Assembly: GCA_902500995.1 (NCBI GenBank)
Contig: CABVSR010000002.1
Location: 186,001-250,000 of the forward strand
Direction of reading: 5' to 3'
DNA from: an uncultured Nitrospira sp.
GTDB lineage: Bacteria; Nitrospirota; Nitrospiria; Nitrospirales; Nitrospiraceae
Length of the DNA stretch: 64,000 bases
Shown: one piece after another, positions 1 to 64,000 of the stretch
Layout of the letters: each line of letters starts with the position of its first letter
Numbering within the stretch: the stretch's first letter is position 1
Notes under the pieces: generated by a model
Seen by the model: only the letters and a program-made list of their open reading frames with translations
Told to the model about the DNA's origin: nothing
Databases searched by the model: none
Made by a program: the position numbers and the translations under genes

Positions 1-1
1 A

Positions 2-991
2 CAGAAAAAGTCGGCTGAAGAGAAATTCAAAGAGCTGAACGAAGCGTACGAAGTGATCAGCGACCCCGACAAACGGCGCCGGTACGATACGTTCGGCCAT
101 GCCGGCGGACCCCAGGGCGCCGAGGGATTCGATTTCGGGGGACAGGGCGGCTTCGGCGATATCTTCAACGATATTTTTGAAGACTTTTTCGGCCAGCCTC
201 GTGGCCGTGCTCGGGCTGAACGCGGGAATGATCTCCAATATAATCTCGAGATCAGCTTTGAAGAGTCGGTGTTCGGGAAAGAAGCGAAACTCAAAATTCC
301 TCGTTGGGAAACCTGCGCCGACTGCAAGGGCACCGGCGCAAAGTCCGCCACGGCGATCAAGATGTGCCCGGCCTGCAAGGGACAGGGACAGTTGCGTTTC
401 CAGCAAGGGTTTTTCAGCGTCAGCCGACCCTGCGGCCAGTGCGAAGGCGTCGGACAGATCATCACCGAACCTTGCCAGGTCTGCAGTGGACGGCAGCGCA
501 TCCGTAAGGAACGCATGCTGTCGGTCAACATTCCAGGCGGCATCGAAACCGGCATGCGCCTGCGTCTTGCCAATGAGGGGGAGCATGGCGTGCAAGGCGG
601 CCCGCAGGGAGACCTGTATGTCGCCGTCACGGTCAAACCCCATCCCCACTTCCGCCGCGAAGGACAGGATATAGCCTGTGATCTTCCGATCAATCTCGTG
701 ACGGCGATCCTGGGCGGCCGCGTCGAAGTTCCGACGCTCAAAGGCAACACCTTCATGAAAATTCCCGCCGGCACGCAGCCCGATAAGGTATTACGCCTCA
801 AGGGACTCGGGTTCCCGAACCTCAAAGGCGGTCATACCGGGGACCAACTGTTCAATGTTAAAATCGAGATTCCCACCAAGCTGAGCTCCAAGCAGAAAGA
901 ACTGCTCGAAGAATTCGCCAGGGAAAGCGGCTACACCAAAGACAGTGAGGGCGAAGGATTCTTAGACAAGATGAAGACGTTTTTCGAATAG
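2..991 (+). CDS. dnaJ: Chaperone protein DnaJ (5' end outside window)
   Basis: Hsp40 co-chaperone that stimulates DnaK ATPase and delivers unfolded cytosolic proteins. The reading frame is open from base 2, so the gene enters from the left edge; the HPD part of the J domain is missing but its end (NEAYEVISDPDKR) is present. A Gly/Phe-rich linker follows, then four zinc-finger repeats (CADCKGTG, CPACKGQG, CGQCEGVG, CQVCSGRQ), then the two C-terminal beta domains. The fourth repeat keeps both cysteines but loses the CxxCxGxG glycine pattern, which is a common degeneration. rsmE follows 35 bases downstream on the same strand, a frequent bacterial neighbourhood. Identification is secure; only the true start is unseen. 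Confidence 0.97.
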   Translation, partial: QKKSAEEKFKELNEAYEVISDPDKRRRYDTFGHAGGPQGAEGFDFGGQGGFGDIFNDIFEDFFGQPRGRARAERGNDLQYNLEISFEESVFGKEAKLKIPRWETCADCKGTGAKSATAIKMCPACKGQGQLRFQQGFFSVSRPCGQCEGVGQIITEPCQVCSGRQRIRKERMLSVNIPGGIETGMRLRLANEGEHGVQGGPQGDLYVAVTVKPHPHFRREGQDIACDLPINLVTAILGGRVEVPTLKGNTFMKIPAGTQPDKVLRLKGLGFPNLKGGHTGDQLFNVKIEIPTKLSSKQKELLEEFARESGYTKDSEGEGFLDKMKTFFE

Positions 992-1026
992 ACCACGCAT
1001 CTGCACCTCCCGATCCGCCGTCCGTC

Positions 1027-1764
1027 ATGCCGGCCTTTTTTATTTCCTCCGCTCAGATCCAGGGTACCGAGCTCACCATCACCGGTGAACTCGGCCATCA
1101 TCTGCGTGCCAGCCTACGCATCAAGCCGGGCGAAATCCTGCGACTCACCGATGAACGTCGCCGGCGTTATCAGGTACGCGTGCGCGCCGTGGCGGCACAG
1201 GCATTGACCGCGGAGATTCTGGAATGCAGGCCGGGTCCCGTGGACACTGCGCCGAACCTGCTCTTGGCGCAGGCCCTCCTCAAGGGCGATCATATGGATT
1301 GGGTCATCCAGAAGGCGAGCGAGTTGGGCGTGCGCACGATTCTGCCCCTCATCTCGCGGCACGGGATTGTGAGGCCGCAACCGGACAGGGTCGCTGCCCA
1401 GGTGGCCCGGTGGCAGCGCATTGCGACCGAAGCCGCGCAACAGTCGGAACAATGGCAGCCGCCACAGGTGTTGGACCCGATGGAATCGCGCCGATTTTTC
1501 CCGGCTCACGGGGCCACTGCCGCGCTCTTCTTAGGCGAGCGTCGGGAAGCCATCGGATTGGCACACGTTCCCCTCCCGACTCTTCCTACTGAGTCGCTGG
1601 CGCTGATTGTCGGACCTGAAGGAGGATGGGCGGAGGAAGAAGTTTCTCAGGCCATCGAGGCGCAGTGCGTAGCTGTGAGTCTAGGCGAGCACATTCTTCG
1701 AGCAGATACCGCGGCAGTGACGGCCCTCAGTATCGTGCAAAGCCGATTGGGACGATTAGGATAG
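1027..1764 (+). CDS. rsmE: 16S rRNA m3U1498 methyltransferase RsmE
   Basis: SPOUT-family methyltransferase that N3-methylates U1498 of 16S rRNA in the assembled 30S subunit using S-adenosylmethionine. At 245 residues the length is normal. It has the N-terminal PUA-like part (GELGHHLRASLRIKPGE) and the trefoil-knot cofactor signatures LIVGPEGGW and SLGEHILRADTA near the C-terminus. It lies just downstream of dnaJ, as in many bacteria, and is probably cotranscribed. It ends 22 bases before the convergent end of the YCF48 gene, with no obvious terminator hairpin between them. Confidence 0.95.
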   Translation: MPAFFISSAQIQGTELTITGELGHHLRASLRIKPGEILRLTDERRRRYQVRVRAVAAQALTAEILECRPGPVDTAPNLLLAQALLKGDHMDWVIQKASELGVRTILPLISRHGIVRPQPDRVAAQVARWQRIATEAAQQSEQWQPPQVLDPMESRRFFPAHGATAALFLGERREAIGLAHVPLPTLPTESLALIVGPEGGWAEEEVSQAIEAQCVAVSLGEHILRADTAAVTALSIVQSRLGRLG

Positions 1765-1786
1765 AGAAAAGAGACAGGGCGAGCGC

Positions 1787-2770
1787 TTACTTCTTTCCCG
1801 CACTGATCGAAATAATGGTCCCACCTTCCCCGGCGGCCCATCCGGCCGTCGCTCGGGGGAAACTGAGCGCCATCAAAGAACGTTTCACGGGGCTGTTTTC
1901 TTCCACCCAGTTGAAGCCGCCATCGCTGGTGCGCAAAATCTGACCACGTTCCCCGACAATCCACCCCTGCTGCGCATCCGTGAACCGCACCCGAATGAGA
2001 TCCGTGAGCTTGTTACAGGTCCGCCCACAAGGCAACGTCCGATCGACCCAGTGGGTCCCGCCGTCGGTCGTCTGGAATAGAGCTCCGGCATTGCCGACGG
2101 CCCAGCCATTCGCCTCATCCGCGAAGGCCACATCAAAGAAGGTCGCCGAGCTTTGGCTCACCTGCGTCGTCCAGGTTTTTCCGCCGTCCGCCGTCGTCAG
2201 AATTGTCCCCAATGCGCCCACCGCAGTGCCCTGCTGTTCGCTGGTCAGCGCAATGGCATACAACGCCGCACTCGTGCCGCTCGCTTGGTCGGTCCAATTC
2301 TCTCCGCCGTCCGTGGTTTGCAGAATGTTGCCGTTCCCGCCGACCATCCACCCCTTCGTTGGGGAAGCAAAGGCGATCCCGTAAAGAGGCGCCTGCGTAG
2401 ACACGACGACGACGCTCCACGTCTCCCCGCCATCCTTGCTGGTTCTGACCGTGCCGTTCGCCCCCACGACCCAGCCGCGCTGTGCATCACGAAAGTACAC
2501 GGCTGTCAGGAGGGCACTCGTCCCGCTGGTGACTTTTTTCCATTTGCGGCCACCGTCGGTGGTTTTCAAGATCGTTCCACCGGACCCGACGGCCCAACCA
2601 AGCTGATGGTCGTAAAAAAACATTCCCAACAGCGTCGCCTCGGACCCGCTCTTCTGCATCGCGACGGTTACCGGGACGTGAGAGGAACCAGCCTCCACCG
2701 TACCGACGAACATGAGGGTCATGAGCGAACAGACCACCGCAGCCAAAATACGCAAGATCAAGTGCCTCAA
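1787..2770 (-). CDS. Exported YCF48/Hcf136-like beta-propeller protein
   Basis: A signal peptide (about residues 1-27, ending VEAGSS) is followed by about seven propeller blades of the form GWAVGxxGTILKTTDGGxxW, spread over residues 50-320. This is the YCF48/photosystem II assembly factor-like (BNR/sialidase-type) fold. In photosynthetic organisms relatives act in photosystem assembly; in other bacteria they are exported proteins of unknown role, so no enzymatic function is claimed. The chosen start is TTG, overlapping the stop of the upstream TIG gene by four bases, which argues for translational coupling; no good internal start remains before the signal peptide. The protein probably works with the TIG protein in the envelope. 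Confidence 0.85.
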   Translation of the reverse strand: MRHLILRILAAVVCSLMTLMFVGTVEAGSSHVPVTVAMQKSGSEATLLGMFFYDHQLGWAVGSGGTILKTTDGGRKWKKVTSGTSALLTAVYFRDAQRGWVVGANGTVRTSKDGGETWSVVVVSTQAPLYGIAFASPTKGWMVGGNGNILQTTDGGENWTDQASGTSAALYAIALTSEQQGTAVGALGTILTTADGGKTWTTQVSQSSATFFDVAFADEANGWAVGNAGALFQTTDGGTHWVDRTLPCGRTCNKLTDLIRVRFTDAQQGWIVGERGQILRTSDGGFNWVEENSPVKRSLMALSFPRATAGWAAGEGGTIISISAGKK

Positions 2771-4440
2771 TGAAAGTGACTGTTTTCAGGATTCGGATTC
2801 CGCCAAAAACTGGCATCCGGCAGTCCGGACGGTTGAATCGTAAAGGTGCCCGCTTCCAGCGTCAGCCATTTCTTGGGCGTGCAACAGGAGCCATCCGGCA
2901 ACAAATCCCATGACCCGCGCCGTACGACCAATGGCCCCGACGTCAGATCCGGATTGAATTCGCCGAGTTTCCCCACACCATACGAATGGCGATGAGGAAT
3001 CTTGACCTTGATTTCGGTGTCCGTCCACGATTGGACGATCGCGCCGACCCCGTTGAACAAAACTTCGGTACGCGACACATTCTCTCCCAACTCCGGCGCC
3101 ACTCGGGCATAGACACTGTCCGTGATGACCTTGCTCGGCTCGGCCGTCTTCAGAAACTTGCCGAAGCCGCTTCCCTTGATGGTGACCACTTCATCGAGTC
3201 CTCCGGTGTTCGGGCTGTAGGAGTCGATCTTCGGCGTCACAAGCGTGAAGTCGGCGACCGGTGTTTCCAGCACCTTCTTCTCGGCGCAACAGGTGCCGTC
3301 CGGCTTCGGCGTATTGGCGGCGCGTTTCACCACCACCGGACCACTCTTCGCGCTGAAGGGCACCCAGACATCGATGCGGTCATGCCCCCATCGATAGACG
3401 ATCGCCTGCACGCCACCGATCTCGACGGTGTTTTCGCTCAGCGAAAAATCGATGTAGTTAAACGGTGTAGACCCGGCCTCCGAATAAAATCCGAAATTTT
3501 CTCCCGTAATTTTCAACAGCGTGCCGATGGGCGCCTCCGTCGGAGTGAGCGCCGTAGACTTCGGCGTCTGCACGGTATAGGTGCCGATAGCACGTTCCTG
3601 CCCGTTGCGCTTCATCACGACCGGGCCGGTTTGAGCGTCGAGCGGCACATGCACCACGATAGTCGTATCCGTCCACTGCGAGACCGTGGCCAAATGGCCA
3701 CCGAACAGCACGCCATCCTCGGGGTTTCTGGTCGAGCCGAATCCCTTGCCGAACAGGACCACCTTTGTGCCGACTGGTCCACTCATCGGATCGACACGTA
3801 CCGACGCCAGCACCTTGATCGGCATCGAGTTGCTCACCACCTGTTTGACCGGCGCGCAGCAGGATCCGTCCGGCAACGGATCGGACGAGGCCATGCGAAT
3901 GACCACCTCCCCCGACTGCACATTACCCGGCAGCTCCACTTCGATCTTGTCGTCACGCCACTTGCGGACACGCACCGTCACGTCGCCGACTGCCACGCTA
4001 TTGACGCCAAAAATCGTGTTTGGATCGCGCGGCCCGGGCGTGTTGCCGAAATGTTCGCCGGCGATTTCCAGAATCGAGCCCGGTTCCACTTCAGCCGGCG
4101 ACACCGACTGAATCGCCGGTTGCAATCGCGTGAACGACCCGGCCTTCACACGTTTCTTGCCGATGATGACCTCGACCGGGCCATTCGAAGCCTGTGACGG
4201 TACCCGCACTTCGATGAGATCCGGATCCCACCGCTGAATCAACGCCGGCACGCCTTGAAACGTCACCTGATTGAACTTCGTTGATTTGAAGGGACCGAAT
4301 CCTTTGCCCGTGATCGACAGCGTGGCCCCCGGCACGGCGGCACTGGGATGCAAAGCCGGGGGATCAGTCCGGGCGGCCATGGAATCAACGCAATTCGCCC
4401 ATAAGGCCAAGCCGAGGATGGCACAAGTCATGTATTTCAT
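2767..4440 (-). CDS. Exported protein with five IPT/TIG repeats
   Basis: Signal peptide (MKYMTCAILGLALWANC...) and then five immunoglobulin-like IPT/TIG repeats, each opening with a GxxLxIxGxxFG motif (GATLSITGKGFG, GSILEIAGEHFG, GTKVVLFGKGFG, GTLLKITGENFG, DEVVTIKGSGFG). A cysteine-pair motif LPDGSCC/KPDGTCC followed by a lysine occurs three times between repeats, which is unusual for TIG proteins. TIG domains mediate surface or DNA-related protein contacts; here the signal peptide points to the envelope. ATG 4440 is preferred over an in-frame GTG at 4449 because GGGAG lies 8 bases upstream. A good sigma70-like promoter lies upstream (4592-4621). The YCF48 gene overlaps its end. Confidence 0.85.
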   Translation of the reverse strand: MKYMTCAILGLALWANCVDSMAARTDPPALHPSAAVPGATLSITGKGFGPFKSTKFNQVTFQGVPALIQRWDPDLIEVRVPSQASNGPVEVIIGKKRVKAGSFTRLQPAIQSVSPAEVEPGSILEIAGEHFGNTPGPRDPNTIFGVNSVAVGDVTVRVRKWRDDKIEVELPGNVQSGEVVIRMASSDPLPDGSCCAPVKQVVSNSMPIKVLASVRVDPMSGPVGTKVVLFGKGFGSTRNPEDGVLFGGHLATVSQWTDTTIVVHVPLDAQTGPVVMKRNGQERAIGTYTVQTPKSTALTPTEAPIGTLLKITGENFGFYSEAGSTPFNYIDFSLSENTVEIGGVQAIVYRWGHDRIDVWVPFSAKSGPVVVKRAANTPKPDGTCCAEKKVLETPVADFTLVTPKIDSYSPNTGGLDEVVTIKGSGFGKFLKTAEPSKVITDSVYARVAPELGENVSRTEVLFNGVGAIVQSWTDTEIKVKIPHRHSYGVGKLGEFNPDLTSGPLVVRRGSWDLLPDGSCCTPKKWLTLEAGTFTIQPSGLPDASFWRNPNPENSHFH

Positions 4441-4591
4441 GGGATCCACTCCCTACCGATACCCTTTGAGTGAGCCTGACCAGCAGGCCGGGTGAGAATG
4501 AAATGATGGTACGCCAGATGAACGCCCCGCACGTGGCACAAAACCCCACGCAACTGAGGCAACGAAGCCGGATGGGGGGTATGACTCAGGG

Positions 4592-4621
4592 ACTATAACA
4601 AGCGGTTTTTTTTGAAGTCAA
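4592..4621 (-). promoter_or_regulatory. Sigma70-type promoter for the TIG/YCF48 operon
   Basis: On the minus strand TTGACT (4616-4621) and TATAGT (4592-4597) are separated by 18 bases, each one mismatch from consensus. Transcription would start near 4585, giving a leader of about 140 bases before ATG 4440. An A-run lies in the spacer. Predicted from sequence only. Confidence 0.6.
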
Positions 4622-4664
4622 GGCAAGCGGGACCGGCAGAAACGAAATGGCAGGGATGACTGCG

Positions 4665-5126
4665 TCAGGCTTTCACCTGCACCAGTAATTCGAGTTCGAT
4701 GGCGGCGTGCAACGGCAGTTCCGCAGCCCCAAGCGCCACACGTGCATGGCGACCGGCTTCACCGAAAATCTGCACCAGCAAATCCGACGCGCCGTTGATC
4801 ACCGCCGGCTGCTGCACGAATCCGGTGGCGGACGCGACATGACCCACCACGCGCACGATCCGTCGCACACGGTCCAGCGAACCGAGTTCCTGTTTTACGA
4901 CCGCCAGTGCATTCAGGAGCGCCAGTCGAGCCGCTTCGGCTCCGCGTTCCACCGTCACCTCCTGTCCCAGCTTCCCTGTGATCGCTACCTGTCCGTCACG
5001 AAACGGCAAGATGCCGCTCAGATATAACAGATCACCGGCAAGCACAGCCGGGACGTAACTGGCGACAGGTTTCGGCGGAGCCGGAAGCGTGAGACCGAGA
5101 CTGGTCAGTTTGTCGTCAATCGACAC
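4665..5126 (-). CDS. RidA family (YjgF/YER057c/UK114) protein
   Basis: Small trimeric family whose best-studied members hydrolyse reactive enamine/imine intermediates released by PLP enzymes; other subgroups have unknown substrates. 153 residues from GTG 5126, chosen because AGGA sits 8 bases upstream and the family N-terminus (SIDDKLTSLGL) begins there; a longer frame to 5174 adds 16 unconserved residues. Recognisable elements are the GDLLYLSGILPFRDG strand-turn and the C-terminal RVALGAAELPLHAAIELELLVQV, where the usual catalytic Arg of the archetypal RidA group is not evident, so it more likely belongs to the longer YjgF subgroup. It lies upstream of the TIG promoter on the same strand and is probably a separate unit. 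Confidence 0.88.
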   Translation of the reverse strand: MSIDDKLTSLGLTLPAPPKPVASYVPAVLAGDLLYLSGILPFRDGQVAITGKLGQEVTVERGAEAARLALLNALAVVKQELGSLDRVRRIVRVVGHVASATGFVQQPAVINGASDLLVQIFGEAGRHARVALGAAELPLHAAIELELLVQVKA

Positions 5127-5356
5127 AGGTAGTATCCTTTCTGACGCACTCGCTCGACCGGAGGTGAGCCACATAAGAGTCGGCCGCCCGATTCGCTACG
5201 CGTTGCGAATCTCGAACCGTGCCCAGTACCTATACGTCATCAGGGGGCTATTGGGCAAGGTGGAGATCCGTCGTTATAAATCGGAAAAACCGGCGGAAAA
5301 GGAGGCGGCCGCTCTCGCCTCGTTTCCATGCGCATCGACAGCCAATCCGATCCTAT

Positions 5357-5377
5357 GATATATATGGCCTATATATC
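5357..5377. promoter_or_regulatory. Palindrome, candidate operator of the RHH gene
   Basis: A perfect 8-base inverted repeat, GATATATA - 5 bases - TATATATC, ends 18 bases before the ATG of the ribbon-helix-helix gene. RHH proteins bind such short AT-rich palindromes as dimers of dimers and often repress their own operon, so this is a plausible autoregulatory site. Binding is inference. Confidence 0.45.
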
Positions 5378-5395
5378 CACGCCGAGGAGGCCTCC

Positions 5396-5677
5396 ATGCC
5401 GTCCACGATGGTCCAAGTCCCCATCCTCATGAGTCCCGGCCAGAAACGCCGGCTGGCACAAAAGGCGAAGGCCGCCAATCTCACCATGGCAGAACTGCTG
5501 CGAGAAGGCGGCGAGCGGTACGTCCCGGCTGATGATCCGACGCTCCTGGATCACATGGCCAAGCAAGTCATCCGGGAGACGAAGAAAACCATTCGCGCCA
5601 TCGACAAAACCCTCGCTCTAGTCGCGGAATCGGAAGCGCGCATGCTGGCCCTCTCCAAGTCCCGCAAGAAAGGGTGA
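5396..5677 (+). CDS. Small ribbon-helix-helix-like DNA-binding protein
   Basis: 93 residues from ATG 5396, which has a strong GAGGAGG five bases upstream; the open frame runs further back but without such a signal. The N-terminus (VQVPILMSPGQKRRLAQKAK, then NLTMAELLREG) has the strand-helix-helix pattern of CopG/Arc/MetJ antitoxin-like regulators. The rest is a basic helical tail ending KSRKKG. The next gene starts within or just after its stop codon, so the two form a tight pair. By analogy with toxin-antitoxin modules this could be the antitoxin/repressor, but the partner is not a recognised toxin. A palindrome lies immediately upstream. Confidence 0.65.
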   Translation: MPSTMVQVPILMSPGQKRRLAQKAKAANLTMAELLREGGERYVPADDPTLLDHMAKQVIRETKKTIRAIDKTLALVAESEARMLALSKSRKKG

Positions 5678-5679
5678 CG

Positions 5680-5880
5680 ATGGGACTCACCGAACGTGTG
5701 TGGGATGCCTTCGCCAACACCATCAAGCTGAACGACAAGGTGGAACAACTCAACACCACGGTCGCCAAGCAGCAGTCGCATATTGAAGACTTGAACGCCC
5801 GCGTCATCCGCCTCGAAGCCGCGCTGGAATTCGCCCTCCACGCCCAACGCTCCCGCCGCCTGCCCGCGTCACCGCGCTAG
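5680..5880 (+). CDS. Short coiled-coil protein partnered with the RHH gene
   Basis: 66 residues from ATG 5680 (AAAGGG about five bases upstream); an alternative GTG at 5674 would overlap the preceding stop. Residues about 15-52 form heptads (KLNDKVEQLNTTVAKQQSHI, then EDLNARVIRLEAALE) typical of a dimeric or trimeric coiled coil, followed by an Arg/Pro-rich tail. No catalytic motif is visible. Its coupling to an RHH-like gene suggests a regulatory or scaffold partner, but the function is unknown. Confidence 0.55.
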   Translation: MGLTERVWDAFANTIKLNDKVEQLNTTVAKQQSHIEDLNARVIRLEAALEFALHAQRSRRLPASPR

Positions 5881-6062
5881 CGGTCGTCCGCATTCCGGCT
5901 CATCTAGGCCTGACCACGTTTTTCTTCCCGGTCAGAACACCTGGTTTTCATTCCGTCAAAAGGAGAGCAACGGTGTAAGCTAGCAACAGCCAAGCCGACG
6001 TCTCCCCGTCTTGAGTAGCACAAAGATTTAGAGTCCAATCCCTTCACGAAAGGAGATTGGGC

Positions 6063-6325
6063 ATTAACAAGCGGTTTTCAGAGTTCCAAATTTTTGGGTT
6101 TTTGCGGGAGGCGGAGGCCGGGTTGCGGTCAAAGATCTGTGTCGCCGACATGGATTCTCTGAAGCCAGCTACTACCTCTGGCAGAGTAGGTTCAGCGGCA
6201 TGACCGTGCCAGACGCCAAGCAGTTGAAGGCATTGGAGCAGGAGAATGCCCGACTGAAGAAGCTCCTGGCGGAGCCGCTGCTGGAGCAGGTGGTGCCCCA
6301 AGAGGTGCTCCGAAAAAAGTGGTAG
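6063..6325 (+). pseudogene. IS3-type OrfA (HTH protein), frameshifted
   Basis: Translation begins with KRFSEFQIFGFLREAEAG in one frame and continues as VAVKDLCRRHGFSEASYYLW in another, so a frameshift lies near 6118-6122. It then runs through a leucine-zipper-like stretch (LKALEQENARLKKLLAE) to the usual ending LRKKW and a stop at 6323. No proper start codon remains. In intact elements OrfA binds the IS ends and is joined to OrfB by programmed frameshifting. Confidence 0.75.
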
Positions 6326-6369
6326 GCGCACCGGCTCGTCGGGAGGTGGTGCGTGACTGAGCGGTGTGC

Positions 6370-7131
6370 CTTGGAAGGTGATGGGCATGAGCGCCACCAG
6401 CTTGCGGTATCGCCACGCCTCGGATCGAAATGCCGAACTGCGGACCGCCATTGCTACACTGGCCGCTCGCTATCCGCGGTACGGGGCCGGCATGATCTAT
6501 CTCAAGTTGCGGCAACAGGGGCGCACGGTCAATCACGAACAGATAGACCGAGTCTATGCAGAGGCCCAGTTGCCGCTGCGGCGCCGCACCCGCAAGAAGG
6601 TACCAATGGGGGCGCGGCAGCCGCTGGTACGGCCTGACGCGGCGTAGTCTAAGGATCTCGTGTTTGATCGCAGTGCGGAAGGCCGAGTCATCAAGTGTTT
6701 TACGATCGTGGATTATGCGACGCATGGGTCGATTGCCATTGTGTCGGCACGCACCCTCAGCGGGACGCATGTGACGCAGATCCTGGATCGGTTGGCGACG
6801 CCTCGCGGGGTGCCTCAGGTGATTCGGACTTACAATGGGAAGGAATTCTGTGGTCGGGCCACGCTGACCTGGTCATGCGCACCTGGTGACGCTGCGGCTG
6901 ATTGAACCAGGCAAGCCCAACCAGAATACCTACATTGAGTCATTTAATGGACGGTTCCGTGATGAGTGCTTGAACAAGCATTGGTTTCTGACGCTCGCCC
7001 ACGCCCAAGTCATCATTGAAGCGTGGCGGCGTGAGTACAACGAGAACCGGCCGAAGAAAGCGCTGGGTGGACTGACGCCCGCAGCCTATGCGCAGCAATT
7101 GGCTAGCAAAGCAGGTACTGTAGTCCCCTGA
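6370..7131 (+). pseudogene. IS3-type OrfB transposase, multiply disrupted
   Basis: Remnant of the DDE integrase (rve) transposase. Segments run MSATSLRYRHASDRN, a nonsense codon near 6645 before SKDLVFDRSAEGRVIKCFTI, a frameshift near 6860-6885, and then LIEPGKPNQNTYIESFNGRFRDE to a normal C-terminus. The second catalytic Asp region, normally DNG, reads YNGKEF, so a catalytic residue is also lost; the final Glu in IESFNG remains. At least two lesions plus an active-site change mean it cannot be functional. Confidence 0.8.
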
Positions 7132-7136
7132 CTCTA

Positions 7137-7823
7137 CACGTGACTGCTACTTAGTATGGTGGGACATCGCCAGGAGGATAAACACGAGGGTTTCAAGCCA
7201 GTACGATTTTTTATCGCAGATGTAGGCAAACAATTCCGACGTAAGTCCATTGTATTCGACGACCCTGTTTGACGCATGCCGGTCCTCCTTTCGTGTGTGG
7301 TTTCTATAGACGGCTAGGCTTCGCCTCACTACTCAACAAGTCCATGCGGGTATCCGTGTCTCATCCTCTCAGACAGCCGGATGAATTGAATGCCCACTTG
7401 CTTTGCGGCCACTCGGCGTACGGCACCCAAGCTGACCCGTCTCGGATGGCGAACTAGCCGCGCTCCGTTAGTTGTTGGACCGAGGGTAGAACCAACCCCT
7501 AGACTGCTCTTTCTGTATCCTTTCGTCTGGCCTCTGTATCTCTCCGGATAATTTTAATTGCTCATCGTCACTGAATCTCGCTGATCAGTCCGACTTAGCA
7601 TAAAATACGTGCATTATAAAATTGGCCAATCACGCCAATTGTGTCTCTTCGCTGGTATCACACCCTACAAGAGCGAGGCCTAAACACTAATTGCACACAT
7701 CTTGCAGCCTCACTGGTACGCAGGCCTGGCCCAGGAAGGAACTACCTTACGGCGGCTCTCGTATCGACAAGGCAGCTCGCGTTCCATGGCTTTCTCACAT
7801 GTGTCATCAATAAGGAGGAGATC
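7137..7823. other. Gene-poor stretch between IS relic and DUF805 gene
   Basis: About 690 bases with only short unrelated open frames (up to about 60 codons) that have no ribosome-binding site or recognisable product. Composition is more AT-rich than its neighbours, notably around 7540-7630. The promoter of the DUF805 gene probably lies in the last 200 bases, but no convincing -35/-10 pair was found. It may be remnant DNA from the same insertion history as the IS. Confidence 0.5.
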
Positions 7824-8192
7824 ATGACGTTTCCAGAATCCATCTCAATTTGCATAAAAAAATATGCCGACTTCCACGGCCGGGCGCCAAGATCTGAGTT
7901 CTGGTGGTTTTATCTCTTTCAGTTTCTAGTGAGTTTTGGTTTTGGGATAGTGGCGGGATTTGTAGGCAGGATGCTCGGTCTTTCTGAAGACGTCGTCGCG
8001 GGCCTCGTAGTCATCCTTTACCTGGCGATCATGTTTCCGGGCCTAGCGGTCACAGCGCGTCGGCTGCACGACGTGAGCCGAAGTGGATGGTGGATGCTGT
8101 TCCCGGTGACGATTGTGGGAGCCATTCCTTTCTACTATTGGCTCTGCAAAGCAGGCGACCCTCAAGAGAACCAATACGGAACGGCGGTGTAG
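7824..8192 (+). CDS. DUF805 membrane protein
   Basis: 122-residue inner-membrane protein of the DUF805 (YhaH/YhaI-like) family, function unknown. Family marks are the N-terminal amphipathic segment FHGRAPRSEFWWFYLF, three hydrophobic helices (about residues 27-50, 58-80, 95-115), RRLHDVSRSGWW between helices, and the C-terminal G..NQYG. ATG 7824 follows an excellent AAGGAGGAG (7812-7820). An upstream-extended frame from 7641 has no support. The next gene, a lipoprotein, lies 59 bases downstream with its own strong ribosome-binding site; the two may be cotranscribed. Confidence 0.85.
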   Translation: MTFPESISICIKKYADFHGRAPRSEFWWFYLFQFLVSFGFGIVAGFVGRMLGLSEDVVAGLVVILYLAIMFPGLAVTARRLHDVSRSGWWMLFPVTIVGAIPFYYWLCKAGDPQENQYGTAV

Positions 8193-8251
8193 GCACTGAC
8201 CATCCACCCAGCAATACGGGTCTAAAGCTATTGATAGTCTAAGGAGGCATT

Positions 8252-8932
8252 ATGTCAGGCAGACACCATCATCGTGTATTGGCACAAGTCGCCATGTGGA
8301 TAAGCGTGGTCCTTCTCACCGGCTGTGTCGGGAAGGGTGGAACTATGATCTCATTGAGAACGATTGAACAGATGGCGCCGCCTTCTTCGTCGACTCGGAG
8401 TCAACAGATCTACCTCGCAAGTGAAGCGGAGGATGCGCATCCGGGTCGTCCCAATATCGGCGAGGCGACATGGACGTTGTTTTTCTTTCATGTCGACGGC
8501 ATCCAAGCAAACTCACCCATTACGACCCAAATGACAGCGCTGGCCAAACAAGCCTTCGAAAAGGCCGGCTACCAAGTGCATTCGGTGGCGGCGCGCGACA
8601 CGTTATCGAGTGGACATCCCGTCGTCCATGTCCGAGTGGATACCTTCTGGTATGACATGTGGAGTTACCCTTGGCCATTTGTTCCCATCTCCGGTCGCAC
8701 TGTGGTCACCGTATCCGTGAAGCAGCCCGACGGTCGGGAATTGTATGCTCGCCAGTTCCAGGGGAAGGGATGGGAGGCCTGTTGGTTTGGAAGTTGTGCC
8801 GATGAGGTGGAATCGGCCGTAGCCGAAAGCCTGACGGGCATCATGAATCAACTCTCACAGTGGGCGTCCGAGGAGGCATTCCGGAAAGTCGTCATGGCGG
8901 ATGGTACCGAACAGCGCCGAGCTGGGCCGTAA
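8252..8932 (+). CDS. Hypothetical lipoprotein
   Basis: 226 residues with a lipoprotein signal peptide: basic N-terminus (SGRHHHR), hydrophobic core, and lipobox LLTGC with the lipidated cysteine at residue 25. AAGGAGG precedes the ATG. The mature part has no motif that I recognise. It contains segments rich in aromatic residues (TFWYDMWSYPWPFVPISGRT), followed by VTVSVKQPDGRELYARQFQGKG, resembling an outer-membrane-associated lipoprotein fold with beta strands. Function unknown. Confidence 0.75.
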   Translation: MSGRHHHRVLAQVAMWISVVLLTGCVGKGGTMISLRTIEQMAPPSSSTRSQQIYLASEAEDAHPGRPNIGEATWTLFFFHVDGIQANSPITTQMTALAKQAFEKAGYQVHSVAARDTLSSGHPVVHVRVDTFWYDMWSYPWPFVPISGRTVVTVSVKQPDGRELYARQFQGKGWEACWFGSCADEVESAVAESLTGIMNQLSQWASEEAFRKVVMADGTEQRRAGP

Positions 8933-9141
8933 TACCGAGTTTCTCGGAGAACAGCGTGATTGGCTGGGCCCTGGGCTGTCGGCTCACAGGGGAGTTGACG
9001 CAGCAGGCGTTAGCGCAGGTGCTCAACCGTCGTCATCCGAAACCCGGGCTGCTCCAGCATTGAGATCGCACCCATGATCGGCCACGCACGTCATGTGAGC
9101 TTTTGCAGGCACAGACTGGCTGGGTGATTCGCAAATGTCGG

Positions 9142-10296
9142 CTAGCGGGACTGCAGGGCATCCAGAAAGCTGTCGCCCCAGGGAAGTCTTGTTGCGCCCA
9201 AGGCTTCGCCGATGGTCTGGCCGAGGTCGGCGGCTGTTGCCCTGGTCCCGAGGTTCACGCCGCGAGCAAGCCGAGGGCCGGTGATCAAACAAGGGACATA
9301 TTCGCGAGAGTGTCCGGGGTTCGGTCTGGCGCAGTCGAACCCATGGTCCCCCGTGAGGATGAGGACATCGCCGATCTTGAGACAGTCTTGCAGGTCGCGC
9401 AGCCGCCGGTCGACATGTTGCAGCGTCGAGACGGTGTCCTGCAGATCGGGACTCATGATGGGCAGATTCGCGTAGATCAACCCGCGAGGCGCTTTGCTGA
9501 ACATGGCGATGACTTCGTCCATGACGGCAGGGGCATCAAAAAGTGGCACAGACCTGGTGACGCCGCGCCCGCTGAACAAGTCGCCGACTTTCCCTATCCC
9601 GAAAACCAGCTGGCTGGCTTGGCTCAAGTGATCCAGCAGCGTGAGGCCCGGTGCTTCCACGGCAAAATCCCGGCGGCGGTCCGTGACAGAAAATTGCCCC
9701 GGCTGCCCGGTAAACGGAAGAGCGACCACGCGAACGATCGGCATGGTTGCCTTGAGCCGCCGTCTGGCTTCGCGCGCCAGGCGATACAATTCCTCCGGCG
9801 GGACGATCTGCTCGTGAGCCGCCAGCATAATGGTCCCGGCCGTATCGATCCACGCGATGGGCATGCCTGACTTCTGATGCTGCGCCCCAAACTCGGCGAT
9901 CGGCTCGAGGCGAACCGTGCGGCAGTTCCCGAGCGTCTTCTGACCCAACGCGGCTTCAAGGCCGGACGCGAGTTCGTGCGTAAAGGTCTCATAAGGCGGC
10001 GGGCCGTCTTCGATGACGTACCCGGCCAATTCCCAATGTCCGGCCAGGGAATGTTTGCCCTTGGTCGTAAACCCCAACATGCCGTAGCAGCCCTCGGGCT
10101 GCGCAATCGGGCGGATGCCTTGAAACTGGCCGAGGAGGCCGAGACCCAGTTGTTCGAGATTCGGAAGGGCGAGCCCTTTGGAGATGGCCGCCAGCCGCTG
10201 CAGCGTATTGCAGCCGGCATCGCCGTACGATTCCGCATCGGGCAGCGCTCCGATGCCACAGCCGTCCAACACCAACAGTACGATTCGAGTCATCAT
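9142..10296 (-). CDS. deoB: Phosphopentomutase (DeoB)
   Basis: Alkaline-phosphatase-superfamily, Mn-dependent enzyme interconverting (deoxy)ribose 1- and 5-phosphates in nucleoside salvage/catabolism. 384 residues is normal. Metal-site motifs are present: VLDGCGIGALPDA at the N-terminus, LTGDHGFD and PGHSREYVP near the C-terminus. The active-site loop before GHWE, usually KDTxTGHWE, reads KHSLAGHWE, so the phosphorylated Thr region carries Ser and Ala instead. The gene lies 92 bases downstream of deoC on the same strand, and the two make a deoxyribose-phosphate salvage pair feeding acetaldehyde and glyceraldehyde 3-phosphate. Confidence 0.9.
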   Translation of the reverse strand: MMTRIVLLVLDGCGIGALPDAESYGDAGCNTLQRLAAISKGLALPNLEQLGLGLLGQFQGIRPIAQPEGCYGMLGFTTKGKHSLAGHWELAGYVIEDGPPPYETFTHELASGLEAALGQKTLGNCRTVRLEPIAEFGAQHQKSGMPIAWIDTAGTIMLAAHEQIVPPEELYRLAREARRRLKATMPIVRVVALPFTGQPGQFSVTDRRRDFAVEAPGLTLLDHLSQASQLVFGIGKVGDLFSGRGVTRSVPLFDAPAVMDEVIAMFSKAPRGLIYANLPIMSPDLQDTVSTLQHVDRRLRDLQDCLKIGDVLILTGDHGFDCARPNPGHSREYVPCLITGPRLARGVNLGTRATAADLGQTIGEALGATRLPWGDSFLDALQSR

Positions 10297-10388
10297 CGGG
10301 GCACTATATCAAATCCGTCGAAACGAGCAAGCCAATCTCCATGTCCCGGCACAGCGCGGCACGTTCCACGCACAAGGTGCAAGACGGC

Positions 10389-11078
10389 TTATCGAACGGC
10401 GGCCTGTTCTGCGCGCCATTCACCGATAATTTTCAGACTCGCGCTGGTGCCGATCCGGTCCGCCCCCGCCTCAAGCAAGGCGCGCGTCGACTTCCAGTCT
10501 CGAATCCCGCCGGAGGCCTTCACTTTCGCGCGTCCGGCGACAGCCTCTTTCATCATGCGCACATCTTCCGCCGTCGCGCCGGCCTGGTTAAATCCTGTCG
10601 AGGTCTTCACGTAGTCCATGCCTGCTTCGACGGCCAGTCGGCACGCCGTAATTTTTTCTTCGCGAGTCAGCAAACAGGTTTCCAGAATGACCTTATGGTT
10701 GACGCCCGGCGTGGCCTGCACCACGGCCGCCATATCCTGTCGCACAAAATCATGGTCGCCGGATTTCAGGCGGCTGATGTTGATGACCATGTCCAGCACC
10801 CGCGCGCCATGCGCCACCGCCTCGATCGCCTCCGTGACCTTGGCATGGGTCGAGTGCCCACCGAGGGGGAACCCGATCGGAATGCCGACCTGTACCGATG
10901 TTCCGGCGACGGCCGCGACTGCCTCATCCACATAACAGGGCGGCACAAAAATCACGACGAATCCCTGCTCCTTCGCCTCGGCACAGAGCCGGAAGACGTC
11001 GGCCTTGGTCGCCTCCGGTCGCAACACCGTGTGATCCAATAGACCCGGCAGATTCTCATTCCACGGCACAAGTCCCAT
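10389..11078 (-). CDS. deoC: Deoxyribose-phosphate aldolase (DeoC)
   Basis: Class I aldolase cleaving 2-deoxyribose 5-phosphate to acetaldehyde and glyceraldehyde 3-phosphate. 229 residues. Schiff-base Lys in DYVKTSTGF, second active-site Lys in KASGGIR, and Asp in LDMVINI are all present. AAAGGAA lies nine bases before ATG 11078. It precedes deoB and follows mltG on the same strand, possibly as the tail of the recA-mltG transcription unit. Confidence 0.95.
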   Translation of the reverse strand: MGLVPWNENLPGLLDHTVLRPEATKADVFRLCAEAKEQGFVVIFVPPCYVDEAVAAVAGTSVQVGIPIGFPLGGHSTHAKVTEAIEAVAHGARVLDMVINISRLKSGDHDFVRQDMAAVVQATPGVNHKVILETCLLTREEKITACRLAVEAGMDYVKTSTGFNQAGATAEDVRMMKEAVAGRAKVKASGGIRDWKSTRALLEAGADRIGTSASLKIIGEWRAEQAAVR

Positions 11079-11163
11079 GCGCTGATTCCTTTCAGATTGT
11101 CAGTCTCAATGGAGGGCTCAATAGTTGTGCGAGCAGCGTCGTGCAAGTGCAGACATCGGCAGA

Positions 11164-12216
11164 TCAGGCACCGCGAAAGGCGAGGCTTCCCCTGGCGCGT
11201 TTGCGGAACGGCTGCTTCTGATACTTTTCCACGGCTTGATTATGTTCGGCCAGGGTCGAAGAGAAATGATGAGTTCCATCGTTGCGCGAGACGAAGTAGA
11301 GATAGGATGCCTGCGCCGGGAACAGCGCCGCACGAAGCGAGTGGGCCCCGGGGCTGGCAATCGGTCCCGGTGGAAGTCCCTGCACGCGATACGTATTGTA
11401 CGGGCTCATGACGGACAGGTCGCGCTTGTGGATATTGCCGTCAAAGGCGGGCAGCCCGTAGATCACGGTCGGATCGCTCTGCAAGGGAATCTTCTTTCGC
11501 AAGCGGTTGTGAAAGACCGCCGCGATCAATTCACGCTCTTCCTTGGAACCGGTTTCTTTCTCAATGACGGATGCCAGCGTCAGGACTTGATGGAGAGAGA
11601 GCTTCATGCGTGCCGCTTGTTCCTGCAAGTCGGCGCTCCACACATGATGCAGGCCGTCGACCATCGCCTTCACGACGTCGCGCGCCTTGGCTTGGCGCGG
11701 AAATGAGTAGGTCTCCGGAAATAAGTACCCTTCCAGTGTGTCCGCCTCGACTCCGAGCGTGGCGATGAACGTGCGATCGCGCACCAGCTTGGAGAATTCC
11801 TGGACGTCGGTGACCTGCTGTGCCGCGAGGACGTCGGCGATTTGAGCCAGGTTATACCCTTCGGGAATGGTGACCGGATGCAGCACGACCCGACCGGCCA
11901 GCAACTTGTTCAGAATGTCTTGCGACGACATCCCGCCGTCCAATTCATATTCGCCGGGGCGAATTTTGCGATCGCTGTCGTGCGACCGGCCCAACAACAG
12001 AAAGGCCCAGCGGCTGCGGATCAGCTGCTCGCTCTTCAGCATGCCCGCAACTTGCTGATAGGTACTGCCGTCGGGAATCGTGACGATCTTGGAGGGAGGC
12101 TTAGGAATCCCGCTGGCGACGGGAGTTTGTGCCCAGCGCAGGACCAGATACCCCGAGAGCCCCAGGAGTATCACCGTTGCCAGAACCAGTCCCGCAATCA
12201 ATCGCTTCTGCATCAT
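11164..12216 (-). CDS. mltG: Endolytic murein transglycosylase MltG
   Basis: Inner-membrane YceG-family enzyme that cleaves nascent peptidoglycan strands and is thought to terminate chain growth. One N-terminal membrane anchor (KRLIAGLVLATVILLGLSG), a LysM-like segment (IPDGSTYQQVAGMLKSE), then the catalytic domain with the essential Glu in ASVIEKETG and the LQSDPTVIYGL and YNTYRVQGLPPGPI signatures. Start taken at ATG 12216, directly before the anchor; an upstream ATG at 12261 would add 15 residues. Either way the start lies inside ruvX (116-161 base overlap), which is unusually long. Confidence 0.92.
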   Translation of the reverse strand: MMQKRLIAGLVLATVILLGLSGYLVLRWAQTPVASGIPKPPSKIVTIPDGSTYQQVAGMLKSEQLIRSRWAFLLLGRSHDSDRKIRPGEYELDGGMSSQDILNKLLAGRVVLHPVTIPEGYNLAQIADVLAAQQVTDVQEFSKLVRDRTFIATLGVEADTLEGYLFPETYSFPRQAKARDVVKAMVDGLHHVWSADLQEQAARMKLSLHQVLTLASVIEKETGSKEERELIAAVFHNRLRKKIPLQSDPTVIYGLPAFDGNIHKRDLSVMSPYNTYRVQGLPPGPIASPGAHSLRAALFPAQASYLYFVSRNDGTHHFSSTLAEHNQAVEKYQKQPFRKRARGSLAFRGA

Positions 12217-12712
12217 CGACTCGTGGTTCGTCAAAAGACCAGGGATCGTCCTCGTGTGCATCGCTGACGGCCTTCGGCCGGCCGTCCGATGATGTCTCCA
12301 AACTCGCGAGGTAGCTCTGCAAGAGAATCGCCGCAGCGATGCGATCGACGATGCCTTTTCGTTTGCGGCGCCCGACGTCGGCGGCGATCAACAGGTCCTC
12401 CGCCGCGCAAGTCGTCATCCGTTCATCCCAGGTCACCACCGGAACCGACAAGGCCGGTTCCAGTAGCTGGATGAATTCCTCGACCAGCTTGGCTGCCGGG
12501 CCGCTTTCCCCATCCAATCGGAGCGGCAACCCCACGAGCACTTGGCCGACCTCGTGCTCACGCACCAACTCCTGAATGTGCCTGATGTCGGCCTCGGGAT
12601 TGCGCCGGTAAAACGTTTCCAGAGGCTGGGCTGTCCACCCGAGCTCATCGCTCAACGCAAAGCCGATCCGTTTGGATCCGTGATCGATCGCGAGAATCCG
12701 CCGGCCTTTCAT
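12101..12712 (-). CDS. ruvX: Putative pre-16S rRNA nuclease RuvX/YqgF with extended tail
   Basis: RNase H-fold nuclease (YqgF) implicated in 16S rRNA 5'-end maturation. Starts at ATG 12712 with MKGRRILAIDHGSKRIGFAL, the DxGxKRIG active-site motif; VGLPLRLDGE and TWDERMTTCAAE are family marks. The family is usually about 140-150 residues; here a hydrophilic tail of about 55 residues (DAHEDDPWSFDEPRVDDAEA onward) is encoded by DNA shared with the start of mltG. Four bases separate it from the alaS stop, consistent with coupled translation. Confidence 0.9.
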   Translation of the reverse strand: MKGRRILAIDHGSKRIGFALSDELGWTAQPLETFYRRNPEADIRHIQELVREHEVGQVLVGLPLRLDGESGPAAKLVEEFIQLLEPALSVPVVTWDERMTTCAAEDLLIAADVGRRKRKGIVDRIAAAILLQSYLASLETSSDGRPKAVSDAHEDDPWSFDEPRVDDAEAIDCGTGSGNGDTPGALGVSGPALGTNSRRQRDS

Positions 12713-12716
12713 CAGT

Positions 12717-15347
12717 CTACCCTTCCAAGGCCTTTTGGACCAACCCAAAAACTTTTTCGAGCGCCGTATTGAGCCCCTCCGGATTTTTCCCGCCGGCCTG
12801 CGCCATCTCGGGACGACCGCCGCCGGTGCCGCCGACTTCGACCGCCATCTCCTTGATCAATTCGCCTGCCTTGAGACGGCCCACCAGATCCTTCGTCACG
12901 ACCACCAGCAACGAGACCTTCCCATCGTTGGAGGCTCCAAGGGCCACGACACCACTGCGAAGCTTGTCACGCAATTGATCGGCGAGCGCCCGCATGCCGT
13001 TCACATCGAGTCCATCCGTGCGTTGTGTGTGGACTTGCACACCGTTGATTACGCGAGCCTGAGCATCACCGGACGACGTACTCGCCATCTTGAGCTTCAC
13101 GTCTGCAAGCTCGCGTTCCTTGTCCTTCAACTGCTCGGTCAACTTTCTGGTGCGGGCCACGACCTCCGCGGGCGCAACTTTCAGGAGATCGGACAGCTCG
13201 CGCACATCCGCTTCCAGGCGTTTGAGGGAATCCAGCGCTCCACTGCCGGTCAAACACTCGATACGGCGTACGCCGGCCGCCACTCCGGATTCAGAGACAA
13301 TACGGAATAGCCCGATTTCGCCCGTGCGCCGGCAATGGGTCCCTCCACACAATTCCTTGCTGAAGGTGTCGATCTGCACGACTCGCACCTGGTCGCCATA
13401 CTTGTCGCCGAAAAACGCCAATGCCCCGCCTGACACCGCATCCTGCACCCCCATCACAGCCGTTTGCACCGGTTGGTCCTGGCGCACCTGCTCATTGACA
13501 ATCGATTCGATCTCGTCGATGTCACGAGCAGACATGGGCCGGAAGTGGGCAAAGTCGAAACGCAGCCGATTCGGCGCGACCAGCGAGCCGTACTGTTTGA
13601 CGTGCGGGCCGAGCAGATCACGCAACGCGGCATGCACCAAATGGGTAGCCGTGTGGTTACGCGCGGCATCCTGCCTGGTGCGTGGATTCACTGACAACTG
13701 CAGCCGTTCCTCTTCACGAATGTAACCACTTGTCACCACGCCCTTATGGACGATCAACGTCGGGACCGGCCTGGTGGTTTCACGAATCTCCACCCGACCA
13801 TCGGTGCCGGTCAAGATGCCCTGATCACCGGCCTGCCCGCCCCCTTCGGCATAAAAGGGCGTGACGTCGAGCACGATTTCGATTTCGTCGCCCTCGCGGG
13901 CTTCCTTGATCAGGCGATCACCCTTGAGGAGCGCCTGCACCACGCCTTCGGAATCCAACCGGTCATACCCGACAAAGGAGGTGCTGCCGGCACGAGCCGC
14001 CACCTCGCTGAGAACCGGCCTCGCCGTTTCACTCTCGAAGCCACCGGTCTTTCTGGCGCGCGTCCGTTGCTCTTCGATCGCGGCTTCAAAGCCGGTTTCG
14101 TCGAGGGTCACGCCCTGCTCACGGCAGGCTTCCGCGATGAGATCCATCGGGAACCCGTACGTATCGTATAACTTGAAAATATCCGTTCCTTGAAGCACCT
14201 GCTGTCCCGACGTTTTCACCTTCGACAACATGTCGTTCAGGATCGGCAACCCCTGATCGAGCGTGGCGATAAAACGTTCTTCTTCGCCGCGCGTGGCTTC
14301 GGCCACCGTACCGGCCGCCGGCCGCAGCTCGTGATAGGCCTCGCCCATGTGGTCGACGACCGTCGCGGTCAGCTCGTGCAAGAACGGCTCGGTGATGCCG
14401 AGCAACCGGCCGTGACGGGCCGCGCGCCGAAGGATTCGCCGGAGTACATACCCGCGGCCTTCATTGGAGGGCAACACGCCATCGGCCATCAGGAAGGTAA
14501 TGGCTCGCAAGTGATCGGCGATGACTCGCATCGAACGATCGGCCTGGTCCGCCGCTCCGTATTCAGCGCCGGCGCGGCGACTGATCGCGGTCAATAACGG
14601 CGCGAACAAATCGCTGTCGTAGTTACTGAGCCGTCCCTGCGCGACCGCCGTGAGGCGTTCCAGCCCCATGCCGGTGTCGATGCTCGGCTTCGGGAGCGGA
14701 TTGAGCGTCCCCGCGCTATCGCGATTGAATTGCATGAACACCAGATTCCAGATCTCAATGACCCGGTCCCCTTCACCATTCGGGGTGTCATCGCCCGGCA
14801 CCGACGGTCCCTGATCGAAGTGCAGTTCCGAGCAAGGACCGCAGGGACCCGTATCGGCCATCTGCCAAAAGTTGTCCTTCTCGCCGCAACGCACGATGCG
14901 GCTCGGAGACACGCCGATCTTACGCCACAACCGATCCGCTTCATCGTCCTCGCGAAAAATCGTAATCCACATCCGGTCTTTCGGCAGGCCGACCACGGAC
15001 GTCAGAAATTCCCACCCGAACCGGATGGCGTCTTCCTTGAAGTAATCCCCGAAGGAAAAGTTGCCGAGCATTTCAAAAAAGGTGTGGTGGCGCCTGGTGT
15101 AGCCGACATTTTCAAGGTCATTGTGCTTGCCGCCGGCGCGCAGGCACTTCTGCACGGTCACGGCGCGCTGATAGGCGCGCGTTTCTTCGCCCAGGAACAC
15201 CCGTTTGAACTGATTCATCCCCGCGTTCGTAAACAGCAACGTCGGATCGGCCTGGGGAATCAGGGGCGCGCTCGGCACCGCCCGATGGCCCTGCTGTTCA
15301 AAGTACCGGATGAAGGCCCGCCGCAGATCGTGTACAGGTTGGCTCAT
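12717..15347 (-). CDS. alaS: Alanine--tRNA ligase
   Basis: Class II aminoacyl-tRNA synthetase, 876 residues as expected. Order: catalytic core from residue 1 (FIRYFEQQGH, PLIPQADPTLLFTNAGMNQF), tRNA-recognition helices, editing domain with zinc-binding HTATH and CGGTHC motifs, then the coiled coil and C-Ala domain (about 720-876). All expected elements are intact. Its ATG overlaps the recX stop by four bases and its stop is four bases from ruvX, so recA-recX-alaS-ruvX-mltG look like one transcription unit. Confidence 0.97.
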   Translation of the reverse strand: MSQPVHDLRRAFIRYFEQQGHRAVPSAPLIPQADPTLLFTNAGMNQFKRVFLGEETRAYQRAVTVQKCLRAGGKHNDLENVGYTRRHHTFFEMLGNFSFGDYFKEDAIRFGWEFLTSVVGLPKDRMWITIFREDDEADRLWRKIGVSPSRIVRCGEKDNFWQMADTGPCGPCSELHFDQGPSVPGDDTPNGEGDRVIEIWNLVFMQFNRDSAGTLNPLPKPSIDTGMGLERLTAVAQGRLSNYDSDLFAPLLTAISRRAGAEYGAADQADRSMRVIADHLRAITFLMADGVLPSNEGRGYVLRRILRRAARHGRLLGITEPFLHELTATVVDHMGEAYHELRPAAGTVAEATRGEEERFIATLDQGLPILNDMLSKVKTSGQQVLQGTDIFKLYDTYGFPMDLIAEACREQGVTLDETGFEAAIEEQRTRARKTGGFESETARPVLSEVAARAGSTSFVGYDRLDSEGVVQALLKGDRLIKEAREGDEIEIVLDVTPFYAEGGGQAGDQGILTGTDGRVEIRETTRPVPTLIVHKGVVTSGYIREEERLQLSVNPRTRQDAARNHTATHLVHAALRDLLGPHVKQYGSLVAPNRLRFDFAHFRPMSARDIDEIESIVNEQVRQDQPVQTAVMGVQDAVSGGALAFFGDKYGDQVRVVQIDTFSKELCGGTHCRRTGEIGLFRIVSESGVAAGVRRIECLTGSGALDSLKRLEADVRELSDLLKVAPAEVVARTRKLTEQLKDKERELADVKLKMASTSSGDAQARVINGVQVHTQRTDGLDVNGMRALADQLRDKLRSGVVALGASNDGKVSLLVVVTKDLVGRLKAGELIKEMAVEVGGTGGGRPEMAQAGGKNPEGLNTALEKVFGLVQKALEG

Positions 15348-15832
15348 AACTCGTCTAACCCCGTCTCCAAGTCGACTTGCGTGACTTGCTGAATGGTGTC
15401 GTCATCAAACCCGCGTTGCCGCAAAAATCTCACCCACTGTGGTGGACGCGTCCTCGCCGTCCGCCCCTCTAACGCCCGGCACGCCAGCTCCTGTTCGGAA
15501 ATCGACCGGTAGGCACTCTGCAAGGCCCGCTCCGTCACCGCCTCTTCGAAGCCGCGACCGAGGAGTTCGAGCTTCAGCCGATCACGCCCCATCGGGCGCC
15601 GTAACAGCCGGGATTCCGCCCAACGAGTGGCATAGGCCTGATCGTTGAGATACCCGCGCCGCTCCAGTTCTCGTACCACTCCCTGTCCCTGGGCCCGGCT
15701 GGCCCCTTTTCCCCGGATGTACCGCTCGACCTGAGACGCCGATCGCTCGGCTCGCGCCAGGTACCGGATCGCCATGGTGAGGAAATCCGGCGGCGACTCC
15801 CTGCGCCGTCGTCCATCTCGTACAACCGGCAT
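15344..15832 (-). CDS. recX: Regulatory protein RecX
   Basis: Three-helix-repeat protein that binds within the RecA filament groove and modulates RecA activity. 162 residues with recognisable repeats (AIRYLARAERSASQVERYI, LERRGYLNDQAYATRWAESR, FLRQRGFDDDTIQQV). Located eight bases after the recA stop, the usual place, and overlapping alaS by four bases. The first 15 residues are basic and less conserved, so the start could be slightly downstream. Confidence 0.93.
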   Translation of the reverse strand: MPVVRDGRRRRESPPDFLTMAIRYLARAERSASQVERYIRGKGASRAQGQGVVRELERRGYLNDQAYATRWAESRLLRRPMGRDRLKLELLGRGFEEAVTERALQSAYRSISEQELACRALEGRTARTRPPQWVRFLRQRGFDDDTIQQVTQVDLETGLDEL

Positions 15833-15840
15833 GCCGCTCC

Positions 15841-16953
15841 CTATGTCGTCACCCTCGCACTATGGCCGCGCTTCTCGTCCTGCCGACTTTCAACCTTGCG
15901 TTCAGGTTTCTCGTCTTTGGCCTCTTTGGTCTCGACCTTCTTGTCGGCTCCGCGCAACGGCAAACCGGCCAATTCGCGCACCTTGCCTTCGATCTCCCTG
16001 GCAATGGCCGGATTGGTCTTGAGAAAATCGCGGACCGCTTCCCGCCCCTGACCTAACCGTTCGCCCTTATAGGAATACCAGGCACCGGCCTTCTCCACCA
16101 CGCGCTTTTCCACACCCATATCGACGATCTCACCGGACTTGGAAATCCCCTCGGCAAACATGATGTCGAATTCCGCCTGCCTGAACGGCGGGGCCATCTT
16201 GTTCTTGACGACCTTGACCCGGACACGGCTTCCGGTAACATCCTGCCCATCCTTGATCGACTCGATCCGGCGAATGTCGAGGCGCACGGACGAATAGAAC
16301 TTCAACGCGTTGCCGCCCGTCGTGGTTTCCGGATTCCCGAACATCACCCCGATTTTCATGCGAATCTGGTTGATGAAGATCAAGGTTGTCTGGGATTTGG
16401 AGATCGCCGCCGTCAGTTTACGCAAGGCCTGCGACATCAGCCGCGCCTGCAAACCCATATGGGCATCGCCCATTTCGCCTTCGATTTCGGCCCGCGGCAC
16501 CAGCGCGGCCACGGAGTCGACGACGATCACGTCGATCGCCCCGCTGCGCACGAGGGTTTCCGCGATTTCGAGCGCCTGCTCTCCGGTATCCGGTTGGGAG
16601 ACGAGCAGGTCATCGGTGTGGACGCCCAACTTTTTGGCATAGGTCAAATCCAGCGCATGTTCGGCATCGATAAAGGCCGCTACCCCACCAGCCTTCTGGG
16701 CCTCAGCGATGGCATGCAACGTCAGGGTCGTTTTGCCGGACGACTCCGGACCAAAAATCTCAATGACGCGGCCGCGCGGAAATCCTCCTACACCCAGCGC
16801 AATATCCAACCCCAAGGAACCGCTTGAAATCGCCGGCACGTCGGCCGGTCGATCCTCGGTCCCCAACTTCATCACCGCGCCCTTGCCGTATTGTTTTTCA
16901 ATCTGAGCCAGGGCCAGGTCCAACGCGCGCTTTTTCTCGTCTTTTTCAGCCAT
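15841..16953 (-). CDS. recA: Recombinase RecA
   Basis: DNA-dependent ATPase for strand exchange and the SOS coprotease. 370 residues from ATG 16953, chosen because AAGGAG lies six bases upstream and [11 protein letters not shown] is a typical RecA N-terminus. Walker [10 protein letters not shown], Walker [11 protein letters not shown], the L1/L2 loops ([41 protein letters not shown]) and a Lys/Glu-rich acidic-basic C-terminal tail are all present. A perfect -10 box and an inverted repeat lie upstream (17091-17135). Confidence 0.98.
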
Positions 16954-17470
16954 TCCAAACTCCTTCTCGCGACTTGACTCGTGAAGTGTGCCTGTCTCGC
17001 ATGCCGGAGGAGACAACGCACCAGCCGGCTATGAGTTGACGATGCGCCAACCGGACCAGACTCGGACCAGGAACGCAGATAGAACAGCGGATTATACCGG
17101 ACTACGAACAAAGAAGCCTAGCCCAAGACCTAGGCGGAAGTATCCACCGGCATCCCGATGCATCGTCGAAGTTTTTTTAAAAGTCAGCCGGCCTGTCAAA
17201 AATCCGTGCCTTGTCAGAACTACCATCATGCACGCTATGAGTCGCAGGCCAGGAACCGCTGCTGGGTCAGAACCGGGCACCAGGGGTATCGCAACCGTAA
17301 GTATATGAAAAATAGCCGGAGCGAGAAAACGAGACCAATATCTGCTTGGTCTACCTCCGCCTGAAACACTCGCCTCTCAGGACCAGAGATAGGCAATCAC
17401 CGCTGGCACTAAGATTGCTCCTTTCCTCCATCATGCGGGCCGTACATCTCGAACGATAGAGGAGGAGCCC
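16954..17470. other. Intergenic region between recA and the small + strand gene
   Basis: About 515 bases. The half near recA carries the likely recA promoter and an inverted repeat (17091-17135). The half near 17200-17460 holds no gene that I can support and presumably the promoter of the small gene at 17471. No recognisable LexA box of the Escherichia or Bacillus type was found by eye. Confidence 0.5.
17091..17135 (-). promoter_or_regulatory. Likely recA promoter with overlapping inverted repeat
   Basis: On the minus strand a perfect TATAAT (17091-17096) lies about 137 bases before the recA start. The -35 position at 17 bp spacing (17114-17119) shows no TTGACA but is overlapped by the inverted repeat GCCTAG - 8 bases - CTAGGC (17116-17135), which could be an operator. 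The repeat is visible; its role is inference. Confidence 0.45.
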
Positions 17471-17731
17471 ATGTCGCTGGAGTCGAGAAAGAGCGCAGCC
17501 GATAGCCAAGATCTGACTGTGAACGAAGGATCGAATCAGGGCAGGCGTGATCTGACGTACGATCAGAAAAAGGCCGCTGAAGCCGCCTTTCGCGGCGAAC
17601 CCTTTAACCCGGCCTGGTCTATAGCTGCAGCCACTGTGTATGAGGGAATCGTCTCCGCCATGTGCCGCATGCAAGTCGCTGCACTGAGCAGCCCTGCTGT
17701 AGAAGCCCCCGAGGAATGTCTTACCAGATAA
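17471..17731 (+). CDS. Small hypothetical protein between thpR and recA
   Basis: 86 residues, preceded by AGAGGAGGAG seven bases from the ATG, which is strong support for translation. Hydrophilic N-terminus, then DLTYDQKKAAEAAFRGEPFN and NPAWSIAAATVYEGIVSAMC; no known motif. It is encoded opposite to the flanking recA and thpR genes and interrupts the otherwise conserved cinA-thpR-recA order. Function unknown. Confidence 0.6.
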   Translation: MSLESRKSAADSQDLTVNEGSNQGRRDLTYDQKKAAEAAFRGEPFNPAWSIAAATVYEGIVSAMCRMQVAALSSPAVEAPEECLTR

Positions 17732-17769
17732 TGAGACGATCGCTCGGCATTAACTGACGAGTATCCCGG

Positions 17770-18384
17770 CTACTCCGCTGGAGCCAGCGGGCAGGCCCAC
17801 AGGGTTGAATAGACGGGACCAGCCGGTCGCAATTCACTGCGCATCATGACGAGCGCTGTAATGGGTAACATGCCGATCGTGATTGGTTGATCCACCGCTC
17901 CGCTTTGGGCCAGTGCTTGTCCGACCTGCCGCTCTCCGTCTTTGATTCGCGCCAGTGTGAGATGCGGAGTAAACGGCCGCCCTTCCGCCGCCAGCCCCGC
18001 CGCCTTGCACGCGTCCTCTACCGCCCGGTACAAAGCCTGCAGCCGTTCTGCCTCGCGCCCCTGCTCCCAACTTTCCAGCGGCCCGGCCCAGAGCACCCGC
18101 GGCTGCTGAAGTCTCGGAAACGCGCCCAGCCGAGAAAACGGAATCTGGATCACTCGATGCCCGGCTGCCGCCTCCGAAACCACTGAATGGAGAGAGTCGA
18201 TCACGTCCTCCGGCGTCTCACCGAAAAATCTGACGGTCAAATGCATGGAGGTTGGCTGCACCCAACTGATGCGCGCCTGCCGGCCGGCGGCTCCCTCAAG
18301 TCGCCGTTTGAGATCCTGCTGAACCGCCGACAAGGCTGCGCGAAATTCCGGGGGTAATTGGACGGCTAGGAAGGCCCTGATCAC
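17770..18384 (-). CDS. thpR: RNA 2',3'-cyclic phosphodiesterase (ThpR/LigT)
   Basis: 2H phosphoesterase that opens 2',3'-cyclic phosphate RNA ends. 204 residues with the two catalytic HxTx motifs, HLTVRF and HLTLAR, about 95 residues apart. Begins by overlapping the cinA stop by four bases, so the two are co-translated. The cinA-thpR-recA arrangement recurs in several phyla. Substrate in vivo unknown. Confidence 0.93.
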   Translation of the reverse strand: MIRAFLAVQLPPEFRAALSAVQQDLKRRLEGAAGRQARISWVQPTSMHLTVRFFGETPEDVIDSLHSVVSEAAAGHRVIQIPFSRLGAFPRLQQPRVLWAGPLESWEQGREAERLQALYRAVEDACKAAGLAAEGRPFTPHLTLARIKDGERQVGQALAQSGAVDQPITIGMLPITALVMMRSELRPAGPVYSTLWACPLAPAE

Positions 18385-19664
18385 CCGCCACCTGTCTTGA
18401 TCAACCAGCGACGCAGCAGATCCAGCGCGGCCTGCGAGGAGCGCTGCTTGATAACGCTGCGGTCGCCGCCGTGAAAACGAAACTCTTTCGTGAACGCGTC
18501 CTTCGGCCCGCCGTCGAGCCCGACATAGACCAGTCCCACCGGCTTGGTGTCGGTGCCCCCCCCTGGACCGGCAATGCCGGTCACACTCAATCCGACCGAC
18601 ACGCCGCTGCGTTCACGGATGCCCCGCGCCATGGCTGCCGCCACTTCGGCACTGACGGCGCCATGCCGGGCGAGGAGATCCGGAGAGACTCCCAATAAGT
18701 CTACTTTCGCACGGTTGCTGTAACTGATGATTCCTCGATCCACGTAGGAAGACGATCCGGGCACCTGAGTCAGTCGGTGACCGATCAGTCCGCCCGTGCA
18801 GGATTCAGCCAAGGCCAGGGTCATCTGTCGGTCGGTCAGTAACCGGCCGACCACCGATTCCATCGTGTCCTGCTCCTCCCCGTACACAATGTCCCCAAGC
18901 CTGACCCTGGCTTCGTCACACAACCGCTCGATGGTCATAACCCCTGAGTCCTTGCCCGGCCCGGTCAGCGACACCATGACCTCCATCGGAGAGGCATAAA
19001 TCCCAAGTTGGATCACCGACCCCTGCGGGAGTAATCCTTCCAGCCTCTGATCGACGATTGACTCCGGCACGCCGGAGGTATGCAGGACGCGCCGGATCAC
19101 CGGCGTGGCAGGAATCCTCTTGTGCTTGCCGATCCAGGCCTGCAGGCGCGGCAACACGCCCTCAAGGATCATCGGCTCCATCTCGCGCGGCACTCCCGGC
19201 AAGGCCGCCACAAAGACTCCGTTCCAGATCAGGGTAAAGCCTGGCGCCGTTCCTACCGGATTGGCAAGCACCTCCGCCCCAGTGGGAATCATCGCCTGCC
19301 GAAACTGCGCCTTCGTGGGAGTTCTGCCCCAGGCAGCGAGTCGGGCAACCATGCCATCCAATGCCGTCTTGCGCCGGCTCAGCCGCACCCCGGCTGCCTG
19401 AGCGACTGCCTCGCGGGTCAGGTCGTCGATCGTCGGCCCCAAGCCGCCCGTCATGATCACCACGCGCGCGCGCCGGGCCGCCGTTTTGAGTACCCTCACG
19501 ATATCAGACAACTCATCGCCGACGATCGACTTGTATCGAAGCTCCACCCCGCAGGCCGCGAGGCGCTCAGCCACAAACAGAGAATTGGTGTCCATCCGGC
19601 CACCGAGCAAGAGCTCGGACCCGATGGCGATGGTTTCAGCCGTCCAGGCCTTCGACTGTTTCAT
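18381..19664 (-). CDS. cinA: CinA family protein (NMN amidohydrolase-type)
   Basis: 427 residues in two domains: N-terminal MoaB/MogA-like fold (ETIAIGSELLLGGRMDTNS, MTGGLGPTIDDLTREAVA) and C-terminal PncC domain (LALAESCTGGLIGHRLTQVP, GLSVTGIAGPGG). Characterised members deamidate nicotinamide mononucleotide in the pyridine nucleotide cycle and have ADP-ribose pyrophosphatase activity; the old name reflects competence-linked expression. Both active-site regions look intact. Heads the block leading to recA. Confidence 0.94.
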   Translation of the reverse strand: MKQSKAWTAETIAIGSELLLGGRMDTNSLFVAERLAACGVELRYKSIVGDELSDIVRVLKTAARRARVVIMTGGLGPTIDDLTREAVAQAAGVRLSRRKTALDGMVARLAAWGRTPTKAQFRQAMIPTGAEVLANPVGTAPGFTLIWNGVFVAALPGVPREMEPMILEGVLPRLQAWIGKHKRIPATPVIRRVLHTSGVPESIVDQRLEGLLPQGSVIQLGIYASPMEVMVSLTGPGKDSGVMTIERLCDEARVRLGDIVYGEEQDTMESVVGRLLTDRQMTLALAESCTGGLIGHRLTQVPGSSSYVDRGIISYSNRAKVDLLGVSPDLLARHGAVSAEVAAAMARGIRERSGVSVGLSVTGIAGPGGGTDTKPVGLVYVGLDGGPKDAFTKEFRFHGGDRSVIKQRSSQAALDLLRRWLIKTGGG

Positions 19665-19711
19665 GCAGGATCAACCTCTATGCCTGAAAAAACGTTGACA
19701 GGATGGTCACG

Positions 19712-20326
19712 TTATTCGATGTGGGCGAAGTCGAGCTCGAAACGCACTTGCCCGCCGCTGGATGGAAACACCATGAGCGTCGTCTTCGCGTGCGGATCAA
19801 GCTCGGCATAGGGGAATTGGGCGATCACCTTCGCGCGATAGGCGGGCTGTTGGGGCCACACGGCCGTGCGGTCGCCCCGGGCGTCAAACCGGACCGAGGA
19901 TGGTTTGACCGTCCGCCCTGCCTGCTCCAAGACGATGTAACTGTCCGCGGCAAAGTTCACGCGGTCGCCGAACAGCACGACGTTGACCAGGAGATTGCCG
20001 TTCGCCATCACCTGCGCGATGTCCTGCTCGGTGGGAGCCAGGGACCGCAACGACAAGTGATTGGCCATCACCAGCAGACTGCCCAACTTGGTCATGATGA
20101 ACCCGCGCGGGGCCAGGTCATCCTTGGCGCCGAACCACGTATGGAGTTGATCCGGGGATAGTCCCTGAGCGGCGGCGGCTTTTCCCCGTTCCACCGTAGC
20201 TTGAATTTGCTCGGGGCCGGGCTCCACTTCGATGGCCAGTGACGCGACAGGCAGGCTCATCGCTGCGGCGACAGCCAGGGACTGGAGGATCCCGGAACCG
20301 GCGCACGATCGTCCGATTCGACGCAT
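19712..20326 (-). CDS. Exported hypothetical protein
   Basis: 204 residues with an N-terminal signal peptide (hydrophobic LQSLAVAAAMSLPVASLA, cleavage near residue 30). The mature protein has a helical segment (GPEQIQATVERGKAAAAQGL), then a beta-rich region that includes the strands LLVNVVLFGDRV and SYIVLEQAGRTV. No family recognised. Divergent from the Cld-family gene, with 144 bases between the starts. Confidence 0.7.
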   Translation of the reverse strand: MRRIGRSCAGSGILQSLAVAAAMSLPVASLAIEVEPGPEQIQATVERGKAAAAQGLSPDQLHTWFGAKDDLAPRGFIMTKLGSLLVMANHLSLRSLAPTEQDIAQVMANGNLLVNVVLFGDRVNFAADSYIVLEQAGRTVKPSSVRFDARGDRTAVWPQQPAYRAKVIAQFPYAELDPHAKTTLMVFPSSGGQVRFELDFAHIE

Positions 20327-20470
20327 AGTAGGAGCCAGTACCAGATCGATAGGAGCCTGTCAATTCGCAGCCCGCGCAGGCCGCGCTCGGTTGACAGCCT
20401 AGGAGACGAAATGCTAAAGAGCTAACTCTTATTCTTTTACATTATCAAGAAGTTGCCTGGAGGGTTCCTC

Positions 20471-21178
20471 ATGTCCAGCCCCGAACAAGCGCCCCGCCGT
20501 CAGTACGTGAATTTCACCTTCTACAAATTTGATCCGGCATGGCGTCGGCTTCCTGAAGATGAGCGCACGCGCGGAAAACAGGAGTTTCTCCGTGCCGTGG
20601 AGGAATACCAGGGCAAAGTGCTCGTCATTGCGTACACGACCGTCGGTATTCGCGGCGACTGCGACCTGATGCTCTGGCGTATCAGCTATGAACTCGAACT
20701 GTTCCAGGAAATGAGCACCAAGATCCTGGCGTCCGGATTGGGCAAGTACCTGCTCAACCCCTACTCGTACCTCGCGATCACCAAGCGCTCCATTTACGTC
20801 GACAATCACACCCACGAGAATCAGGAAAGCAAACGGCTGACCGTAGTCCCCGGCAAGGCGAAGTACATCTTCGTGTATCCGTTCGTGAAGACCCGCGAAT
20901 GGTTCCTGCTCACCAAAGCTGCCCGCCAGGGCATGATGGACGAGCATATTGAAGTCGGCCACCGTTTTCCTTCGGTCAAACTCAACACCACCTATTCGTT
21001 CGGCCTCGATGATCAGGAATGGGTCGTGGCATTTGAGAGCGACAAGCCGGAAGATTTCCTGGATCTTGTCATGGCATTGCGGGAAACCGAAGGGAGCCGC
21101 TATACCCTGCGGGATACCCCGATCTTCACGTGCATTCGCAAGAGCCTGAAAGAAGCGTTGGATACGCTGGGGGGCTAA
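20471..21178 (+). CDS. Chlorite dismutase family haem protein (HemQ/ChdC-like)
   Basis: Cld-superfamily protein of 235 residues from ATG 20471 (GGAGGG six bases upstream). No signal peptide, so cytoplasmic, unlike the exported chlorite-degrading Nitrospira enzymes. The proximal His is most likely that in MMDEHIEVGH. Thirteen residues on, where functional chlorite dismutases have Arg and firmicute coproheme decarboxylases have Gln, this protein appears to have Asn (KLNTTYSFGLDD). It is therefore more likely a coproheme decarboxylase-like or uncharacterised member than a chlorite-detoxifying enzyme. A strong terminator follows. Confidence 0.85.
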   Translation: MSSPEQAPRRQYVNFTFYKFDPAWRRLPEDERTRGKQEFLRAVEEYQGKVLVIAYTTVGIRGDCDLMLWRISYELELFQEMSTKILASGLGKYLLNPYSYLAITKRSIYVDNHTHENQESKRLTVVPGKAKYIFVYPFVKTREWFLLTKAARQGMMDEHIEVGHRFPSVKLNTTYSFGLDDQEWVVAFESDKPEDFLDLVMALRETEGSRYTLRDTPIFTCIRKSLKEALDTLGG

Positions 21179-21203
21179 GATCGATTACAACCTCGGACGG
21201 TTT

Positions 21204-21244
21204 GCACGGCCCTCGATCCCATGATCGAGGGCCGTGCCTTTTCC
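21204..21244 (+). terminator. Rho-independent terminator after the Cld-family gene
   Basis: A perfect 14-base-pair GC-rich stem (21204-21217 with 21224-21237) with a six-base loop CCCATG is followed by CTTTTCC. It starts 26 bases after the stop codon. It separates the Cld-family gene from the downstream membrane protein. Confidence 0.9.
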
Positions 21245-21267
21245 CCCAGCCTTCTTCCACAGCATCC

Positions 21268-21930
21268 ATGCCAGTCAACGCTCAGACTCGCCTGTCCTCC
21301 GATTACCGTGCCGCCTTCTACTCCGCTCTGCTCCCCGGGCTCGGCCATGTGCTCCGCGGAAGGCACTATGCCGGGATATTCTACAGCCTCATCACCATCC
21401 TCCTCATCGCCCTGAGTGTGTCCCTCGGTCGCCTCTCCGGCCGAGCGGCGGAAGTGTTCCTCTTTATGCTGTTCGCGCTTCCCTGGTGGGCGCTTCAGAG
21501 TTACGATGCCGCACTTGGACCGGCAGCCTCCGGTTCCGATCTCGTCAGAACCAGTCGCCGGGCATGGGCGGAAGGGCATGATATCCGGTTTCTGGGCCTC
21601 CTCTTTCTCATCAGCGCCGCCAACGATGCGATCATCATCGCCAAGAACCCCGACTATCTGCTGCCGTTTTTTTGCGCCAAATTGGACGGCGCGGCCGGCT
21701 TCGTGACGAAAGCCCTCTCACCGCTGCTCCATACCTGGGTCGGATACGGCTTTGTGCGCGTTAAAAAATGGGCGCTCCTGGTGTATCTGGTCTATGCCGC
21801 CTACGGCATAATGAACGCGCTCGTCAATCTCACCTGTTTCGGACCAGGCCGAATCCGCAATACCCTCCTGATCGCCCTTATCGCCTTCACCGCCTACATC
21901 TTCTGGCGGCGGCGAAGGTTTGAGCGCTGA
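21268..21930 (+). CDS. Multi-pass membrane protein of unknown function
   Basis: 220 residues from ATG 21268. An N-terminal ALLPGLGHVLRGRHYAGIFY segment resembles the re-entrant PGxGH...G motif of TM2/DUF5683-type small membrane proteins. Predicted membrane segments lie near residues 15-50, 55-75, 105-125, 150-190 and 198-215, and the C-terminus is basic (WRRRRFER). No ribosome-binding site is obvious. A longer frame back to 21130 runs through the terminator and is not credible. Confidence 0.7.
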   Translation: MPVNAQTRLSSDYRAAFYSALLPGLGHVLRGRHYAGIFYSLITILLIALSVSLGRLSGRAAEVFLFMLFALPWWALQSYDAALGPAASGSDLVRTSRRAWAEGHDIRFLGLLFLISAANDAIIIAKNPDYLLPFFCAKLDGAAGFVTKALSPLLHTWVGYGFVRVKKWALLVYLVYAAYGIMNALVNLTCFGPGRIRNTLLIALIAFTAYIFWRRRRFER

Positions 21931-22030
21931 CCCCTCTTCGTCCAAGGGAACAGTCGCATTTTGACAGTCGGCTCAAGCCTGTGTTACCTGTAAGGGCGAT
22001 CCCGTTCCACCTCCAGACGGAGCAGCACTT

Positions 22031-22243
22031 ATGGCCGAAAACAACGCGGTCTATGCGATTCGCCATCCCGACGGTTCCGTAACCCTGTACATCGACGAAG
22101 AATATGCCCTCGATCGAGGCGTCGATCCGGCCAAGCTGGTGCGGGTCGAAATCCCGCGCGAATTGTTCGTCAGCGGCAGCATCCAGAACATTCGAGAATA
22201 CGTCGCGGTCCACCTTGAAAACAGTCATCAGGGCACGGCCTGA
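22031..22243 (+). CDS. Small hypothetical protein
   Basis: 70 residues: an N-terminal strand-rich stretch (AVYAIRHPDGSVTLYIDEEY) and an acidic/amphipathic remainder ending REYVAVHLENSHQGTA. No family recognised. Lies 32 bases before the next gene on the same strand, with which it is probably cotranscribed. Weak GGAGCA upstream of the ATG. Coding is likely but not certain. Confidence 0.6.
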   Translation: MAENNAVYAIRHPDGSVTLYIDEEYALDRGVDPAKLVRVEIPRELFVSGSIQNIREYVAVHLENSHQGTA

Positions 22244-22275
22244 GCGAACCTTTTACCTCGCAGAGAGGCCACACC

Positions 22276-23445
22276 ATGTCCGCGTTACTCACCCCGGAAC
22301 TCATTGCCTCCACCATCGAACAATCGCCGATCCAGGGCAGGGTCATGCTCAAGCTGCTGCTCTTGCAGCATTTTGACATCACGCCCGAGGAAATCAGTTA
22401 CATCGCCGCCGATCGGCCAGACCCCCGCTGCGTGGCCGGCTCCAAGCCGATCCACCAGATGGTCAAACAAGACGCCCTGCGCGATGTGACCAATCGAAGA
22501 GACGAGTATCGCCGCCGCGTCCGTTTACGGCGGGAACGACTCTGGCTGCAAATGGAAGCCCTGAAAGGCATGATCGGCCTGGCCGAGAGTATGGTGCGGG
22601 CGGCGGCGGACCTCCTGCGCACCCGGCACAAGCTGGATACCGAAGCCCTGAACGCCATTACGCAAGGCGCGCGCGCCGCGGTTCCCAAACCGGCCATCCG
22701 ATCCCTGAACCGCAGATGGGATGACGACGAGATATCCGCCGAGGCCTATCAGGAAGCCAGGCTCGGCCTGGAAATTCAGGCGCAACTCCGCTTGAGTGAG
22801 AAGTACAAGAAACGCCTCGAAGTTTCGGAACGGGAATGGAAATCGATCAATGCCGCGCCCATGCAGGATCACGAAATCGGGCATATCTGGGGCATCCCAG
22901 CCGGGAGTTTGGCCGGCAGGAAGGTGAAACATCTTCACCAGTACCTCCACGCCATTCAAACCAACCTGCAAAAGGCATCGGCCCAGGCGGTCCCGGCCAC
23001 GGCGACCCTCGATCTCTGGAAAGAGACGCTTGCGGTCTTGGGCGAACGGCCGGTGGAACGCTCCATCGCCCTGTATGACGGGCTCGAACGAACGGAAGAA
23101 GCCTTGGTCGAAAAGCTTAGAACCTTCGCCTGGGGGACTCTCGGTGAAGATCTGGAAGCGAAATTCTGGTTATCGCTCGTGCATGGCGCCAGTTCCAATG
23201 CCGTACATTCCGAAAACACGCGGTCCGTTTTCGGCTTGCAGCGCCTCCTGGCCGTTCTGTCGGAAATTGATTCCAGTCCGGACGCACTGGATGAGGAGTT
23301 GCTGGCCCGCACCGCGCCGACCCCCAAAGAGACCCCTCTATTGGCGGATGAGGCAGCTCAACCAACGGCGGAAGAAATGGGGCAAATGCAACAACACGTC
23401 CTCAACAGTTTCATCGGGGAGTTACACAACGATCTGCAGCGATAA
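22276..23445 (+). CDS. Hypothetical helical protein, 389 residues
   Basis: Almost entirely helical and charged, with a basic helix around residues 70-100 (RRDEYRRRVRLRRERLWLQM) and coiled-coil-like segments around 170-200. No signal peptide, membrane segment or catalytic motif seen. GAGAGG lies ten bases before the ATG. Cytosolic protein of unknown function, probably in an operon with the small gene upstream. Confidence 0.7.
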   Translation: MSALLTPELIASTIEQSPIQGRVMLKLLLLQHFDITPEEISYIAADRPDPRCVAGSKPIHQMVKQDALRDVTNRRDEYRRRVRLRRERLWLQMEALKGMIGLAESMVRAAADLLRTRHKLDTEALNAITQGARAAVPKPAIRSLNRRWDDDEISAEAYQEARLGLEIQAQLRLSEKYKKRLEVSEREWKSINAAPMQDHEIGHIWGIPAGSLAGRKVKHLHQYLHAIQTNLQKASAQAVPATATLDLWKETLAVLGERPVERSIALYDGLERTEEALVEKLRTFAWGTLGEDLEAKFWLSLVHGASSNAVHSENTRSVFGLQRLLAVLSEIDSSPDALDEELLARTAPTPKETPLLADEAAQPTAEEMGQMQQHVLNSFIGELHNDLQR

Positions 23446-23545
23446 TTCATTGGGGCACCTGAACGGTCGATTCCCGGACAGCGGCGGATTTCCAGCCTGG
23501 TAAGATTTCTTTCGTGCCCGGCTTCTCAGCGCGAAGGGGATTTTG

Positions 23546-23551
23546 TATAAT
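23546..23551 (+). promoter_or_regulatory. Extended -10 box upstream of the OB-fold gene
   Basis: TGTATAAT-type element with perfect TATAAT at 23546-23551. Transcription would start near 23558, which favours ATG 23579 as the start of the following gene. No good -35 hexamer, so the call rests on the -10. Confidence 0.45.
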
Positions 23552-23578
23552 TCAACTAACATGCGGCAAGGTCATCAT

Positions 23579-23986
23579 ATGATTGCACCTCGATTCAAGG
23601 TTCTGATGCTGGGCATGTTCCTGTTGTCCCTCTCGACTATCCCTGTCGCCTCGATCTCCGCCGCAGCGCTGGTAGAAGTCACCGAACTCCTGGCTCATCC
23701 CGATCATTACAACCATCAGGTCGTCACCGTCAGCGGACGTGTGAGCAATTTCCAGCTCGCCACGAATCGTGACGGTCAGCCGGCCTTCGGGTTTCTCTTA
23801 CAAGATACAGCCGGCACGGTGAAAGTGGTGGGGCTGGGCAAGGCGGATGTCCGGGAAGGCGACTACGTCTTGGTCGAAGGAATTTTCAGCCGCCTGCGGC
23901 AGGCCGGTCGCGCCATTGTCTACAACGAAATCAAGGCCACCTCGGTGCAATCCATGGCCAAGATGAATCCCGACCTGGTCGGCTAA
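23579..23986 (+). CDS. Exported OB-fold protein
   Basis: 135 residues with a signal peptide (VLMLGMFLLSLSTIPVASIS, cleavage after ISAA). The mature part resembles a small OB fold: VTELLAHPDHYNHQVVTVSG, then FGFLLQDTAGTVKVVGLGKA and DYVLVEGIF. Similar domains occur in exported nucleic-acid-binding-like (tRNA_anti/YgiW-like) and cytochrome-maturation proteins; ligand unknown. Start chosen at ATG 23579, downstream of the predicted transcription start; in-frame ATGs at 23543 and 23561 are too close to or upstream of it. Confidence 0.7.
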   Translation: MIAPRFKVLMLGMFLLSLSTIPVASISAAALVEVTELLAHPDHYNHQVVTVSGRVSNFQLATNRDGQPAFGFLLQDTAGTVKVVGLGKADVREGDYVLVEGIFSRLRQAGRAIVYNEIKATSVQSMAKMNPDLVG

Positions 23987-24029
23987 TCGTCCGTCCTCTC
24001 TGCTGGCCCGATTTCCGCCGCAAACCGGC

Positions 24030-24461
24030 CTATTCCTTTCGCTGGATATCCACTACACGCACATCGAACACCAATGTCTTGCCGGCAAGCGGATGGTTCA
24101 GGTCTAAGACAATCACCTCCGGCCTGATCTCCGCCACGTAAGGAAACACGACCCTGCCGTCCGGAGCCGTCGTCTCCAATTTCGTACCGATACGTTGCGC
24201 TTCCGACGGGACCCGATTCCGCTGGACTTCGAAAAACCCCTCCGGATGTATCTCGCCATACGCATCCGCCGGCGCCACCCTGATGCGGCGGACAGCGCCA
24301 AGCGCCATGCCATCGAGTCCGGCCTCCAGCCCAGTCAACACCTCATTTCGCCCATGGGTATAAACCAGCGGCGCCTCGCCGCCCGCGGTCTCGATGATCT
24401 GCCCATCGTCGAGACGAATGCTGTACTCGATGGACACGACATCTCCCGTGCGTACGTGCAT
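24030..24461 (-). CDS. FKBP-type peptidyl-prolyl isomerase (SlyD-like)
   Basis: 143 residues: FKBP core split by an insert-in-flap domain as in SlyD (VRTGDVVSIEYSIRLDDGQI, LTGLEAGLDGMALGAVRRIR, AYGEIHPEGFFEVQRNRVP, VIVLDLNHPLAGKTLVFDV). Accelerates proline isomerisation and acts as a cytosolic chaperone. It lacks the His-rich nickel-binding tail of E. coli SlyD. AAGGAG lies eight bases before the ATG. Monocistronic, convergent with the OB-fold gene. Confidence 0.93.
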   Translation of the reverse strand: MHVRTGDVVSIEYSIRLDDGQIIETAGGEAPLVYTHGRNEVLTGLEAGLDGMALGAVRRIRVAPADAYGEIHPEGFFEVQRNRVPSEAQRIGTKLETTAPDGRVVFPYVAEIRPEVIVLDLNHPLAGKTLVFDVRVVDIQRKE

Positions 24462-24721
24462 GCGTCAGACTCCTTGTGAGACCTGTCCCGCCAGGATGTG
24501 CGCGGTGGAACCAGCCGTCCGGTATCGATTATAAACACGCCCCCGCGCGGCCGCCGTCGGCGGTCGTCCATTGCGGCGACGTGAAACGACCCTATCACGC
24601 CGGAAGAACGTGGTCATGCAAATAGCAGGAAGATCAAAGGAAGGAAGGGAGCGCCGGCCCAGAATCTACTGAGAGATCATATCGACACAGGCAAGAAGGA
24701 CCGGGAAAACAGCCACACAGC

Positions 24722-25288
24722 CTACCAATGCCGGAAGGGACCTGAATCAAGATGCACAAACTTCCCGCGCGGATAGTATCCGACGCCGCCGCATCCAAGG
24801 CGGAGGGCCACTTCACGGACAGTCCGTAAGGGCACCCCCGGAATTTGCAGGTCCACCGCCTGTCCCGACACATGGTAACTGTGGCGCGCCGCGCGCGTGC
24901 CCATCTTGATGAGCTGTGCGTTATATTCCGGGGAGCGGTAGCCGGACACGATATAGATGTCTCTCCGCCCGCCGATCCGCTGCTGAACGAGATTCACGAA
25001 TTCGATGAGCTGCACATCCATCGTGGTCGTTTCATTCGTATGGTGACAACGGAGAAAATGATTGAGCTCGTCGAGCGCCGACTGATCGTAGGTACCGCTT
25101 TCGGTCCGGTATGTCACCGACAAGCGTTCCTCCGTCTGCAGATTGAATAGAGTGAGACGACCCGCGGGGAGCCGCGACGCGCGCGCCTCTGCAGGGATGA
25201 CCAGGCGGGTCGCCAACAGCGCCGCGCCTGCCGCGACAGTGCGCAGAAAATCCCGCCTATTCGACAGGGTCAGGCCTCCCGATGACAT
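24722..25288 (-). CDS. Tat-exported DUF882/peptidase M15-like protein
   Basis: 188 residues with a twin-arginine signal (NRRDFLRTVAAGAALLATRL) and a zinc carboxypeptidase-like (M15_3/YcbK, DUF882) domain: SGYRSPEYNAQ, HSYHVSGQAVDL and FVHLDSG supply the His/Asp/His ligands. Family members are periplasmic peptidoglycan-related peptidases or binding proteins; activity here is unproven. ATG 25288 is used; a TTG at 25303 overlapping the stop of the sigma-54 regulator is an alternative. It is the last gene of the signalling array. Confidence 0.85.
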   Translation of the reverse strand: MSSGGLTLSNRRDFLRTVAAGAALLATRLVIPAEARASRLPAGRLTLFNLQTEERLSVTYRTESGTYDQSALDELNHFLRCHHTNETTTMDVQLIEFVNLVQQRIGGRRDIYIVSGYRSPEYNAQLIKMGTRAARHSYHVSGQAVDLQIPGVPLRTVREVALRLGCGGVGYYPRGKFVHLDSGPFRHW

Positions 25289-25299
25289 CGGTTGTGCTC

Positions 25300-26715
25300 T
25301 CAATGCTCCCTCATCGACGCGCGCGGCGTCAGCCCCGGGAACCGCCGCGCCTCCAGAGATCGTTCCATCCCGTATTGGCGAAGCCGCCGGTACAGTGTGG
25401 AGCGACTGATGCCCAATTCCTGCGCGGCGCGACTCAGGTTTCCTTGCGACAGCGTGAACGCTTTCATGATCAGATCCGTTTCAATCCGTTGCTGATTGAC
25501 CTTCAGAGAAATCGAGCCGTCGTCCTGCGGCACCGGCTGGCGAGACAAGTCCAGATCGACGGCGGTGAGATGGGTGCCTTCCGCCATGACCACGGCGCGA
25601 CCGATCCGGTTGGACAATTCCCGCACATTGCCCGGCCAGGAATAGGCCTGCATCGCCTCCAGCGCTTCACGGGTGAATCCGTACAATGGTTTGTTGTAGT
25701 GAGCGGCCGCCTGCCGCAAGAACGCCATGGCGATCAGAGACACATCTTCGCCCCGTTCCCGCAACGGAGGCAGATTGATATGCACCACGGCCAGCCGGTA
25801 ATACAGGTCCTCCCGGAACGTCCCCTGCTCGATGGCTTCCTTGAGATTCACGTTGGTGGCGGCGATGATCCGGACATTCATTTCGATGGCTTGATGACCG
25901 CCGACCCGTTCAAACGTATGGTCCTGGAGAAACCGCAGCAGCTTGACCTGTAACGCGTTGGGCAGTTCGCCGACCTCATCGAGGAACAGCGTTCCTCCCT
26001 GGGCAAATTCCACCTTCCCTTTCTTCTGTCCGACGGCGCCCGTAAACGCTCCTCGCTCATATCCGAAGAGTTCGGATTCCAGCAGACTTTCCGGAATGGC
26101 TCCGCAGTTGATCGGAATGAACGGGCCCTGCCTCCGCAACCCTCGCGCATGAATGGCGCGCGCCGTCAGTTCCTTGCCCGTGCCGCTTTCGCCGGTGATC
26201 AGGATCGGCGCATCGCTTGTCGAGACCTTGCGAATCGCGTCAAAAATCCGGTTGATGCTGGCGCTCATGCCGAGCATGCCGCTGAATTCCTCCGGTCCGC
26301 CAACCACCGCCGCTCCCCGAGCCTCCTGCTCCAGATCAGCGAGTCGCGCCACCCGTTCAATGCTTTGCTGCAATTGCCCAGCATCTAACGACTTGGGTAA
26401 CACATCGCAGGCGCCGCACTGCACGGCACGGACCGCCACGCTTCGTTCGGGTCGTCCTGTAAAGGCAATGACTTTTCCCACATACCCGCTCTGCCGCAAT
26501 TTCTGCAGGATGTTCAAGCCCTCTTCGGCGGACGGCTGCGACGGTGAATCGATATCCAGGAGCATGACCGGGGAGGTCTGTTCGTGGACCGGGAGCAGCG
26601 GTTCCGCCCCCCAGGTGGCGGTGGCCACGTCGAATCCGTTCCCCGTCAAGGCCTGCATTGAAGAGACGGTCGATGCATCAGGTCCGACAATCAAGAGGTT
26701 ATGCTTCGCCATCAT
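25300..26715 (-). CDS. Sigma-54-dependent NtrC-family response regulator
   Basis: 471 residues: receiver-like domain (about 1-125), AAA+ sigma-54 activation domain (about 145-375) with Walker A GESGTGKE, the sigma-54 contact loop GAFTGA and LFLDEVGEL, and a Fis-type HTH (SQGNLSRAAQELGISRSTLY). The likely phospho-acceptor is Asp54 (MLLDIDSP), but the acidic pair normally found after the first strand is reduced (LLIVGPDAS). AAGGAG precedes the start. Target genes are unknown; its gene overlaps the possible start of the DUF882 gene. The architecture resembles regulators of exopolysaccharide/PEP-CTERM loci, which is only a resemblance. Confidence 0.93.
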   Translation of the reverse strand: MMAKHNLLIVGPDASTVSSMQALTGNGFDVATATWGAEPLLPVHEQTSPVMLLDIDSPSQPSAEEGLNILQKLRQSGYVGKVIAFTGRPERSVAVRAVQCGACDVLPKSLDAGQLQQSIERVARLADLEQEARGAAVVGGPEEFSGMLGMSASINRIFDAIRKVSTSDAPILITGESGTGKELTARAIHARGLRRQGPFIPINCGAIPESLLESELFGYERGAFTGAVGQKKGKVEFAQGGTLFLDEVGELPNALQVKLLRFLQDHTFERVGGHQAIEMNVRIIAATNVNLKEAIEQGTFREDLYYRLAVVHINLPPLRERGEDVSLIAMAFLRQAAAHYNKPLYGFTREALEAMQAYSWPGNVRELSNRIGRAVVMAEGTHLTAVDLDLSRQPVPQDDGSISLKVNQQRIETDLIMKAFTLSQGNLSRAAQELGISRSTLYRRLRQYGMERSLEARRFPGLTPRASMREH

Positions 26716-26813
26716 TCGGCTCCTTTCGGCTAGGGAGATAATGGGTGCCGATCAGGCAAGCCATCGTCTCACAGGCTACGAGATAAGGGTGCAGCTCACG
26801 ACCGGCTGGTTCG

Positions 26814-27203
26814 TCACGAAAGCGGCGATGGAGGGTCGAGCGAGTCGCACATAAACACATCGGCACCGAACGTGCCAACCGGGGATGGACCAGTGACCTG
26901 AGGTGAGGGAGCGGTCCGGTCCAGCATGGCAATGATCGGCACTTGCGGGCAGGTCCTTTTCAGATGGGGAACCGCCTTCTGCAAGGGTGTGGCGAAGGAG
27001 GACAGCCCCACCACAATCACATCCGGCCTGAGTTCACGGAGGCGATGTTCCAATTGCGGAACAGCGGACGTCATGGTGGCTTGATAGCCGTGGAGCGCGA
27101 ACCAGTCGGCATACCGGTACCCGCTGGTGACATCTTCGTAAATAACCGCGACCGTCGGCCGCTTTTTTGAAAAAACCGTTTTCCTGCCCGTTGAGTGCAT
27201 CAT
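26814..27203 (-). CDS. Stand-alone pseudo-receiver domain protein
   Basis: 129 residues from ATG 27203 (GGGGGGA upstream). The pattern is that of a CheY-like receiver (PTVAVIYEDVTSGYRYADWF, RELRPDVIVVGLSSFATPL, VPIIAMLDR), but the phospho-acceptor position after the third strand is Gly66 instead of Asp and there is no conserved Lys segment near the end. It is therefore probably phosphorylation-independent. Lies between two transmitter/regulator pairs on the same strand. Confidence 0.65.
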   Translation of the reverse strand: MMHSTGRKTVFSKKRPTVAVIYEDVTSGYRYADWFALHGYQATMTSAVPQLEHRLRELRPDVIVVGLSSFATPLQKAVPHLKRTCPQVPIIAMLDRTAPSPQVTGPSPVGTFGADVFMCDSLDPPSPLS

Positions 27204-27227
27204 GGTTCCCCCCACAGATGACGGGTA

Positions 27228-27482
27228 TCAGGTTGTGGTGTGAACGTGCGCGAGTTGCACCAATCGCTGCTTCATTTTTGGTCCCCACCAGGTGAGGTCC
27301 TGCAGCATCGCGGCTTCTCTCGCGGTCAATCTCGTCAGGATATCCGGCCAGCCTTGGCGAAATGACCCGGTTCGGCGGTCCACGGACGAGCGCTCGCCCG
27401 CCGTGTGACCTTGCGCCGCGTCAAAAAGGGCCACCAATGTCGTGGTATTGGAAATCCAGGCCCTCTGCATTTGGGTGAGCAT
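27228..27482 (-). CDS. Small hypothetical protein in signalling array
   Basis: 84-residue frame between the NarL-type regulator and the pseudo-receiver, same strand, 24 bases before the latter's start. Helical and hydrophilic, with ILTRLTAREAAMLQDLTWWG. No ribosome-binding site stands out and no family is recognised. Kept because it fills an operon gap in the right orientation. Confidence 0.4.
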   Translation of the reverse strand: MLTQMQRAWISNTTTLVALFDAAQGHTAGERSSVDRRTGSFRQGWPDILTRLTAREAAMLQDLTWWGPKMKQRLVQLAHVHTTT

Positions 27483-27591
27483 AGGCCGGGACTGTGGATG
27501 AGGCTATCGAGCCGGTCGCCATTCCTGTGTCACATTTAGACAGTAGATGCCGTCGTGGTTACAACGACAATAAGGACGTCCCGGAGGACCA

Positions 27592-28239
27592 TCAGACGAC
27601 GAGACCATGCTGGAGAGCATACCGGGTCAGCTCGGCATTATTTTTCAAGTTCATCTTGTCCAGAATCCTCGCCCGATAGGTGCTGATCGTCGTGACGCTG
27701 AGGTGGATACTTTCGGCAATGTCGCTGACTGTTTGCCCGGAAGCAATGAGGCACAGCACCTCATACTCGCGATCCGACAAACGCTCATGCGCGAGCTTAT
27801 CGACCCCGGTTCGCACCGTCAGGGCCAGCGCTTCTCCCACCGAGGCGCTCACATATTGTCCCCCCGCCATGACTTTTTTTGCGGCATGGACCAACTCTTC
27901 CGGCGCGCTGGCCTTGGTGAGATAACCCGCGGCTCCGGCTTTAAACATTCGAATGGCATACTGGTCTTCCGGATGCATGCTCAAGATCAGAACCGGCAAG
28001 GTGGGCGCCAGCTGTTTCAGCTCCTTCAGGACCTCGGGGCCGCTTCGTCCCGGCATGCTGATGTCCATCACGACCAGGTCAAAGGTCTGTTCGCGAACCT
28101 GGTCCAACATCTCCTGGGCGTTGCCGCACTCAGCCATGCTGGCGCCTTCAAATCCTTCTTCAAGGATATCCTTCACCCCGCGCCGGAAGGAGGGATGATC
28201 ATCCACAACGAGTATTCGCACAGTCGCAGTATTTCGCAT
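27592..28239 (-). CDS. NarL/FixJ-family response regulator
   Basis: 215 residues from ATG 28239 (GGAGGGA upstream). Receiver with acidic pair (ILVVDDHPSFRRGVK), phospho-acceptor Asp in DLVVMDISMPG and Lys in GYLTKASAPEE, then a LuxR-type HTH (LSDREYEVLCLIASGQTVSD, YRARILDKMNLKNNAELTRY). Encoded 30 bases downstream of the histidine kinase, its presumed partner. Confidence 0.94.
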   Translation of the reverse strand: MRNTATVRILVVDDHPSFRRGVKDILEEGFEGASMAECGNAQEMLDQVREQTFDLVVMDISMPGRSGPEVLKELKQLAPTLPVLILSMHPEDQYAIRMFKAGAAGYLTKASAPEELVHAAKKVMAGGQYVSASVGEALALTVRTGVDKLAHERLSDREYEVLCLIASGQTVSDIAESIHLSVTTISTYRARILDKMNLKNNAELTRYALQHGLVV

Positions 28240-28269
28240 CGTTCCCTCCATCATGCCGTATCCCTTTCC

Positions 28270-31200
28270 TCAGCGAGGCAATTGCAAGGTAATGGTCGTC
28301 CCCTGGCCTTCCAGCGTCTCAACCTGCACATCGCCGCCGAGAAGCCCCGCCCGCTCGCGCATTCCCAGCAGACCGAACGATCGGGCATCGGCCAGGCGAT
28401 CCTGAGGAATGCCCCGCCCGTTGTCCCGAACCTGCAGCAGCAGTCCCAAGTCCTGGTCCTCCAACCGCACATGCACATCCGTCGCCTGGGCATGGCGGGC
28501 CACATTCGTCAACGCCTCCTGGCAAATCCGGAACACGGCGGTGGCCTGCTCCGGGTCGACCCGCAAATCCTCGTGGCTGACCGCACAATGGCAGATGATC
28601 CCGGTACGGCGTTGAAAATCACGGCATTGCCATTCGATCGCCGCAACTAAGCCCAGATCGTCCAGCACTCCGGGGCGTAACTCCGCGACGATGCGCTGGA
28701 CCGACGTGATCGTGCTGTCCACCTGCTCTTTCATGCCGCGAATTTTCTCCTCGACCTTGGCCCGGTCGCGCGGGACCAGCCGCTCCCCTAACAGGCCGCC
28801 TAACCGAGAGAGATCGATTTTCAGGCAGGTCAAGCCCACCCCCAGTTCGTCGTGCAACTCACGCGCGATACGCCCGCGTTCTTCCTCGCGAATCCCCTCC
28901 ATCCGTCCGGAGAGTTTGCGCAGTCGGCGGAGAGAATCTTGAAGTTGCGCTTCGGCCCGCTTTCGATCCGTCGTATCCTTGAACACGACCACCGCGCCGA
29001 CAATGTCGCCCCGTTCCGAAATGGGCGTGCTGACATATTCCACGGAGAAACTCGTCCCATCCCTGCGCCAGAAGGTGCTGTCCACCTGCTCCCGGCTTTC
29101 GCCGGCCCGGATCGTTTCCACAATCGGGCAATCGAGCTGGCCCAACGGTTGTTCAGAAAGCTCAGGAGGCACGAGGAGGGCGTGCAAGGATCGGCCGATC
29201 ATCCCATCCGCCTCCCACCCGAACATCTTCGCCGCAGCCGGGTTCACGAAGGTCAATCGTCCCTCGCGATCCACGCCGAAAATCCCTTCTCCCGCAGAAT
29301 TCAGCACCACCTGATTGTGATAATGCAGGCGATCCAATTGTTCTTCCGCCGATCGCCGCTCGCTGATGTCGCGCATAATGATCGTAAAGAACAGGTCCGA
29401 TTTCCCCTTCCAGGAGGTCACGCTCACTTCCAATGGAAACTCGTCCCCCGATTTGCGCCGGCCGACGAGTTCGAGGGTTTTACTCGTCGCGTGCACGCGC
29501 TCGAGCACCCGCACTCGCTGGACGTTGCGCTCCAGCTCCTCGTGATAACGCTCCGGAATGATCAGGGTGACAGGCTGTCCGATGATTTCTTCGGCCGAGT
29601 AGCCGAACGTCGCTTCCGCGCCCTTGTTCCAAAACGCCACCTTCATGAGCGCGTTGACGAGCACAATGGCATCTTTGGTCGATTGCACGATCGACCGCAG
29701 CCGTTCCTCGCTGACACGGAGCGCGTCCTCAATCCGGCGGCGCTCGGTCACATCGCGGATGATCCCCAAGACACCGACGACACGCCCCTGGCGCATCTGC
29801 GGCGTGCCGACAAATTCTCCGGTCACGTACCCGCCCTGTTTCGTGCTGATTTGCATCGAGCAGGTCAGCGGCGTGCCGCGCTCAAGAATCGCCTGCAGCA
29901 CATCCTGGCAAAAGCCCGCATCGTCGGGGTGCAGCAGCGTTGCGAGCGGTTCACCGATCCATTGTGAACGGGACCAATTCGTCACCGTCTCGAAGGCCTG
30001 GTTGAGGGACGTCAACGTCAGGTCGGCCGACAGCGTGAATATGATATCCCGCGCGCCTTCCACCAGACTCCGGAATCGATACTCCGATTCAAAGAGGGCG
30101 TCCTGCGCGCGTTTGAGCCAGGTAATGTCATGAAAAACCGCGACGCTGCCGCAGAGCAGCCCCGCTTCATCCCTGATCGGCCTGGCATTGATACTGATCC
30201 ACCGGCCGGGCACAGTCTGGGAAGCCCGCATGTAGACTTCAAGCCAATCGACCTTCTCCCCTCTCAAGGCGCGGGCCAGCGGCCACTCGTCGCGCCTGAA
30301 CGCCGTCGTGGCGTCGCCATGAAAAAACTCATACCGATCCACCCATTCGATCGGCGGCACGTCTCCGGGAGAAAATCCCAGGATGCTCTCGACAGCCGGG
30401 TTGGCGACCACCAGTCTTCCGGCGGCATCGGTCACGACGACTCCGTCTCCCATGCTGCGCAACACCGAATTGACGATTCTGGTTTGTTCGCTTAAGGCTT
30501 GTTCGGATCGCGCAAGCGCCTCAGCCCGGTCGCGGAGCGCGCCTTCCGCCTGCACGATTCCCGCCGATTGGGTCCGAACGGCGTCCTCGTAGACACGGAG
30601 CAACTGTTCCGCCACCGCCAGGCGGGATTGATGCCGGACGCTGGTCGCAGGCTCAGCAGCGAGTCCGGCTGATGGGCGCGCGTCACGATCCGCCGGAGAG
30701 GCCTCGTCAAACGCCAGCAAGGAAGTCTTGAGACTCAGGGCGAGAGATTTACACAGCGCGGCCGTCTCACGCGGCACCGCCGTTCGGGAAAACAAAATCA
30801 CGGCGAACAAATCGCGCGACGGCAACATGCCGCCGAAACACAACACCGACTTGACGCCGTATTTCCCGACAAATCCCTCCTGCACCGGCACATAGGGACT
30901 GCCCGCGGCGTCGGGCACATAAAACACGTTGTAGGTCTTCTCTTCCAGATCGACCAGCCATTCACCATCCGGTCGCACGTCGAACTCCGTGGAGACGCCG
31001 AACTGGTGCAGGAGTTGTGAAAACATCGGGAACTGCTTCACAAAATCCGCGCTGACCATGGGGATGACGCGGTAGCGATGCGAACGATCGACTCGATTCC
31101 AATCCGGTTCCGCGCCGCTCGAGGCAACCAGCGTGAAGCACCGCAAATCGGGAAACGGCGCGATCCCTCCGAGCTTTTCCTGCACGAGCTGCTGATGTTC

Positions 31201-31410
31201 GGCGTCCAGGCGGCTATAGGAAATCGTTTTGAAGCAACGGACCAGCACACAGTCGCGTTGTCCGGTTTCGGGATCTCCGAGCGCCTCGAACAGATAGTTC
31301 ACCGCCTTCGACGCCGCCTCCTGCAACGAGCCGGACTGCTCCCCCAGCTGACGCAGCACGGCCGAACATTCGGTCATCTCCAATAGAGAAAAGCGAGCCA
31401 GGCTATACAC
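28270..31410 (-). CDS. Multi-PAS sensor histidine kinase (NarX-type HisKA_3)
   Basis: About 1046 residues from GTG 31410 (GAGGG eight bases upstream, family-like N-terminus YSLARFSLLEMTECSAVL); a GTG at 31542 would add 44 unconserved residues and leave almost no leader after the promoter. Soluble, no membrane segment. An N-terminal sensor region of about 255 residues of no known family is followed by a coiled coil, at least four PAS/PAC units (about 330-835), HisKA_3 with the phosphorylated His in RIARELHDELGVGL, and HATPase_c with NVARHAQA, DNGRGI and GLLGMRERA. Probably senses a cytosolic redox, gas or metabolite signal and phosphorylates the downstream NarL-type regulator. Confidence 0.92.
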   Translation of the reverse strand: MYSLARFSLLEMTECSAVLRQLGEQSGSLQEAASKAVNYLFEALGDPETGQRDCVLVRCFKTISYSRLDAEHQQLVQEKLGGIAPFPDLRCFTLVASSGAEPDWNRVDRSHRYRVIPMVSADFVKQFPMFSQLLHQFGVSTEFDVRPDGEWLVDLEEKTYNVFYVPDAAGSPYVPVQEGFVGKYGVKSVLCFGGMLPSRDLFAVILFSRTAVPRETAALCKSLALSLKTSLLAFDEASPADRDARPSAGLAAEPATSVRHQSRLAVAEQLLRVYEDAVRTQSAGIVQAEGALRDRAEALARSEQALSEQTRIVNSVLRSMGDGVVVTDAAGRLVVANPAVESILGFSPGDVPPIEWVDRYEFFHGDATTAFRRDEWPLARALRGEKVDWLEVYMRASQTVPGRWISINARPIRDEAGLLCGSVAVFHDITWLKRAQDALFESEYRFRSLVEGARDIIFTLSADLTLTSLNQAFETVTNWSRSQWIGEPLATLLHPDDAGFCQDVLQAILERGTPLTCSMQISTKQGGYVTGEFVGTPQMRQGRVVGVLGIIRDVTERRRIEDALRVSEERLRSIVQSTKDAIVLVNALMKVAFWNKGAEATFGYSAEEIIGQPVTLIIPERYHEELERNVQRVRVLERVHATSKTLELVGRRKSGDEFPLEVSVTSWKGKSDLFFTIIMRDISERRSAEEQLDRLHYHNQVVLNSAGEGIFGVDREGRLTFVNPAAAKMFGWEADGMIGRSLHALLVPPELSEQPLGQLDCPIVETIRAGESREQVDSTFWRRDGTSFSVEYVSTPISERGDIVGAVVVFKDTTDRKRAEAQLQDSLRRLRKLSGRMEGIREEERGRIARELHDELGVGLTCLKIDLSRLGGLLGERLVPRDRAKVEEKIRGMKEQVDSTITSVQRIVAELRPGVLDDLGLVAAIEWQCRDFQRRTGIICHCAVSHEDLRVDPEQATAVFRICQEALTNVARHAQATDVHVRLEDQDLGLLLQVRDNGRGIPQDRLADARSFGLLGMRERAGLLGGDVQVETLEGQGTTITLQLPR

Positions 31411-31553
31411 AGGCGGGCCCTCGAGTGAACGATGGGGATGAGGATCTACGCGCCACTGATTGACGGATGTCGGGAGATGCCGAAACGTGAGGGAAGGCGC
31501 GTACCGAGAACTCTGGCCTTCCAAAACGAGGCGCAGAAGCACTCTGAAAACCG

Positions 31554-31582
31554 AGTCTAGTTAAGGGCACCAGGCTTGTCAA
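31554..31582 (-). promoter_or_regulatory. Sigma70-type promoter of the histidine kinase operon
   Basis: On the minus strand a perfect TTGACA (31577-31582), 17-base spacer and TAGACT (31554-31559, four of six consensus). Transcription would begin near 31547 with a leader of about 137 bases to GTG 31410. Predicted from sequence only. Confidence 0.6.
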
Positions 31583-31665
31583 GGCAGACGGAGCGGAGAC
31601 AGAATCGGCCCTCGCCGAACAGAACCGCTGCGGTCCCGTCTCATCAGGCACTGGCCGGACGGCCG

Positions 31666-32088
31666 CTATCGCACAGGTGGCGGCAACCCGAGCGCCTGCG
31701 ACAATAATGCGGCGTCGGAGGCATAGGTCAACCGCCGCAGCGCCTCCAGACGTTCAACCCATTGCACCTCTTCAACTTCTCCGTCCGGCACTCCGGCCTG
31801 CTCAAGCGGCGCCATTTTGAACCACACCACCGTCTTGCGGAACCGGCGCCCCTCGCGTTGAAACCAATATTCGGTCGTGGTGAGATCCTCGTCGATGCGG
31901 CAACGCCACCCCGTCTCTTCCAGCACTTCCCGCAACGCAGCCTGGGCGGGAGTTTCACCGGCATCGAGCCGCCCTTTCGGGAATGACCAGACCGGCCGAC
32001 CTTTCATGTCGGACACCCGGATCAGCAGCACGTCCTGCTGCCGCAAGACGACGCCGCCGGCCGACCGAACTAACCCCCCTTCAGCCAT
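31666..32088 (-). CDS. NUDIX hydrolase
   Basis: 140 residues from ATG 32088, chosen for GGAGAGGA seven bases upstream and because the Nudix fold starts right after (GGLVRSAGGVVLRQ); a longer frame to 32490 only reads through the SDR gene. The Nudix box is complete (GRLDAGETPAQAALREVLEE followed by TGW). Similar enzymes hydrolyse diadenosine polyphosphates or other nucleoside diphosphate derivatives; substrate not deducible. Follows the SDR gene by 50 bases. Confidence 0.92.
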   Translation of the reverse strand: MAEGGLVRSAGGVVLRQQDVLLIRVSDMKGRPVWSFPKGRLDAGETPAQAALREVLEETGWRCRIDEDLTTTEYWFQREGRRFRKTVVWFKMAPLEQAGVPDGEVEEVQWVERLEALRRLTYASDAALLSQALGLPPPVR

Positions 32089-32138
32089 GCGGTGTTCCTC
32101 TCCTCCGCCGGCCCAGCAATCGGCCATGGTGCGCCGGT

Positions 32139-32996
32139 TTATGCATGGCGCGAGAGTCCTAAGAACCAAGCAAGAAGCCGATCCTGCGCGGCATCCGGCA
32201 ACAGCCACTTCAACGCCGCTCTGAGCCGCGCATCCTTTCCCACCAGATATCGGGCTCGCGGGCGCTGGACGGTCAGGGCGCGAGCCACCACCTGGGCAAC
32301 CGCCTCCGCAGGAATGGCGCGCGCGGCCGCCCCGGCTATCACCTCTTGCATGCGCGAGAGCGGTTGCGCGTAGAGGGCCAGCGACTCGGGCGCAACCCCA
32401 CCGAGCGTGCGCGTAGCCGACATCGTGGATCGCTCCCAAATCTGTGACTGGATGGCGCCGGGCTCGATCAACGACACCGTGATTCCCCAAGGCGCCAACT
32501 CCAGGCGCAAGGCATCACTCATCGCCTCGAGGGCAAACTTCGATCCGCAATAGGCGCCAAGAAACGGTGTGGCCGCCAACCCCGCGATCGAACTGATATT
32601 GACGATGCGTCCCCGTGCTCGGCGCAACAACGGCAGAAAGGCCTGAGTAACGGCCAGCGCGCCAATGACATTGACCTCGAATTGTGTCCGGACCTCTTGC
32701 AGGGGCAGCAGCTCCAGCGGGCCGGCCATGGAAATCCCGGCATTATTCACGAGGCCGGCCAGGCCGGCCTCCGGCAAGGCGAGAGCCAAGGTCTGGCTCG
32801 CGTGGGCGATCGAAGCGGAGTCGGTCACATCCAGCATCAGCACACGAAGACGAGGGGAACTCGAACGAGCCAAGGCTTCGCCGTCCTCCCTGCGCCGGAC
32901 GCCGGCCCATACCGTGAAACCCAACCCATCGAGATAGCGCGCGCAGGCTGCTCCGATGCCGGTCGATGCGCCCGTAATCACGATGGTTCCTTCCAC
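32139..32996 (-). CDS. Short-chain dehydrogenase/reductase
   Basis: Classical SDR, 285 residues, GTG start with AGGAGGAG six bases upstream. NAD(P)-binding TGASTGIGAACARYL, NNAGISMAG, catalytic Ser in IVNISSIAG and YxxxK as YCGSK. A C-terminal extension of about 45 residues (RARYLVGKDARLRAALKWLL) matches the subgroup often annotated as retinol/steroid-like or oxidoreductase YbbO-type. Substrate unknown. Confidence 0.93.
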   Translation of the reverse strand: MEGTIVITGASTGIGAACARYLDGLGFTVWAGVRRREDGEALARSSSPRLRVLMLDVTDSASIAHASQTLALALPEAGLAGLVNNAGISMAGPLELLPLQEVRTQFEVNVIGALAVTQAFLPLLRRARGRIVNISSIAGLAATPFLGAYCGSKFALEAMSDALRLELAPWGITVSLIEPGAIQSQIWERSTMSATRTLGGVAPESLALYAQPLSRMQEVIAGAAARAIPAEAVAQVVARALTVQRPRARYLVGKDARLRAALKWLLPDAAQDRLLAWFLGLSRHA

Positions 32997-33290
32997 CGCA
33001 AGCTCCTCCTCATTTATGAATAATCCGGGCTAGACCGATGTTCTGGCGAGCGGGCTCGCCGCCTGTACCATGCCCGAGACTAACATGCACGCGGGGTCAG
33101 AGGCATCAGCGAGTCCGACAGAAGAACCTTTCAGGGTTTTCAGTAGGGACCGCGCGGAAAAGAACAACATCGCCCTGTTTCCGCTTCCTTGCTCGAGAGG
33201 GCGGCGATGGGAATCGACGCGCGGCATCACCACTCGCTGTGCAGACCGGGCGAAATTTGACAATCAGGCATCCTCATCTAGACTTGATTC

Positions 33291-33974
33291 ATGCGCGGAC
33301 ACACATCATTTTCCAGAAGCGGCACAGTGCGTCACCTCGCCGCCTGCGTCGCCGTCGCGCTCCTCGGCTGCCTGGCTCTCCTCCCTGCCACCGCACATGC
33401 CGGCCGAACTCTCGTCGTTCCCATCTCCGTCGCAACCTATACAGAAGATCAAATCGGCTTCCCGACGTTCGTCATGAAGTGGGACGAAGGCCGTCAGCCC
33501 GATCCGCTGGCCTTGCGATGGGGGCGCAGTCAGGTCCCTGTCCGGGGGACCGGCATGAGCTCGCTTCAGCGAGCGTTTCAGTTCGCCGTCGCACGCGTGG
33601 GCTCCACCATTCGCCCGACCGGAACCCTGTCGCTCTATGCCACGTTTACGGGTCCGCTCAGCGAGGGGGGATCAACGGCGGAAGCCGCCCTGGCAATTGG
33701 ATTCATCGCCCTGCTGAAGGGGGATCAACTGGTCCGAGACATTACGATCACAGGAACGTTGGAAGGTGATGGGCGAATCGGACCGGTGGCTCAGGTCGCA
33801 GAAAAAATGAGCGCAGCCGCGAGAGCCGGCTACCACATGTTGCTGGTACCGCGCGGACAGTTTTATGCTCCTCGAATCAATCGAGTCAGCATGACGGCCG
33901 AATCCAACGTGCTGGTCCGCGAAGTCGACACGATCGAAGAAGCCTACGAAATCATGACAGGGAAACGACTCTAG
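33291..33974 (+). CDS. Exported Lon-like (S16 family) protease domain protein
   Basis: 227 residues: signal peptide (CVAVALLGCLALLPATAHA, cleavage near 37), then a domain with the layout of the Lon proteolytic domain. The stretch PLSEGGSTAEAALAIGFIAL aligns with the Lon serine region (Ser128, or Thr129 if the gap is placed differently), DITITGTLEGDGRIGPVAQV with the following strand, and Lys172 in QVAEKMSAAARAGY with the catalytic Lys of the Ser-Lys dyad. There is no AAA+ ATPase domain. It would be a periplasmic S16 peptidase or a pseudo-enzyme. Divergent from the SDR, convergent with the CHAT gene. Confidence 0.75.
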   Translation: MRGHTSFSRSGTVRHLAACVAVALLGCLALLPATAHAGRTLVVPISVATYTEDQIGFPTFVMKWDEGRQPDPLALRWGRSQVPVRGTGMSSLQRAFQFAVARVGSTIRPTGTLSLYATFTGPLSEGGSTAEAALAIGFIALLKGDQLVRDITITGTLEGDGRIGPVAQVAEKMSAAARAGYHMLLVPRGQFYAPRINRVSMTAESNVLVREVDTIEEAYEIMTGKRL

Positions 33975-34060
33975 CTCGCCTGCCTGCGATCCCTGGCCAG
34001 CCGTTCACGCCGATCTCCCCTGCATCCCGGTTGCCCGATTCGAGACTCGCGGATCAGGCG

Positions 34061-36532
34061 CTACATCCAGTTGTTGATCAAGAGAAAGGCCGCCCAGTAA
34101 CTGGGATGCGTGTGACCGCGCTGAGAGAGAATTTTTTGCTGCGCCCGCTGCAAGGCCACAGCCTTTGAGATCGCCGGATCCTGCAATTGCCGGTAGAACT
34201 CCGACACCAGTTCCGTCGTCGTTTCATCATCCGACGTCCACAAACTCGCCAGCGCCGTCCGTGCCCCCGTCTTCACAGCAACACCCGTCAGCCCCAGCGC
34301 CGCTCGATCATCCTCGGCGGCCGTTTCACTCGCACTGAATGTGAGAAGATCCAGCGGCTGTTGGCGGTACTGTTGAAGTCCCACCAACTGCGACAACCGA
34401 TCCATCGTGATCTTGCCGTCATGCGCCAACACGAACGAATCCTTGGCTTCGTTGTCGATGACCGTGTGAGACGCCACATGGACGATGCCGAGACCTTGAT
34501 CCTTGATCTCTTCCTCCAACGTCGGCGTGGAGAATTGTTTGTTCATCAGCAGTTTTCCGCCGTACATCGTTCTGATGGCCTGGACTTCGGTTTCCGCGTA
34601 GCGCGGCGCCGACTGGCCCTCGACGGACTCGGTCAGGCCGACCGATAGCAGACTGCCCTTGCGGCGTTGCGGCGGTCCCATGTCGGTCAGTGCCAGACTT
34701 GGCGTGACAGCCACGGCGAGTGAATCCACGAGAAAATGCCGGCCATCGTGCAGGGCCCCCATCGGAATGGTTCTGAGCGATCCGTCGGCGACCATCACGA
34801 GTGTATGGATGCCGGCGCCCTGCAAGTCCTGCTGGACAGGCGCCACCAGCCACCCGTGCAAGGTTTGCGCAGAGGACAGGTAGTTTTGCGACTGCGAATC
34901 CTGAACCAGCCGTCTGAACGTACGAATCTCTTTGGTCAGCTTGTCTCCCGCTACGGGGACCCGGACTTGCTTCAGTCCGCTGGCGGTTTCCAGGAGCAGT
35001 TCGAGACGATCCGGAAACGCGAGTGGATACAGCACCGCCGTGCCGGAAGGCAATGGACCGGCGCCGCGGTGACTCGCGACCGTCGCGACACAATCGTCCT
35101 GGAAATAATCCTGCAGCTCGGCCGCCCGTGAGGTTTCGATCGTCTGTCTCACCTGCACCAGCAACTGTTCATTCTGCTCGGGTGTTTTCGCGGCTGCCGC
35201 TCGCCGCAGCAAGACATCTTCATACTCCACAAACAACGGCGCCACGGATTCGTAATAGGAATGGTGCCGCCCCTGGTACCCGACCGAATATTCGTAGTGA
35301 ATCGGCTTCAGCAGTGTCACGGCGCGCTGATAGGCGGCCAGCGATTCTTCCTCCTTGCCCTCCGCGCGCAACAGTCTTGCCGTTTGCCATTGCCAGCGAT
35401 ACAGCGACTCCGGCGCGTTCACTTTCTGCGCAGCAAACGTCGCCTTTCGCGAATATTCCAACGCTTCGGGATTGCGATGCTCCTGCTCCCGCACCCCACC
35501 CAGATACCCCCAGGCATAGGATTCCCCGCGCGCATCACCGGTGCGTCCGGCGACCTCACCCGCCGCGGCAAAGGCCTCCGAGGCTTGCCGCAACAGGCCG
35601 GCTGCAGAGCCGACAGAGGCCACGGCTTCCGTCGCCCGGCCCTTCGCCGCATCCGCCTTCTTTGCCTGGCCGGATTTTCCCGTCGTGGCGGCGGATAATT
35701 CCTGATATCCAAGGCCGATATTCAACAACCCGGCGGTCTTGGCTTGGCCATCTCCCAGTGACCGCACCTCGGTCCAGGCTTGATCCAGATGGCGATGCGC
35801 TTCTCCCAGTTGCTGATTCTGGAGCAAGGCCATCGCGCCATTGATCTGCGCCGTCGCCGCGAGCGCCTCTTGCTTGCTCTCCGCGGCAAGCGCCCGGCTT
35901 TCCGCATAGACGTCGATCGCTTCCGCAAACTGGCGGCGGGCGGTCAGGGCATTGCCGAGATCATTCAAGATGCCGGACACCAACACCGGCCTATTCACCT
36001 CGCGCGCCAGCGTCAACGCCTTCGTCAGATGCTCGGTCGCTGGCTCGTCTTTGCCGAGCAGGTGGAAGGTATTGCCGAGCTGAGCGAGAATGGTGGCTGT
36101 CAGACCTCGTTCACCGGCTTGTTCCGAAAGTTTCAGCGCGCTTTGCAAGGTCCCTTGCGCGCGGCGGATCTGCCCTTCCTGCTGGAGGGCGTGCGCGACA
36201 TTGATCAAGGCCTGGCTCTGCTCTTTGACCTGGCCGATTTCTTCAAACCCCCGCGCCGCATTCATCCAGTGCGCGGCCGCCTGGCCAAAGGCTCGTTGTT
36301 GAAACTGCGTGGTGCCCTGCCGCATTTCTTGCGCCGGGGTCATCGACGTGCCCGAGCCGCCCAACAATTCCAGCGCCATCCCGCTTGTAGGCCAGCCGAA
36401 TCCGCCGAACGCGAGGACCCCGAGGCTCAGGATGGTCAACGGCGAGGAACGCACCAGCGAGCCAAGCGGACCGGGAGACCCATGCCTCCGCTTCATGCCG
36501 CGGCGAATGAGAATGTTACGCATCGTAGGCAT
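34061..36532 (-). CDS. Exported TPR-CHAT protein with Cys-to-Ser change
   Basis: 823 residues, AAGGAGG five bases before the ATG. A signal peptide/anchor near residues 30-55 is followed by tetratricopeptide repeats (about 70-450; for example RAQGTLQSALKLSEQAGERG) and a C-terminal CHAT (caspase-HetF) peptidase domain (about 520-823). The catalytic His is present (IVHVASH, His689), but the usual LSACET cysteine motif reads FSASET (Ser735, codon AGT, one base from TGT). It is probably proteolytically dead or altered. Last gene of the tpsB-tpsA operon, 18 bases after tpsA, so linked to two-partner secretion. Confidence 0.88.
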   Translation of the reverse strand: MPTMRNILIRRGMKRRHGSPGPLGSLVRSSPLTILSLGVLAFGGFGWPTSGMALELLGGSGTSMTPAQEMRQGTTQFQQRAFGQAAAHWMNAARGFEEIGQVKEQSQALINVAHALQQEGQIRRAQGTLQSALKLSEQAGERGLTATILAQLGNTFHLLGKDEPATEHLTKALTLAREVNRPVLVSGILNDLGNALTARRQFAEAIDVYAESRALAAESKQEALAATAQINGAMALLQNQQLGEAHRHLDQAWTEVRSLGDGQAKTAGLLNIGLGYQELSAATTGKSGQAKKADAAKGRATEAVASVGSAAGLLRQASEAFAAAGEVAGRTGDARGESYAWGYLGGVREQEHRNPEALEYSRKATFAAQKVNAPESLYRWQWQTARLLRAEGKEEESLAAYQRAVTLLKPIHYEYSVGYQGRHHSYYESVAPLFVEYEDVLLRRAAAAKTPEQNEQLLVQVRQTIETSRAAELQDYFQDDCVATVASHRGAGPLPSGTAVLYPLAFPDRLELLLETASGLKQVRVPVAGDKLTKEIRTFRRLVQDSQSQNYLSSAQTLHGWLVAPVQQDLQGAGIHTLVMVADGSLRTIPMGALHDGRHFLVDSLAVAVTPSLALTDMGPPQRRKGSLLSVGLTESVEGQSAPRYAETEVQAIRTMYGGKLLMNKQFSTPTLEEEIKDQGLGIVHVASHTVIDNEAKDSFVLAHDGKITMDRLSQLVGLQQYRQQPLDLLTFSASETAAEDDRAALGLTGVAVKTGARTALASLWTSDDETTTELVSEFYRQLQDPAISKAVALQRAQQKILSQRGHTHPSYWAAFLLINNWM

Positions 36533-36550
36533 GACGTCCTCCTTGGGAAG

Positions 36551-37831
36551 TTAGCACCCCTGCCATGATTCCATGAGTTGCGCGGTTGTCTGACCCTGAC
36601 TCTGTGCGGCCGGCGCGGCCGGCGCGCCAGGCTCCATATCGCCGCCGACCTCCTCCAGCACCACCGGTGCCGGCAGGGATCGCCCGGGCTGCGACGGCGT
36701 GACGTCCCTCGGAGCCTGCACGAGGCTGCTGAATGCGCCGTCTTTTCGCGCGGCGCAGCGGCTGGTCAGCAAGGGAGCCGGGGGGGCCGGAGCCTGTTGG
36801 GGAAGGATCATGGCCGCGCGATTCAAGAACGCCACCGGCTCGACCGGATTCGTCGGATTCACGCTGGCTACATTCGCGGTGGGGAGAGGCGGCAGTCCAC
36901 CAAGATTGACGCCCACGACCTGGATTTGCGTCACTCGCTGCGTGAACGGGTTCGTCGTCGTGTTAGCCTGCGCTCCCGTCGGCACGGTGACATTCGGGCT
37001 CACATCGATGGCGGCGGGAATCACGCCGCCGCCACCCGCGGCGATCAAGGTTCCGGGAAGCGCCTGGATCTGCCCGTTCCCCGCCGCTCCGGAGAACGGG
37101 TTTCCGACAAACGCCTGGGCACTCATTTCACCGGCCGAGCTGGTACTGCCGAGCATGACTCGCTGCGCGCTGATTTTCGATCCGTTGATCTGAATGCCTC
37201 CGCCCATCAAGCCCAGCACTGCCCCTGTCTGCAGCACCGTCGAAGGAGACGAGAGGATAATCGAACCATACGGGCCCTGGCCGAAAAATCCGAACGATAC
37301 CGGCGAGCCGACGGAGAGGGTCGAATCAAACGCCAAGAGGCTGCTGTTCGCGGTGAAGATTCCGCCGTCGGCCAAACGCACTTGTTGGGCGGTGCTGAAA
37401 TAGGCCGACCCGGACACGTTCAACTGCGCCGTCGGGCCGAACACGATGCCCGAAGGATTGATGAAAAACAGGTTCGCGTTGAGCGCTTGAACGGTGCCGT
37501 TGATGTTGGAGGGCGACCCTCCGATCACTCGGCCGACGACATTGGAGACTCCGCCGGGGTTCACGAAGGCCGCGACATCTCCCGTTCCGACGGAGAATTG
37601 ATTGAAGCTATGAAAGAGGTTTGGGCCGCCTCCCGGCCTCGTCCCGCCGGTGATGTTTGTCGTATTACCCGACGTGCTCAGCGTCGTGCCCAGGCCGCCG
37701 GGTCCGGAGGGGGTCGCCACGATGTTGGTGGCTTGACCGTAGGCGTTCGACCAGGTGGAGCCCAGAAGCATCAGGAAGGCGAACAATCCACAAATCAACA
37801 GCGGCGGCAATCCTGCGGGGCGACATACCAT
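36551..37831 (-). CDS. Short TpsA-type exoprotein (filamentous haemagglutinin N-terminal domain)
   Basis: 426 residues from ATG 37831 (AGGAG seven bases upstream), beginning at the signal peptide (MVCRPAGLPPLLICGLFAFL). Residues about 40-260 are the TPS secretion domain, with the NPxGI signature (NLFFINPSGIVFGPTAQLNV) and HSFNQFSVGTGDVAAF. It lacks the long beta-helix of classical adhesins; after residue 300 it is Pro/Ala-rich and ends SWQGC. The neighbouring tpsB encodes the cognate outer-membrane pore. Could be a small surface or secreted adhesin-like passenger. Confidence 0.85.
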   Translation of the reverse strand: MVCRPAGLPPLLICGLFAFLMLLGSTWSNAYGQATNIVATPSGPGGLGTTLSTSGNTTNITGGTRPGGGPNLFHSFNQFSVGTGDVAAFVNPGGVSNVVGRVIGGSPSNINGTVQALNANLFFINPSGIVFGPTAQLNVSGSAYFSTAQQVRLADGGIFTANSSLLAFDSTLSVGSPVSFGFFGQGPYGSIILSSPSTVLQTGAVLGLMGGGIQINGSKISAQRVMLGSTSSAGEMSAQAFVGNPFSGAAGNGQIQALPGTLIAAGGGGVIPAAIDVSPNVTVPTGAQANTTTNPFTQRVTQIQVVGVNLGGLPPLPTANVASVNPTNPVEPVAFLNRAAMILPQQAPAPPAPLLTSRCAARKDGAFSSLVQAPRDVTPSQPGRSLPAPVVLEEVGGDMEPGAPAAPAAQSQGQTTAQLMESWQGC

Positions 37832-38032
37832 GGTCAATCTCCTCATGTGATCAGAGAGGCGGAGCGGCCTCATCTCATACCCTAAACAGTCCGCAACTTC
37901 AACCAGCACAGATCCCTTCCATGCGTGATCTGGAGCGGATGAGAGCCTGCCGATCGGCCCCGGCCATTCACCCCTGGCCTGGTAGGGCACCTTCAGCGAA
38001 TTCGAACCCCACCGCCGGCTGCCGGCCTGCTG

Positions 38033-39850
38033 TTAAAACGCCTCGACCACCAGCTGCAGATGGATACCGTGATCCTGCAGGTTGTCGCGATCGGTGTCGT
38101 AGCGCTTCAGCTGTTTTCCGTAGTAGAGTTCGAAGTGGCTCCCCCGCCAGAAATTCCAGATGACACCGGCACCGATGCTCGCCAATGTCTTAGGCGGAGT
38201 TCCAGGCGTCTGAACCGTCGTCTGCCAGCCGTGTCCCAAATCAAAAAACGGCGCGATAAATACGGAATCCACACCGGCCTTGGTCGTATACACGGGCACC
38301 CGCGCCTCGATGGATAACATCGCCGCATTGTCACGGATCAACGTGAACTCCCGGTACCCGCGGACGCTGTAGCGCCCACCGACGGCAATTTGTTCCAGCG
38401 GAAACAGGTGATCGTTGGACAGTTGCACGAGGCCTCTGCTGACCAACTGCGTCCGCCATAAGGGCAGTTGGCGGATCCACTGCGCTTCGCCCAACCAGGA
38501 GAAGAACCGCGCATCCGGCAAATTCGGGTCGCCATTGGCGGTCGCCCCGATTGCGCCGACGCCGACGGAGAACCGCGATAACAGCGAGATCACCTGTTCG
38601 GCAGAGCGCCGGGCATATTCCTGCCCGAAACGCAGGGAGGTGATCCGAAACTTTCCGTTCGGCGCCCCGGTGATGAACTCAAAGGGAGTTCCGCCGAGCG
38701 TGCTTTCGTTCGTCGCATGTTCGCCCGTGAGGGAAAAGGCCAGTTCCTGATCGGCCTTCCGAATCACCGGATGCCGGACAGACAGGCCGAAGATCTGCGC
38801 CTTGTTCTTGATATCCAACGTATCGAACGGCGATTCCTCCACCCCGAAATCAAAGCGCCGATATTGCAGCGCCACGGTGGTATCGCGAGGGCCGACCGGG
38901 ATCTCGTAGCGGAAATTGAGCATCGGGTTAACCCCGGCCGAGCGACCGTATTGCAGACTCAGCGTATCACCGAATCCCAGCAGGTTCCGGTGAGCCAGCG
39001 TGACGAACCCTTGCTCCGCACCCACGACGGGGGACTGATAGTTATTGAATTCCAACCAGGCTTTTAGCGGATTGGTCTCCTTCACTTTGACATTCAGCGT
39101 ACTTTCTCCGATGGTCGCCCCCGGCAACAGTTCGGCATTGATCCGTTCGATCCGGGGATTGGCTTGCATCACGCGCAACCGTTCCTGGAGCGCTTCGACA
39201 TGCAACGGGGGGCCGGCCGCCAGATTCACCCGGCTTTGAAAATACGAGGGGCGGAACCACTTGGTATCCTCGACATTGACCTGCGTAATTTTTCCTTCGA
39301 TGATCTGCATGGTCAGGGTGCCGTCGGCGACATCCTGCTCCGGGACGACCGCGCCGGACGTCAGATAGCCGTGATTGACGTAGTAATAGGTGAGCGCGAG
39401 ACGCAAGGATTCGAGATCTTCCGCGGTCAACTCGCGGTTTGTATAGGGAGCGGTGATTTCCGAGAGCTGTTGCGACGTGAAGGCCGTATTGCCCACCAAG
39501 CGGATGTCCTTGACCATGATCTTGGGCCCCTTCGCGGCCTGATCGAGCGCGCCGGGGCGTGGCGGCGACGGAAGTTCCAGCGCAGGGGGCTGGGCCGGCG
39601 GGGGCACGACGGGCAACTGCGGCGGTTTGGGGGGCAACGGACCGAGCTGCGAGCCGGTCTGCGCATGAGCCGGCAGGACCAGTGCGCCAAGTAAGACCAG
39701 CGCCGCCATCCCCGCCATAATTACCCGCCGCGGATCCGACACACTCCGGCTGGTCAGACAGCGAGGCGAACTCTCGCCCGGCTCAGGCCCTGCAACAGCC
39801 AGCCCCAACGTTTCCTGTTCCTGCCCCATCGACTTCTTCACACAAGCCAT
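38033..39850 (-). CDS. TpsB (ShlB/FhaC-type) two-partner secretion transporter
   Basis: 605 residues from ATG 39850 (GGGGAGG five bases upstream). After an unusually long charged N-terminal region and a hydrophobic segment (VIMAGMAALVLLGALVLPAHA), a Pro-rich linker leads to two POTRA domains (about 100-260: KIMVKDIRLVGNTAFTSQQL; EGKITQVNVED) and the 16-stranded beta-barrel with the loop-6 motif SVRGYRE and a terminal Phe. It is an Omp85-superfamily pore that exports TpsA across the outer membrane. First gene of the operon. Confidence 0.93.
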   Translation of the reverse strand: MACVKKSMGQEQETLGLAVAGPEPGESSPRCLTSRSVSDPRRVIMAGMAALVLLGALVLPAHAQTGSQLGPLPPKPPQLPVVPPPAQPPALELPSPPRPGALDQAAKGPKIMVKDIRLVGNTAFTSQQLSEITAPYTNRELTAEDLESLRLALTYYYVNHGYLTSGAVVPEQDVADGTLTMQIIEGKITQVNVEDTKWFRPSYFQSRVNLAAGPPLHVEALQERLRVMQANPRIERINAELLPGATIGESTLNVKVKETNPLKAWLEFNNYQSPVVGAEQGFVTLAHRNLLGFGDTLSLQYGRSAGVNPMLNFRYEIPVGPRDTTVALQYRRFDFGVEESPFDTLDIKNKAQIFGLSVRHPVIRKADQELAFSLTGEHATNESTLGGTPFEFITGAPNGKFRITSLRFGQEYARRSAEQVISLLSRFSVGVGAIGATANGDPNLPDARFFSWLGEAQWIRQLPLWRTQLVSRGLVQLSNDHLFPLEQIAVGGRYSVRGYREFTLIRDNAAMLSIEARVPVYTTKAGVDSVFIAPFFDLGHGWQTTVQTPGTPPKTLASIGAGVIWNFWRGSHFELYYGKQLKRYDTDRDNLQDHGIHLQLVVEAF

Positions 39851-40226
39851 CAAGGCCTCCCCTCTTTCTTGATGACGGGGCACGGCGATTCGTGAATCAG
39901 TGCCCGTAAAATCATCTGCTGGCGATCAGTTTTTCTCAGCGACAGCGCTCCTGCGCCCTGCATTCCACACTCCCCAAGCCACCACACACAGTCGCGCGGC
40001 GGCCGTCTACCGACCGAGGCGATACGTAGCTGTTTGGAGAGTCAGGCCTGCGAAGGAACTGCTTATAACATGTCTCGCGACAAATTACTCCTGGGCCGCG
40101 AAGTTTTTTGCCGGCAGGCCTTGCGATGAATCAGGTTGGCACAGGCGTGGGATGAGCGAAGACCGGTCAGGAAGGATCTGTGCTGGGTGGTTCTACCTAA
40201 TGCTGTATAGGACAGGATCTGCCGCG
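39851..40226. other. Upstream region of the tpsB operon
   Basis: 376 bases between the tpsB start and the convergent-side end of the tryptophanase gene, both read leftward. No gene supported. It contains a hairpin in the predicted tpsB leader (39878-39905). A -10-like TATAAG occurs on the minus strand near 40063-40068 without a good -35. Confidence 0.5.
39878..39905 (-). promoter_or_regulatory. Two-tier hairpin in tpsB leader
   Basis: Nested inverted repeats: outer GGGCAC/GTGCCC and inner GATTC/GAATC with a 2-base loop, 28 bases before the tpsB ATG. No T-run, so not a terminator; it could be an mRNA-level control element or protein site. Role is inference. Confidence 0.3.
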
Positions 40227-41654
40227 TCAGGACAGAGGCGCAGCCGCGAATCCGGCGCCGGGCCAGAGCGCCCCGGCAGGGACCTCTTCCTCGAATCGCG
40301 CCGTGAAATGCCGCAACCGGGGGGCTTCGTAGGTCATGACGAGCCCGCCGATCGATTCCCGGCGATGATAGAGATCACGCATCGCTTCCGCCACGAAAGC
40401 CAGATGCTGGTTCGTATAGACCCGGCGGGGGATCGCCAATCGAACGAGCTCCAGTTGCGGATAACTCGCCTGCTGAGTCGCCGGATCCCGCTTCCCGTAC
40501 ATCACGGTGCCGATCTCGACCGTGCGAATGCCAAAGTCCCGGTACAAGGCGACGGCCAGGGCCTGCGCCGGAAATTGCGATTGGTGAAGGTGCGGCAGAA
40601 ACGCTTTGGCATTCACATAGACCGCATGGCCGCCGACCGGCTTGACGATCGGCACGCCGCTGTCTTCGAGCATGGCCCCCAAAGACCGCACCTGGCCTAT
40701 CCGATAGCGGAGATAGTCCTCGTCGAGCACTTCCTCGAGGCCTCTGGCCATCGCTTCCAGATCACGGCCCGCCAGCCCGCCGTACGTGGGAAATCCCTCG
40801 ACCAGGATCATCATGTTCGTGATCGCCTGCGCCCAGCTCTCGTGGTTGAGGTTGAGCAATCCGCCGATGTTCACCAAGCCATCCTTTTTGGCCGACATGA
40901 GACAGCCATCGCCGAGGCTGAACAGCTCCCTGGCGATGTCCCGGACCGGCCTGTCTGCATACTCCGGTTCACGTTCGCGGATAAAAAAACAATTCTCCGC
41001 AAACCGGCAGGCATCGAACAGCAGCGGAATGCCGAAGCGATTCACCACCTGCCTCGTCGCACGAATATTCGCCATCGAGACCGGCTGGCCGCCGGCGCTG
41101 TTATTGGTGATGGTGATCATCACGAACGGGATCCGGGCCGGCCCGACCCGCTCGATGGTCTCTTCGAGCCGCGCCACGTCCATGTTGCCCTTGAACGGCA
41201 GGTCGCGATGCGGATCGTAGGCCTCTCGGACGACCAGATCCATGGCCTCCGCCTCCTGGTGCTCGACGTTGGCTCTGGTCGTATCGAAATGGATGTTGTT
41301 CGGCACGCACATCCCCGGTTTGACGACCGTGGAAAACAGCAGATGTTCCGCCGCCCGGCCCTGATGGGTGGGCATCACATAGCGATAGCCGAAGAGGGAC
41401 CGTGCGACCGCCTCGAAATGATAGAAATTCTTGCTGCCTGCATAGGACTCGTCGCCGAGCATCATCCCGGCCCATTGGGCATCACTCATGGCGGAGGTGC
41501 CGCTGTCCGTGAGCAGATCGATGGACACACTGTCGGCGGGCACATGGAACAGGTTATATCCGGCTTCACGGAGCAGCCGGTCACGCTCGTCGCGGGTGGT
41601 GGGTTTGATGGGTTCGACGACCTTGATCCTAAACGGCTCGAATGGGAAGCTCAC
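40227..41654 (-). CDS. tnaA: Tryptophanase (beta-eliminating lyase family)
   Basis: 475-residue PLP enzyme of the tryptophanase/tyrosine phenol-lyase family; PLP Lys257 in MSAKKDG, Asp214 in LLFDACRF. At the three positions that separate the two activities in the literature, this protein has the tryptophanase residues: Asp124 (TPL Thr124), Ile381 (TPL Arg381) and His449 (TPL Phe448). Overall sequence is nonetheless TPL-like (FPFEPFRIK, VNIGG, LRHFTARF). Predicted reaction: L-tryptophan to indole, pyruvate and ammonia. GTG start with AGGAGG seven bases upstream, 26 bases inside the preceding HTH gene. Specificity deserves an assay. Confidence 0.85.
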   Translation of the reverse strand: MSFPFEPFRIKVVEPIKPTTRDERDRLLREAGYNLFHVPADSVSIDLLTDSGTSAMSDAQWAGMMLGDESYAGSKNFYHFEAVARSLFGYRYVMPTHQGRAAEHLLFSTVVKPGMCVPNNIHFDTTRANVEHQEAEAMDLVVREAYDPHRDLPFKGNMDVARLEETIERVGPARIPFVMITITNNSAGGQPVSMANIRATRQVVNRFGIPLLFDACRFAENCFFIREREPEYADRPVRDIARELFSLGDGCLMSAKKDGLVNIGGLLNLNHESWAQAITNMMILVEGFPTYGGLAGRDLEAMARGLEEVLDEDYLRYRIGQVRSLGAMLEDSGVPIVKPVGGHAVYVNAKAFLPHLHQSQFPAQALAVALYRDFGIRTVEIGTVMYGKRDPATQQASYPQLELVRLAIPRRVYTNQHLAFVAEAMRDLYHRRESIGGLVMTYEAPRLRHFTARFEEEVPAGALWPGAGFAAAPLS

Positions 41655-42612
41655 GGATCGACCTCCTGAAATAGGCCAACTGCTCGTGAAACGGGCCGGC
41701 CCCCTGGTAGTCGAATACGTAGCGGGTCATGTCGAACAGCGGCGCCGGATCCAGTTCCCGGATCATCTCCGGCTTCCAGGAAATCTGCAGGCGATTGATC
41801 ATCGTAATGGGTGTCGGCGTGCCGACCATCCCGAGCGGCACGCTGCCGTAGGTCTGCGAAAAGATCAAAATTTCCCGGTCGAACATCGCGGTATTCATAT
41901 CTTCGGCCGCGCCGTATTTTCGGAAATCCTCTTCCAGCCGTTGAAAGGCCGGCGAATGAACCAGCGCCTCCCGGAAGGCGTAAAACACCTTCACGCCCGC
42001 GCGCCGCTGATCATCCATCACCTGAATGGCATCGGCCACCGTGGCCTCGTGCTGCATCTGTTCCTGCGTCAGGATCAGCAGCCGCCGGATTCGGACATGT
42101 CTGCGCGCCGCCGCTTGGTTCGCCAGCAGATAATTGGGATACAGCGCTTCGCCCTTTTTCCAGATATTCCAGCGCTCCATCATGGCATCGACGGATTGTT
42201 CCGCCGTCTCCATGAGCCGCACCGCCTCGGCGTTCGCCGCCGCCCCCTCATAGGTCAGGGTTTGCGCCTCCAACTGTTTTAATTCCCGCCCGATGGCTTC
42301 CACCTTCTTCGGCAGGTAACGCGGCCGTTTCGGCACATGCAGCATGACATCCACCGCAGTGAGCGCCAGGGTCCAGTATTCCTTTGCCTGTTTCGGGGCC
42401 TTGTCCTTCTGCGCGATCAGCAGGAGTTCCACCGGATTTTTATCCAGCAGCTTGGCCATCTTGATGCACAATTCCGGTTTGGGGATCTTCATGCCCCGCC
42501 GCATCAGATTGGCTTCCGGCTGCGCGATGCCCAGTTTTTCGGCCAGCGCGTAATCGCTGCTCAACGCATACCGATCCTTGACCGCGTCAAAGTATCTGGC
42601 AATTTCCATCAT
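41629..42612 (-). CDS. XRE-like HTH protein with unknown C-terminal domain
   Basis: 327 residues. Residues about 10-65 form a Cro/C1-type helix-turn-helix (YALAEKLGIAQPEANLMRRG, CIKMAKLLDKNPVELL). The remaining 260 residues are mostly helical with a late FDREILIFSQTYGSVPL segment; this part is not recognised. GGGAG precedes the double ATG. Its end overlaps the tnaA start by 26 bases, so it is likely co-translated with it and may regulate tnaA or the whole island. Confidence 0.7.
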   Translation of the reverse strand: MMEIARYFDAVKDRYALSSDYALAEKLGIAQPEANLMRRGMKIPKPELCIKMAKLLDKNPVELLLIAQKDKAPKQAKEYWTLALTAVDVMLHVPKRPRYLPKKVEAIGRELKQLEAQTLTYEGAAANAEAVRLMETAEQSVDAMMERWNIWKKGEALYPNYLLANQAAARRHVRIRRLLILTQEQMQHEATVADAIQVMDDQRRAGVKVFYAFREALVHSPAFQRLEEDFRKYGAAEDMNTAMFDREILIFSQTYGSVPLGMVGTPTPITMINRLQISWKPEMIRELDPAPLFDMTRYVFDYQGAGPFHEQLAYFRRSIRELPIRAV

Positions 42613-42693
42613 GTCGCTCCCGGCATCTGATCATGCGCTACACCCCTGAGGCTCCCGGGCAACCGGTCATCCGCCATGTCCCGTCGCCTCCCG

Positions 42694-44619
42694 TCATCCT
42701 TGTGCGGAGGCGCCTACCAGGCGCTGCTCGCGCGCGAGCGAATCCTGTTCGATCGCCCGGCACGGAATGATCCCCGCTTCCAGCCAGTCGGCTTGTCCGG
42801 ACACAATGGATTTTGCCAGAGGGTACAGGCTGGTATCGTCGTCCCACGAAGAAGTCCGTAACGAGAGTAAGGGTTCGGGATTGAATGCGGCGCCGGTGCG
42901 CGAACAGAAGTAGCTGACGAGGCTGTGCAGATGCGCCTTGCCCTGCTGCTCCTGCCGTGACTTGTACCATAGCAACGTTTCGACGGCAAAGAGATGCATG
43001 GCGGCCGTGACCAGACGCGTCATCAGCCGTTGCTTCCGCGCCAGACCTTGCCTCTCTCGCGCCGCAACCCAAAATGTCGTACGCGCCAGTTCGCGACTTT
43101 TTTTCGCCACGAATCCCTCCCACACGGCATCGAATGAACCGGCACCTGCGGCCCCCTGTTCATAGACGGACAGGCCACCGCAGGATCTGGCCGCCGTGTC
43201 GGCGAAGAAGGGCATGGCTCCCACCATATCGGCGAGGTGACCATCCAGGAAGGCCTGGCCATGCGTGAAATACTCTGCAAGCCCTTCCCTCCCGATCCAC
43301 AGGGTGAGGATGCCGTTGCTGCCCTCCCAAATCACGTTGATGAGCGCGTCGCGTATCATCCGTTCGACCGGCACCGGCAGATCTCCATGGAGACGCAAAG
43401 AGTCCGGCGTTTCAAAGGCGCGGCCGCCATAAATCCGGAACAGATCGAGTAACGATTCCAGGAGCCATTCCGTCGCGAGGATTTTCGCGGCCGCCGATTC
43501 CAAACGCACATCCTGTTTCGTATCGGCCCAGATGCCGGTGATGGCCACGATGGCTTCCAACGCCAGCACGCGCGAGGCCATCAAGACGATCTTGGCCCCG
43601 ATATCCGTGTGCTCTCCGATGGGACGATCGTATTGCACGCGCTGCTGCGCGCGCCGGCGAGCCAACCAGAGACACTGTTTGAGATTCCCGAGGCAGGCGG
43701 CAGGGAGCGTGAGTCGCCCCACGGTCAAGCTTTCCAGGGCGCGCCGCAAGCCCTCGCCCTCCGCCCCCAGCCGGTCCGCCACCGGCACCCACACCTCCCG
43801 CAGATGCACCTGGCCGTTATAGATGCCGCGCACGCCCAGAAAGCTGAGACGCGTGCAAGTGCATCCCCGCGCCTGGGTATCGACCACGAAGGCCCCGAAT
43901 CGCCGGTCCTCCTTAGGGCGGGAGATGTCTCCGGGCGAATCCACAATCTGCGCGATGACGACGAGTAAGGAGGCCAGGAAGGCCTTGTCTCCGCGTGGGG
44001 CATTGGTCGTGTAGAGTTTATCGCCGCTCAACCGGTACCCGACCAGGGCGCCCTGTTCATGAACCGGGATCGCATAGGTCTTGAGATCCCAGATATCGCA
44101 CCCGGCGTCCTTTTCCGTCAGCGCAAATCCGGAAATCTCTCCCCGGGCCAGTCGAGGCAACAATCGTTGTTGTTGTTCCGGATTCCCCACCAGCTTGACC
44201 GGCTCGGCGACTCCGATCGAATTGTGCGCCGACAGCAAGACGGTGGTGGCCGCATCATGGCTGCCCAGCAACGTCGCCGCCGCATGATATTCCGATTGCG
44301 AAAATCCCAGTCCCCCGTACCGGCGCGGAATCTTAATGCCGAAGGCTCCGATCTCTCTCAACGCGGCGAACACGTCCTCGCCGATCACGCCTTCCCGGTC
44401 GATCGCTTCGGGATCGACTTTCTCAATCAACAGGCGGCGGAGGGTGCCGAGAAATTCGCTCGCCGCGTCGCTCCTCGAGGGAAGCGAGGCCTGCGCATAC
44501 AGGTGCCGGCGAACCTTTCCCTCGAAGAGGCCGGAGAGAAATCCCGTATAGGCCCGCTTGTCGCGAGCCGCTTCCGCCGCCGCGAGCGATCCTTTGAACA
44601 TACTGCCGGTGTTCGACAT
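42694..44619 (-). CDS. Acyl-CoA dehydrogenase (VLCAD-like)
   Basis: 641-residue FAD enzyme catalysing the alpha-beta oxidation of acyl-CoA. ATG 44619 has AGAAGGGA five bases upstream. ACAD signatures: FALTEKDAGCD, YDRPIGEHTDIGAKI, and the catalytic Glu in NVIWEGSNGILTLWI. About 180 extra C-terminal residues after the core are typical of very-long-chain/ACAD9-like enzymes rather than the 380-residue medium- or short-chain types. First oxidation step for the island's beta-oxidation set. Confidence 0.9.
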   Translation of the reverse strand: MSNTGSMFKGSLAAAEAARDKRAYTGFLSGLFEGKVRRHLYAQASLPSRSDAASEFLGTLRRLLIEKVDPEAIDREGVIGEDVFAALREIGAFGIKIPRRYGGLGFSQSEYHAAATLLGSHDAATTVLLSAHNSIGVAEPVKLVGNPEQQQRLLPRLARGEISGFALTEKDAGCDIWDLKTYAIPVHEQGALVGYRLSGDKLYTTNAPRGDKAFLASLLVVIAQIVDSPGDISRPKEDRRFGAFVVDTQARGCTCTRLSFLGVRGIYNGQVHLREVWVPVADRLGAEGEGLRRALESLTVGRLTLPAACLGNLKQCLWLARRRAQQRVQYDRPIGEHTDIGAKIVLMASRVLALEAIVAITGIWADTKQDVRLESAAAKILATEWLLESLLDLFRIYGGRAFETPDSLRLHGDLPVPVERMIRDALINVIWEGSNGILTLWIGREGLAEYFTHGQAFLDGHLADMVGAMPFFADTAARSCGGLSVYEQGAAGAGSFDAVWEGFVAKKSRELARTTFWVAARERQGLARKQRLMTRLVTAAMHLFAVETLLWYKSRQEQQGKAHLHSLVSYFCSRTGAAFNPEPLLSLRTSSWDDDTSLYPLAKSIVSGQADWLEAGIIPCRAIEQDSLAREQRLVGASAQG

Positions 44620-44642
44620 AGAGTCCCTTCTGCAGGCGGCCA

Positions 44643-45875
44643 TTACTTGGCTTTGCGCCAAGCGGCGCCGACACCTCCGATGTGCGCGGGCGCGGGCGCG
44701 GGTGCGGCCGCGGCCGGCGCGACGCGGGGGACCGAAGCCGATCCGTCACGATCGAGCCGGGCCAGGCGTTGTATGGCGCGCTCCTCGAACCGGGCGCGCG
44801 ACACGGCCATACCGCGACGGGCGAACTGCGCGGACAAGCCGTCGAATTGATCGCCGACCAAGGCCATGACCGAGACGTATCCGGCGCGCAGGAGATGGAT
44901 GCGGTCGCGGTAACTCAGAAAACTCCGTTCGAACAGGAGCGCATCTTCTTTCACCGGTGAAATCACCAGAATCTCCTTCGCCGGATAATCGTGCTGGAAC
45001 CGTTCCAGGGCCTGGGAAAAGCGGGCGTCAAAATTGATTCGCGACGCCTGCTCGCCGATCGACAGAAACCCCCGATCCCGCAACCTCCCTGCGCGGCTGT
45101 CGTCACCGGCCGGATCGTCCCGCAGGCCGCGTTGAGGCGGGCGCGCCATGGGATTGATCATGATCATGAAGTCCACCTGCTTGTGCACGGCCACGTCGAA
45201 GAACGCCATGCGGCCGATTCCCGCATCGATATAATCACGCCCTTGTATGCGGACCGGGCAGAAGTAAATGGGCACCGCGGAAGAGGCCGTTACCGCGCGG
45301 GAGATCGGCACATCCCGCCAGCCTTCGTCCCCGAACATGACACCCTCGCCGGTCTCCAGATCGATGGCCGGGATATAGAGCTCCTTCGACAGACCCGCAA
45401 AGGAATTGCTCAGGCCTTTGGTGTGGTAAAGGCCGGCGAGATAGAGGGCAAAGGGCTCGAGCGTATAAATCCCGCTCGGGAGCGCATCCTGGGCCTTGTC
45501 GAGCAGATCGATGAGCGTCATCTCGCGGTAATGCCGCACATAATATTTCAGGAGCGGAACCAGCTGGCGGGTCACGCGCCAGAAGGTCTTGAGGCCCTCG
45601 CCGATGGCAGGAGAAAACACGTTGCGGTGATCGAAATAATAGGGCCTGGTGCCGGACAGATTCGTATCGAGGATATCGCGCGGCCTCACGCCGTTGGCAA
45701 TCAAGGACACGGCCGCGGCTCCCGCGCTGACACCGACGTAGAGGTCGAGGTCGTTCATGGTCACGCCGTCCTCGAACAGATCATCCAATGCGGTCAAGGC
45801 GCCGATCTCGAAGAGGTAGCCCGTGAAGCCTCCCCCGCCCAACGCCAAGGCCCGCTTGCCGAATGCCGATGCCAT
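44643..45875 (-). CDS. Patatin-like phospholipase
   Basis: 410 residues. Ser-Asp dyad hydrolase: oxyanion GGGGFTG, nucleophile GVSAG and DYIDAGIG with the catalytic Asp. No signal peptide; the C-terminal 30 residues are Ala/Pro-rich. AAAGGG precedes the ATG. It probably releases fatty acids from membrane or storage lipids, which would feed the acyl-CoA ligase and dehydrogenase encoded beside it. Confidence 0.9.
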   Translation of the reverse strand: MASAFGKRALALGGGGFTGYLFEIGALTALDDLFEDGVTMNDLDLYVGVSAGAAAVSLIANGVRPRDILDTNLSGTRPYYFDHRNVFSPAIGEGLKTFWRVTRQLVPLLKYYVRHYREMTLIDLLDKAQDALPSGIYTLEPFALYLAGLYHTKGLSNSFAGLSKELYIPAIDLETGEGVMFGDEGWRDVPISRAVTASSAVPIYFCPVRIQGRDYIDAGIGRMAFFDVAVHKQVDFMIMINPMARPPQRGLRDDPAGDDSRAGRLRDRGFLSIGEQASRINFDARFSQALERFQHDYPAKEILVISPVKEDALLFERSFLSYRDRIHLLRAGYVSVMALVGDQFDGLSAQFARRGMAVSRARFEERAIQRLARLDRDGSASVPRVAPAAAAPAPAPAHIGGVGAAWRKAK

Positions 45876-45911
45876 GACGCCCTTTCATCGGCCGAGTTGC
45901 CTGCGCAGTAT

Positions 45912-46700
45912 TCAACGATCTCTAAATTGCGGCTGGCGTTTCTCCAAAAACGCGGCCAGGCCTTCCCGCTTGTCCTCCGTTTCACAGAGGCCGCCGAACA
46001 GCCGCGCTTCCATCGCCAGGCCTTCCGGCAGACTGATCTCTGAACCGCCGCGAACGGCCCGCAACGAGGCGCGCAACGCGGGAAGGCTTTTGGAGGCCAT
46101 CTTACGAGCGAGGCCTTGAGCCTGGCGCAACAGGTCTTCCGGCGGGATGACTTGCGACACCAACCCAAGCGACTGCGCCTCGGCGGCGGAGATCGGATCG
46201 CCGGTCAAGATCAATTCCAACGCGTTCGATTGGCCGATGAGGCGAGGTAACCGTTGCGTCCCGCCGAATCCCGGCATGATGCCCAGATTGATTTCCGGCT
46301 GGCCCAGGCGGCTGCCATCCGCCGCAAGCCTGATGTGACAACAGAGGGCCAACTCCAATCCTCCCCCCAGGCAAACGCCGTTGATCGCCGCGATGACCGG
46401 CTTCTCCAGCGCTTCGATCCGGTTCAAGATGGCTTGACCTTGCCGCGCAATGGATTCGCCTTCTTCGGAAGACGCAATCGAGGCCAGCAACTTGATGTCG
46501 GCCCCCGCCACAAAGAACCGGCCCGTCCCGGTCAACACCACGGCTTTGATCTCATCGTCCGCGGCAAGGACCTCAAAGACCTGGCTGAGTTCGGCCAGCA
46601 ATTCCGGCGTGAGGGTATTGGCCGGAGGATGGTGAATCGTCACCGTCGCGACGGCGCCGTCACGGTGACAGGCGAGCATCGAACCGGCTGTGATCGTCAT
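45912..46700 (-). CDS. Enoyl-CoA hydratase/isomerase family protein
   Basis: 262-residue crotonase-fold protein; ATG 46700 preferred for GAGGTG just upstream. Oxyanion-hole motif VAGADIKLL, GVCLGGGLELALCCHIR with the first catalytic Glu, and GQPEINLGIMPGFGGTQRL with the second. Hydrates 2-enoyl-CoA to 3-hydroxyacyl-CoA. Lies eight bases after the 3-hydroxyacyl-CoA dehydrogenase stop. Confidence 0.93.
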   Translation of the reverse strand: MTITAGSMLACHRDGAVATVTIHHPPANTLTPELLAELSQVFEVLAADDEIKAVVLTGTGRFFVAGADIKLLASIASSEEGESIARQGQAILNRIEALEKPVIAAINGVCLGGGLELALCCHIRLAADGSRLGQPEINLGIMPGFGGTQRLPRLIGQSNALELILTGDPISAAEAQSLGLVSQVIPPEDLLRQAQGLARKMASKSLPALRASLRAVRGGSEISLPEGLAMEARLFGGLCETEDKREGLAAFLEKRQPQFRDR

Positions 46701-46707
46701 AACCACC

Positions 46708-47955
46708 TCATCTCATGTGAGCGCTCGTTGGGCTGTACGTAAAAAATCCCTGTCCTGCCGCCTGCCCCGTCAATCCGGCATCGACCATGCGACGCAACAT
46801 GGGCGCAGGCCAGAAGCGCATGCCCACGCGTTCTGTCAGGTCTTCCAATTGCTCCAGCACATGGTCGATGCCGAGCTGATCGGCCAGATGCAGCGGGCCG
46901 ATCTTGTCGCCCGGAAATCCCGTCCCTGCCGCCATCGCCAGATCGATGTCGCGCGCCGAGGCGATGCCTTCCTGGAGCGCGATCACCGCCTCGTTCACCA
47001 TGGCCAGGAGCGGGCGCATTCTGGACCAGGTCATCTGATGTTCCTCGTTATGCGGCCCTACCTGAGCTTTCATGTCTTTCAAACGGTGATCCTCATCGCC
47101 TGGGTCGGCGCCGCCATAGTCATAAAATCCCTTGCCCGTCTTGATGCCGAGCCGCCCCGCCTTGACGAAGGCCTCGAGCAGCGGAGCCGGCGCCATCCTC
47201 GGCCCGTAAGCACGGTACAGAATGCGCCCGACGTCGAGCGCGATATCCAAGCCGACGGTGTCCAACAGCGTGAACGGGCCGACCGGCATACCGAAGGCCA
47301 CCAGGTCCCGGTCGATGTCTTTGATGGACACATCGCTGTCCTGAAGGCACCAGACCGCTTCATTTAAGTACGGAGAGAGGAGCCGATTGACGAGAAATCC
47401 CGCGCACTCCTTCACGATCACCGGCTGTTTCCTGAGGCTTTCCGCGAAGCCGACGGTGTCATCGACCGTCTGCGGATCGGTGCCCAGGCCGGCAATGACC
47501 TCCACCAAGGGCATCGCATAGGCTGGATTGAAGAAGTGCAGTCCGATCACCTTGCCCGGGCGCGCCGTGGCAGACCCGAGCGCCGAGATGGAAAGCGCGG
47601 AGGTATTACTGGCTAGAATCGCGCTCCGGGAACAGATCCGATCCAGTTCATGAAACACCTGCTGCTTGAGCCGCAACTCTTCCGACACCGCCTCGATGAC
47701 AAGATCGACCTCCTTGAGCCCCTCCAGATTCGGCGAGGCCGTGACCAACAGCATTTTCTCTTCCAATTGTTCAGGCGTCATTTTGCCCTTCATCACACGG
47801 GCCTGATAAATGGCCCGTACCGTTTCCACGCCTCGCCGGGCGAGCGATTCCTCGCGATCCGCGAGCACGACCGGCAGACCGGCAAAACTCACCACTTCCG
47901 CAATCTGCGCCCCCATGGTCCCTGCGCCCGCCACTCCCACTTTGTAGATATACAT
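46708..47955 (-). CDS. 3-hydroxyacyl-CoA dehydrogenase (leftward arm)
   Basis: 415 residues: Rossmann NAD-binding GVAGAGTMGAQIAEVV, catalytic His in GLHFFNPAYAMPLVEV, SNTSALSI, then two tandem C-terminal domains (GRLGIKTGKGFYDYG and a second GQAAGQGFFTYS), which makes it longer than the 280-residue hydroxybutyryl-CoA type. Oxidises 3-hydroxyacyl-CoA to 3-oxoacyl-CoA. A heptameric repeat tract (47982-48022) lies just upstream. Confidence 0.93.
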   Translation of the reverse strand: MYIYKVGVAGAGTMGAQIAEVVSFAGLPVVLADREESLARRGVETVRAIYQARVMKGKMTPEQLEEKMLLVTASPNLEGLKEVDLVIEAVSEELRLKQQVFHELDRICSRSAILASNTSALSISALGSATARPGKVIGLHFFNPAYAMPLVEVIAGLGTDPQTVDDTVGFAESLRKQPVIVKECAGFLVNRLLSPYLNEAVWCLQDSDVSIKDIDRDLVAFGMPVGPFTLLDTVGLDIALDVGRILYRAYGPRMAPAPLLEAFVKAGRLGIKTGKGFYDYGGADPGDEDHRLKDMKAQVGPHNEEHQMTWSRMRPLLAMVNEAVIALQEGIASARDIDLAMAAGTGFPGDKIGPLHLADQLGIDHVLEQLEDLTERVGMRFWPAPMLRRMVDAGLTGQAAGQGFFTYSPTSAHMR

Positions 47956-47981
47956 CGCATCCCCACACGTGAGTCTTCCAA

Positions 47982-48022
47982 GATTCAGCCGTCAGGCTTC
48001 AGCGGTCAGGTCTCAGCATTCA
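47982..48022 (-). repeat. Degenerate CTGANNG heptamer tract
   Basis: Read on the minus strand the tract is CTGAGAC, CTGACCG, CTGAAGC, CTGACGG, CTGAATC with strict 7-base spacing. The same heptamer pattern occurs at 57543-57630. Beside it, ACTCACCACT is repeated directly at 48025-48034 and 48039-48048. The intergenic location between thiolase and dehydrogenase genes suggests a dispersed repeat rather than coding sequence. Confidence 0.6.
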
Positions 48023-48060
48023 AAACTCACCACTTCACACTCACCACTCCATCTTCTGTT

Positions 48061-49251
48061 TCAGATCTGCTCCACCACCATGGCGGCGCCCTGCCCGCCG
48101 CCGACACAGAGGGCCGCCGCCCCCAGCGGGACGCCACGCCGCTGCATTTCGTAGAGGAGCGTGACCACCAATCGCGTGCCGGTCATGCCGACCGGATGAC
48201 CCAGCGCGATGGCCCCGCCGTTCACGTTGACGAGGTCCCGTTTGAGGCCCAACACACGCTCCACTGCCAGATACTGCGCGGCGAACGCTTCGTTCACTTC
48301 AATCAGGCCCAGATCGGCCAGATGGACGCCGGCACGCTTCAGGGCCAGCGGCAGCGCTTCCGCCGGCCCGATGCCCATGCGGGTCGGGTCCACACCGACG
48401 AAGGCGTAACTCCTGATGCGGCCGAGCGGGCGCTGTCTCAGATCGCGGGCACGCGCCGCCGACATGACGACGGCGGCGGCGGCGCCGTCATTGAGCGGAC
48501 AGCTGTTCCCCGCCGTCACGGTCCCGTTTTCCTTAAACAGCGGCGGATACAGCGCCAGCTGCTGTTCGGTCAAGCCGACATTCGGGCCTTCATCCTGGAC
48601 AATGGCGACCGGGGGGACCTCGCGTCCTGCCACCGACTTCGAAACGGTGATCGGAAAGACCTCGTCCTTGAGCCGCCCTTCCCGCATGGCTTTGAACGCG
48701 CGGCGGTGACTCTCCACGGCGAAGCGGTCCTGTTCCTCACGGCTGATACCGAATTCCTCCGCCAGATTTTCCGCCGTCAGCCCCATCAGTTGACCGCAAA
48801 AGGCATCCGTCAATCCTTCCCAGATGCTGTCGATCAATTCCGCATGCCGGAGCCGTTTTCCCCACCGCATATCGCGTGAGACAAACGGCGCGCGGCTCAT
48901 GCTCTCGACTCCTCCGACGACTTGCACATCCGCGTCCTCGCTTTGAATGTTTTGATAGGCGTTCACGAAGGGCTGGAGGCCGGAGGAACAATTTCGCTGC
49001 ACCGAATAGGCCGGGGTACGGACCGGGAGCCCGGCCATGAGGCCAATCACCCGCGCGACGTTGTAGGCGTCGCTGGTATGCCCGACCGAGCCGATGATCA
49101 CCTCATCGATGAGTTGAGGATCCACCTGAGCGCGGGCAATGACCTCACGCACGGCCAGTTCACCCATCCTGTGGGGCGTGAGATCTTTGAGCGCGCCGCC
49201 GAAGTTGCCGATGGGCGTTCGCGCGCCGGCTGCGATGACGACTTCTCTCAC
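48061..49251 (-). CDS. Acetyl-CoA acyltransferase (thiolase, leftward arm)
   Basis: 396 residues from GTG 49251 (AAGGAGT seven bases upstream). Thiolase active site complete: Cys88 in QRNCSSGLQ, His in GGAIALGHPVGMTG and Cys in LCVGGGQGAA. Cleaves 3-oxoacyl-CoA to acetyl-CoA and a shortened acyl-CoA, or runs in reverse. Starts 20 bases after the acyl-CoA ligase gene ends. Confidence 0.94.
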   Translation of the reverse strand: MREVVIAAGARTPIGNFGGALKDLTPHRMGELAVREVIARAQVDPQLIDEVIIGSVGHTSDAYNVARVIGLMAGLPVRTPAYSVQRNCSSGLQPFVNAYQNIQSEDADVQVVGGVESMSRAPFVSRDMRWGKRLRHAELIDSIWEGLTDAFCGQLMGLTAENLAEEFGISREEQDRFAVESHRRAFKAMREGRLKDEVFPITVSKSVAGREVPPVAIVQDEGPNVGLTEQQLALYPPLFKENGTVTAGNSCPLNDGAAAAVVMSAARARDLRQRPLGRIRSYAFVGVDPTRMGIGPAEALPLALKRAGVHLADLGLIEVNEAFAAQYLAVERVLGLKRDLVNVNGGAIALGHPVGMTGTRLVVTLLYEMQRRGVPLGAAALCVGGGQGAAMVVEQI

Positions 49252-49270
49252 GGCAGACTCCTTCCCGCCT

Positions 49271-50986
49271 TCACATCGCTTGGCGTGCTGGCTCTGCGCC
49301 GCCCGCACTGGGAGCAGCGGTTTCAACGCGCAGCGCTCGTCGCAGCACCTTACCGATGATCGTCCGCGGCAACTCGGCGCGGAATTCGATCGCGACCGGC
49401 ACCTTGAACCGCGCGAGCGACCGGCTGCAGTGGTCGATCAGCTCCCGCTCCGTCACCGAAGCACCTTCGCAAGCCACGACGAAGGCCTTCACCGCTTCAC
49501 CGTAGTGGCGATCGGGAATGCCCACCACGACCGCTTCCCGCACCGCCGGATGCTGGTACAGGATTTCTTCCACCTCCCGAGGGTACACGGTCTCGCCCCA
49601 CGGCTTGATGACATCCTTCTTGCGATCCACGAAAAAGAAAAACCCCTGCTCGTCCCGCCTGACAATGTCCCCCGTATGCAGCCAGCCGTCTCGCAACACG
49701 GCTTGCGTGTCCGCTTCTTTGTTCCAATATCCCTGCATCACTTGCGGCCCGCGGACGATGAGTTCGCCGGCCTCTCCTGTACGCACGTCTCTGAGCCGTG
49801 TTTCCAGATCGACGATCCTCGCGTCCGTATCCGGAAACGGCAGGCCCATGGAGCCTGGAGGATGCGCCCCTTGGATGGGGTTGCAATGGGTCGTGGGGCC
49901 CGCTTCGGTCAGCCCGTAGCCTTCCGAAATAGTCACGCCGGTCAAACGTTCAAACGCTTCCTGGACCTCGGCCGGAAGCGGACTTGCTCCGCAGAGGCAG
50001 ACGCGAATCGAATGCAGGTCGTACCGGTCGACCTTCGGGCAATCGATCATCATCGAGAACATCATCGGCACACCGGACATGATGGTCACGCGATGCCGCT
50101 GGATCGCCTTCACCGCCTCGTCCGCATGAAACCGCGGGAGCAAAATGATCAGCGACCCGGTGGCCACCGCCAGATTCTGGCAGGTATTCAACCCGTAGCA
50201 GTGGAAGAAGGGCACGGCGCCGAGAAATATTTCTTTGCCTTCGCGGAAGTTCGAGCACCAGAAGCGGCCTTGCATGGTGTTGACCACCACATTACGATGC
50301 GTGAGCATCACCCCCTTGGGCGTCCCTGTCGTGCCGCCGGTGTACTGGATCTGCGCCAGCGCCCCCGGCTCCAAAGTCGGCAGGGATTCAGGCGCCTCTG
50401 CTCCCACCGTGCTTGGCTCGAGCAATGCACAAAAGTCGTACACCGGTGGTCGTTTCTCGACCGCGATCCAGCGTTTGGTCCAACGCGCCTTGATCGGATA
50501 GAGCCATCGCTTGAGGGGCGGGAGGAAATCTTTGACGCTGGTGACGATGATGCGGCGCGGGGATTGGCTGTGCTCGCGTATGGCGCGGAGGCGAGGATAA
50601 AACAGATCCAAGGCGACGATCGTGTCGCTGCCGGAATCGTTCAGTTGACACTGAATTTCCCGTTCGACGTAGAGAGGGTTCGTGGGTGCGACGACGGCTC
50701 CGGCCTTCAACACGCCGTAATAGGCGATGACGGCTTGCGGGATATTCGGCAGCATGAGCGCGACCCGATCGCCGGTCTGCACGCCCAGACGCCTCAGCCC
50801 CACCGCAAAACGGGTGCTCAGCTCATTGAGTTCCTGAAAGGTGAGACAGGAGCCGTAGAAAAACAGGGCGGGCGAGTCCGGGAATCGGGAAGCAGAGCGG
50901 CGCAGAAGATCCGGAATCGTCCATTCCGGATAGTCGAAGGTTGCGGAGACACCGGGATCATACCGGCTGATCCATGGCCGCGACAT
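49271..50986 (-). CDS. Long-chain fatty acid--CoA ligase family (AMP-forming)
   Basis: 571-residue ANL adenylating enzyme; ATG 50986 has GGAGGA close upstream. Core motifs: P-loop-like YTGGTTGTPKGVMLTH, GYGLTEAGP, LHTGDIVRRDEQGF and the hinge/catalytic Lys region PREVEEILYQHPAV. Activates a fatty or aromatic carboxylate to its CoA thioester; the large LTEAGPTTHCNP-type pocket is typical of FadD-like enzymes, but the substrate is not certain. Confidence 0.92.
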   Translation of the reverse strand: MSRPWISRYDPGVSATFDYPEWTIPDLLRRSASRFPDSPALFFYGSCLTFQELNELSTRFAVGLRRLGVQTGDRVALMLPNIPQAVIAYYGVLKAGAVVAPTNPLYVEREIQCQLNDSGSDTIVALDLFYPRLRAIREHSQSPRRIIVTSVKDFLPPLKRWLYPIKARWTKRWIAVEKRPPVYDFCALLEPSTVGAEAPESLPTLEPGALAQIQYTGGTTGTPKGVMLTHRNVVVNTMQGRFWCSNFREGKEIFLGAVPFFHCYGLNTCQNLAVATGSLIILLPRFHADEAVKAIQRHRVTIMSGVPMMFSMMIDCPKVDRYDLHSIRVCLCGASPLPAEVQEAFERLTGVTISEGYGLTEAGPTTHCNPIQGAHPPGSMGLPFPDTDARIVDLETRLRDVRTGEAGELIVRGPQVMQGYWNKEADTQAVLRDGWLHTGDIVRRDEQGFFFFVDRKKDVIKPWGETVYPREVEEILYQHPAVREAVVVGIPDRHYGEAVKAFVVACEGASVTERELIDHCSRSLARFKVPVAIEFRAELPRTIIGKVLRRALRVETAAPSAGGAEPARQAM

Positions 50987-51018
50987 CTGATCCTCCACCC
51001 CTGAACCGATCAGGGAGG

Positions 51019-51774
51019 TTACCCGCGCAGCTCACTCCCCAGCCCTTGCACCGGTTGCGTCCGCACCTGCGCAGCAACCGGCTGATGTTCGAGCCCCATC
51101 CAAAATCCTTCGAGATAGTCCAGCACCGCATGCATGCCGTGACGAAAATCGCCCTTTTCCGACTCCGACATCAGCGAACCAGCGGCACCGTTCGCGCCTT
51201 CAACGGCACCGACCGCCTGCTCCATGGCCCGTTCGTGTTCGGACTCAAGTTGGCGATGGAAGACGAAATAGGTCATGTCCATATCTGGGTACCGCGTGCC
51301 TTGCAAACGCCTGAGACCCGGAATCAGATGATCCCACATGGTGATGGCCATGTTCTCCAAGCCAAAGGAGGCGCCCAATGCCATCGCATGATTCCCGCTG
51401 CTATAGAGATGTTCCATGCCTTCGATATAGGCGCGGGTGGAAGGCCGCATCGGCGTGGTCATGGCGGCGTGAATGTCGATTCCCAGCGATCGCAGAAAGT
51501 TTCGATACAACAATTCGTGCCGGTGTTTGACGGAGCCGTCGCCGAGTTCGGAATAGAGCACTCGCGTCAGCTCGTCCGCCACGGCTTCATCTTCGGTGTT
51601 GACCAGTTGAGCGGCAAGGATGCGCGGGAAGAATCGCGAGAAGTTATAAAATTCGACCGCGAATTCTCGAAATTCCCGGTCGTTCAGACCACCGGCGGCG
51701 AACCGGTCGAGGTAGGAATTATTGATCGCTCCATGTCGCAGCACGTCCGCGCGCACTTGTTCGTAAAACGACAT
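51019..51774 (-). CDS. Haem-oxygenase-like iron-dependent oxidase family protein
   Basis: 251 residues, first gene of the leftward arm, GGAGGTG four bases before the ATG. An all-helical TENA/PqqC/haem-oxygenase-like fold with a metal-ligand pattern like haem-oxygenase-like diiron oxidases (HDO): Glu and His in YSELGDGSVKHRHELLYR, Glu in GLENMAITMWDH, and FVFHRQLESEHERAMEQ near residue 175. Family members oxidatively fragment amino or fatty acids or make p-aminobenzoate. Reaction here unknown. Confidence 0.75.
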   Translation of the reverse strand: MSFYEQVRADVLRHGAINNSYLDRFAAGGLNDREFREFAVEFYNFSRFFPRILAAQLVNTEDEAVADELTRVLYSELGDGSVKHRHELLYRNFLRSLGIDIHAAMTTPMRPSTRAYIEGMEHLYSSGNHAMALGASFGLENMAITMWDHLIPGLRRLQGTRYPDMDMTYFVFHRQLESEHERAMEQAVGAVEGANGAAGSLMSESEKGDFRHGMHAVLDYLEGFWMGLEHQPVAAQVRTQPVQGLGSELRG

Positions 51775-51987
51775 CGTGCACCTCCGCTCTCATCTCGCGG
51801 CGCCCTTGCGGGGTCGGCTTCTGCGTGCCTGTGAAAGAAATACTCATCATCATGGTCAGATAATACAAAATCTATATTGAATGATGCAACTATTATGTTG
51901 TACAGTGTGCTCATGCGTGACCGAACAGCAGAACCCGTCACTCGGCATCGGTGCAGAATCTCATGATCATGCTGAGGAGGAACCGCC
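51775..51987. promoter_or_regulatory. Divergent control region of the catabolic island
   Basis: 213 bases between the first genes of the two arms. Leftward promoter candidate: TTGCAT (51884-51889), 18 bases, TATTAT (51860-51865), on the minus strand. Rightward candidate: TTGAAT (51877-51882), 18 bases, TACAGT (51901-51906). An imperfect palindrome CAAC-6-GTTG, in a 20-base context at 51885-51904, overlaps the leftward -35 and the rightward -10, as expected for a shared operator. The core is markedly AT-rich against its surroundings. All roles are inferred. Confidence 0.5.
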
Positions 51988-52587
51988 ATGAAAGAAGCCA
52001 TCGGGGTTGACCACATCACCTTATGCGTGAAGAATCTGGCGGCCACTACCTATGTCTTCACGCGCATTCTCGGCTTCGAGGTCATCTGGTCCGCGCAGGA
52101 CGTGGGGAGTGAGAAATCCAGCATGGACACCGTCGTGGTGCAACGGGGCGAAGCCAAGATCGCCTTGATGCAGGGCAGAAATAAAGAACGCAAATCGCAG
52201 ATCTGCGAGTTCGTCGAGACCTATGGCGAAGGCGTCCAGCACATCGCTCTGGAGGTCGACGATATCGAAGCCGTGTGCCGTGAATGGGAAACACAAGGCG
52301 TCCGGTTTGCCGGCGACATCAAAGACGGGCGAGACGGTTTCGGACCACTACGGCAACGCTTCACCTATCCGTTGTTTCCGGGATGCGGGCTCTTCCTCGA
52401 ACTCACCCAACGGCAACATGGCCAGGAAGAATCCAAGACCTTTGTCCGCGCGACGGTGGAATCTCTCTATCGCGACATCGAACGGGATCAGATCAAGGGC
52501 GTGACACGCACCATCGTCGACTACGACACGCTTCCGCTGCCGTTCGAGGAGGAAGTCGAAGCCGCGTCGCTCCGGCACGCATCATAA
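51988..52587 (+). CDS. Half-size HPPD-like VOC dioxygenase
   Basis: 199 residues, GAGGAGG before the ATG. It corresponds to the catalytic C-terminal half of 4-hydroxyphenylpyruvate dioxygenase: iron ligands match as His9 (GVDHITL), His85 (GVQHIALEVDD) and Glu138 (GLFLELTQR). HPPD proper is about 350 residues with two VOC units; the N-terminal unit is absent here. First gene of the rightward arm and directly upstream of homogentisate dioxygenase, so a role in making homogentisate or cleaving a related aromatic 2-oxoacid is likely. Other VOC functions are possible. Confidence 0.75.
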   Translation: MKEAIGVDHITLCVKNLAATTYVFTRILGFEVIWSAQDVGSEKSSMDTVVVQRGEAKIALMQGRNKERKSQICEFVETYGEGVQHIALEVDDIEAVCREWETQGVRFAGDIKDGRDGFGPLRQRFTYPLFPGCGLFLELTQRQHGQEESKTFVRATVESLYRDIERDQIKGVTRTIVDYDTLPLPFEEEVEAASLRHAS

Positions 52588-52623
52588 ACATCGAGCCGCA
52601 CCTGACCTGTCAGGAGATGTCCG

Positions 52624-53739
52624 ATGTACCTGGTCAAAAAAGGCACCGCTCCCAATCAGGCCCACGTGGGAATCCCGGACGGGCTGCATGAAGAGGAGCA
52701 TGGCCGCGCCGGATTCAGCGGCCCCGCTTCGCACCTCTATCATCGACACCCGCCGACCGGCTGGAGCCGGATCGAAGGCCCTCTCCGGCCGCGCGCCTTT
52801 GCCTGCACGGAATTATCCACCCCCGACCAACAGACAGCCGACCGCCGACCGCTGACGATCTTGGAAAGTCCGGATGCCCGCGTCTTTCTGTCGCGACGAG
52901 CGGCCACCATGACGCATTTCGTGCGGAATGCCGACGGAGACGAAATTCTCTTCGTCCATGCCGGCTGCGGAACTTTGGAGACGGATTATGGTTTGCTGCA
53001 TTATGAGCCGGGCGACTACCTGATCATTCCCAAAGGGACCACCTATCGCATTCATGTCGATCAGACTGCAGAACCAGTCCTATTCCTGATCATTGAAACC
53101 CCGCATCCCGTGCAGCTTCCCGATCGAGGCCCCCTCGGCCGGCATGCCCTCTTCGACCCGGGTGTCATCGTGGCGCCCGAACCAGCGGCGCCGCCTCAGG
53201 ATGCGAACAGCCGGCGTGAATGGGAGGTTCGTATCAAACGCGGCCATGAGGACACGCGCGTCTACTATCCCTTCTATCCGATGGACGTCGCCGGCTGGAA
53301 AGGCGACTTGTGGGTGGCCAAATTGAACGTGCAGGATTTTCGCCCTGTCACCAGCCCGCGCTACCATCTTCCCCCTAGCGTGCATGCCACCTTCCAGGCG
53401 GGCGGATTGTTGATCTCGACCTTTGCCCCGAGACCGCTGGAGACCGATCCGGACGCCTTGCGCGTGCCCTTCTACCATCGCAACATGGACTACGACGAAG
53501 TGCTGTTCTACCACCGGGGAGAATTTTTCAGCCGGGCCGGGATTCAAGCCGGCATGTTGACGCTCCATCCTCAGGGCATTCATCACGGGCCGCAGCCGCA
53601 AGCCATCGCCGCCAGCAAAGGGAAGGACCACACCAACGAAGTCGCCGTCATGATCGAATCGCGGCACGCCTTTCAGGTCAGGCCCGAACTCGAATCGGTC
53701 GAGCTGAAGGACTACGCCATGAGCTGGAGTCGCCCATGA
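52624..53739 (+). CDS. hmgA: Homogentisate 1,2-dioxygenase (short type)
   Basis: Cupin-type non-haem Fe(II) ring-cleaving dioxygenase converting homogentisate to maleylacetoacetate. 371 residues, the shorter bacterial/archaeal type (mammalian enzyme about 445). The two cupin barrels are seen (GCGTLETDYGLLHYEPGDYL; second half). Probable Fe ligands are His285 and Glu292 in FYHRNMDYDEVLF and His321 in HPQGIHHGP. The FAH gene starts four bases inside its stop. Substrate identity relies on family and neighbours. Confidence 0.88.
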   Translation: MYLVKKGTAPNQAHVGIPDGLHEEEHGRAGFSGPASHLYHRHPPTGWSRIEGPLRPRAFACTELSTPDQQTADRRPLTILESPDARVFLSRRAATMTHFVRNADGDEILFVHAGCGTLETDYGLLHYEPGDYLIIPKGTTYRIHVDQTAEPVLFLIIETPHPVQLPDRGPLGRHALFDPGVIVAPEPAAPPQDANSRREWEVRIKRGHEDTRVYYPFYPMDVAGWKGDLWVAKLNVQDFRPVTSPRYHLPPSVHATFQAGGLLISTFAPRPLETDPDALRVPFYHRNMDYDEVLFYHRGEFFSRAGIQAGMLTLHPQGIHHGPQPQAIAASKGKDHTNEVAVMIESRHAFQVRPELESVELKDYAMSWSRP

Positions 53740-54728
53740 AACTTGTAAGCTTTGAAGTCCGCACGCCGGTCGGAACCTTCACCAGAATCGGCGCGCTCCA
53801 CGGGGAATCGATCGTCGATCTGAACATGGCCCACGCCTGCCTACTCGCCGACCACGGCGAGGCACGGCCTCGCCGGCTTGCCGATGCCCAGGTCCCGCCC
53901 GCGATGTTGGAGTTTTTGGAGGGCGGTCCCTCCGCCATGGCGGCAGCCCGGCGCGCGCTCGAGTTCGTGACAGAGGTAACGAAGCGCTCGGTGGGGCCCT
54001 CAGGTGAAACGGTCATCTATAAACCGGCCGACATTCATATAACCGCGCCCCTTCCCAACCCCGCCTCGCTGCGGGACTTCATCGCCTTCGAAGACCATAT
54101 CGCCGCGACGTCGAAACGCCGCGGCCAGCCGATCCCTCCTGAATGGTACAAGGCGCCGGTCTATTACAAGGGAAACCACCGCACCATCATCGGGCCGGAT
54201 CACACACTCCCCTGGCCGCTCAACACCCAGAAGCTGGATTACGAACTGGAGCTGGCCTGCATCATCGGGCGGGGCGGCATCGATGTGGCGGAACGCGACG
54301 CAGTTGGTTACATCGCCGGCTATACGATCATGAATGACTTCAGCGCGAGAGACATCCAGTTTCAGGAAATGGCCTGCCGGCTCGGTCCGGCGAAGGGAAA
54401 AGATTTTGCCACCGCCATCGGCCCCTGCCTCGTCACACCCGACGAGATCCCGGACCTCGCTTCGCTGGAGATGATCGCGCGGATCAACGGAGAAGTCTGG
54501 TCGCGCGGTCGTTTCGGATCGATCCATTGGTCGTTCCTTCAGATGATCGAACATGTGTCGCGAGGAGAAGCCATTTATCCGGGCGACCTGCTGGGATCAG
54601 GCACGGTCGGCGGCGGCTGCGGCCTGGAACTCGACCGCTATTTGCAACCGGGCGATTGCATCGAATTGGAAATCCAGCCCATCGGCATTCTCAGAACCAC
54701 CATTGCCGGCCGGGACGGAACCGCTTGA
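53736..54728 (+). CDS. Fumarylacetoacetate hydrolase family protein
   Basis: 330 residues of the FAH superfamily, which hydrolyses C-C bonds of beta-diketo acids such as fumarylacetoacetate. Metal and active-site words are present: IAFEDHI, YELELACIIGRGG, GYTIMNDFSARDIQ, GKDFATAIGPCL, LLGSGTVGGGCGLEL. Overlaps hmgA by four bases, which supports fumarylacetoacetase activity. No separate maleylacetoacetate isomerase is seen nearby. Confidence 0.92.
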   Translation: MKLVSFEVRTPVGTFTRIGALHGESIVDLNMAHACLLADHGEARPRRLADAQVPPAMLEFLEGGPSAMAAARRALEFVTEVTKRSVGPSGETVIYKPADIHITAPLPNPASLRDFIAFEDHIAATSKRRGQPIPPEWYKAPVYYKGNHRTIIGPDHTLPWPLNTQKLDYELELACIIGRGGIDVAERDAVGYIAGYTIMNDFSARDIQFQEMACRLGPAKGKDFATAIGPCLVTPDEIPDLASLEMIARINGEVWSRGRFGSIHWSFLQMIEHVSRGEAIYPGDLLGSGTVGGGCGLELDRYLQPGDCIELEIQPIGILRTTIAGRDGTA

Positions 54729-54740
54729 GAAGGAGGCATA

Positions 54741-55499
54741 ATGCCAGTCGAGACGAACGCTTCGGATGCCGCCATGTTGGAGTTGATAGCCCGGCAGCGG
54801 GCGATCTATGAGGGATCGGAAATCGACATCAGGATGGAACACCTCATTCGCGACACGCCCCACCCCACCCTGTCGTCCTGGGATGTTCAGCGCCTGCTGC
54901 GCGCCTCTCGCGCCGTCTATTTCGACAGCCATGTCGAGGTCGTGTCGGGCCACCATACCGAGGTGTACCTGCGATTCGAATCCATCGCGCAGTTTCCCGA
55001 CCTCATCACGATCATTGCGGCCAACATGGCCGAATGGCTCCTCCAAACGTTTCAGGAGCACCCGCCGGCGGGCATCATCACCACCTCATCGGACGCGCGC
55101 CTGCTGGCCGAACGAACCTGCGAACTCCTGGGGGCGCACCTTCCGCTGCGCACGGTGCTGACGCCCTTCAACCGGGAGACGGGCAAGATCGGCACGGAGA
55201 TCGTCAGCGGAACCGTGGAGCCCGGAGAACGATTTCTCTCATTGAACGACGTCACCACGCGCGGCATGTGTGTCAGCAAATTAGGGAAGATCGTCACGGA
55301 TCGCGGCGGGCAGCTGGCGGGCATGATGGTGTTCGCCAGACGAGACAGCGGGCAATTCCCTTACATGGAGGAGCTGACGGCCACGTACCCGTTCTACTTC
55401 GGCGTCGATCTGGACATGCCGCAGTGGGAACCGGCCGATTGTCACGCCTGCCGGGACAACAAGCCGCTGGTGTCCTGGAGGGATCTGCCCGCGCTGTGA
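54741..55499 (+). CDS. Phosphoribosyltransferase-like protein in catabolic operon
   Basis: 252 residues, preceded by GAGAAGGAGG. The middle of the protein resembles a type I phosphoribosyltransferase (orotate PRT-like): FPDLITIIAANMAEWLL, then RFLSLNDVTTRGM at 165-176 in the place of the PRPP-binding DDVxTTG loop. A CxxC pair occurs at 234-237 (DCHACRDN). The Asp-Asp of the loop is Asn-Asp here, so PRPP chemistry is uncertain. Its position between FAH and the 2-oxoacid dehydrogenase genes is unusual. Confidence 0.6.
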   Translation: MPVETNASDAAMLELIARQRAIYEGSEIDIRMEHLIRDTPHPTLSSWDVQRLLRASRAVYFDSHVEVVSGHHTEVYLRFESIAQFPDLITIIAANMAEWLLQTFQEHPPAGIITTSSDARLLAERTCELLGAHLPLRTVLTPFNRETGKIGTEIVSGTVEPGERFLSLNDVTTRGMCVSKLGKIVTDRGGQLAGMMVFARRDSGQFPYMEELTATYPFYFGVDLDMPQWEPADCHACRDNKPLVSWRDLPAL

Positions 55500-55535
55500 C
55501 GTGATGTGAAGCACCGATCGATTAAGGAGGAAGCC

Positions 55536-56537
55536 ATGAACCAGGCCCCCGTCGCACAGGACATCAAACGCAGCGACCTCCTTGAGATGTACTATTACCT
55601 CCGGCTGACGAGAAGCGTGGAGGATCGCATCACCGCCCTCTACCGGCAAGGCCGGATCGTCGGCGGCGTCTACACCAGCCACGGCATGGAAGCCATCGCC
55701 GTCGGGTATGCCTCGGCGTTAAATCCGGAAGATGTCATCGCCCCCTTTCATCGTGACATGGGTGCGTTCCTGATCCGCGGCTTTTCTCCCGGTGAAATCA
55801 TCTCCCAATATCTGGGCAAACAGGCCGGGCCCACCAAGGGCAAAGACGGCAACGTCCATATGGGCGATCTCAAACGCGGAGTCATCGGCTTCGTCAGCCA
55901 CCTGGCCGACAACATGCCGGTCGCGGCCGGGGCGGCGCTGGCCTTCAAGATCAGAGGAGAATCTCGCGTGGCCTTCGCAGGCACCGGCGACGGCGGCACC
56001 AGCCGCGGCGACTTTCACGAGGCCATGAATTTTGCCGCGGTGCGCAAACTGCCCGTCGTCTACTTCTGTACGAACAATCAATACGCCTACTCCACGCCGG
56101 TGCGGTATCAAATGGCGATTGCCGATGTGGTTGAACGCGCGAAGGCCTACGGCATGCCGGGGGAGATCGTAGACGGGAATGATGTGGCCGCCGTCTATCT
56201 GGCGTCCAAACGGGCTATCGCCAAGGCGCGCTCAGGCGGAGGGCCGACGTTTCTCGAATTCAAAACCATGCGCATGCACGGGCATTCCGAGCATGACGCG
56301 GCGACCTACGTTCCACGCGCCCTATTGGAACAATGGAAAGCCAAGGATCCGATCGTGCGGGCCGAACGGCTGCTCGCACAACTCGGATACGGAGACGAGT
56401 CGTATTTTCATGAGGTGGGCGAGCGCGCCAAGAAGGAAGTCGAGGCAGGAACGGCATTCGCCGAACAGAGCCCGCTGCCCGAAGGCCCCGAAACCCTGGT
56501 CGGTGTGTTCGCCACCGAAAACGAGGTGTTGCCATGA
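55536..56537 (+). CDS. 2-oxoacid dehydrogenase E1 alpha subunit
   Basis: 333 residues from ATG 55536 (AAGGAGG just upstream); the frame extends to 55506 without support. Thiamine diphosphate motif GDGGTSRGDFHEAMNFAAVR...NN is present, together with MGDLKRGVIGF and KTMRMHGHSEHD. Decarboxylates pyruvate, acetoin or branched-chain 2-oxoacids with the E1 beta and E2 encoded next to it. The island's branched-chain/mutase genes favour a branched-chain substrate, but this is inference. Confidence 0.9.
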   Translation: MNQAPVAQDIKRSDLLEMYYYLRLTRSVEDRITALYRQGRIVGGVYTSHGMEAIAVGYASALNPEDVIAPFHRDMGAFLIRGFSPGEIISQYLGKQAGPTKGKDGNVHMGDLKRGVIGFVSHLADNMPVAAGAALAFKIRGESRVAFAGTGDGGTSRGDFHEAMNFAAVRKLPVVYFCTNNQYAYSTPVRYQMAIADVVERAKAYGMPGEIVDGNDVAAVYLASKRAIAKARSGGGPTFLEFKTMRMHGHSEHDAATYVPRALLEQWKAKDPIVRAERLLAQLGYGDESYFHEVGERAKKEVEAGTAFAEQSPLPEGPETLVGVFATENEVLP

Positions 56538-57532
56538 CGAGCGCCACCGCCGTGCAAGAAGGCCAGACGACGTATGTTGATGCCATTTCACAAGCCCTCG
56601 ATGAAGAAATGACCCGTGACGAGCGGGTGTTTCTGATGGGTGAAGACATCGGCGCATACGGCGGCGCGTTCAAGGTCACACAGGGGTTTCTCGAAAAGTA
56701 CGGCGAATGGCGGGTGCTGGATACGCCGCTCTCGGAATCGGGCTTCGTCGGCGCGGCCATCGGCGCGGCAATGATGGGCTTGCGGCCGGTGGTCGAGATG
56801 CAGTTCGCCGACTTTATTTCCTGCGCCTTCGACCAGATCACCGAGGTCGCGGCGAAGAACCACTACCGCTGGGGCGCGGCGGTGCCCCTCGTCATCAGGG
56901 CGCCGTTCGGAGGCGGTGTGCACGGAGGTCCGTTTCATTCGGAATGCCCCGAGGGTTGGTTCTTCCATTCGCCCGGCCTCAAGATCGTCGCGCCCTCGAC
57001 ACCTTACGACGCGAAGGGTCTCTTGAAAGCCGCCATCCGCGACCCCAACCCGGTCCTCTATTTTGAACACAAGTTTTTATACCGGCGGATCAAGGCGACG
57101 TTGCCGCAGGAGGACTACATTGTTCCGCTCGGGAAAGCCGAGGTGAAACGCGCGGGCCGCGATGTGTCCCTCATCACCTATGGCGCCATGGTCCATCTGG
57201 CCTTGGAGGCTGCCGAGCTGCTGCATCAGGAAGGCATCGATCTGGAAGTGGTGGATCTCCGCACCTTGATTCCCCTCGACAAGGAGACGATCTATACCTC
57301 GGTGCGCAAAACCAGCAAGGCGATCATCCTCCACGAAGACAACAAGACCGGTGGCATTGGAGCGGAAATTTCCGCGTTACTGACGGAAGACTGTTTCGAG
57401 TGTCTGGACGGGCCGATTCTCCGCATCGCCCCGCCCGACACGCCGGTGCCGTTCAGCACGCCGCTGGAAGAGTTCTTTTTGCCCAAAGTCAGCGACATCG
57501 TCGCGGGAGCTAAAAAGCTGGCGGCGTATTGA
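56534..57532 (+). CDS. 2-oxoacid dehydrogenase E1 beta subunit
   Basis: 332 residues, overlapping E1 alpha by four bases. Transketolase pyrimidine-binding and C-terminal domains: RVFLMGEDIGAYGGAFKVT, TPLSESGFVGAAIGAAMMGL, PFGGGVHGGPFHSECPEGWF and YGAMVHLALEAAELL, VVDLRTLIPLDKETI. Forms the alpha2beta2 E1 with the preceding gene. Confidence 0.93.
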   Translation: MTSATAVQEGQTTYVDAISQALDEEMTRDERVFLMGEDIGAYGGAFKVTQGFLEKYGEWRVLDTPLSESGFVGAAIGAAMMGLRPVVEMQFADFISCAFDQITEVAAKNHYRWGAAVPLVIRAPFGGGVHGGPFHSECPEGWFFHSPGLKIVAPSTPYDAKGLLKAAIRDPNPVLYFEHKFLYRRIKATLPQEDYIVPLGKAEVKRAGRDVSLITYGAMVHLALEAAELLHQEGIDLEVVDLRTLIPLDKETIYTSVRKTSKAIILHEDNKTGGIGAEISALLTEDCFECLDGPILRIAPPDTPVPFSTPLEEFFLPKVSDIVAGAKKLAAY

Positions 57533-57542
57533 AATGAACAGC

Positions 57543-57630
57543 CTTCAGCCATCAGGTCTCAGCGTTCAGCGAGAGAAAAGGGATTCTGAAGCTGACTGCT
57601 GATCGCTGATTGCTGAATGCTGATAGCTGG
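57543..57630. repeat. Inverted array of degenerate CTGANNG heptamers
   Basis: The right arm (57586-57630) reads CTGAAG, CTGACTG, CTGATCG, CTGATTG, CTGAATG, CTGATAG, CTGG in 7-base steps. The left arm (57543-57573) carries the complementary orientation (CTGAACG, CTGAGAC, CTGATGG, CTGAAGG on the minus strand). The transcript could fold into a long imperfect hairpin between E1 beta and E2, directly before the E2 ribosome-binding site. The same heptamers occur at 47982-48022. Confidence 0.65.
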
Positions 57631-57638
57631 AGGTCGAA

Positions 57639-58805
57639 GTGGCCACCGACATCGTGATGCCCCAACTCGGTGAAAGCATCGCTGAGGGCACCGTCGTCAA
57701 ATGGTTGATCCAGCCGGGCGGCGCAGTGGAAAAGGATCAACCGCTCCTGGAGGTGGAAACGGAAAAGGTGGCGCTCGATGTGCCGTCTCCGGCCTCGGGA
57801 ATTCTCGCCGAGGTGAAGGTGCAGGAAGGCGCCACCGTGCCGGTCGGCACGGTACTGGCCAGACTCGAGACTCAACCGGCGGAGGGAGTCATCAATCGTG
57901 TCGGCGGAGTGGGTGTGCGGGCCAGGCAAGCCGGAACGCAGGCGGATCAGCATTATTCGCCCGCCGTCAGGCAGCTCGCGCGTGAGCATGGAGTGGACCT
58001 GGCCCAAGTCACCGGCACGGGCGAAAGCGGCCGGGTCACGAAAAAAGACCTGTTGGATTATGTCGCTGCGCGGCCGGGGCCGGTTACCGAGCCCCCGCAA
58101 ACAGCTGCCACGCCACCTGCCGGCGCCGCATCTCGCGGGATAGCGGAAGAAATCGTCCCCTTCACCTCCATGCGGAAGACCATTGCCGAACGCATGCTCC
58201 TCAGCCGCCGCACCTCCGCCCATGTGACGACGTTTTTTGAAGCGGACTTTTCCGGAATCGAACGATTTCGAGCCGGGCGCACCTTGACCTATCTGCCCTT
58301 CGTGATCAACGCCGTGACTCGCGCCATGAAAGACCTGCCCCTGCTGAATGCCTCGTGGCAAGACCAAGGCCTCGCGATCAAACGAGACATCCACGTCGGC
58401 ATCGCGGTCGCACTCGACGAGGGCCTCCTGGTTCCAGTCATTCGCCGGGCCGATCAGAAGGGGCTCACGCAGCTGGCGCAGGAAGTCGCAGACCTGGCGG
58501 AACGGGCAAGAACCAAACGATTGACCCCGGATGAAGTCAAAGACGGGACCTTCACCATCACCAATCACGGCGGATTCGGCAGCCTGTTCAGCACGCCGAT
58601 CATCCATCAGCCCCAGGCGGCCATTCTCGGCGTGGGTTCGGTGCAGAAGCGCGCCGTCGTGATCGACGATGCCATTGCCATCCGTCCCATGTGTTACCTG
58701 AGTCTTTCCTTCGACCACCGGATCATCGACGGCGCGACCGCCGACCGTTTCCTGGCCAAGGTGAAACAATATCTTCAACAGAGCGACTGGGAGAAATTTC
58801 TGTGA
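57639..58805 (+). CDS. 2-oxoacid dehydrogenase E2 (dihydrolipoyl acyltransferase)
   Basis: 388 residues from GTG 57639. One lipoyl domain (1-80) with lipoyl Lys43 in VETEKVALDV, an E1/E3-binding domain (YSPAVRQLAREHGVDLAQVT, SGRVTKKDLLDYV) and the catalytic acyltransferase domain ending with SLSFDHRIIDGATADRFL (HxxxDG motif). No E3 (lipoamide dehydrogenase) gene is nearby, so it is presumably shared. The downstream thiolase starts inside its stop codon. Confidence 0.95.
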   Translation: MATDIVMPQLGESIAEGTVVKWLIQPGGAVEKDQPLLEVETEKVALDVPSPASGILAEVKVQEGATVPVGTVLARLETQPAEGVINRVGGVGVRARQAGTQADQHYSPAVRQLAREHGVDLAQVTGTGESGRVTKKDLLDYVAARPGPVTEPPQTAATPPAGAASRGIAEEIVPFTSMRKTIAERMLLSRRTSAHVTTFFEADFSGIERFRAGRTLTYLPFVINAVTRAMKDLPLLNASWQDQGLAIKRDIHVGIAVALDEGLLVPVIRRADQKGLTQLAQEVADLAERARTKRLTPDEVKDGTFTITNHGGFGSLFSTPIIHQPQAAILGVGSVQKRAVVIDDAIAIRPMCYLSLSFDHRIIDGATADRFLAKVKQYLQQSDWEKFL

Positions 58806-60007
58806 CCACGAGACACCCTGCCGTCATCGTCAGCGCCGTTCGAACGCCGATGGGCAGCTTCAACGGGCAATTCAGTTCGATCCCGGCAACCAGATTGGGG
58901 AGTATCGCCATTGCCGAGGCGCTGAAACGTATTCAAGTTCCAGGGGAGCAGATCGACGAAGTCTTGATGGGCTGCGTGCTCAGCGCCGGACTCGGCCAGG
59001 CTCCCGCCAGGCAGGCGGCGATCGGGGCCGGACTGCCGCACCGGGTCGGAGGCGTGACCGTGAACAAGGTCTGCGGCTCCAGTCTGGAGACAGTCATCAT
59101 GGCATCCAGAGCCATCGCCTTGGGCGACGCGCGCATCATCGTGGCAGGCGGAATGGAAAATATGACCCGGGCGCCGTTTCTGCTGGAGAAAGCCAGGCAA
59201 GGGTACCGGCTTGGGCATGGAGAATTGACGGACAGTCTGATCAAAGACGGTCTCTGGGATGTCTACAACCAATTTCACATGGGCAATGCGGGAGAGCTCT
59301 GCGCCGCCAGGTACCAGTTTTCCCGGCAGCAGGTCGACGATTTTGCCTTGGAAAGTTACAGCCGCGCGCGAGAGGCCATCTCCGCCGGTTCATTCACCAG
59401 GGAGATTGTTCCGGTCGAGGTGCCGCAGAAAAAAGGCGGACCAGTCATGGTGACGGACGATGAGGAACCGAACCGGGTCGATCTCTCAAGGCTGCGGCAG
59501 TTGAAACCCGTCTTTCAAGACGACGGGGTCCTGACGGTCGGCAACTCCCCCTCCTGCAATGACGGCGCGGCGGCGCTGGTCATCATGGCCGAAGAGGAGG
59601 CGCACCGGCGCGGATTGACGCCCATGGCGCGCATCGTGGGATATGCCGGTGCCGCTCTGGCGCCGGAATGGTTCACGATTGCGCCCGTCGAGGCAATCCG
59701 GCGGCTGCTGCAACAGACCGGGCTGGCGATCAACGACATCGACCTGTTCGAAATCAACGAAGCCTTTTCGGCCGTGTCCTTAGCCATTAATCGAGAGCTG
59801 GGACTGGACGCGAAGAAGGTCAACGTCCACGGCGGCGCGGTGGCGCTTGGACATCCCATCGGCGCGACCGGCGCGAGGATTCTCACCACGTTGGTGTATG
59901 CCATGGAAGCGCGCGATGCCCATCGCGGGCTTGCGAGCCTTTGTATCGGCGGCGGAGAGGCGCTCGCGCTCCTCGTCGAGCGGCCGAAGAAAATGCAGCA
60001 TCAGTGA
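58802..60007 (+). CDS. Acetyl-CoA acetyltransferase (thiolase, rightward arm)
   Basis: 401 residues from GTG 58802, which overlaps the E2 stop by four bases. Cys91 in NKVCGSSLETV, His in GGAVALGHPIGATGARI, Cys in LCIGGGEAL. Either condenses or cleaves acetoacetyl-CoA; in this setting thiolysis of 3-oxoacyl-CoA, including acetoacetyl units from homogentisate breakdown, fits well. Confidence 0.94.
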   Translation: MTTRHPAVIVSAVRTPMGSFNGQFSSIPATRLGSIAIAEALKRIQVPGEQIDEVLMGCVLSAGLGQAPARQAAIGAGLPHRVGGVTVNKVCGSSLETVIMASRAIALGDARIIVAGGMENMTRAPFLLEKARQGYRLGHGELTDSLIKDGLWDVYNQFHMGNAGELCAARYQFSRQQVDDFALESYSRAREAISAGSFTREIVPVEVPQKKGGPVMVTDDEEPNRVDLSRLRQLKPVFQDDGVLTVGNSPSCNDGAAALVIMAEEEAHRRGLTPMARIVGYAGAALAPEWFTIAPVEAIRRLLQQTGLAINDIDLFEINEAFSAVSLAINRELGLDAKKVNVHGGAVALGHPIGATGARILTTLVYAMEARDAHRGLASLCIGGGEALALLVERPKKMQHQ

Positions 60008-60041
60008 TGGGACGCCGGTGGAAACAAGCGTGAAATCGCAC

Positions 60042-60926
60042 ATGACGATTGACGACATCACAACCATCGGCGTTGTTGGGGCGGGCCAGATGGGGCGCGG
60101 GATCACTCAGGTGCTGGCGACCGCAGGCTGGAATGTGCTTCTGGTGGATGTGACGGAAGAAGCGCTCGAGGACGCCACGAAAAAAATCTGGCAGGGCGTC
60201 ACGAAGGCCGTGGAAAAGGGCGCGCTGCGTGGCGACCAGGCCGGATCCGCCATGGCGATGATCCACCCGATCCGGCACATGCAACGGCTACGAGAGGCAC
60301 AGGTCGTGATCGAGGCGATCCCGGAAGATCCGGTGATGAAGCGGGCACTCTTCGCGCAATTGGGACAGATCTGCGAGCCCTCGACCCTGCTGGCCAGCAA
60401 CACCTCCTCGATTTCCATCGCCGGCCTAGGCATGGTATCGGGCCGTCCCGATCGTGTCGTCGGCATCCATTTCATGAACCCCGTGCCGGTCATGCGCTTA
60501 GTCGAAGTCGTTCGGGCCATCGGCACCTCCGAACAGACGATGCGCCTGGCGCTCGATGTCGTCCGGCGTGCGGGAAAAACCCCCGTCGTCTGCAAGGATT
60601 TTCCCGGCTTCATCGTCAACCGCGTCCTCATTCCCATGATCAACGAAGCCATCTTTGCGCTGGAAGACGGGGTGGCGACGGCGGAAGCGATCGACCTGGC
60701 CATGGTGGAAGGTACCAACCATCCGGTCGGGCCGTTGGCGCTGGCCGACCGCATCGGGCTGGATACCGTGCTCGCCATCTGCGAAGTGCTGCATCAGGAC
60801 CTGGGTGATCAGAAATTTCGCCCCTGCCCCCTCTTGCGCAAGTATGTCGAAGCCGGCTGGCTCGGCAGGAAAAGCGGGCATGGCTTCTATCAATACGGAG
60901 ATCAGCCGGTCATGCATCTGACCTGA
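60042..60926 (+). CDS. 3-hydroxybutyryl-CoA dehydrogenase-like
   Basis: 294 residues from ATG 60042; GTG starts a few codons upstream (60030, 60018) are possible. Rossmann [16 protein letters not shown], catalytic His in [27 protein letters not shown] and C-terminal [14 protein letters not shown]. Length fits the single-C-domain hydroxybutyryl-CoA type. Oxidises 3-hydroxyacyl-CoA with NAD. Confidence 0.93.
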
Positions 60927-60957
60927 CGTTCCTGTTCCCTGCTGGGAGGAACACGTC

Positions 60958-62553
60958 ATGAACGAGAGAAAAGCTCGATTCACCTCCCTCTCCGGTTTGA
61001 ACATCGAACCGTGCTACGGGCCTGATCATCTCAAGGGCTGGCACGCCGAACAGGACCTGGGCCGACCGGGCGCATTTCCTTACACCCGCGGTTGCTACCC
61101 CGGCATGTATCGCAGCCGGGTCTGGACCATGCGGCAATTCGCCGGCTTCGGCTCTGCCGACGACACAAACGCGCGCTTCAAATATTTATTGGATCACGGC
61201 CAAACCGGCCTGAGCGTCGCATTTGACCTCCCGACCCTCATGGGTCTCGATGCCGACGATCCGCTGGCTCGCGGTGAGGTGGGACATTGCGGGGTGGCCG
61301 TCTCGTCCCTCGCCGACATGGAACGGTTGTTCGACGGCATCCCGCTCGATCAGGTCACGACGTCCATGACGATCAACGGTCCCGCCGCCGTGCTGTTCGC
61401 CATGTATCTGGCGGTAGCGGAAAAGCGCGGGATTCCTTTCGACCGGCTGGGCGGCACGATTCAGAACGACATTCTGAAGGAATACATCGCACAGAAGGAA
61501 TGGCTGTTTCCCCCCGAGCCGCACCTGGCCTTGATTGTCGACACGATCACGTATTGCGCGGCGCATGTGCCGAAATGGCACCCGATCAGCATCAGCGGAT
61601 ATCACATCCGCGAGGCCGGCTCGACGGCGATTCAGGAACTGGCCTTCACGCTGTACAACGGCCTGACCTACGTCGAGGCGGCGGTGAAGTCGGGGCTCGC
61701 TGTGGACGCGTTTGCGCCGCAGTTATCGTTCTTCTTCAACGTCCACAATGATTTTTTCGAAGAGATCGCCAAATTTCGCGCCGCCCGGCGTCTCTGGGCT
61801 CGCGAGATGGAACGGCGGTACCACCCCCAAAACCCCCGGTCGCTGCAGCTGCGTTGTCACGCCCAAACCGCCGGTTGTTCACTCACGGCCCAGCAGCCGT
61901 TGAATAATGTGGTGCGAACCACCCTGCAGGCCCTGGCCGCCGTGCTCGGCGGCACGCAATCGCTCCATACGAATTCGATGGATGAAACGCTGGCCCTGCC
62001 GACGGAAGAGGCTGTGAAGCTGGCGCTGCGGACGCAGCAGATCATTGCGGCGGAAAGCGAGACAGTCAATACCGTCGATCCTTTGGGCGGCTCGTACTTT
62101 GTCGAGTCGCTGACGAACCGGCTGGAAGAAGGGGCGCGGGAACTGTTTCACAAACTGGATGGCATGGGCGGCATGGTCTCCGCCATCGAGCGCGGGTTTC
62201 CGCAGCGGGAGATCCTGGATGCGTCGCAACGGTACCAGCACGAAATTGAACGGCAGCAACGGAGCATCGTTGGAGTGACGGAGCATCGAGAAGATGAGTC
62301 CCGTTCCATTCCTATTTTGAAAATCGGACCGGAGGTCGAACAGGAGCAGGTGGCACGCCTGTCCGATCTCCGGAAATCACGCGATCCGTTCAAGATGGCC
62401 GGCTCGCTGGAAGAGCTGCAGGAGATGGCGTCCTGTCACCAGAATCTCATGCCGCCGTTGATTGAAGCAGTGAAGGCCAAGGCCACGCTGGGTGAGATTT
62501 GCGCCGCCCTGAAGGAAGTGTACGGAACCTATCGGGAGCCGGTGGTGTTGTGA
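60958..62553 (+). CDS. icmA: B12-dependent acyl-CoA mutase large subunit, isobutyryl-CoA mutase type
   Basis: 531 residues with the TIM-barrel catalytic domain of the methylmalonyl-CoA mutase family but no B12-binding domain of its own. Residues that fix specificity are Phe61 (WTMRQFAGF, where methylmalonyl-CoA mutase has Tyr89) and Gln179 ([10 protein letters not shown], where that enzyme has Arg207). Phe/Gln at this exact 118-residue spacing is the isobutyryl-CoA mutase signature. Predicted to interconvert butyryl- and isobutyryl-CoA with the small subunit at 63481. GGGAGG lies seven bases before the ATG. Confidence 0.85.
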
Positions 62554-62641
62554 GGCGGCGTCAACAACCAGGGGCCTCTTGGTCGTCGCCGCTGAGGCAC
62601 ATTGAAAGTGAGCCACGGGATTGTAAGACGATCTGTGGGAC

Positions 62642-63484
62642 ATGAAACTCGGAGCATTTGACATCTTCCCGGTGACCGACGGCCGATTCCGGCTGGACGG
62701 CGGCGCCATGTTCGGTGTTGTGCCGAAAACGCTCTGGCAACGCTGTTGCCCGGCGGATGAACTAAATCGTATTCCGCTCAGCCTGACCTGCCTGCTGATC
62801 CGCGCCCACGGGAAACATGTGCTGGTGGACACGGGACTCGGCGACAAGGAAGACGCAAAATTCCATTCGATGTTTGCGGTCGAACGGACACCCACCCTGC
62901 CACAATCCCTCCATCGCTTGGGCTTGAGCCCCGACGACATCCATTTCGTGATCAATACGCATCTGCACTTCGACCATGCCGGAGGCAATACGACGATGAA
63001 CGGGACCGGCGCAGTCACGCCGGCCTTTCCAAAGGCTACCTACTATGTCCAGCAAGGTGAATACGAAGATGCGATGCAGGCCAATGAACGGACCAGGGCC
63101 AGTTACCGTCGCGACAATTTCACGCCGGTGGCCGACGCGAATCAATGGGCTTTGCTCCATGGCGAGACGGAGCTGCTGCCGGGGGTGACCGCCGTCGTCA
63201 CACCCGGCCACACGCGCTGCCATCAAAGCGTCAAAGTGGAATCGGAAGGCCGGGTCGCGTTTTTCCTGGGCGATCTCATTCCCACTGTGTCCCATCTCCC
63301 GCTGCCCTACATCATGGGGTACGACCTCAACCCCGTCCAAACACTCGGCAGCAAGCGGCAGGTGCTCGACCGCGCCTGCGAGGAACAGTGGTTGTTGATC
63401 TTCGAACATGACCCGCTGGTTCAAGCCGGCTATGTCTCCAAGGATGCGGCCGGCAAATACCTGCTTCAGGAGGTAACGCTATGA
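62642..63484 (+). CDS. Metallo-beta-lactamase-fold hydrolase
   Basis: 280 residues; zinc motif [10 protein letters not shown] (His107, His109, Asp111, His112), His in [10 protein letters not shown], Asp in FFLGDLIPT and terminal FEHD. Resembles the lactonase/thioesterase-like subgroup. Sits between the two mutase subunits, and the small subunit starts four bases inside its stop, so a related task such as thioester or lactone hydrolysis is possible. Substrate unknown. Confidence 0.88.
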
Positions 63485-63888
63485 CCGTCGCGGCAACACC
63501 CCTGCGCATTCTAATCGGCAAGGTCGGCTTGGACGGGCATGACCGTGGCGTGAAGCTGGTTGCCCGCGCGCTCCGTGATGCGGGCATCGAAATCATTTAC
63601 ACGGGACTCCATCAGAGTCCTGAGCAGATCGTGGCCACCGCAATCCAGGAGGACGTGCAGGCCATCGGCCTCAGTATCCATTCCGGCGCCCACAACTCGC
63701 TCTTCCCCCGCATCCTGGGACTGTTGCGGGAACAGGGCGCGGGAGACATCGTGCTCTTCGGCGGAGGCATCATTCCCGACGAAGACGTGCCGCGGTTGAA
63801 AGCGGCGGGCGTGCAGATGTTGTTCCGGCCTGCCACGCCGATGCACGACATCGTAGACTTTGTGAACGGGCTGCGCATCGAACGCTGA
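63481..63888 (+). CDS. icmB: B12-binding small subunit of acyl-CoA mutase
   Basis: 135 residues, nearly the length of known IcmB. Cobalamin-binding motif DxHxxG as [10 protein letters not shown] (His20, the lower axial ligand), [11 protein letters not shown] and FGGGIIP. Partner of the large subunit at 60958. Overlaps the metallo-beta-lactamase gene by four bases. Confidence 0.9.
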
Positions 63889-63898
63889 GGATTCAACC

Positions 63899-64000
63899 AT
63901 GGGTGTGTTGGACACGGCTGTGCGGCGAGACTCGGACGACTTCCGTCGAAACCAGGCTCAATACGAAGGCCTGGTGGCCGATCTCAACAAGCACCTGGCG
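63899..64000 (+). CDS. Probable biotin-dependent carboxylase beta subunit (3' end outside window)
   Basis: Only the first 34 codons are in the window: MGVLDTAVRRDSDDFRRNQA followed by QYEGLVADLNKHLA. The opening resembles methylcrotonyl-/acyl-CoA carboxylase carboxyltransferase subunits, whose N-termini share the pattern of SxxFxxN...LVxxL. This would fit a leucine/branched-chain pathway. The call rests on a short stretch and is tentative. Confidence 0.55.
   Translation, partial: MGVLDTAVRRDSDDFRRNQAQYEGLVADLNKHLA

Follow-up and report, generated by a model that had tools for sequence, protein, structure and literature searches.

A TPR-CHAT protein of the caspase clan as a predicted third partner of two-partner secretion in Nitrospira and other bacteria

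Two-partner secretion (TPS, type Vb) systems such as FhaB/FhaC, HMW1A/HMW1B and HxuA/HxuB consist of an exporter, TpsB, with POTRA domains and a 16-stranded pore, and a passenger, TpsA, with an N-terminal TPS domain. HMW1 and HxuA retain a Cys-bearing, disulfide-looped C-terminus in the periplasm, and the TPS adhesin CdrA of the CdrA/CdrB system is released when the periplasmic protease LapG cuts its periplasmic tail (PMC5422565). A TPR superhelix joined to a CHAT domain is found in Csx29 of Craspase (type III-E CRISPR), which is cytosolic, activated by RNA and carries an intact catalytic dyad. PorU is a gingipain-like protein of clan CD. It is the sortase of type IX secretion, whose cargo, exported across the outer membrane, carries the conserved C-terminal domain on which PorU acts (PMC8545088).

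We analysed a 64,000-nucleotide stretch of DNA (the window) from an uncultured Nitrospira sp. (assembly GCA_902500995.1, contig CABVSR010000002.1, positions 186,001 to 250,000), in which a TPS gene pair lies beside a gene for a TPR-CHAT protein (Table 1). The pair resembles FhaB/FhaC, HMW1 and HxuA in both pore and passenger, but the locus differs from these systems in its candidate third partner of the caspase clan, in a specific module of the TpsA tail and in the very short passenger. LapG belongs to another protease family than CHAT; unlike LapG, which is not described in the CdrA/CdrB TPS operon, the CHAT protein has TPRs and is linked to TPS genes. With Csx29 it shares the combination of TPR superhelix and CHAT domain, but it carries a predicted signal peptide and has lost the nucleophile. 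The likeness to PorU is an analogy of function only, as the exporters are unrelated and PorU does not have the CHAT/TPR architecture.

The sequence-only reading had placed tpsB, a short tpsA and a TPR-CHAT gene in one minus-strand row (34061-39850), and the three ORFs, their Pfam matches and the RBS-like motifs in front of them bear this out. All three ORFs score far above the profile cut-offs: TpsB matched ShlB (E 7.5e-33), POTRA_2 (E 9.5e-23) and also Omp85, TpsA matched the TPS domain (PF05860, E 8.4e-32) and TIGR01901, and the third protein matched CHAT (PF12770, E 1.1e-48) and TPR_12 (E 1e-17). The window TpsB, with POTRA and a ShlB/FhaC barrel by Pfam, is thus a type Vb exporter, and the window TpsA, with a signal peptide (read from the sequence) and an N-terminal TPS domain, a type Vb passenger. 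The start of tpsB is ATG 39850, with GGGGAGG upstream; a longer GTG ORF begins at 39883. While the longest tpsA ORF runs from GTG 37990, the likely start is ATG 37831, since AGGAG stands before it, the signal peptide follows directly and the orthologues are 426 aa long. AAGGAGG precedes the start codon of the TPR-CHAT gene, which is separated from tpsA by 18 nt, while about 200 nt lie between tpsB and tpsA. Neither a convincing promoter nor a convincing terminator was found in these intergenic gaps, where signal counts were at the level of shuffled sequence. Purifying selection acts on tpsB, tpsA and the CHAT gene alike and, together with the recurrence in many genomes described below, indicates that the arrangement is more than chance.

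Table 1. Features of the tpsB-tpsA-CHAT locus (positions within the window)
Feature	Position	Strand	Basis
tpsB (ShlB/FhaC-type Omp85 pore with POTRA, 605 aa)	38033..39850	-	Pfam ShlB, POTRA_2
tpsA (short passenger, 426 aa, signal peptide MVCRPAGLPPLLICGLFAFLMLLGSTWSNAYGQ)	36551..37831	-	Pfam TPS, NCBIfam adhes_NPXG
TPS secretion domain of TpsA	37124..37690	-	PF05860, residues 101-289 of long ORF
C-terminal module of TpsA, RCAARKDGAFSSLVQAPRDVTPSQPGRSL (residues 358-386)	36674..36760	-	profile built here from 91 TpsA tails
TPR-CHAT protein, predicted to be exported (823 aa, probable pseudo-protease)	34061..36532	-	Pfam CHAT and TPR, AF2 model, Csx29 fold match
Predicted signal peptide region of CHAT protein (residues 1-53, ...LTILSLGVLAFGGFGWPTSGMA)	36374..36532	-	hydropathy test
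TPR superhelix (residues 66-488)	35069..36337	-	AF2 secondary structure, Pfam TPRs
CHAT domain (residues 554-819)	34076..34873	-	Pfam PF12770
Catalytic-His position (His689 kept, next residue Thr not Gly)	34466..34468	-	alignment
Catalytic-Cys position (Ser735, AGT; Cys TGT/TGC in orthologues)	34328..34330	-	alignment and codons

The genome (assembly of 3.97 Mb in 56 contigs) holds three TpsB, five TpsA and five CHAT genes, and each of the three TpsB genes has a TPR-CHAT neighbour. Across 148 Nitrospirota genomes a CHAT gene was found within 10 kb at 39 of 69 TpsB places. When the count is restricted to the subfamily of the window TpsB (>440 bits to a three-sequence profile; 43 loci), both CHAT and TpsA are present at 39/43 loci, the exceptions being L056, L057, L061 and L062; the other CHAT-less TpsBs of Nitrospirota belong to another TpsB subfamily. 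At L061 the passenger carries the tail module described below and no CHAT gene is in view, the contig ending beside TpsA. A scan with the CHAT alignment, reduced to one genome per species, gave 80 loci from Nitrospirota, Desulfobacterota, several classes of Pseudomonadota, Verrucomicrobia, Myxococcota and Scalindua. CHAT is adjoined by TpsA and/or TpsB at 68 of these (both at 44, TpsB at 15, TpsA at 9) and stands alone at 12, about half of them on short contigs or contig ends. On cyanobacterial plasmids, a set with several non-independent members from strains of a single species, tblastn placed CHAT within 16 kb at 30/35 TpsB loci; of the remaining five, four lie near a gene or fragment annotated as CHAT, and at the fifth the CHAT is 20 kb away. 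A lack of conservation of the triplet would have spoken against the sequence-only reading; these genome-neighbour counts show that the triplet is kept across several phyla.

Further support for a link between CHAT and the passenger comes from the C-terminus of TpsA. The TpsAs of CHAT loci share a tail module with the consensus C-A-x-SSF-V-x-x-GR[DG]-x-LP-x-x-PGGxLxSP (short form C..SSF..GR[DG].LP..PG), which in the window TpsA reads C..SSL..PRDVTP..PG. The Arg of the module is nearly invariant (95% in the alignment). The window protein has Cys359 and a C-terminal Cys, like most Nitrospira, while many distant relatives have the first Cys only. The module profile matched 107/113 TpsAs, including all intact TpsAs of CHAT loci; the six that it missed are those of the CHAT-less loci L056 and L062 and four from ORFs that are truncated or N-filled. 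The module was absent from 10/10 TpsAs that adjoin a TpsB without CHAT, a control drawn mostly from a more distant TpsA group and including only two close relatives, L056 and L062 of the same subfamily. Co-occurrence of module and CHAT gave a Fisher p of 1e-14, for loci that are not independent and a profile trained on the TpsAs of CHAT loci. Stand-alone module-bearing TpsA genes occur in genomes G091, G097 and G135, each with a TPS-type CHAT elsewhere, and G135 keeps two TpsAs, TpsB and a TPS-type CHAT although they are unlinked. In three cases a single ORF runs from TpsA through the tail module into TPR-CHAT: on Acaryochloris marina plasmid pREC3 (1774 aa, L089), in Desulfonema magnum (1469 aa, L126) and in Desulfobacterales HSG2 (1681 aa, L159). 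An apparent TpsB-CHAT fusion at L105 is an artefact, as the stop is masked by an ambiguous codon and the CHAT carries a signal peptide of its own. An AF2 model of the L159 fusion segment left the module disordered (pLDDT < 50) and showed no docking. The common module and the three natural fusions tie CHAT to the passenger, as the sequence-only reading had supposed.

The AF2 model of the window CHAT protein (pLDDT 89, pTM 0.86) shows TPR helices at residues 66-488 and an alpha/beta CHAT region at 498-820. The PF12770 profile and Foldseek matches to Csx29 and separase place it in the CHAT family (clan CD, caspase fold). The best structural match is Csx29 (8eey_B, E 1.7e-14, TM-score 0.42, ~10% identity), and TM-scores below 0.5 indicate that the architecture is common and the superhelix different. 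When the PDB was searched by sequence with the full CHAT alignment, TPR proteins overwhelmed the hit list. PADLOC returned weak TPR matches only, and none of its defence models fits the CHAT domain. The Pfam matches of the protein are CHAT and TPR only, which sets it apart from the LapG (BTLCP) family, and its TPS operon, predicted signal peptide and low identity set it apart from the Csx29 of Craspase, a cytosolic protein with Cas7-11 and Csx30 as partners. In a heuristic hydropathy test, a basic residue followed by a hydrophobic segment was found close to the N-terminus of 109/121 stand-alone CHATs, as opposed to 19/195 internal control stretches, and many of the failures are over-extended ORFs; TPS-linked CHAT proteins are thus predicted to carry signal peptides and to be exported. 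Since a Sec-type signal peptide is present and a TPS domain absent, the stand-alone CHAT protein would be expected in the periplasm, which lends no support to the cell-surface location first proposed for it.

The His-Cys dyad of an active clan CD protease is broken in the window CHAT protein, which has Ser735 in place of the Cys and Thr after His689. Among 125 TPS-linked CHATs the His is kept in 124 and the Cys in 124, the sole loss of the Cys being that of the window protein; a Cys in the motif DYFxDxC is kept in all 125. The nucleophile region reads LTFSASETA in the window as opposed to LTLS[SA]CE[TI] in relatives, with two further non-synonymous changes beside the AGT codon. The Cys->Ser735 change is read from one assembly without reads; it is accompanied by these nearby changes, and sister genomes lost the His in separate events. 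A CHAT orthologue is present in 29/29 genomes of the genus and its dyad is broken in 5/29. Throughout the window clade Thr or Ser follows the catalytic His in place of Gly, and in four further genomes the His itself is Gln or Arg. The tree requires four events of dyad loss, three of them forced by well-supported branches, which sets the number at no fewer than three to four. The dN/dS of CHAT against its orthologues is about 0.08 (0.07-0.12), a sign of strong selection and similar to that of TpsB and TpsA, and this low ratio together with the loss of the dyad suggests that the protein has an important role other than that of a standard cysteine protease. We conclude that the window CHAT protein most likely works as a pseudo-protease in the periplasm and would bind the TpsA tail, and that in most relatives the CHAT partner is probably an active TpsA-tail protease. 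The suggestion that the operon serves passenger processing or a sensing/effector complex thus holds as far as predicted CHAT export and the tie to the passenger are concerned, and is not supported for processing by this copy, whose nucleophile is gone although it is kept in 124/125 relatives.

It is unlikely, in our estimate, that the window CHAT protein is still active and cuts TpsA with Ser735 or another residue as the nucleophile. The full dyad is kept in relatives, and the nearly invariant Arg of the TpsA tail would suit such an activity, several clan CD proteases taking Arg at P1. Csx29 demonstrates that TPR-CHAT proteins can be proteases, but its H615A/C658A double mutant is inactive (PMC10028731). 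Moreover, the Gly after the His is gone throughout the window clade, and sister orthologues have lost the His, which no Ser swap repairs. Craspase cut sites are not conserved (PMC11106740), so the conserved Arg need not mark a cleavage site. Equally improbable is a role of CHAT as payload, an effector or enzyme that rides with TpsA to the cell surface; in the three fusions a TPS passenger does end in CHAT, but more than 100 stand-alone CHATs have no TPS domain. Several TPS passengers, HMW1 and HxuA among them, keep their C-termini periplasmic (PMC5422565), so a fused CHAT may remain in the periplasm too.

CHATs are known in defence systems (Craspase, DGR loci), and CHASE2 or kinase genes often lie near the cyanobacterial loci, as would fit a surface TpsA that senses contact or phage and a CHAT that sets off death or a stress response. 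We consider such a sensor-effector role quite unlikely for a CHAT domain that matches no defence model, in a gene that every genome of the genus retains, with a syntenic neighbourhood in the loci compared and a dyad that is broken in some. That the genes are merely co-regulated neighbours, with no physical interaction, would be consistent with L008, L032 and L046, where CHAT runs divergently or other genes intervene, but is made very unlikely by the fusions, the co-occurrence of module and CHAT, and the retention of all three unlinked genes in G135.

The reading that we favour, with moderate confidence, is a three-component TPS system of TpsB, TpsA and a tail-binding TPR-CHAT protein, with the window CHAT as a pseudo-protease holder. 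TpsB would thread the small passenger TpsA across the outer membrane, N-terminal TPS domain first, while the tail with its module would remain on the periplasmic side. There the signal-peptide-bearing TPR-CHAT protein may bind the tail through its TPR/CHAT surface. In dyad-bearing relatives CHAT would probably cut or trim the tail, and the passenger would thereby be anchored or released; in the window lineage, with its decayed dyad (Cys735Ser), CHAT may hold TpsA in the periplasm or assist its assembly. The periplasmic location, tail binding and anchoring or release of TpsA are what we infer from these comparisons. More tentatively, the loci may represent a multi-phylum class of TPS with a dedicated caspase-clan partner in the periplasm, which would recognise a sorting module at the passenger's C-terminus and cleave or ligate it, in a LapG- or sortase-like manner. 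In one lineage of nitrite oxidisers this enzyme would have become a dead scaffold with a lasting role in secretion.

The link between TPS and CHAT appears to be undescribed in the open-access literature searched, and its novelty is provisional. It would make a caspase-clan protein a standing third partner of TPS in no fewer than six phyla, backed by a passenger tail that matches it and by fusions found in nature. The trio suggests a concrete way in which such passengers could be anchored or let go, and the natural series of pseudo-proteases (Cys->Ser, His->Gln, His->Arg) separates binding from cutting. Overall, these loci would extend the CHAT family beyond cytosolic roles in defence and cell death.

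All 125 aligned CHAT proteins linked to two-partner secretion loci (TPS-CHATs) share an invariant Cys in the motif DYFxDxCV, which aligns to residue 481 of the window protein and is retained even in this pseudo-protease. The residue possibly has a structural role or acts as a disulfide partner. Convergent with the window CHAT gene is a gene whose product carries a signal peptide and a Lon C-terminal-like (S16) domain but has no ATPase. The S16-domain gene is kept beside the CHAT gene in nine orthologous loci in the genus of the window genome, and Ala replaces the candidate catalytic Ser in several of the orthologous proteins.

About 15 kb from the TPS-CHAT locus on contig C20 of the window genome, T6SS-type membrane genes adjoin a gene for a 1067-aa TPR-CHAT (locus L007). 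Also encoded at this locus are a large secreted protein and a TPR protein that may contain a barrel. In a similar layout, a TPR-barrel-like protein and a large secreted protein adjoin the TpsB of locus L057. The latter TpsB belongs to the same subfamily as that of the window and has no adjoining TpsA or CHAT gene.

Coordinates of the neighbouring genes and loci
Feature	Location	Position	Strand
S16-domain gene	window	33291-33974	+
IcmF, DotU, VasE/TssK and FHA locus (L007)	G000:C20	30000-44000	
TpsB locus with TPR-barrel-like protein and large secreted protein	L057	7354-11260 and 11667-15032	

Genes for CHASE2-domain and DUF928 proteins are frequent in cyanobacterial TPS-CHAT loci (L085, L086, L202), hinting at sensory input there. 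In the window genome, locus L006 (contig C24) carries three tandem TpsA genes ahead of one TpsB and one CHAT gene. Since the two TpsA C-termini read, of the three, are near-identical, the sequences suggest that a single tail reader, the proposed role of the TPR-CHAT partner, may serve several passengers.

Follow-up and report, generated by a model that had tools for sequence, protein, structure and literature searches.

The half-size gene and its operon

The window analysed here is a stretch of 64,000 nucleotides from an uncultured Nitrospira sp., whose genome assembly (3.97 Mb) is 97.6% complete. Positions 51988-52587 (+ strand) contain an ORF encoding 199 residues, which Pfam describes as one VOC (glyoxalase) unit and which, according to NCBIfam, phmmer, alignment and family profile, resembles the C-terminal half of HPPD. 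A probable ribosome-binding site, GAGGAGGAA (51974-51982, + strand), can be read in the sequence five bases 5' of the ATG. Upstream of this start only four codons are open, which limits the protein to at most 203 residues, and the start of a divergent gene lies 213 bases from the ORF. No N-terminal VOC unit has therefore been missed upstream, and the first-pass annotation was right that this unit is absent. Comparison with three near relatives gave dS values of 0.76-0.97 and a dN of 0.04 (dN/dS ~0.05), which excludes a chance ORF: the half-size ORF is a real gene under strong purifying selection. The nearest named relatives of the genome are Nitrospira MAGs (11 loci, with 80-94% identity in this protein). 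We also considered a truncated or frameshifted HPPD, which is ruled out by the absence of an upstream unit, by the 41 distinct intact sequences found and by the purifying selection.

The next gene (52624-53739, + strand) encodes a protein of 371 residues with matches to PF20510 and PF04209. It aligns to the solved homogentisate 1,2-dioxygenases (HGDs) 3zds (E 4e-15) and 1ey2, and its HRN, E and HGP motifs, which we take to be the metal ligands in HGD, align with those of 3zds. The adjacent HGD noticed in the first-pass annotation is thus recognizable as such by alignment, but it is a short and diverged one that scores 78.6 bits with TIGR01015, against a cut-off of 510.75. It is followed by a gene for a fumarylacetoacetate-hydrolase (FAH)-family protein of 330 residues (53736-54728, + strand; PF01557, 184 bits). 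The conserved fourth gene (54741-55499, + strand), recognized by synteny and by a match to TIGR01367 below its cut-off (41.6 bits), encodes an orotate-phosphoribosyltransferase-like (PRTase-like) protein, for which there is no obvious role in aromatic breakdown. The divergent gene (51019-51774, - strand) encodes a CADD/BesC-like protein with the haem-oxygenase fold, identified by PF14518, by synteny and by matches to TIGR04305 and a BesC model that remain below their cut-offs.

The locus was read in 41 genomes (L001 and L002 being one genome, and L022-L031 and L055-L064 repeats of genomes already counted), and in every one of them the HGD-like gene comes directly after the half-size gene, with the FAH-family gene next. 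The CADD-like gene is divergently oriented upstream in 39 of these 41 loci, and in the other two the contig end comes first. Most loci with enough flank continue with genes for the PRTase-like protein, E1-alpha, E1-beta, E2, thiolase, hydroxyacyl-CoA dehydrogenase and a methylmalonyl-CoA-mutase-type protein; in the window, a gene with the N-terminal domain of methylmalonyl-CoA mutase lies 8 kb downstream (60958-62553, + strand). At locus L070 (genome G279) the VOC, HGD, FAH and PRTase-like genes are together and the E1/E2/thiolase/mutase set is located beyond the CADD-like gene, so that the former four constitute a core. The half-size gene occupies the operon position expected of a full-length HPPD.

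Profile matches, metal ligands and pocket residues

The top NCBIfam model for the half-size protein is that of HPPD, TIGR01263, which scores 89.7 bits across positions 156-264 of its 353-position profile, corresponding to the C-terminal unit. This is a third of the cut-off of 277 bits, and the HPPD and HGD models both being far below their cut-offs argues against a plain HPPD reading. Solved HPPDs come first with phmmer and with the family profile: a profile of 11 orthologues detected them at E 1.5e-22, HmaS 2r5v at 4e-16 and epimerases at 5e-11 or weaker. The protein also carries the HPPD 'QxFT...FxE' strand, which holds the Glu ligand, followed by the counterpart of the final HPPD helix. PF07063 (DUF1338) was absent from its Pfam matches. 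Viral contigs scanned to deepen the alignment yielded no relative, and plasmid records no match above 36% identity. An AlphaFold2 model based on 11 close sequences was poor (mean pLDDT 47.5); with this model, Foldseek and VIA-align identified the VOC fold only, HPPD N-halves, the HmaS C-half, epimerases and Fos proteins all matching alike. The small VOC protein 9u42, titled homogentisate 1,2-dioxygenase, gave a Z of 7.2, which is in the unspecific range, and 14.9 bits with the family profile.

Residues His9, His85 and Glu138, read as HPPD-type ligands in the first-pass annotation, do align with the metal ligands of HPPD and are invariant in all 41 distinct orthologues (the partial L032 and L042 were left out of this alignment). 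A complete triad proves little by itself, because it is common to methylmalonyl-CoA epimerases and other VOC proteins. A study of Arabidopsis HPPD (PMC6750108) names Ser267, Asn282, Gln293, Gln307, Gln379, Phe381, Phe392, Glu394, Phe419, Asn423 and Phe424. The alignment-based counterparts in the orthologues are, in the same order, T48, M61, Q71, Q84, Q123, F125, F136, E138, F152, T156 and V157. Hence, besides the triad, the three glutamines (Q71, Q84, Q123) and three phenylalanines (F125, F136, F152) are kept, whereas Asn282, Asn423 and Phe424 are replaced by Met61, Thr156 and Val157, and Ser267 by Thr48. The Ser267/Asn282/Gln293/Gln307 network together with Asn423/Phe424 is thus incomplete in the half-size family: two glutamines are kept, serine has become threonine and the rest is changed. 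Mutants of the first two of these glutamines lowered the efficiency of the Arabidopsis enzyme ~3722-fold and ~99-fold, according to the same study (PMC6750108).

M61, V157 and Y161 occur in 41/41 orthologues, where canonical HPPDs have Asn, Phe and Phe. Position 61 is Ile, Val or Leu in the five HmaS-type rows, and positions 157 and 161 are Ile/Val and Tyr in all five of them, compared with Phe and Phe in six of the seven HPPD rows; the seventh, a Variovorax enzyme, has Ala and Phe. T156 is likewise invariant in the 41 orthologues, and the corresponding residue is Asn in 18/18 compared HPPD, HmaS and NRPS-type rows. In a study of Streptomyces avermitilis HPPD (PMC3739788), F337I and F341Y, at the positions of V157 and Y161, cost ~98% and ~80% of the activity, respectively, and F337I led to hydroxymandelate being formed as well. 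No other evidence speaks as strongly against a plain HPPD as these pocket changes, which suggest that the product could differ from homogentisate. The half-size protein is not an HPPD as curated: it has one unit rather than two, falls below the model cut-off and lacks part of the pocket.

Distribution in Nitrospirota and two-unit counterparts

A canonical HPPD elsewhere in the genome, which the first-pass annotation had said would refute its reading if combined with inactivity on aryl pyruvates, was sought and not found: in this 97.6% complete genome PF14696 has no match, and the half-size ORF is the sole match to TIGR01263. Screening of 295 Nitrospirota genomes with TIGR01263 gave matches in 51 at E 0.001, and in none above the cut-off. 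Only one genome, G270, has a near-full-length match (253 bits). The remaining weak matches are at E 1e-10 and weaker, and those that were read include a VOC protein of a lysine cluster (L072). The HGD gene is present in 35 of the 295 genomes; 34 of these 35 also contain the half-size gene (E 1.2e-16 or better), which at this threshold never occurs without HGD, and G270 is the 35th. The 34 genomes are related and do not represent 34 independent events, although within genus g6 the pair is present in some species and wholly absent from many others. Genomes were sampled within the Nitrospirota, other phyla being represented by plasmid records.

Downstream of the gene for the two-unit HPPD of G270 (387 residues; L069:9625-10788, - strand), and in the same orientation, come genes for FAH, HGD, a flavin-reductase-like protein, a thiolase and an acyl-CoA-synthetase-like protein, the flavin-reductase and synthetase names being our own reading of the gene listing. 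Its HGD is 32% and its FAH 49% (over 222 residues) identical to those of the window. G270 is thus a natural swap, a rare alternative in which a two-unit HPPD instead of the half-size gene is located beside HGD and FAH. A distant CADD/BesC-like gene (L069:2918-3739, + strand) is present near this operon as well. A second two-unit HPPD is encoded on a Variovorax plasmid (L093:3533-4597, + strand), where it exceeds the TIGR01263 cut-off (296.7 versus 277 bits) and adjoins FAH and an HGD that is 45% identical to that of the window. This enzyme has Thr, Val and Ala where canonical HPPDs have Ser, Asn and Phe; its row reads T, V, A, F. The G270 and Variovorax neighbourhoods indicate that the short HGD type works with two-unit HPPDs elsewhere.

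Proposed function and origin of the single-unit family

The reading we favour, with a confidence only somewhat above even, is that the half-size protein is an Fe(II)-dependent aryl-2-oxoacid oxygenase with one VOC unit, and that in Nitrospira it carries out the HPPD step of tyrosine degradation. Support comes from the conserved triad and glutamines, the constant gene order, the co-occurrence with HGD, the swap in G270 and the lack of a further HPPD match in the genome. Fe(II) would be held by His9, His85 and Glu138 and chelated by the 2-oxo acid of 4-hydroxyphenylpyruvate; attack by O2 and release of CO2 would leave an iron-oxo species that hydroxylates the ring, giving homogentisate. The product of the HGD-like gene would then open the ring, and the FAH-family protein would cleave the resulting product. 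The enzyme may act as an oligomer, its final helix and tail presumably serving as a lid. The metal triad, pocket glutamines, QxFT and FxE motifs, final helix and HGD/FAH operon are all shared with HPPD (TIGR01263), and the HPPD role that the first-pass annotation called plausible is the best supported one, in the form of an HPPD-type enzyme that has one unit and belongs to an operon of the homogentisate type. What does not fit is that several pocket residues are unlike those of HPPD (Met/Thr/Val/Tyr versus Asn/Asn/Phe/Phe), and it is because of changes of the V157/Y161 type that we hold our confidence at this level.

The protein might act at another step of the same operon, either as the missing maleylacetoacetate isomerase or in the oxidation of another 2-oxo acid such as phenylpyruvate. 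The genome gave no match to the isomerase (maiA; TIGR01262) or to phenylalanine hydroxylase, isomerisation is within reach of VOC proteins, and the residues at the phenol end are changed. Yet an isomerase role would leave the operon without any HPPD, G270 has an HPPD in its stead, and the glutamine set and final helix that the protein retains are characteristic of HPPD, so we regard this option as unlikely.

About as unlikely is a single-unit HmaS-like enzyme, which would share the first half-reaction and then hydroxylate the benzylic carbon, giving (4-hydroxy)mandelate. The hydrophobic residue at position 61, Val/Ile at 157 and Tyr at 161 are indeed those of HmaS (2r5v, 3zgj); 2r5v was the first Foldseek match, on the poor model; and relatives that have one unit and Val at the switch position occur in NRPS clusters, most of them adjoining aminotransferases. 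Against it, HmaS has two units and Asn instead of Thr156, and the two-unit Variovorax enzyme, which exceeds the HPPD cut-off and adjoins HGD/FAH, likewise lacks the Asn and Phe. Moreover, the scanned neighbours included HGD and FAH rather than mandelate oxidases or any hydroxyphenylglycine biosynthesis genes.

A methylmalonyl-CoA epimerase partnering the mutase-type gene 8 kb downstream is very improbable: the single VOC unit, the His/His/Glu ligands and their short spacing are the same, and the half-size ORF is the best match to TIGR03081 in a genome that has no epimerase above the cut-off, which leaves this option some weight, but its 53.8-54.7 bits are below both that cut-off (114.95) and its HPPD score, the gene is distributed as HGD is, with G270 instead having a two-unit HPPD next to HGD, neither the final helix nor the glutamine set of HPPD is seen in the aligned epimerase rows, and Ala59 (41/41 orthologues) replaces the Glu of 'IELLE' (3/3 epimerase rows), which we take to be the fourth metal ligand of epimerases.

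As for the origin of the HPPD-like single unit, a 54-row tree placed the half-size family outside HPPD and HmaS, as sister to all 12 of their C-halves (94/86), which grouped together at 100/97. Without the N-halves these values were 90/79 and 100/96. Forcing the family with HPPD alone or with HmaS alone was weakly rejected (AU p 0.035 and 0.033), and uniting it with the NRPS type in one clade was not (p 0.38). The spacing from the second His to the Glu is 78-90 residues in 12/12 HPPD/HmaS C-halves versus 53 in the half-size family, which thus lacks an insert present in all 12 tested two-unit enzymes; the same spacing is 48 residues in the NRPS type, 49-53 in the lysine type and 50 in epimerases. 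Tree position and short spacing are both consistent with a single-unit lineage that predates the divergence of HPPD and HmaS. We consider it moderately supported that the family is sister to the HPPD/HmaS C-halves rather than a truncated HPPD, long branches and short proteins limiting the strength of the tree, and a recent loss of the N-half from HPPD or HmaS is disfavoured.

Two other kinds of single-unit VOC protein were encountered. The first, VOC-B (L033:8790-9380, - strand; contig C27 of G000), is encoded in a lysine-degradation cluster beside a saccharopine-dehydrogenase-family gene and one for L-piperidine-6-carboxylate dehydrogenase (above its cut-off). VOC-B is present in 91 of the 295 Nitrospirota genomes, the dehydrogenase in 75, and 74 of these 75 have VOC-B. 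PMC7286885 describes HglS (DUF1338, PF07063), the 2-oxoadipate oxygenase, as an intramolecular 2-oxoacid oxygenase of the VOC superfamily, the class proposed here for the half-size protein but in another pathway. PF07063 has no match in the window's source genome or in any of the 295 Nitrospirota genomes, and VOC-B is a candidate 2-oxoadipate oxygenase. The second kind comprises HPPD/HmaS-like proteins in NRPS clusters on plasmids (L065:7692-8474, L066:6917-7459, L067:6917-7462, L068:6917-7462, L085:5914-6462 and L086:5914-6462). A Vibrio europaeus plasmid has the gene in an NRPS cluster with those for an aminotransferase and an Ldh-family oxidoreductase, and rhizobial plasmids have it in NRPS clusters with an aminotransferase gene; in Paraburkholderia sabiae it adjoins an NRPS only, and a Sinorhizobium meliloti plasmid encodes a fusion of the VOC unit with chorismate mutase, adjoining prephenate dehydrogenase and pabB. 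The hydroxyphenylglycine route consists of a synthase, an oxidase and an aminotransferase, and in the light of it these proteins look like candidate single-unit (hydroxy)mandelate synthases.

It is a tentative idea, which we would sooner doubt than defend, that single-unit 2-oxoacid oxygenases are an old pre-fusion branch still serving three pathways: tyrosine (the half-size gene), lysine (VOC-B replacing HglS) and aryl-glycine for NRPS. The half-size enzyme would then perform HPPD chemistry in the pre-fusion architecture, the HPPD N-half being dispensable. Among the papers listed by searches of the open-licence PMC literature, none described a single-unit HPPD or an HPPD/homogentisate pathway in Nitrospira. 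To our knowledge, the purpose of the other half of HPPD has never been explained, and a natural enzyme without the N-half would, if the reading is true, make its role testable by direct comparison. Because one class of herbicides acts on HPPD, it would be of practical interest how an enzyme whose pocket is altered responds to them. Judged by sequence and gene neighbourhood, the half-size protein would accommodate HPPD-type chemistry in a single VOC unit; cut-off-based annotation would miss such an enzyme, because its score is below the HPPD cut-off, and an apparent gap in Nitrospira tyrosine breakdown would be closed.
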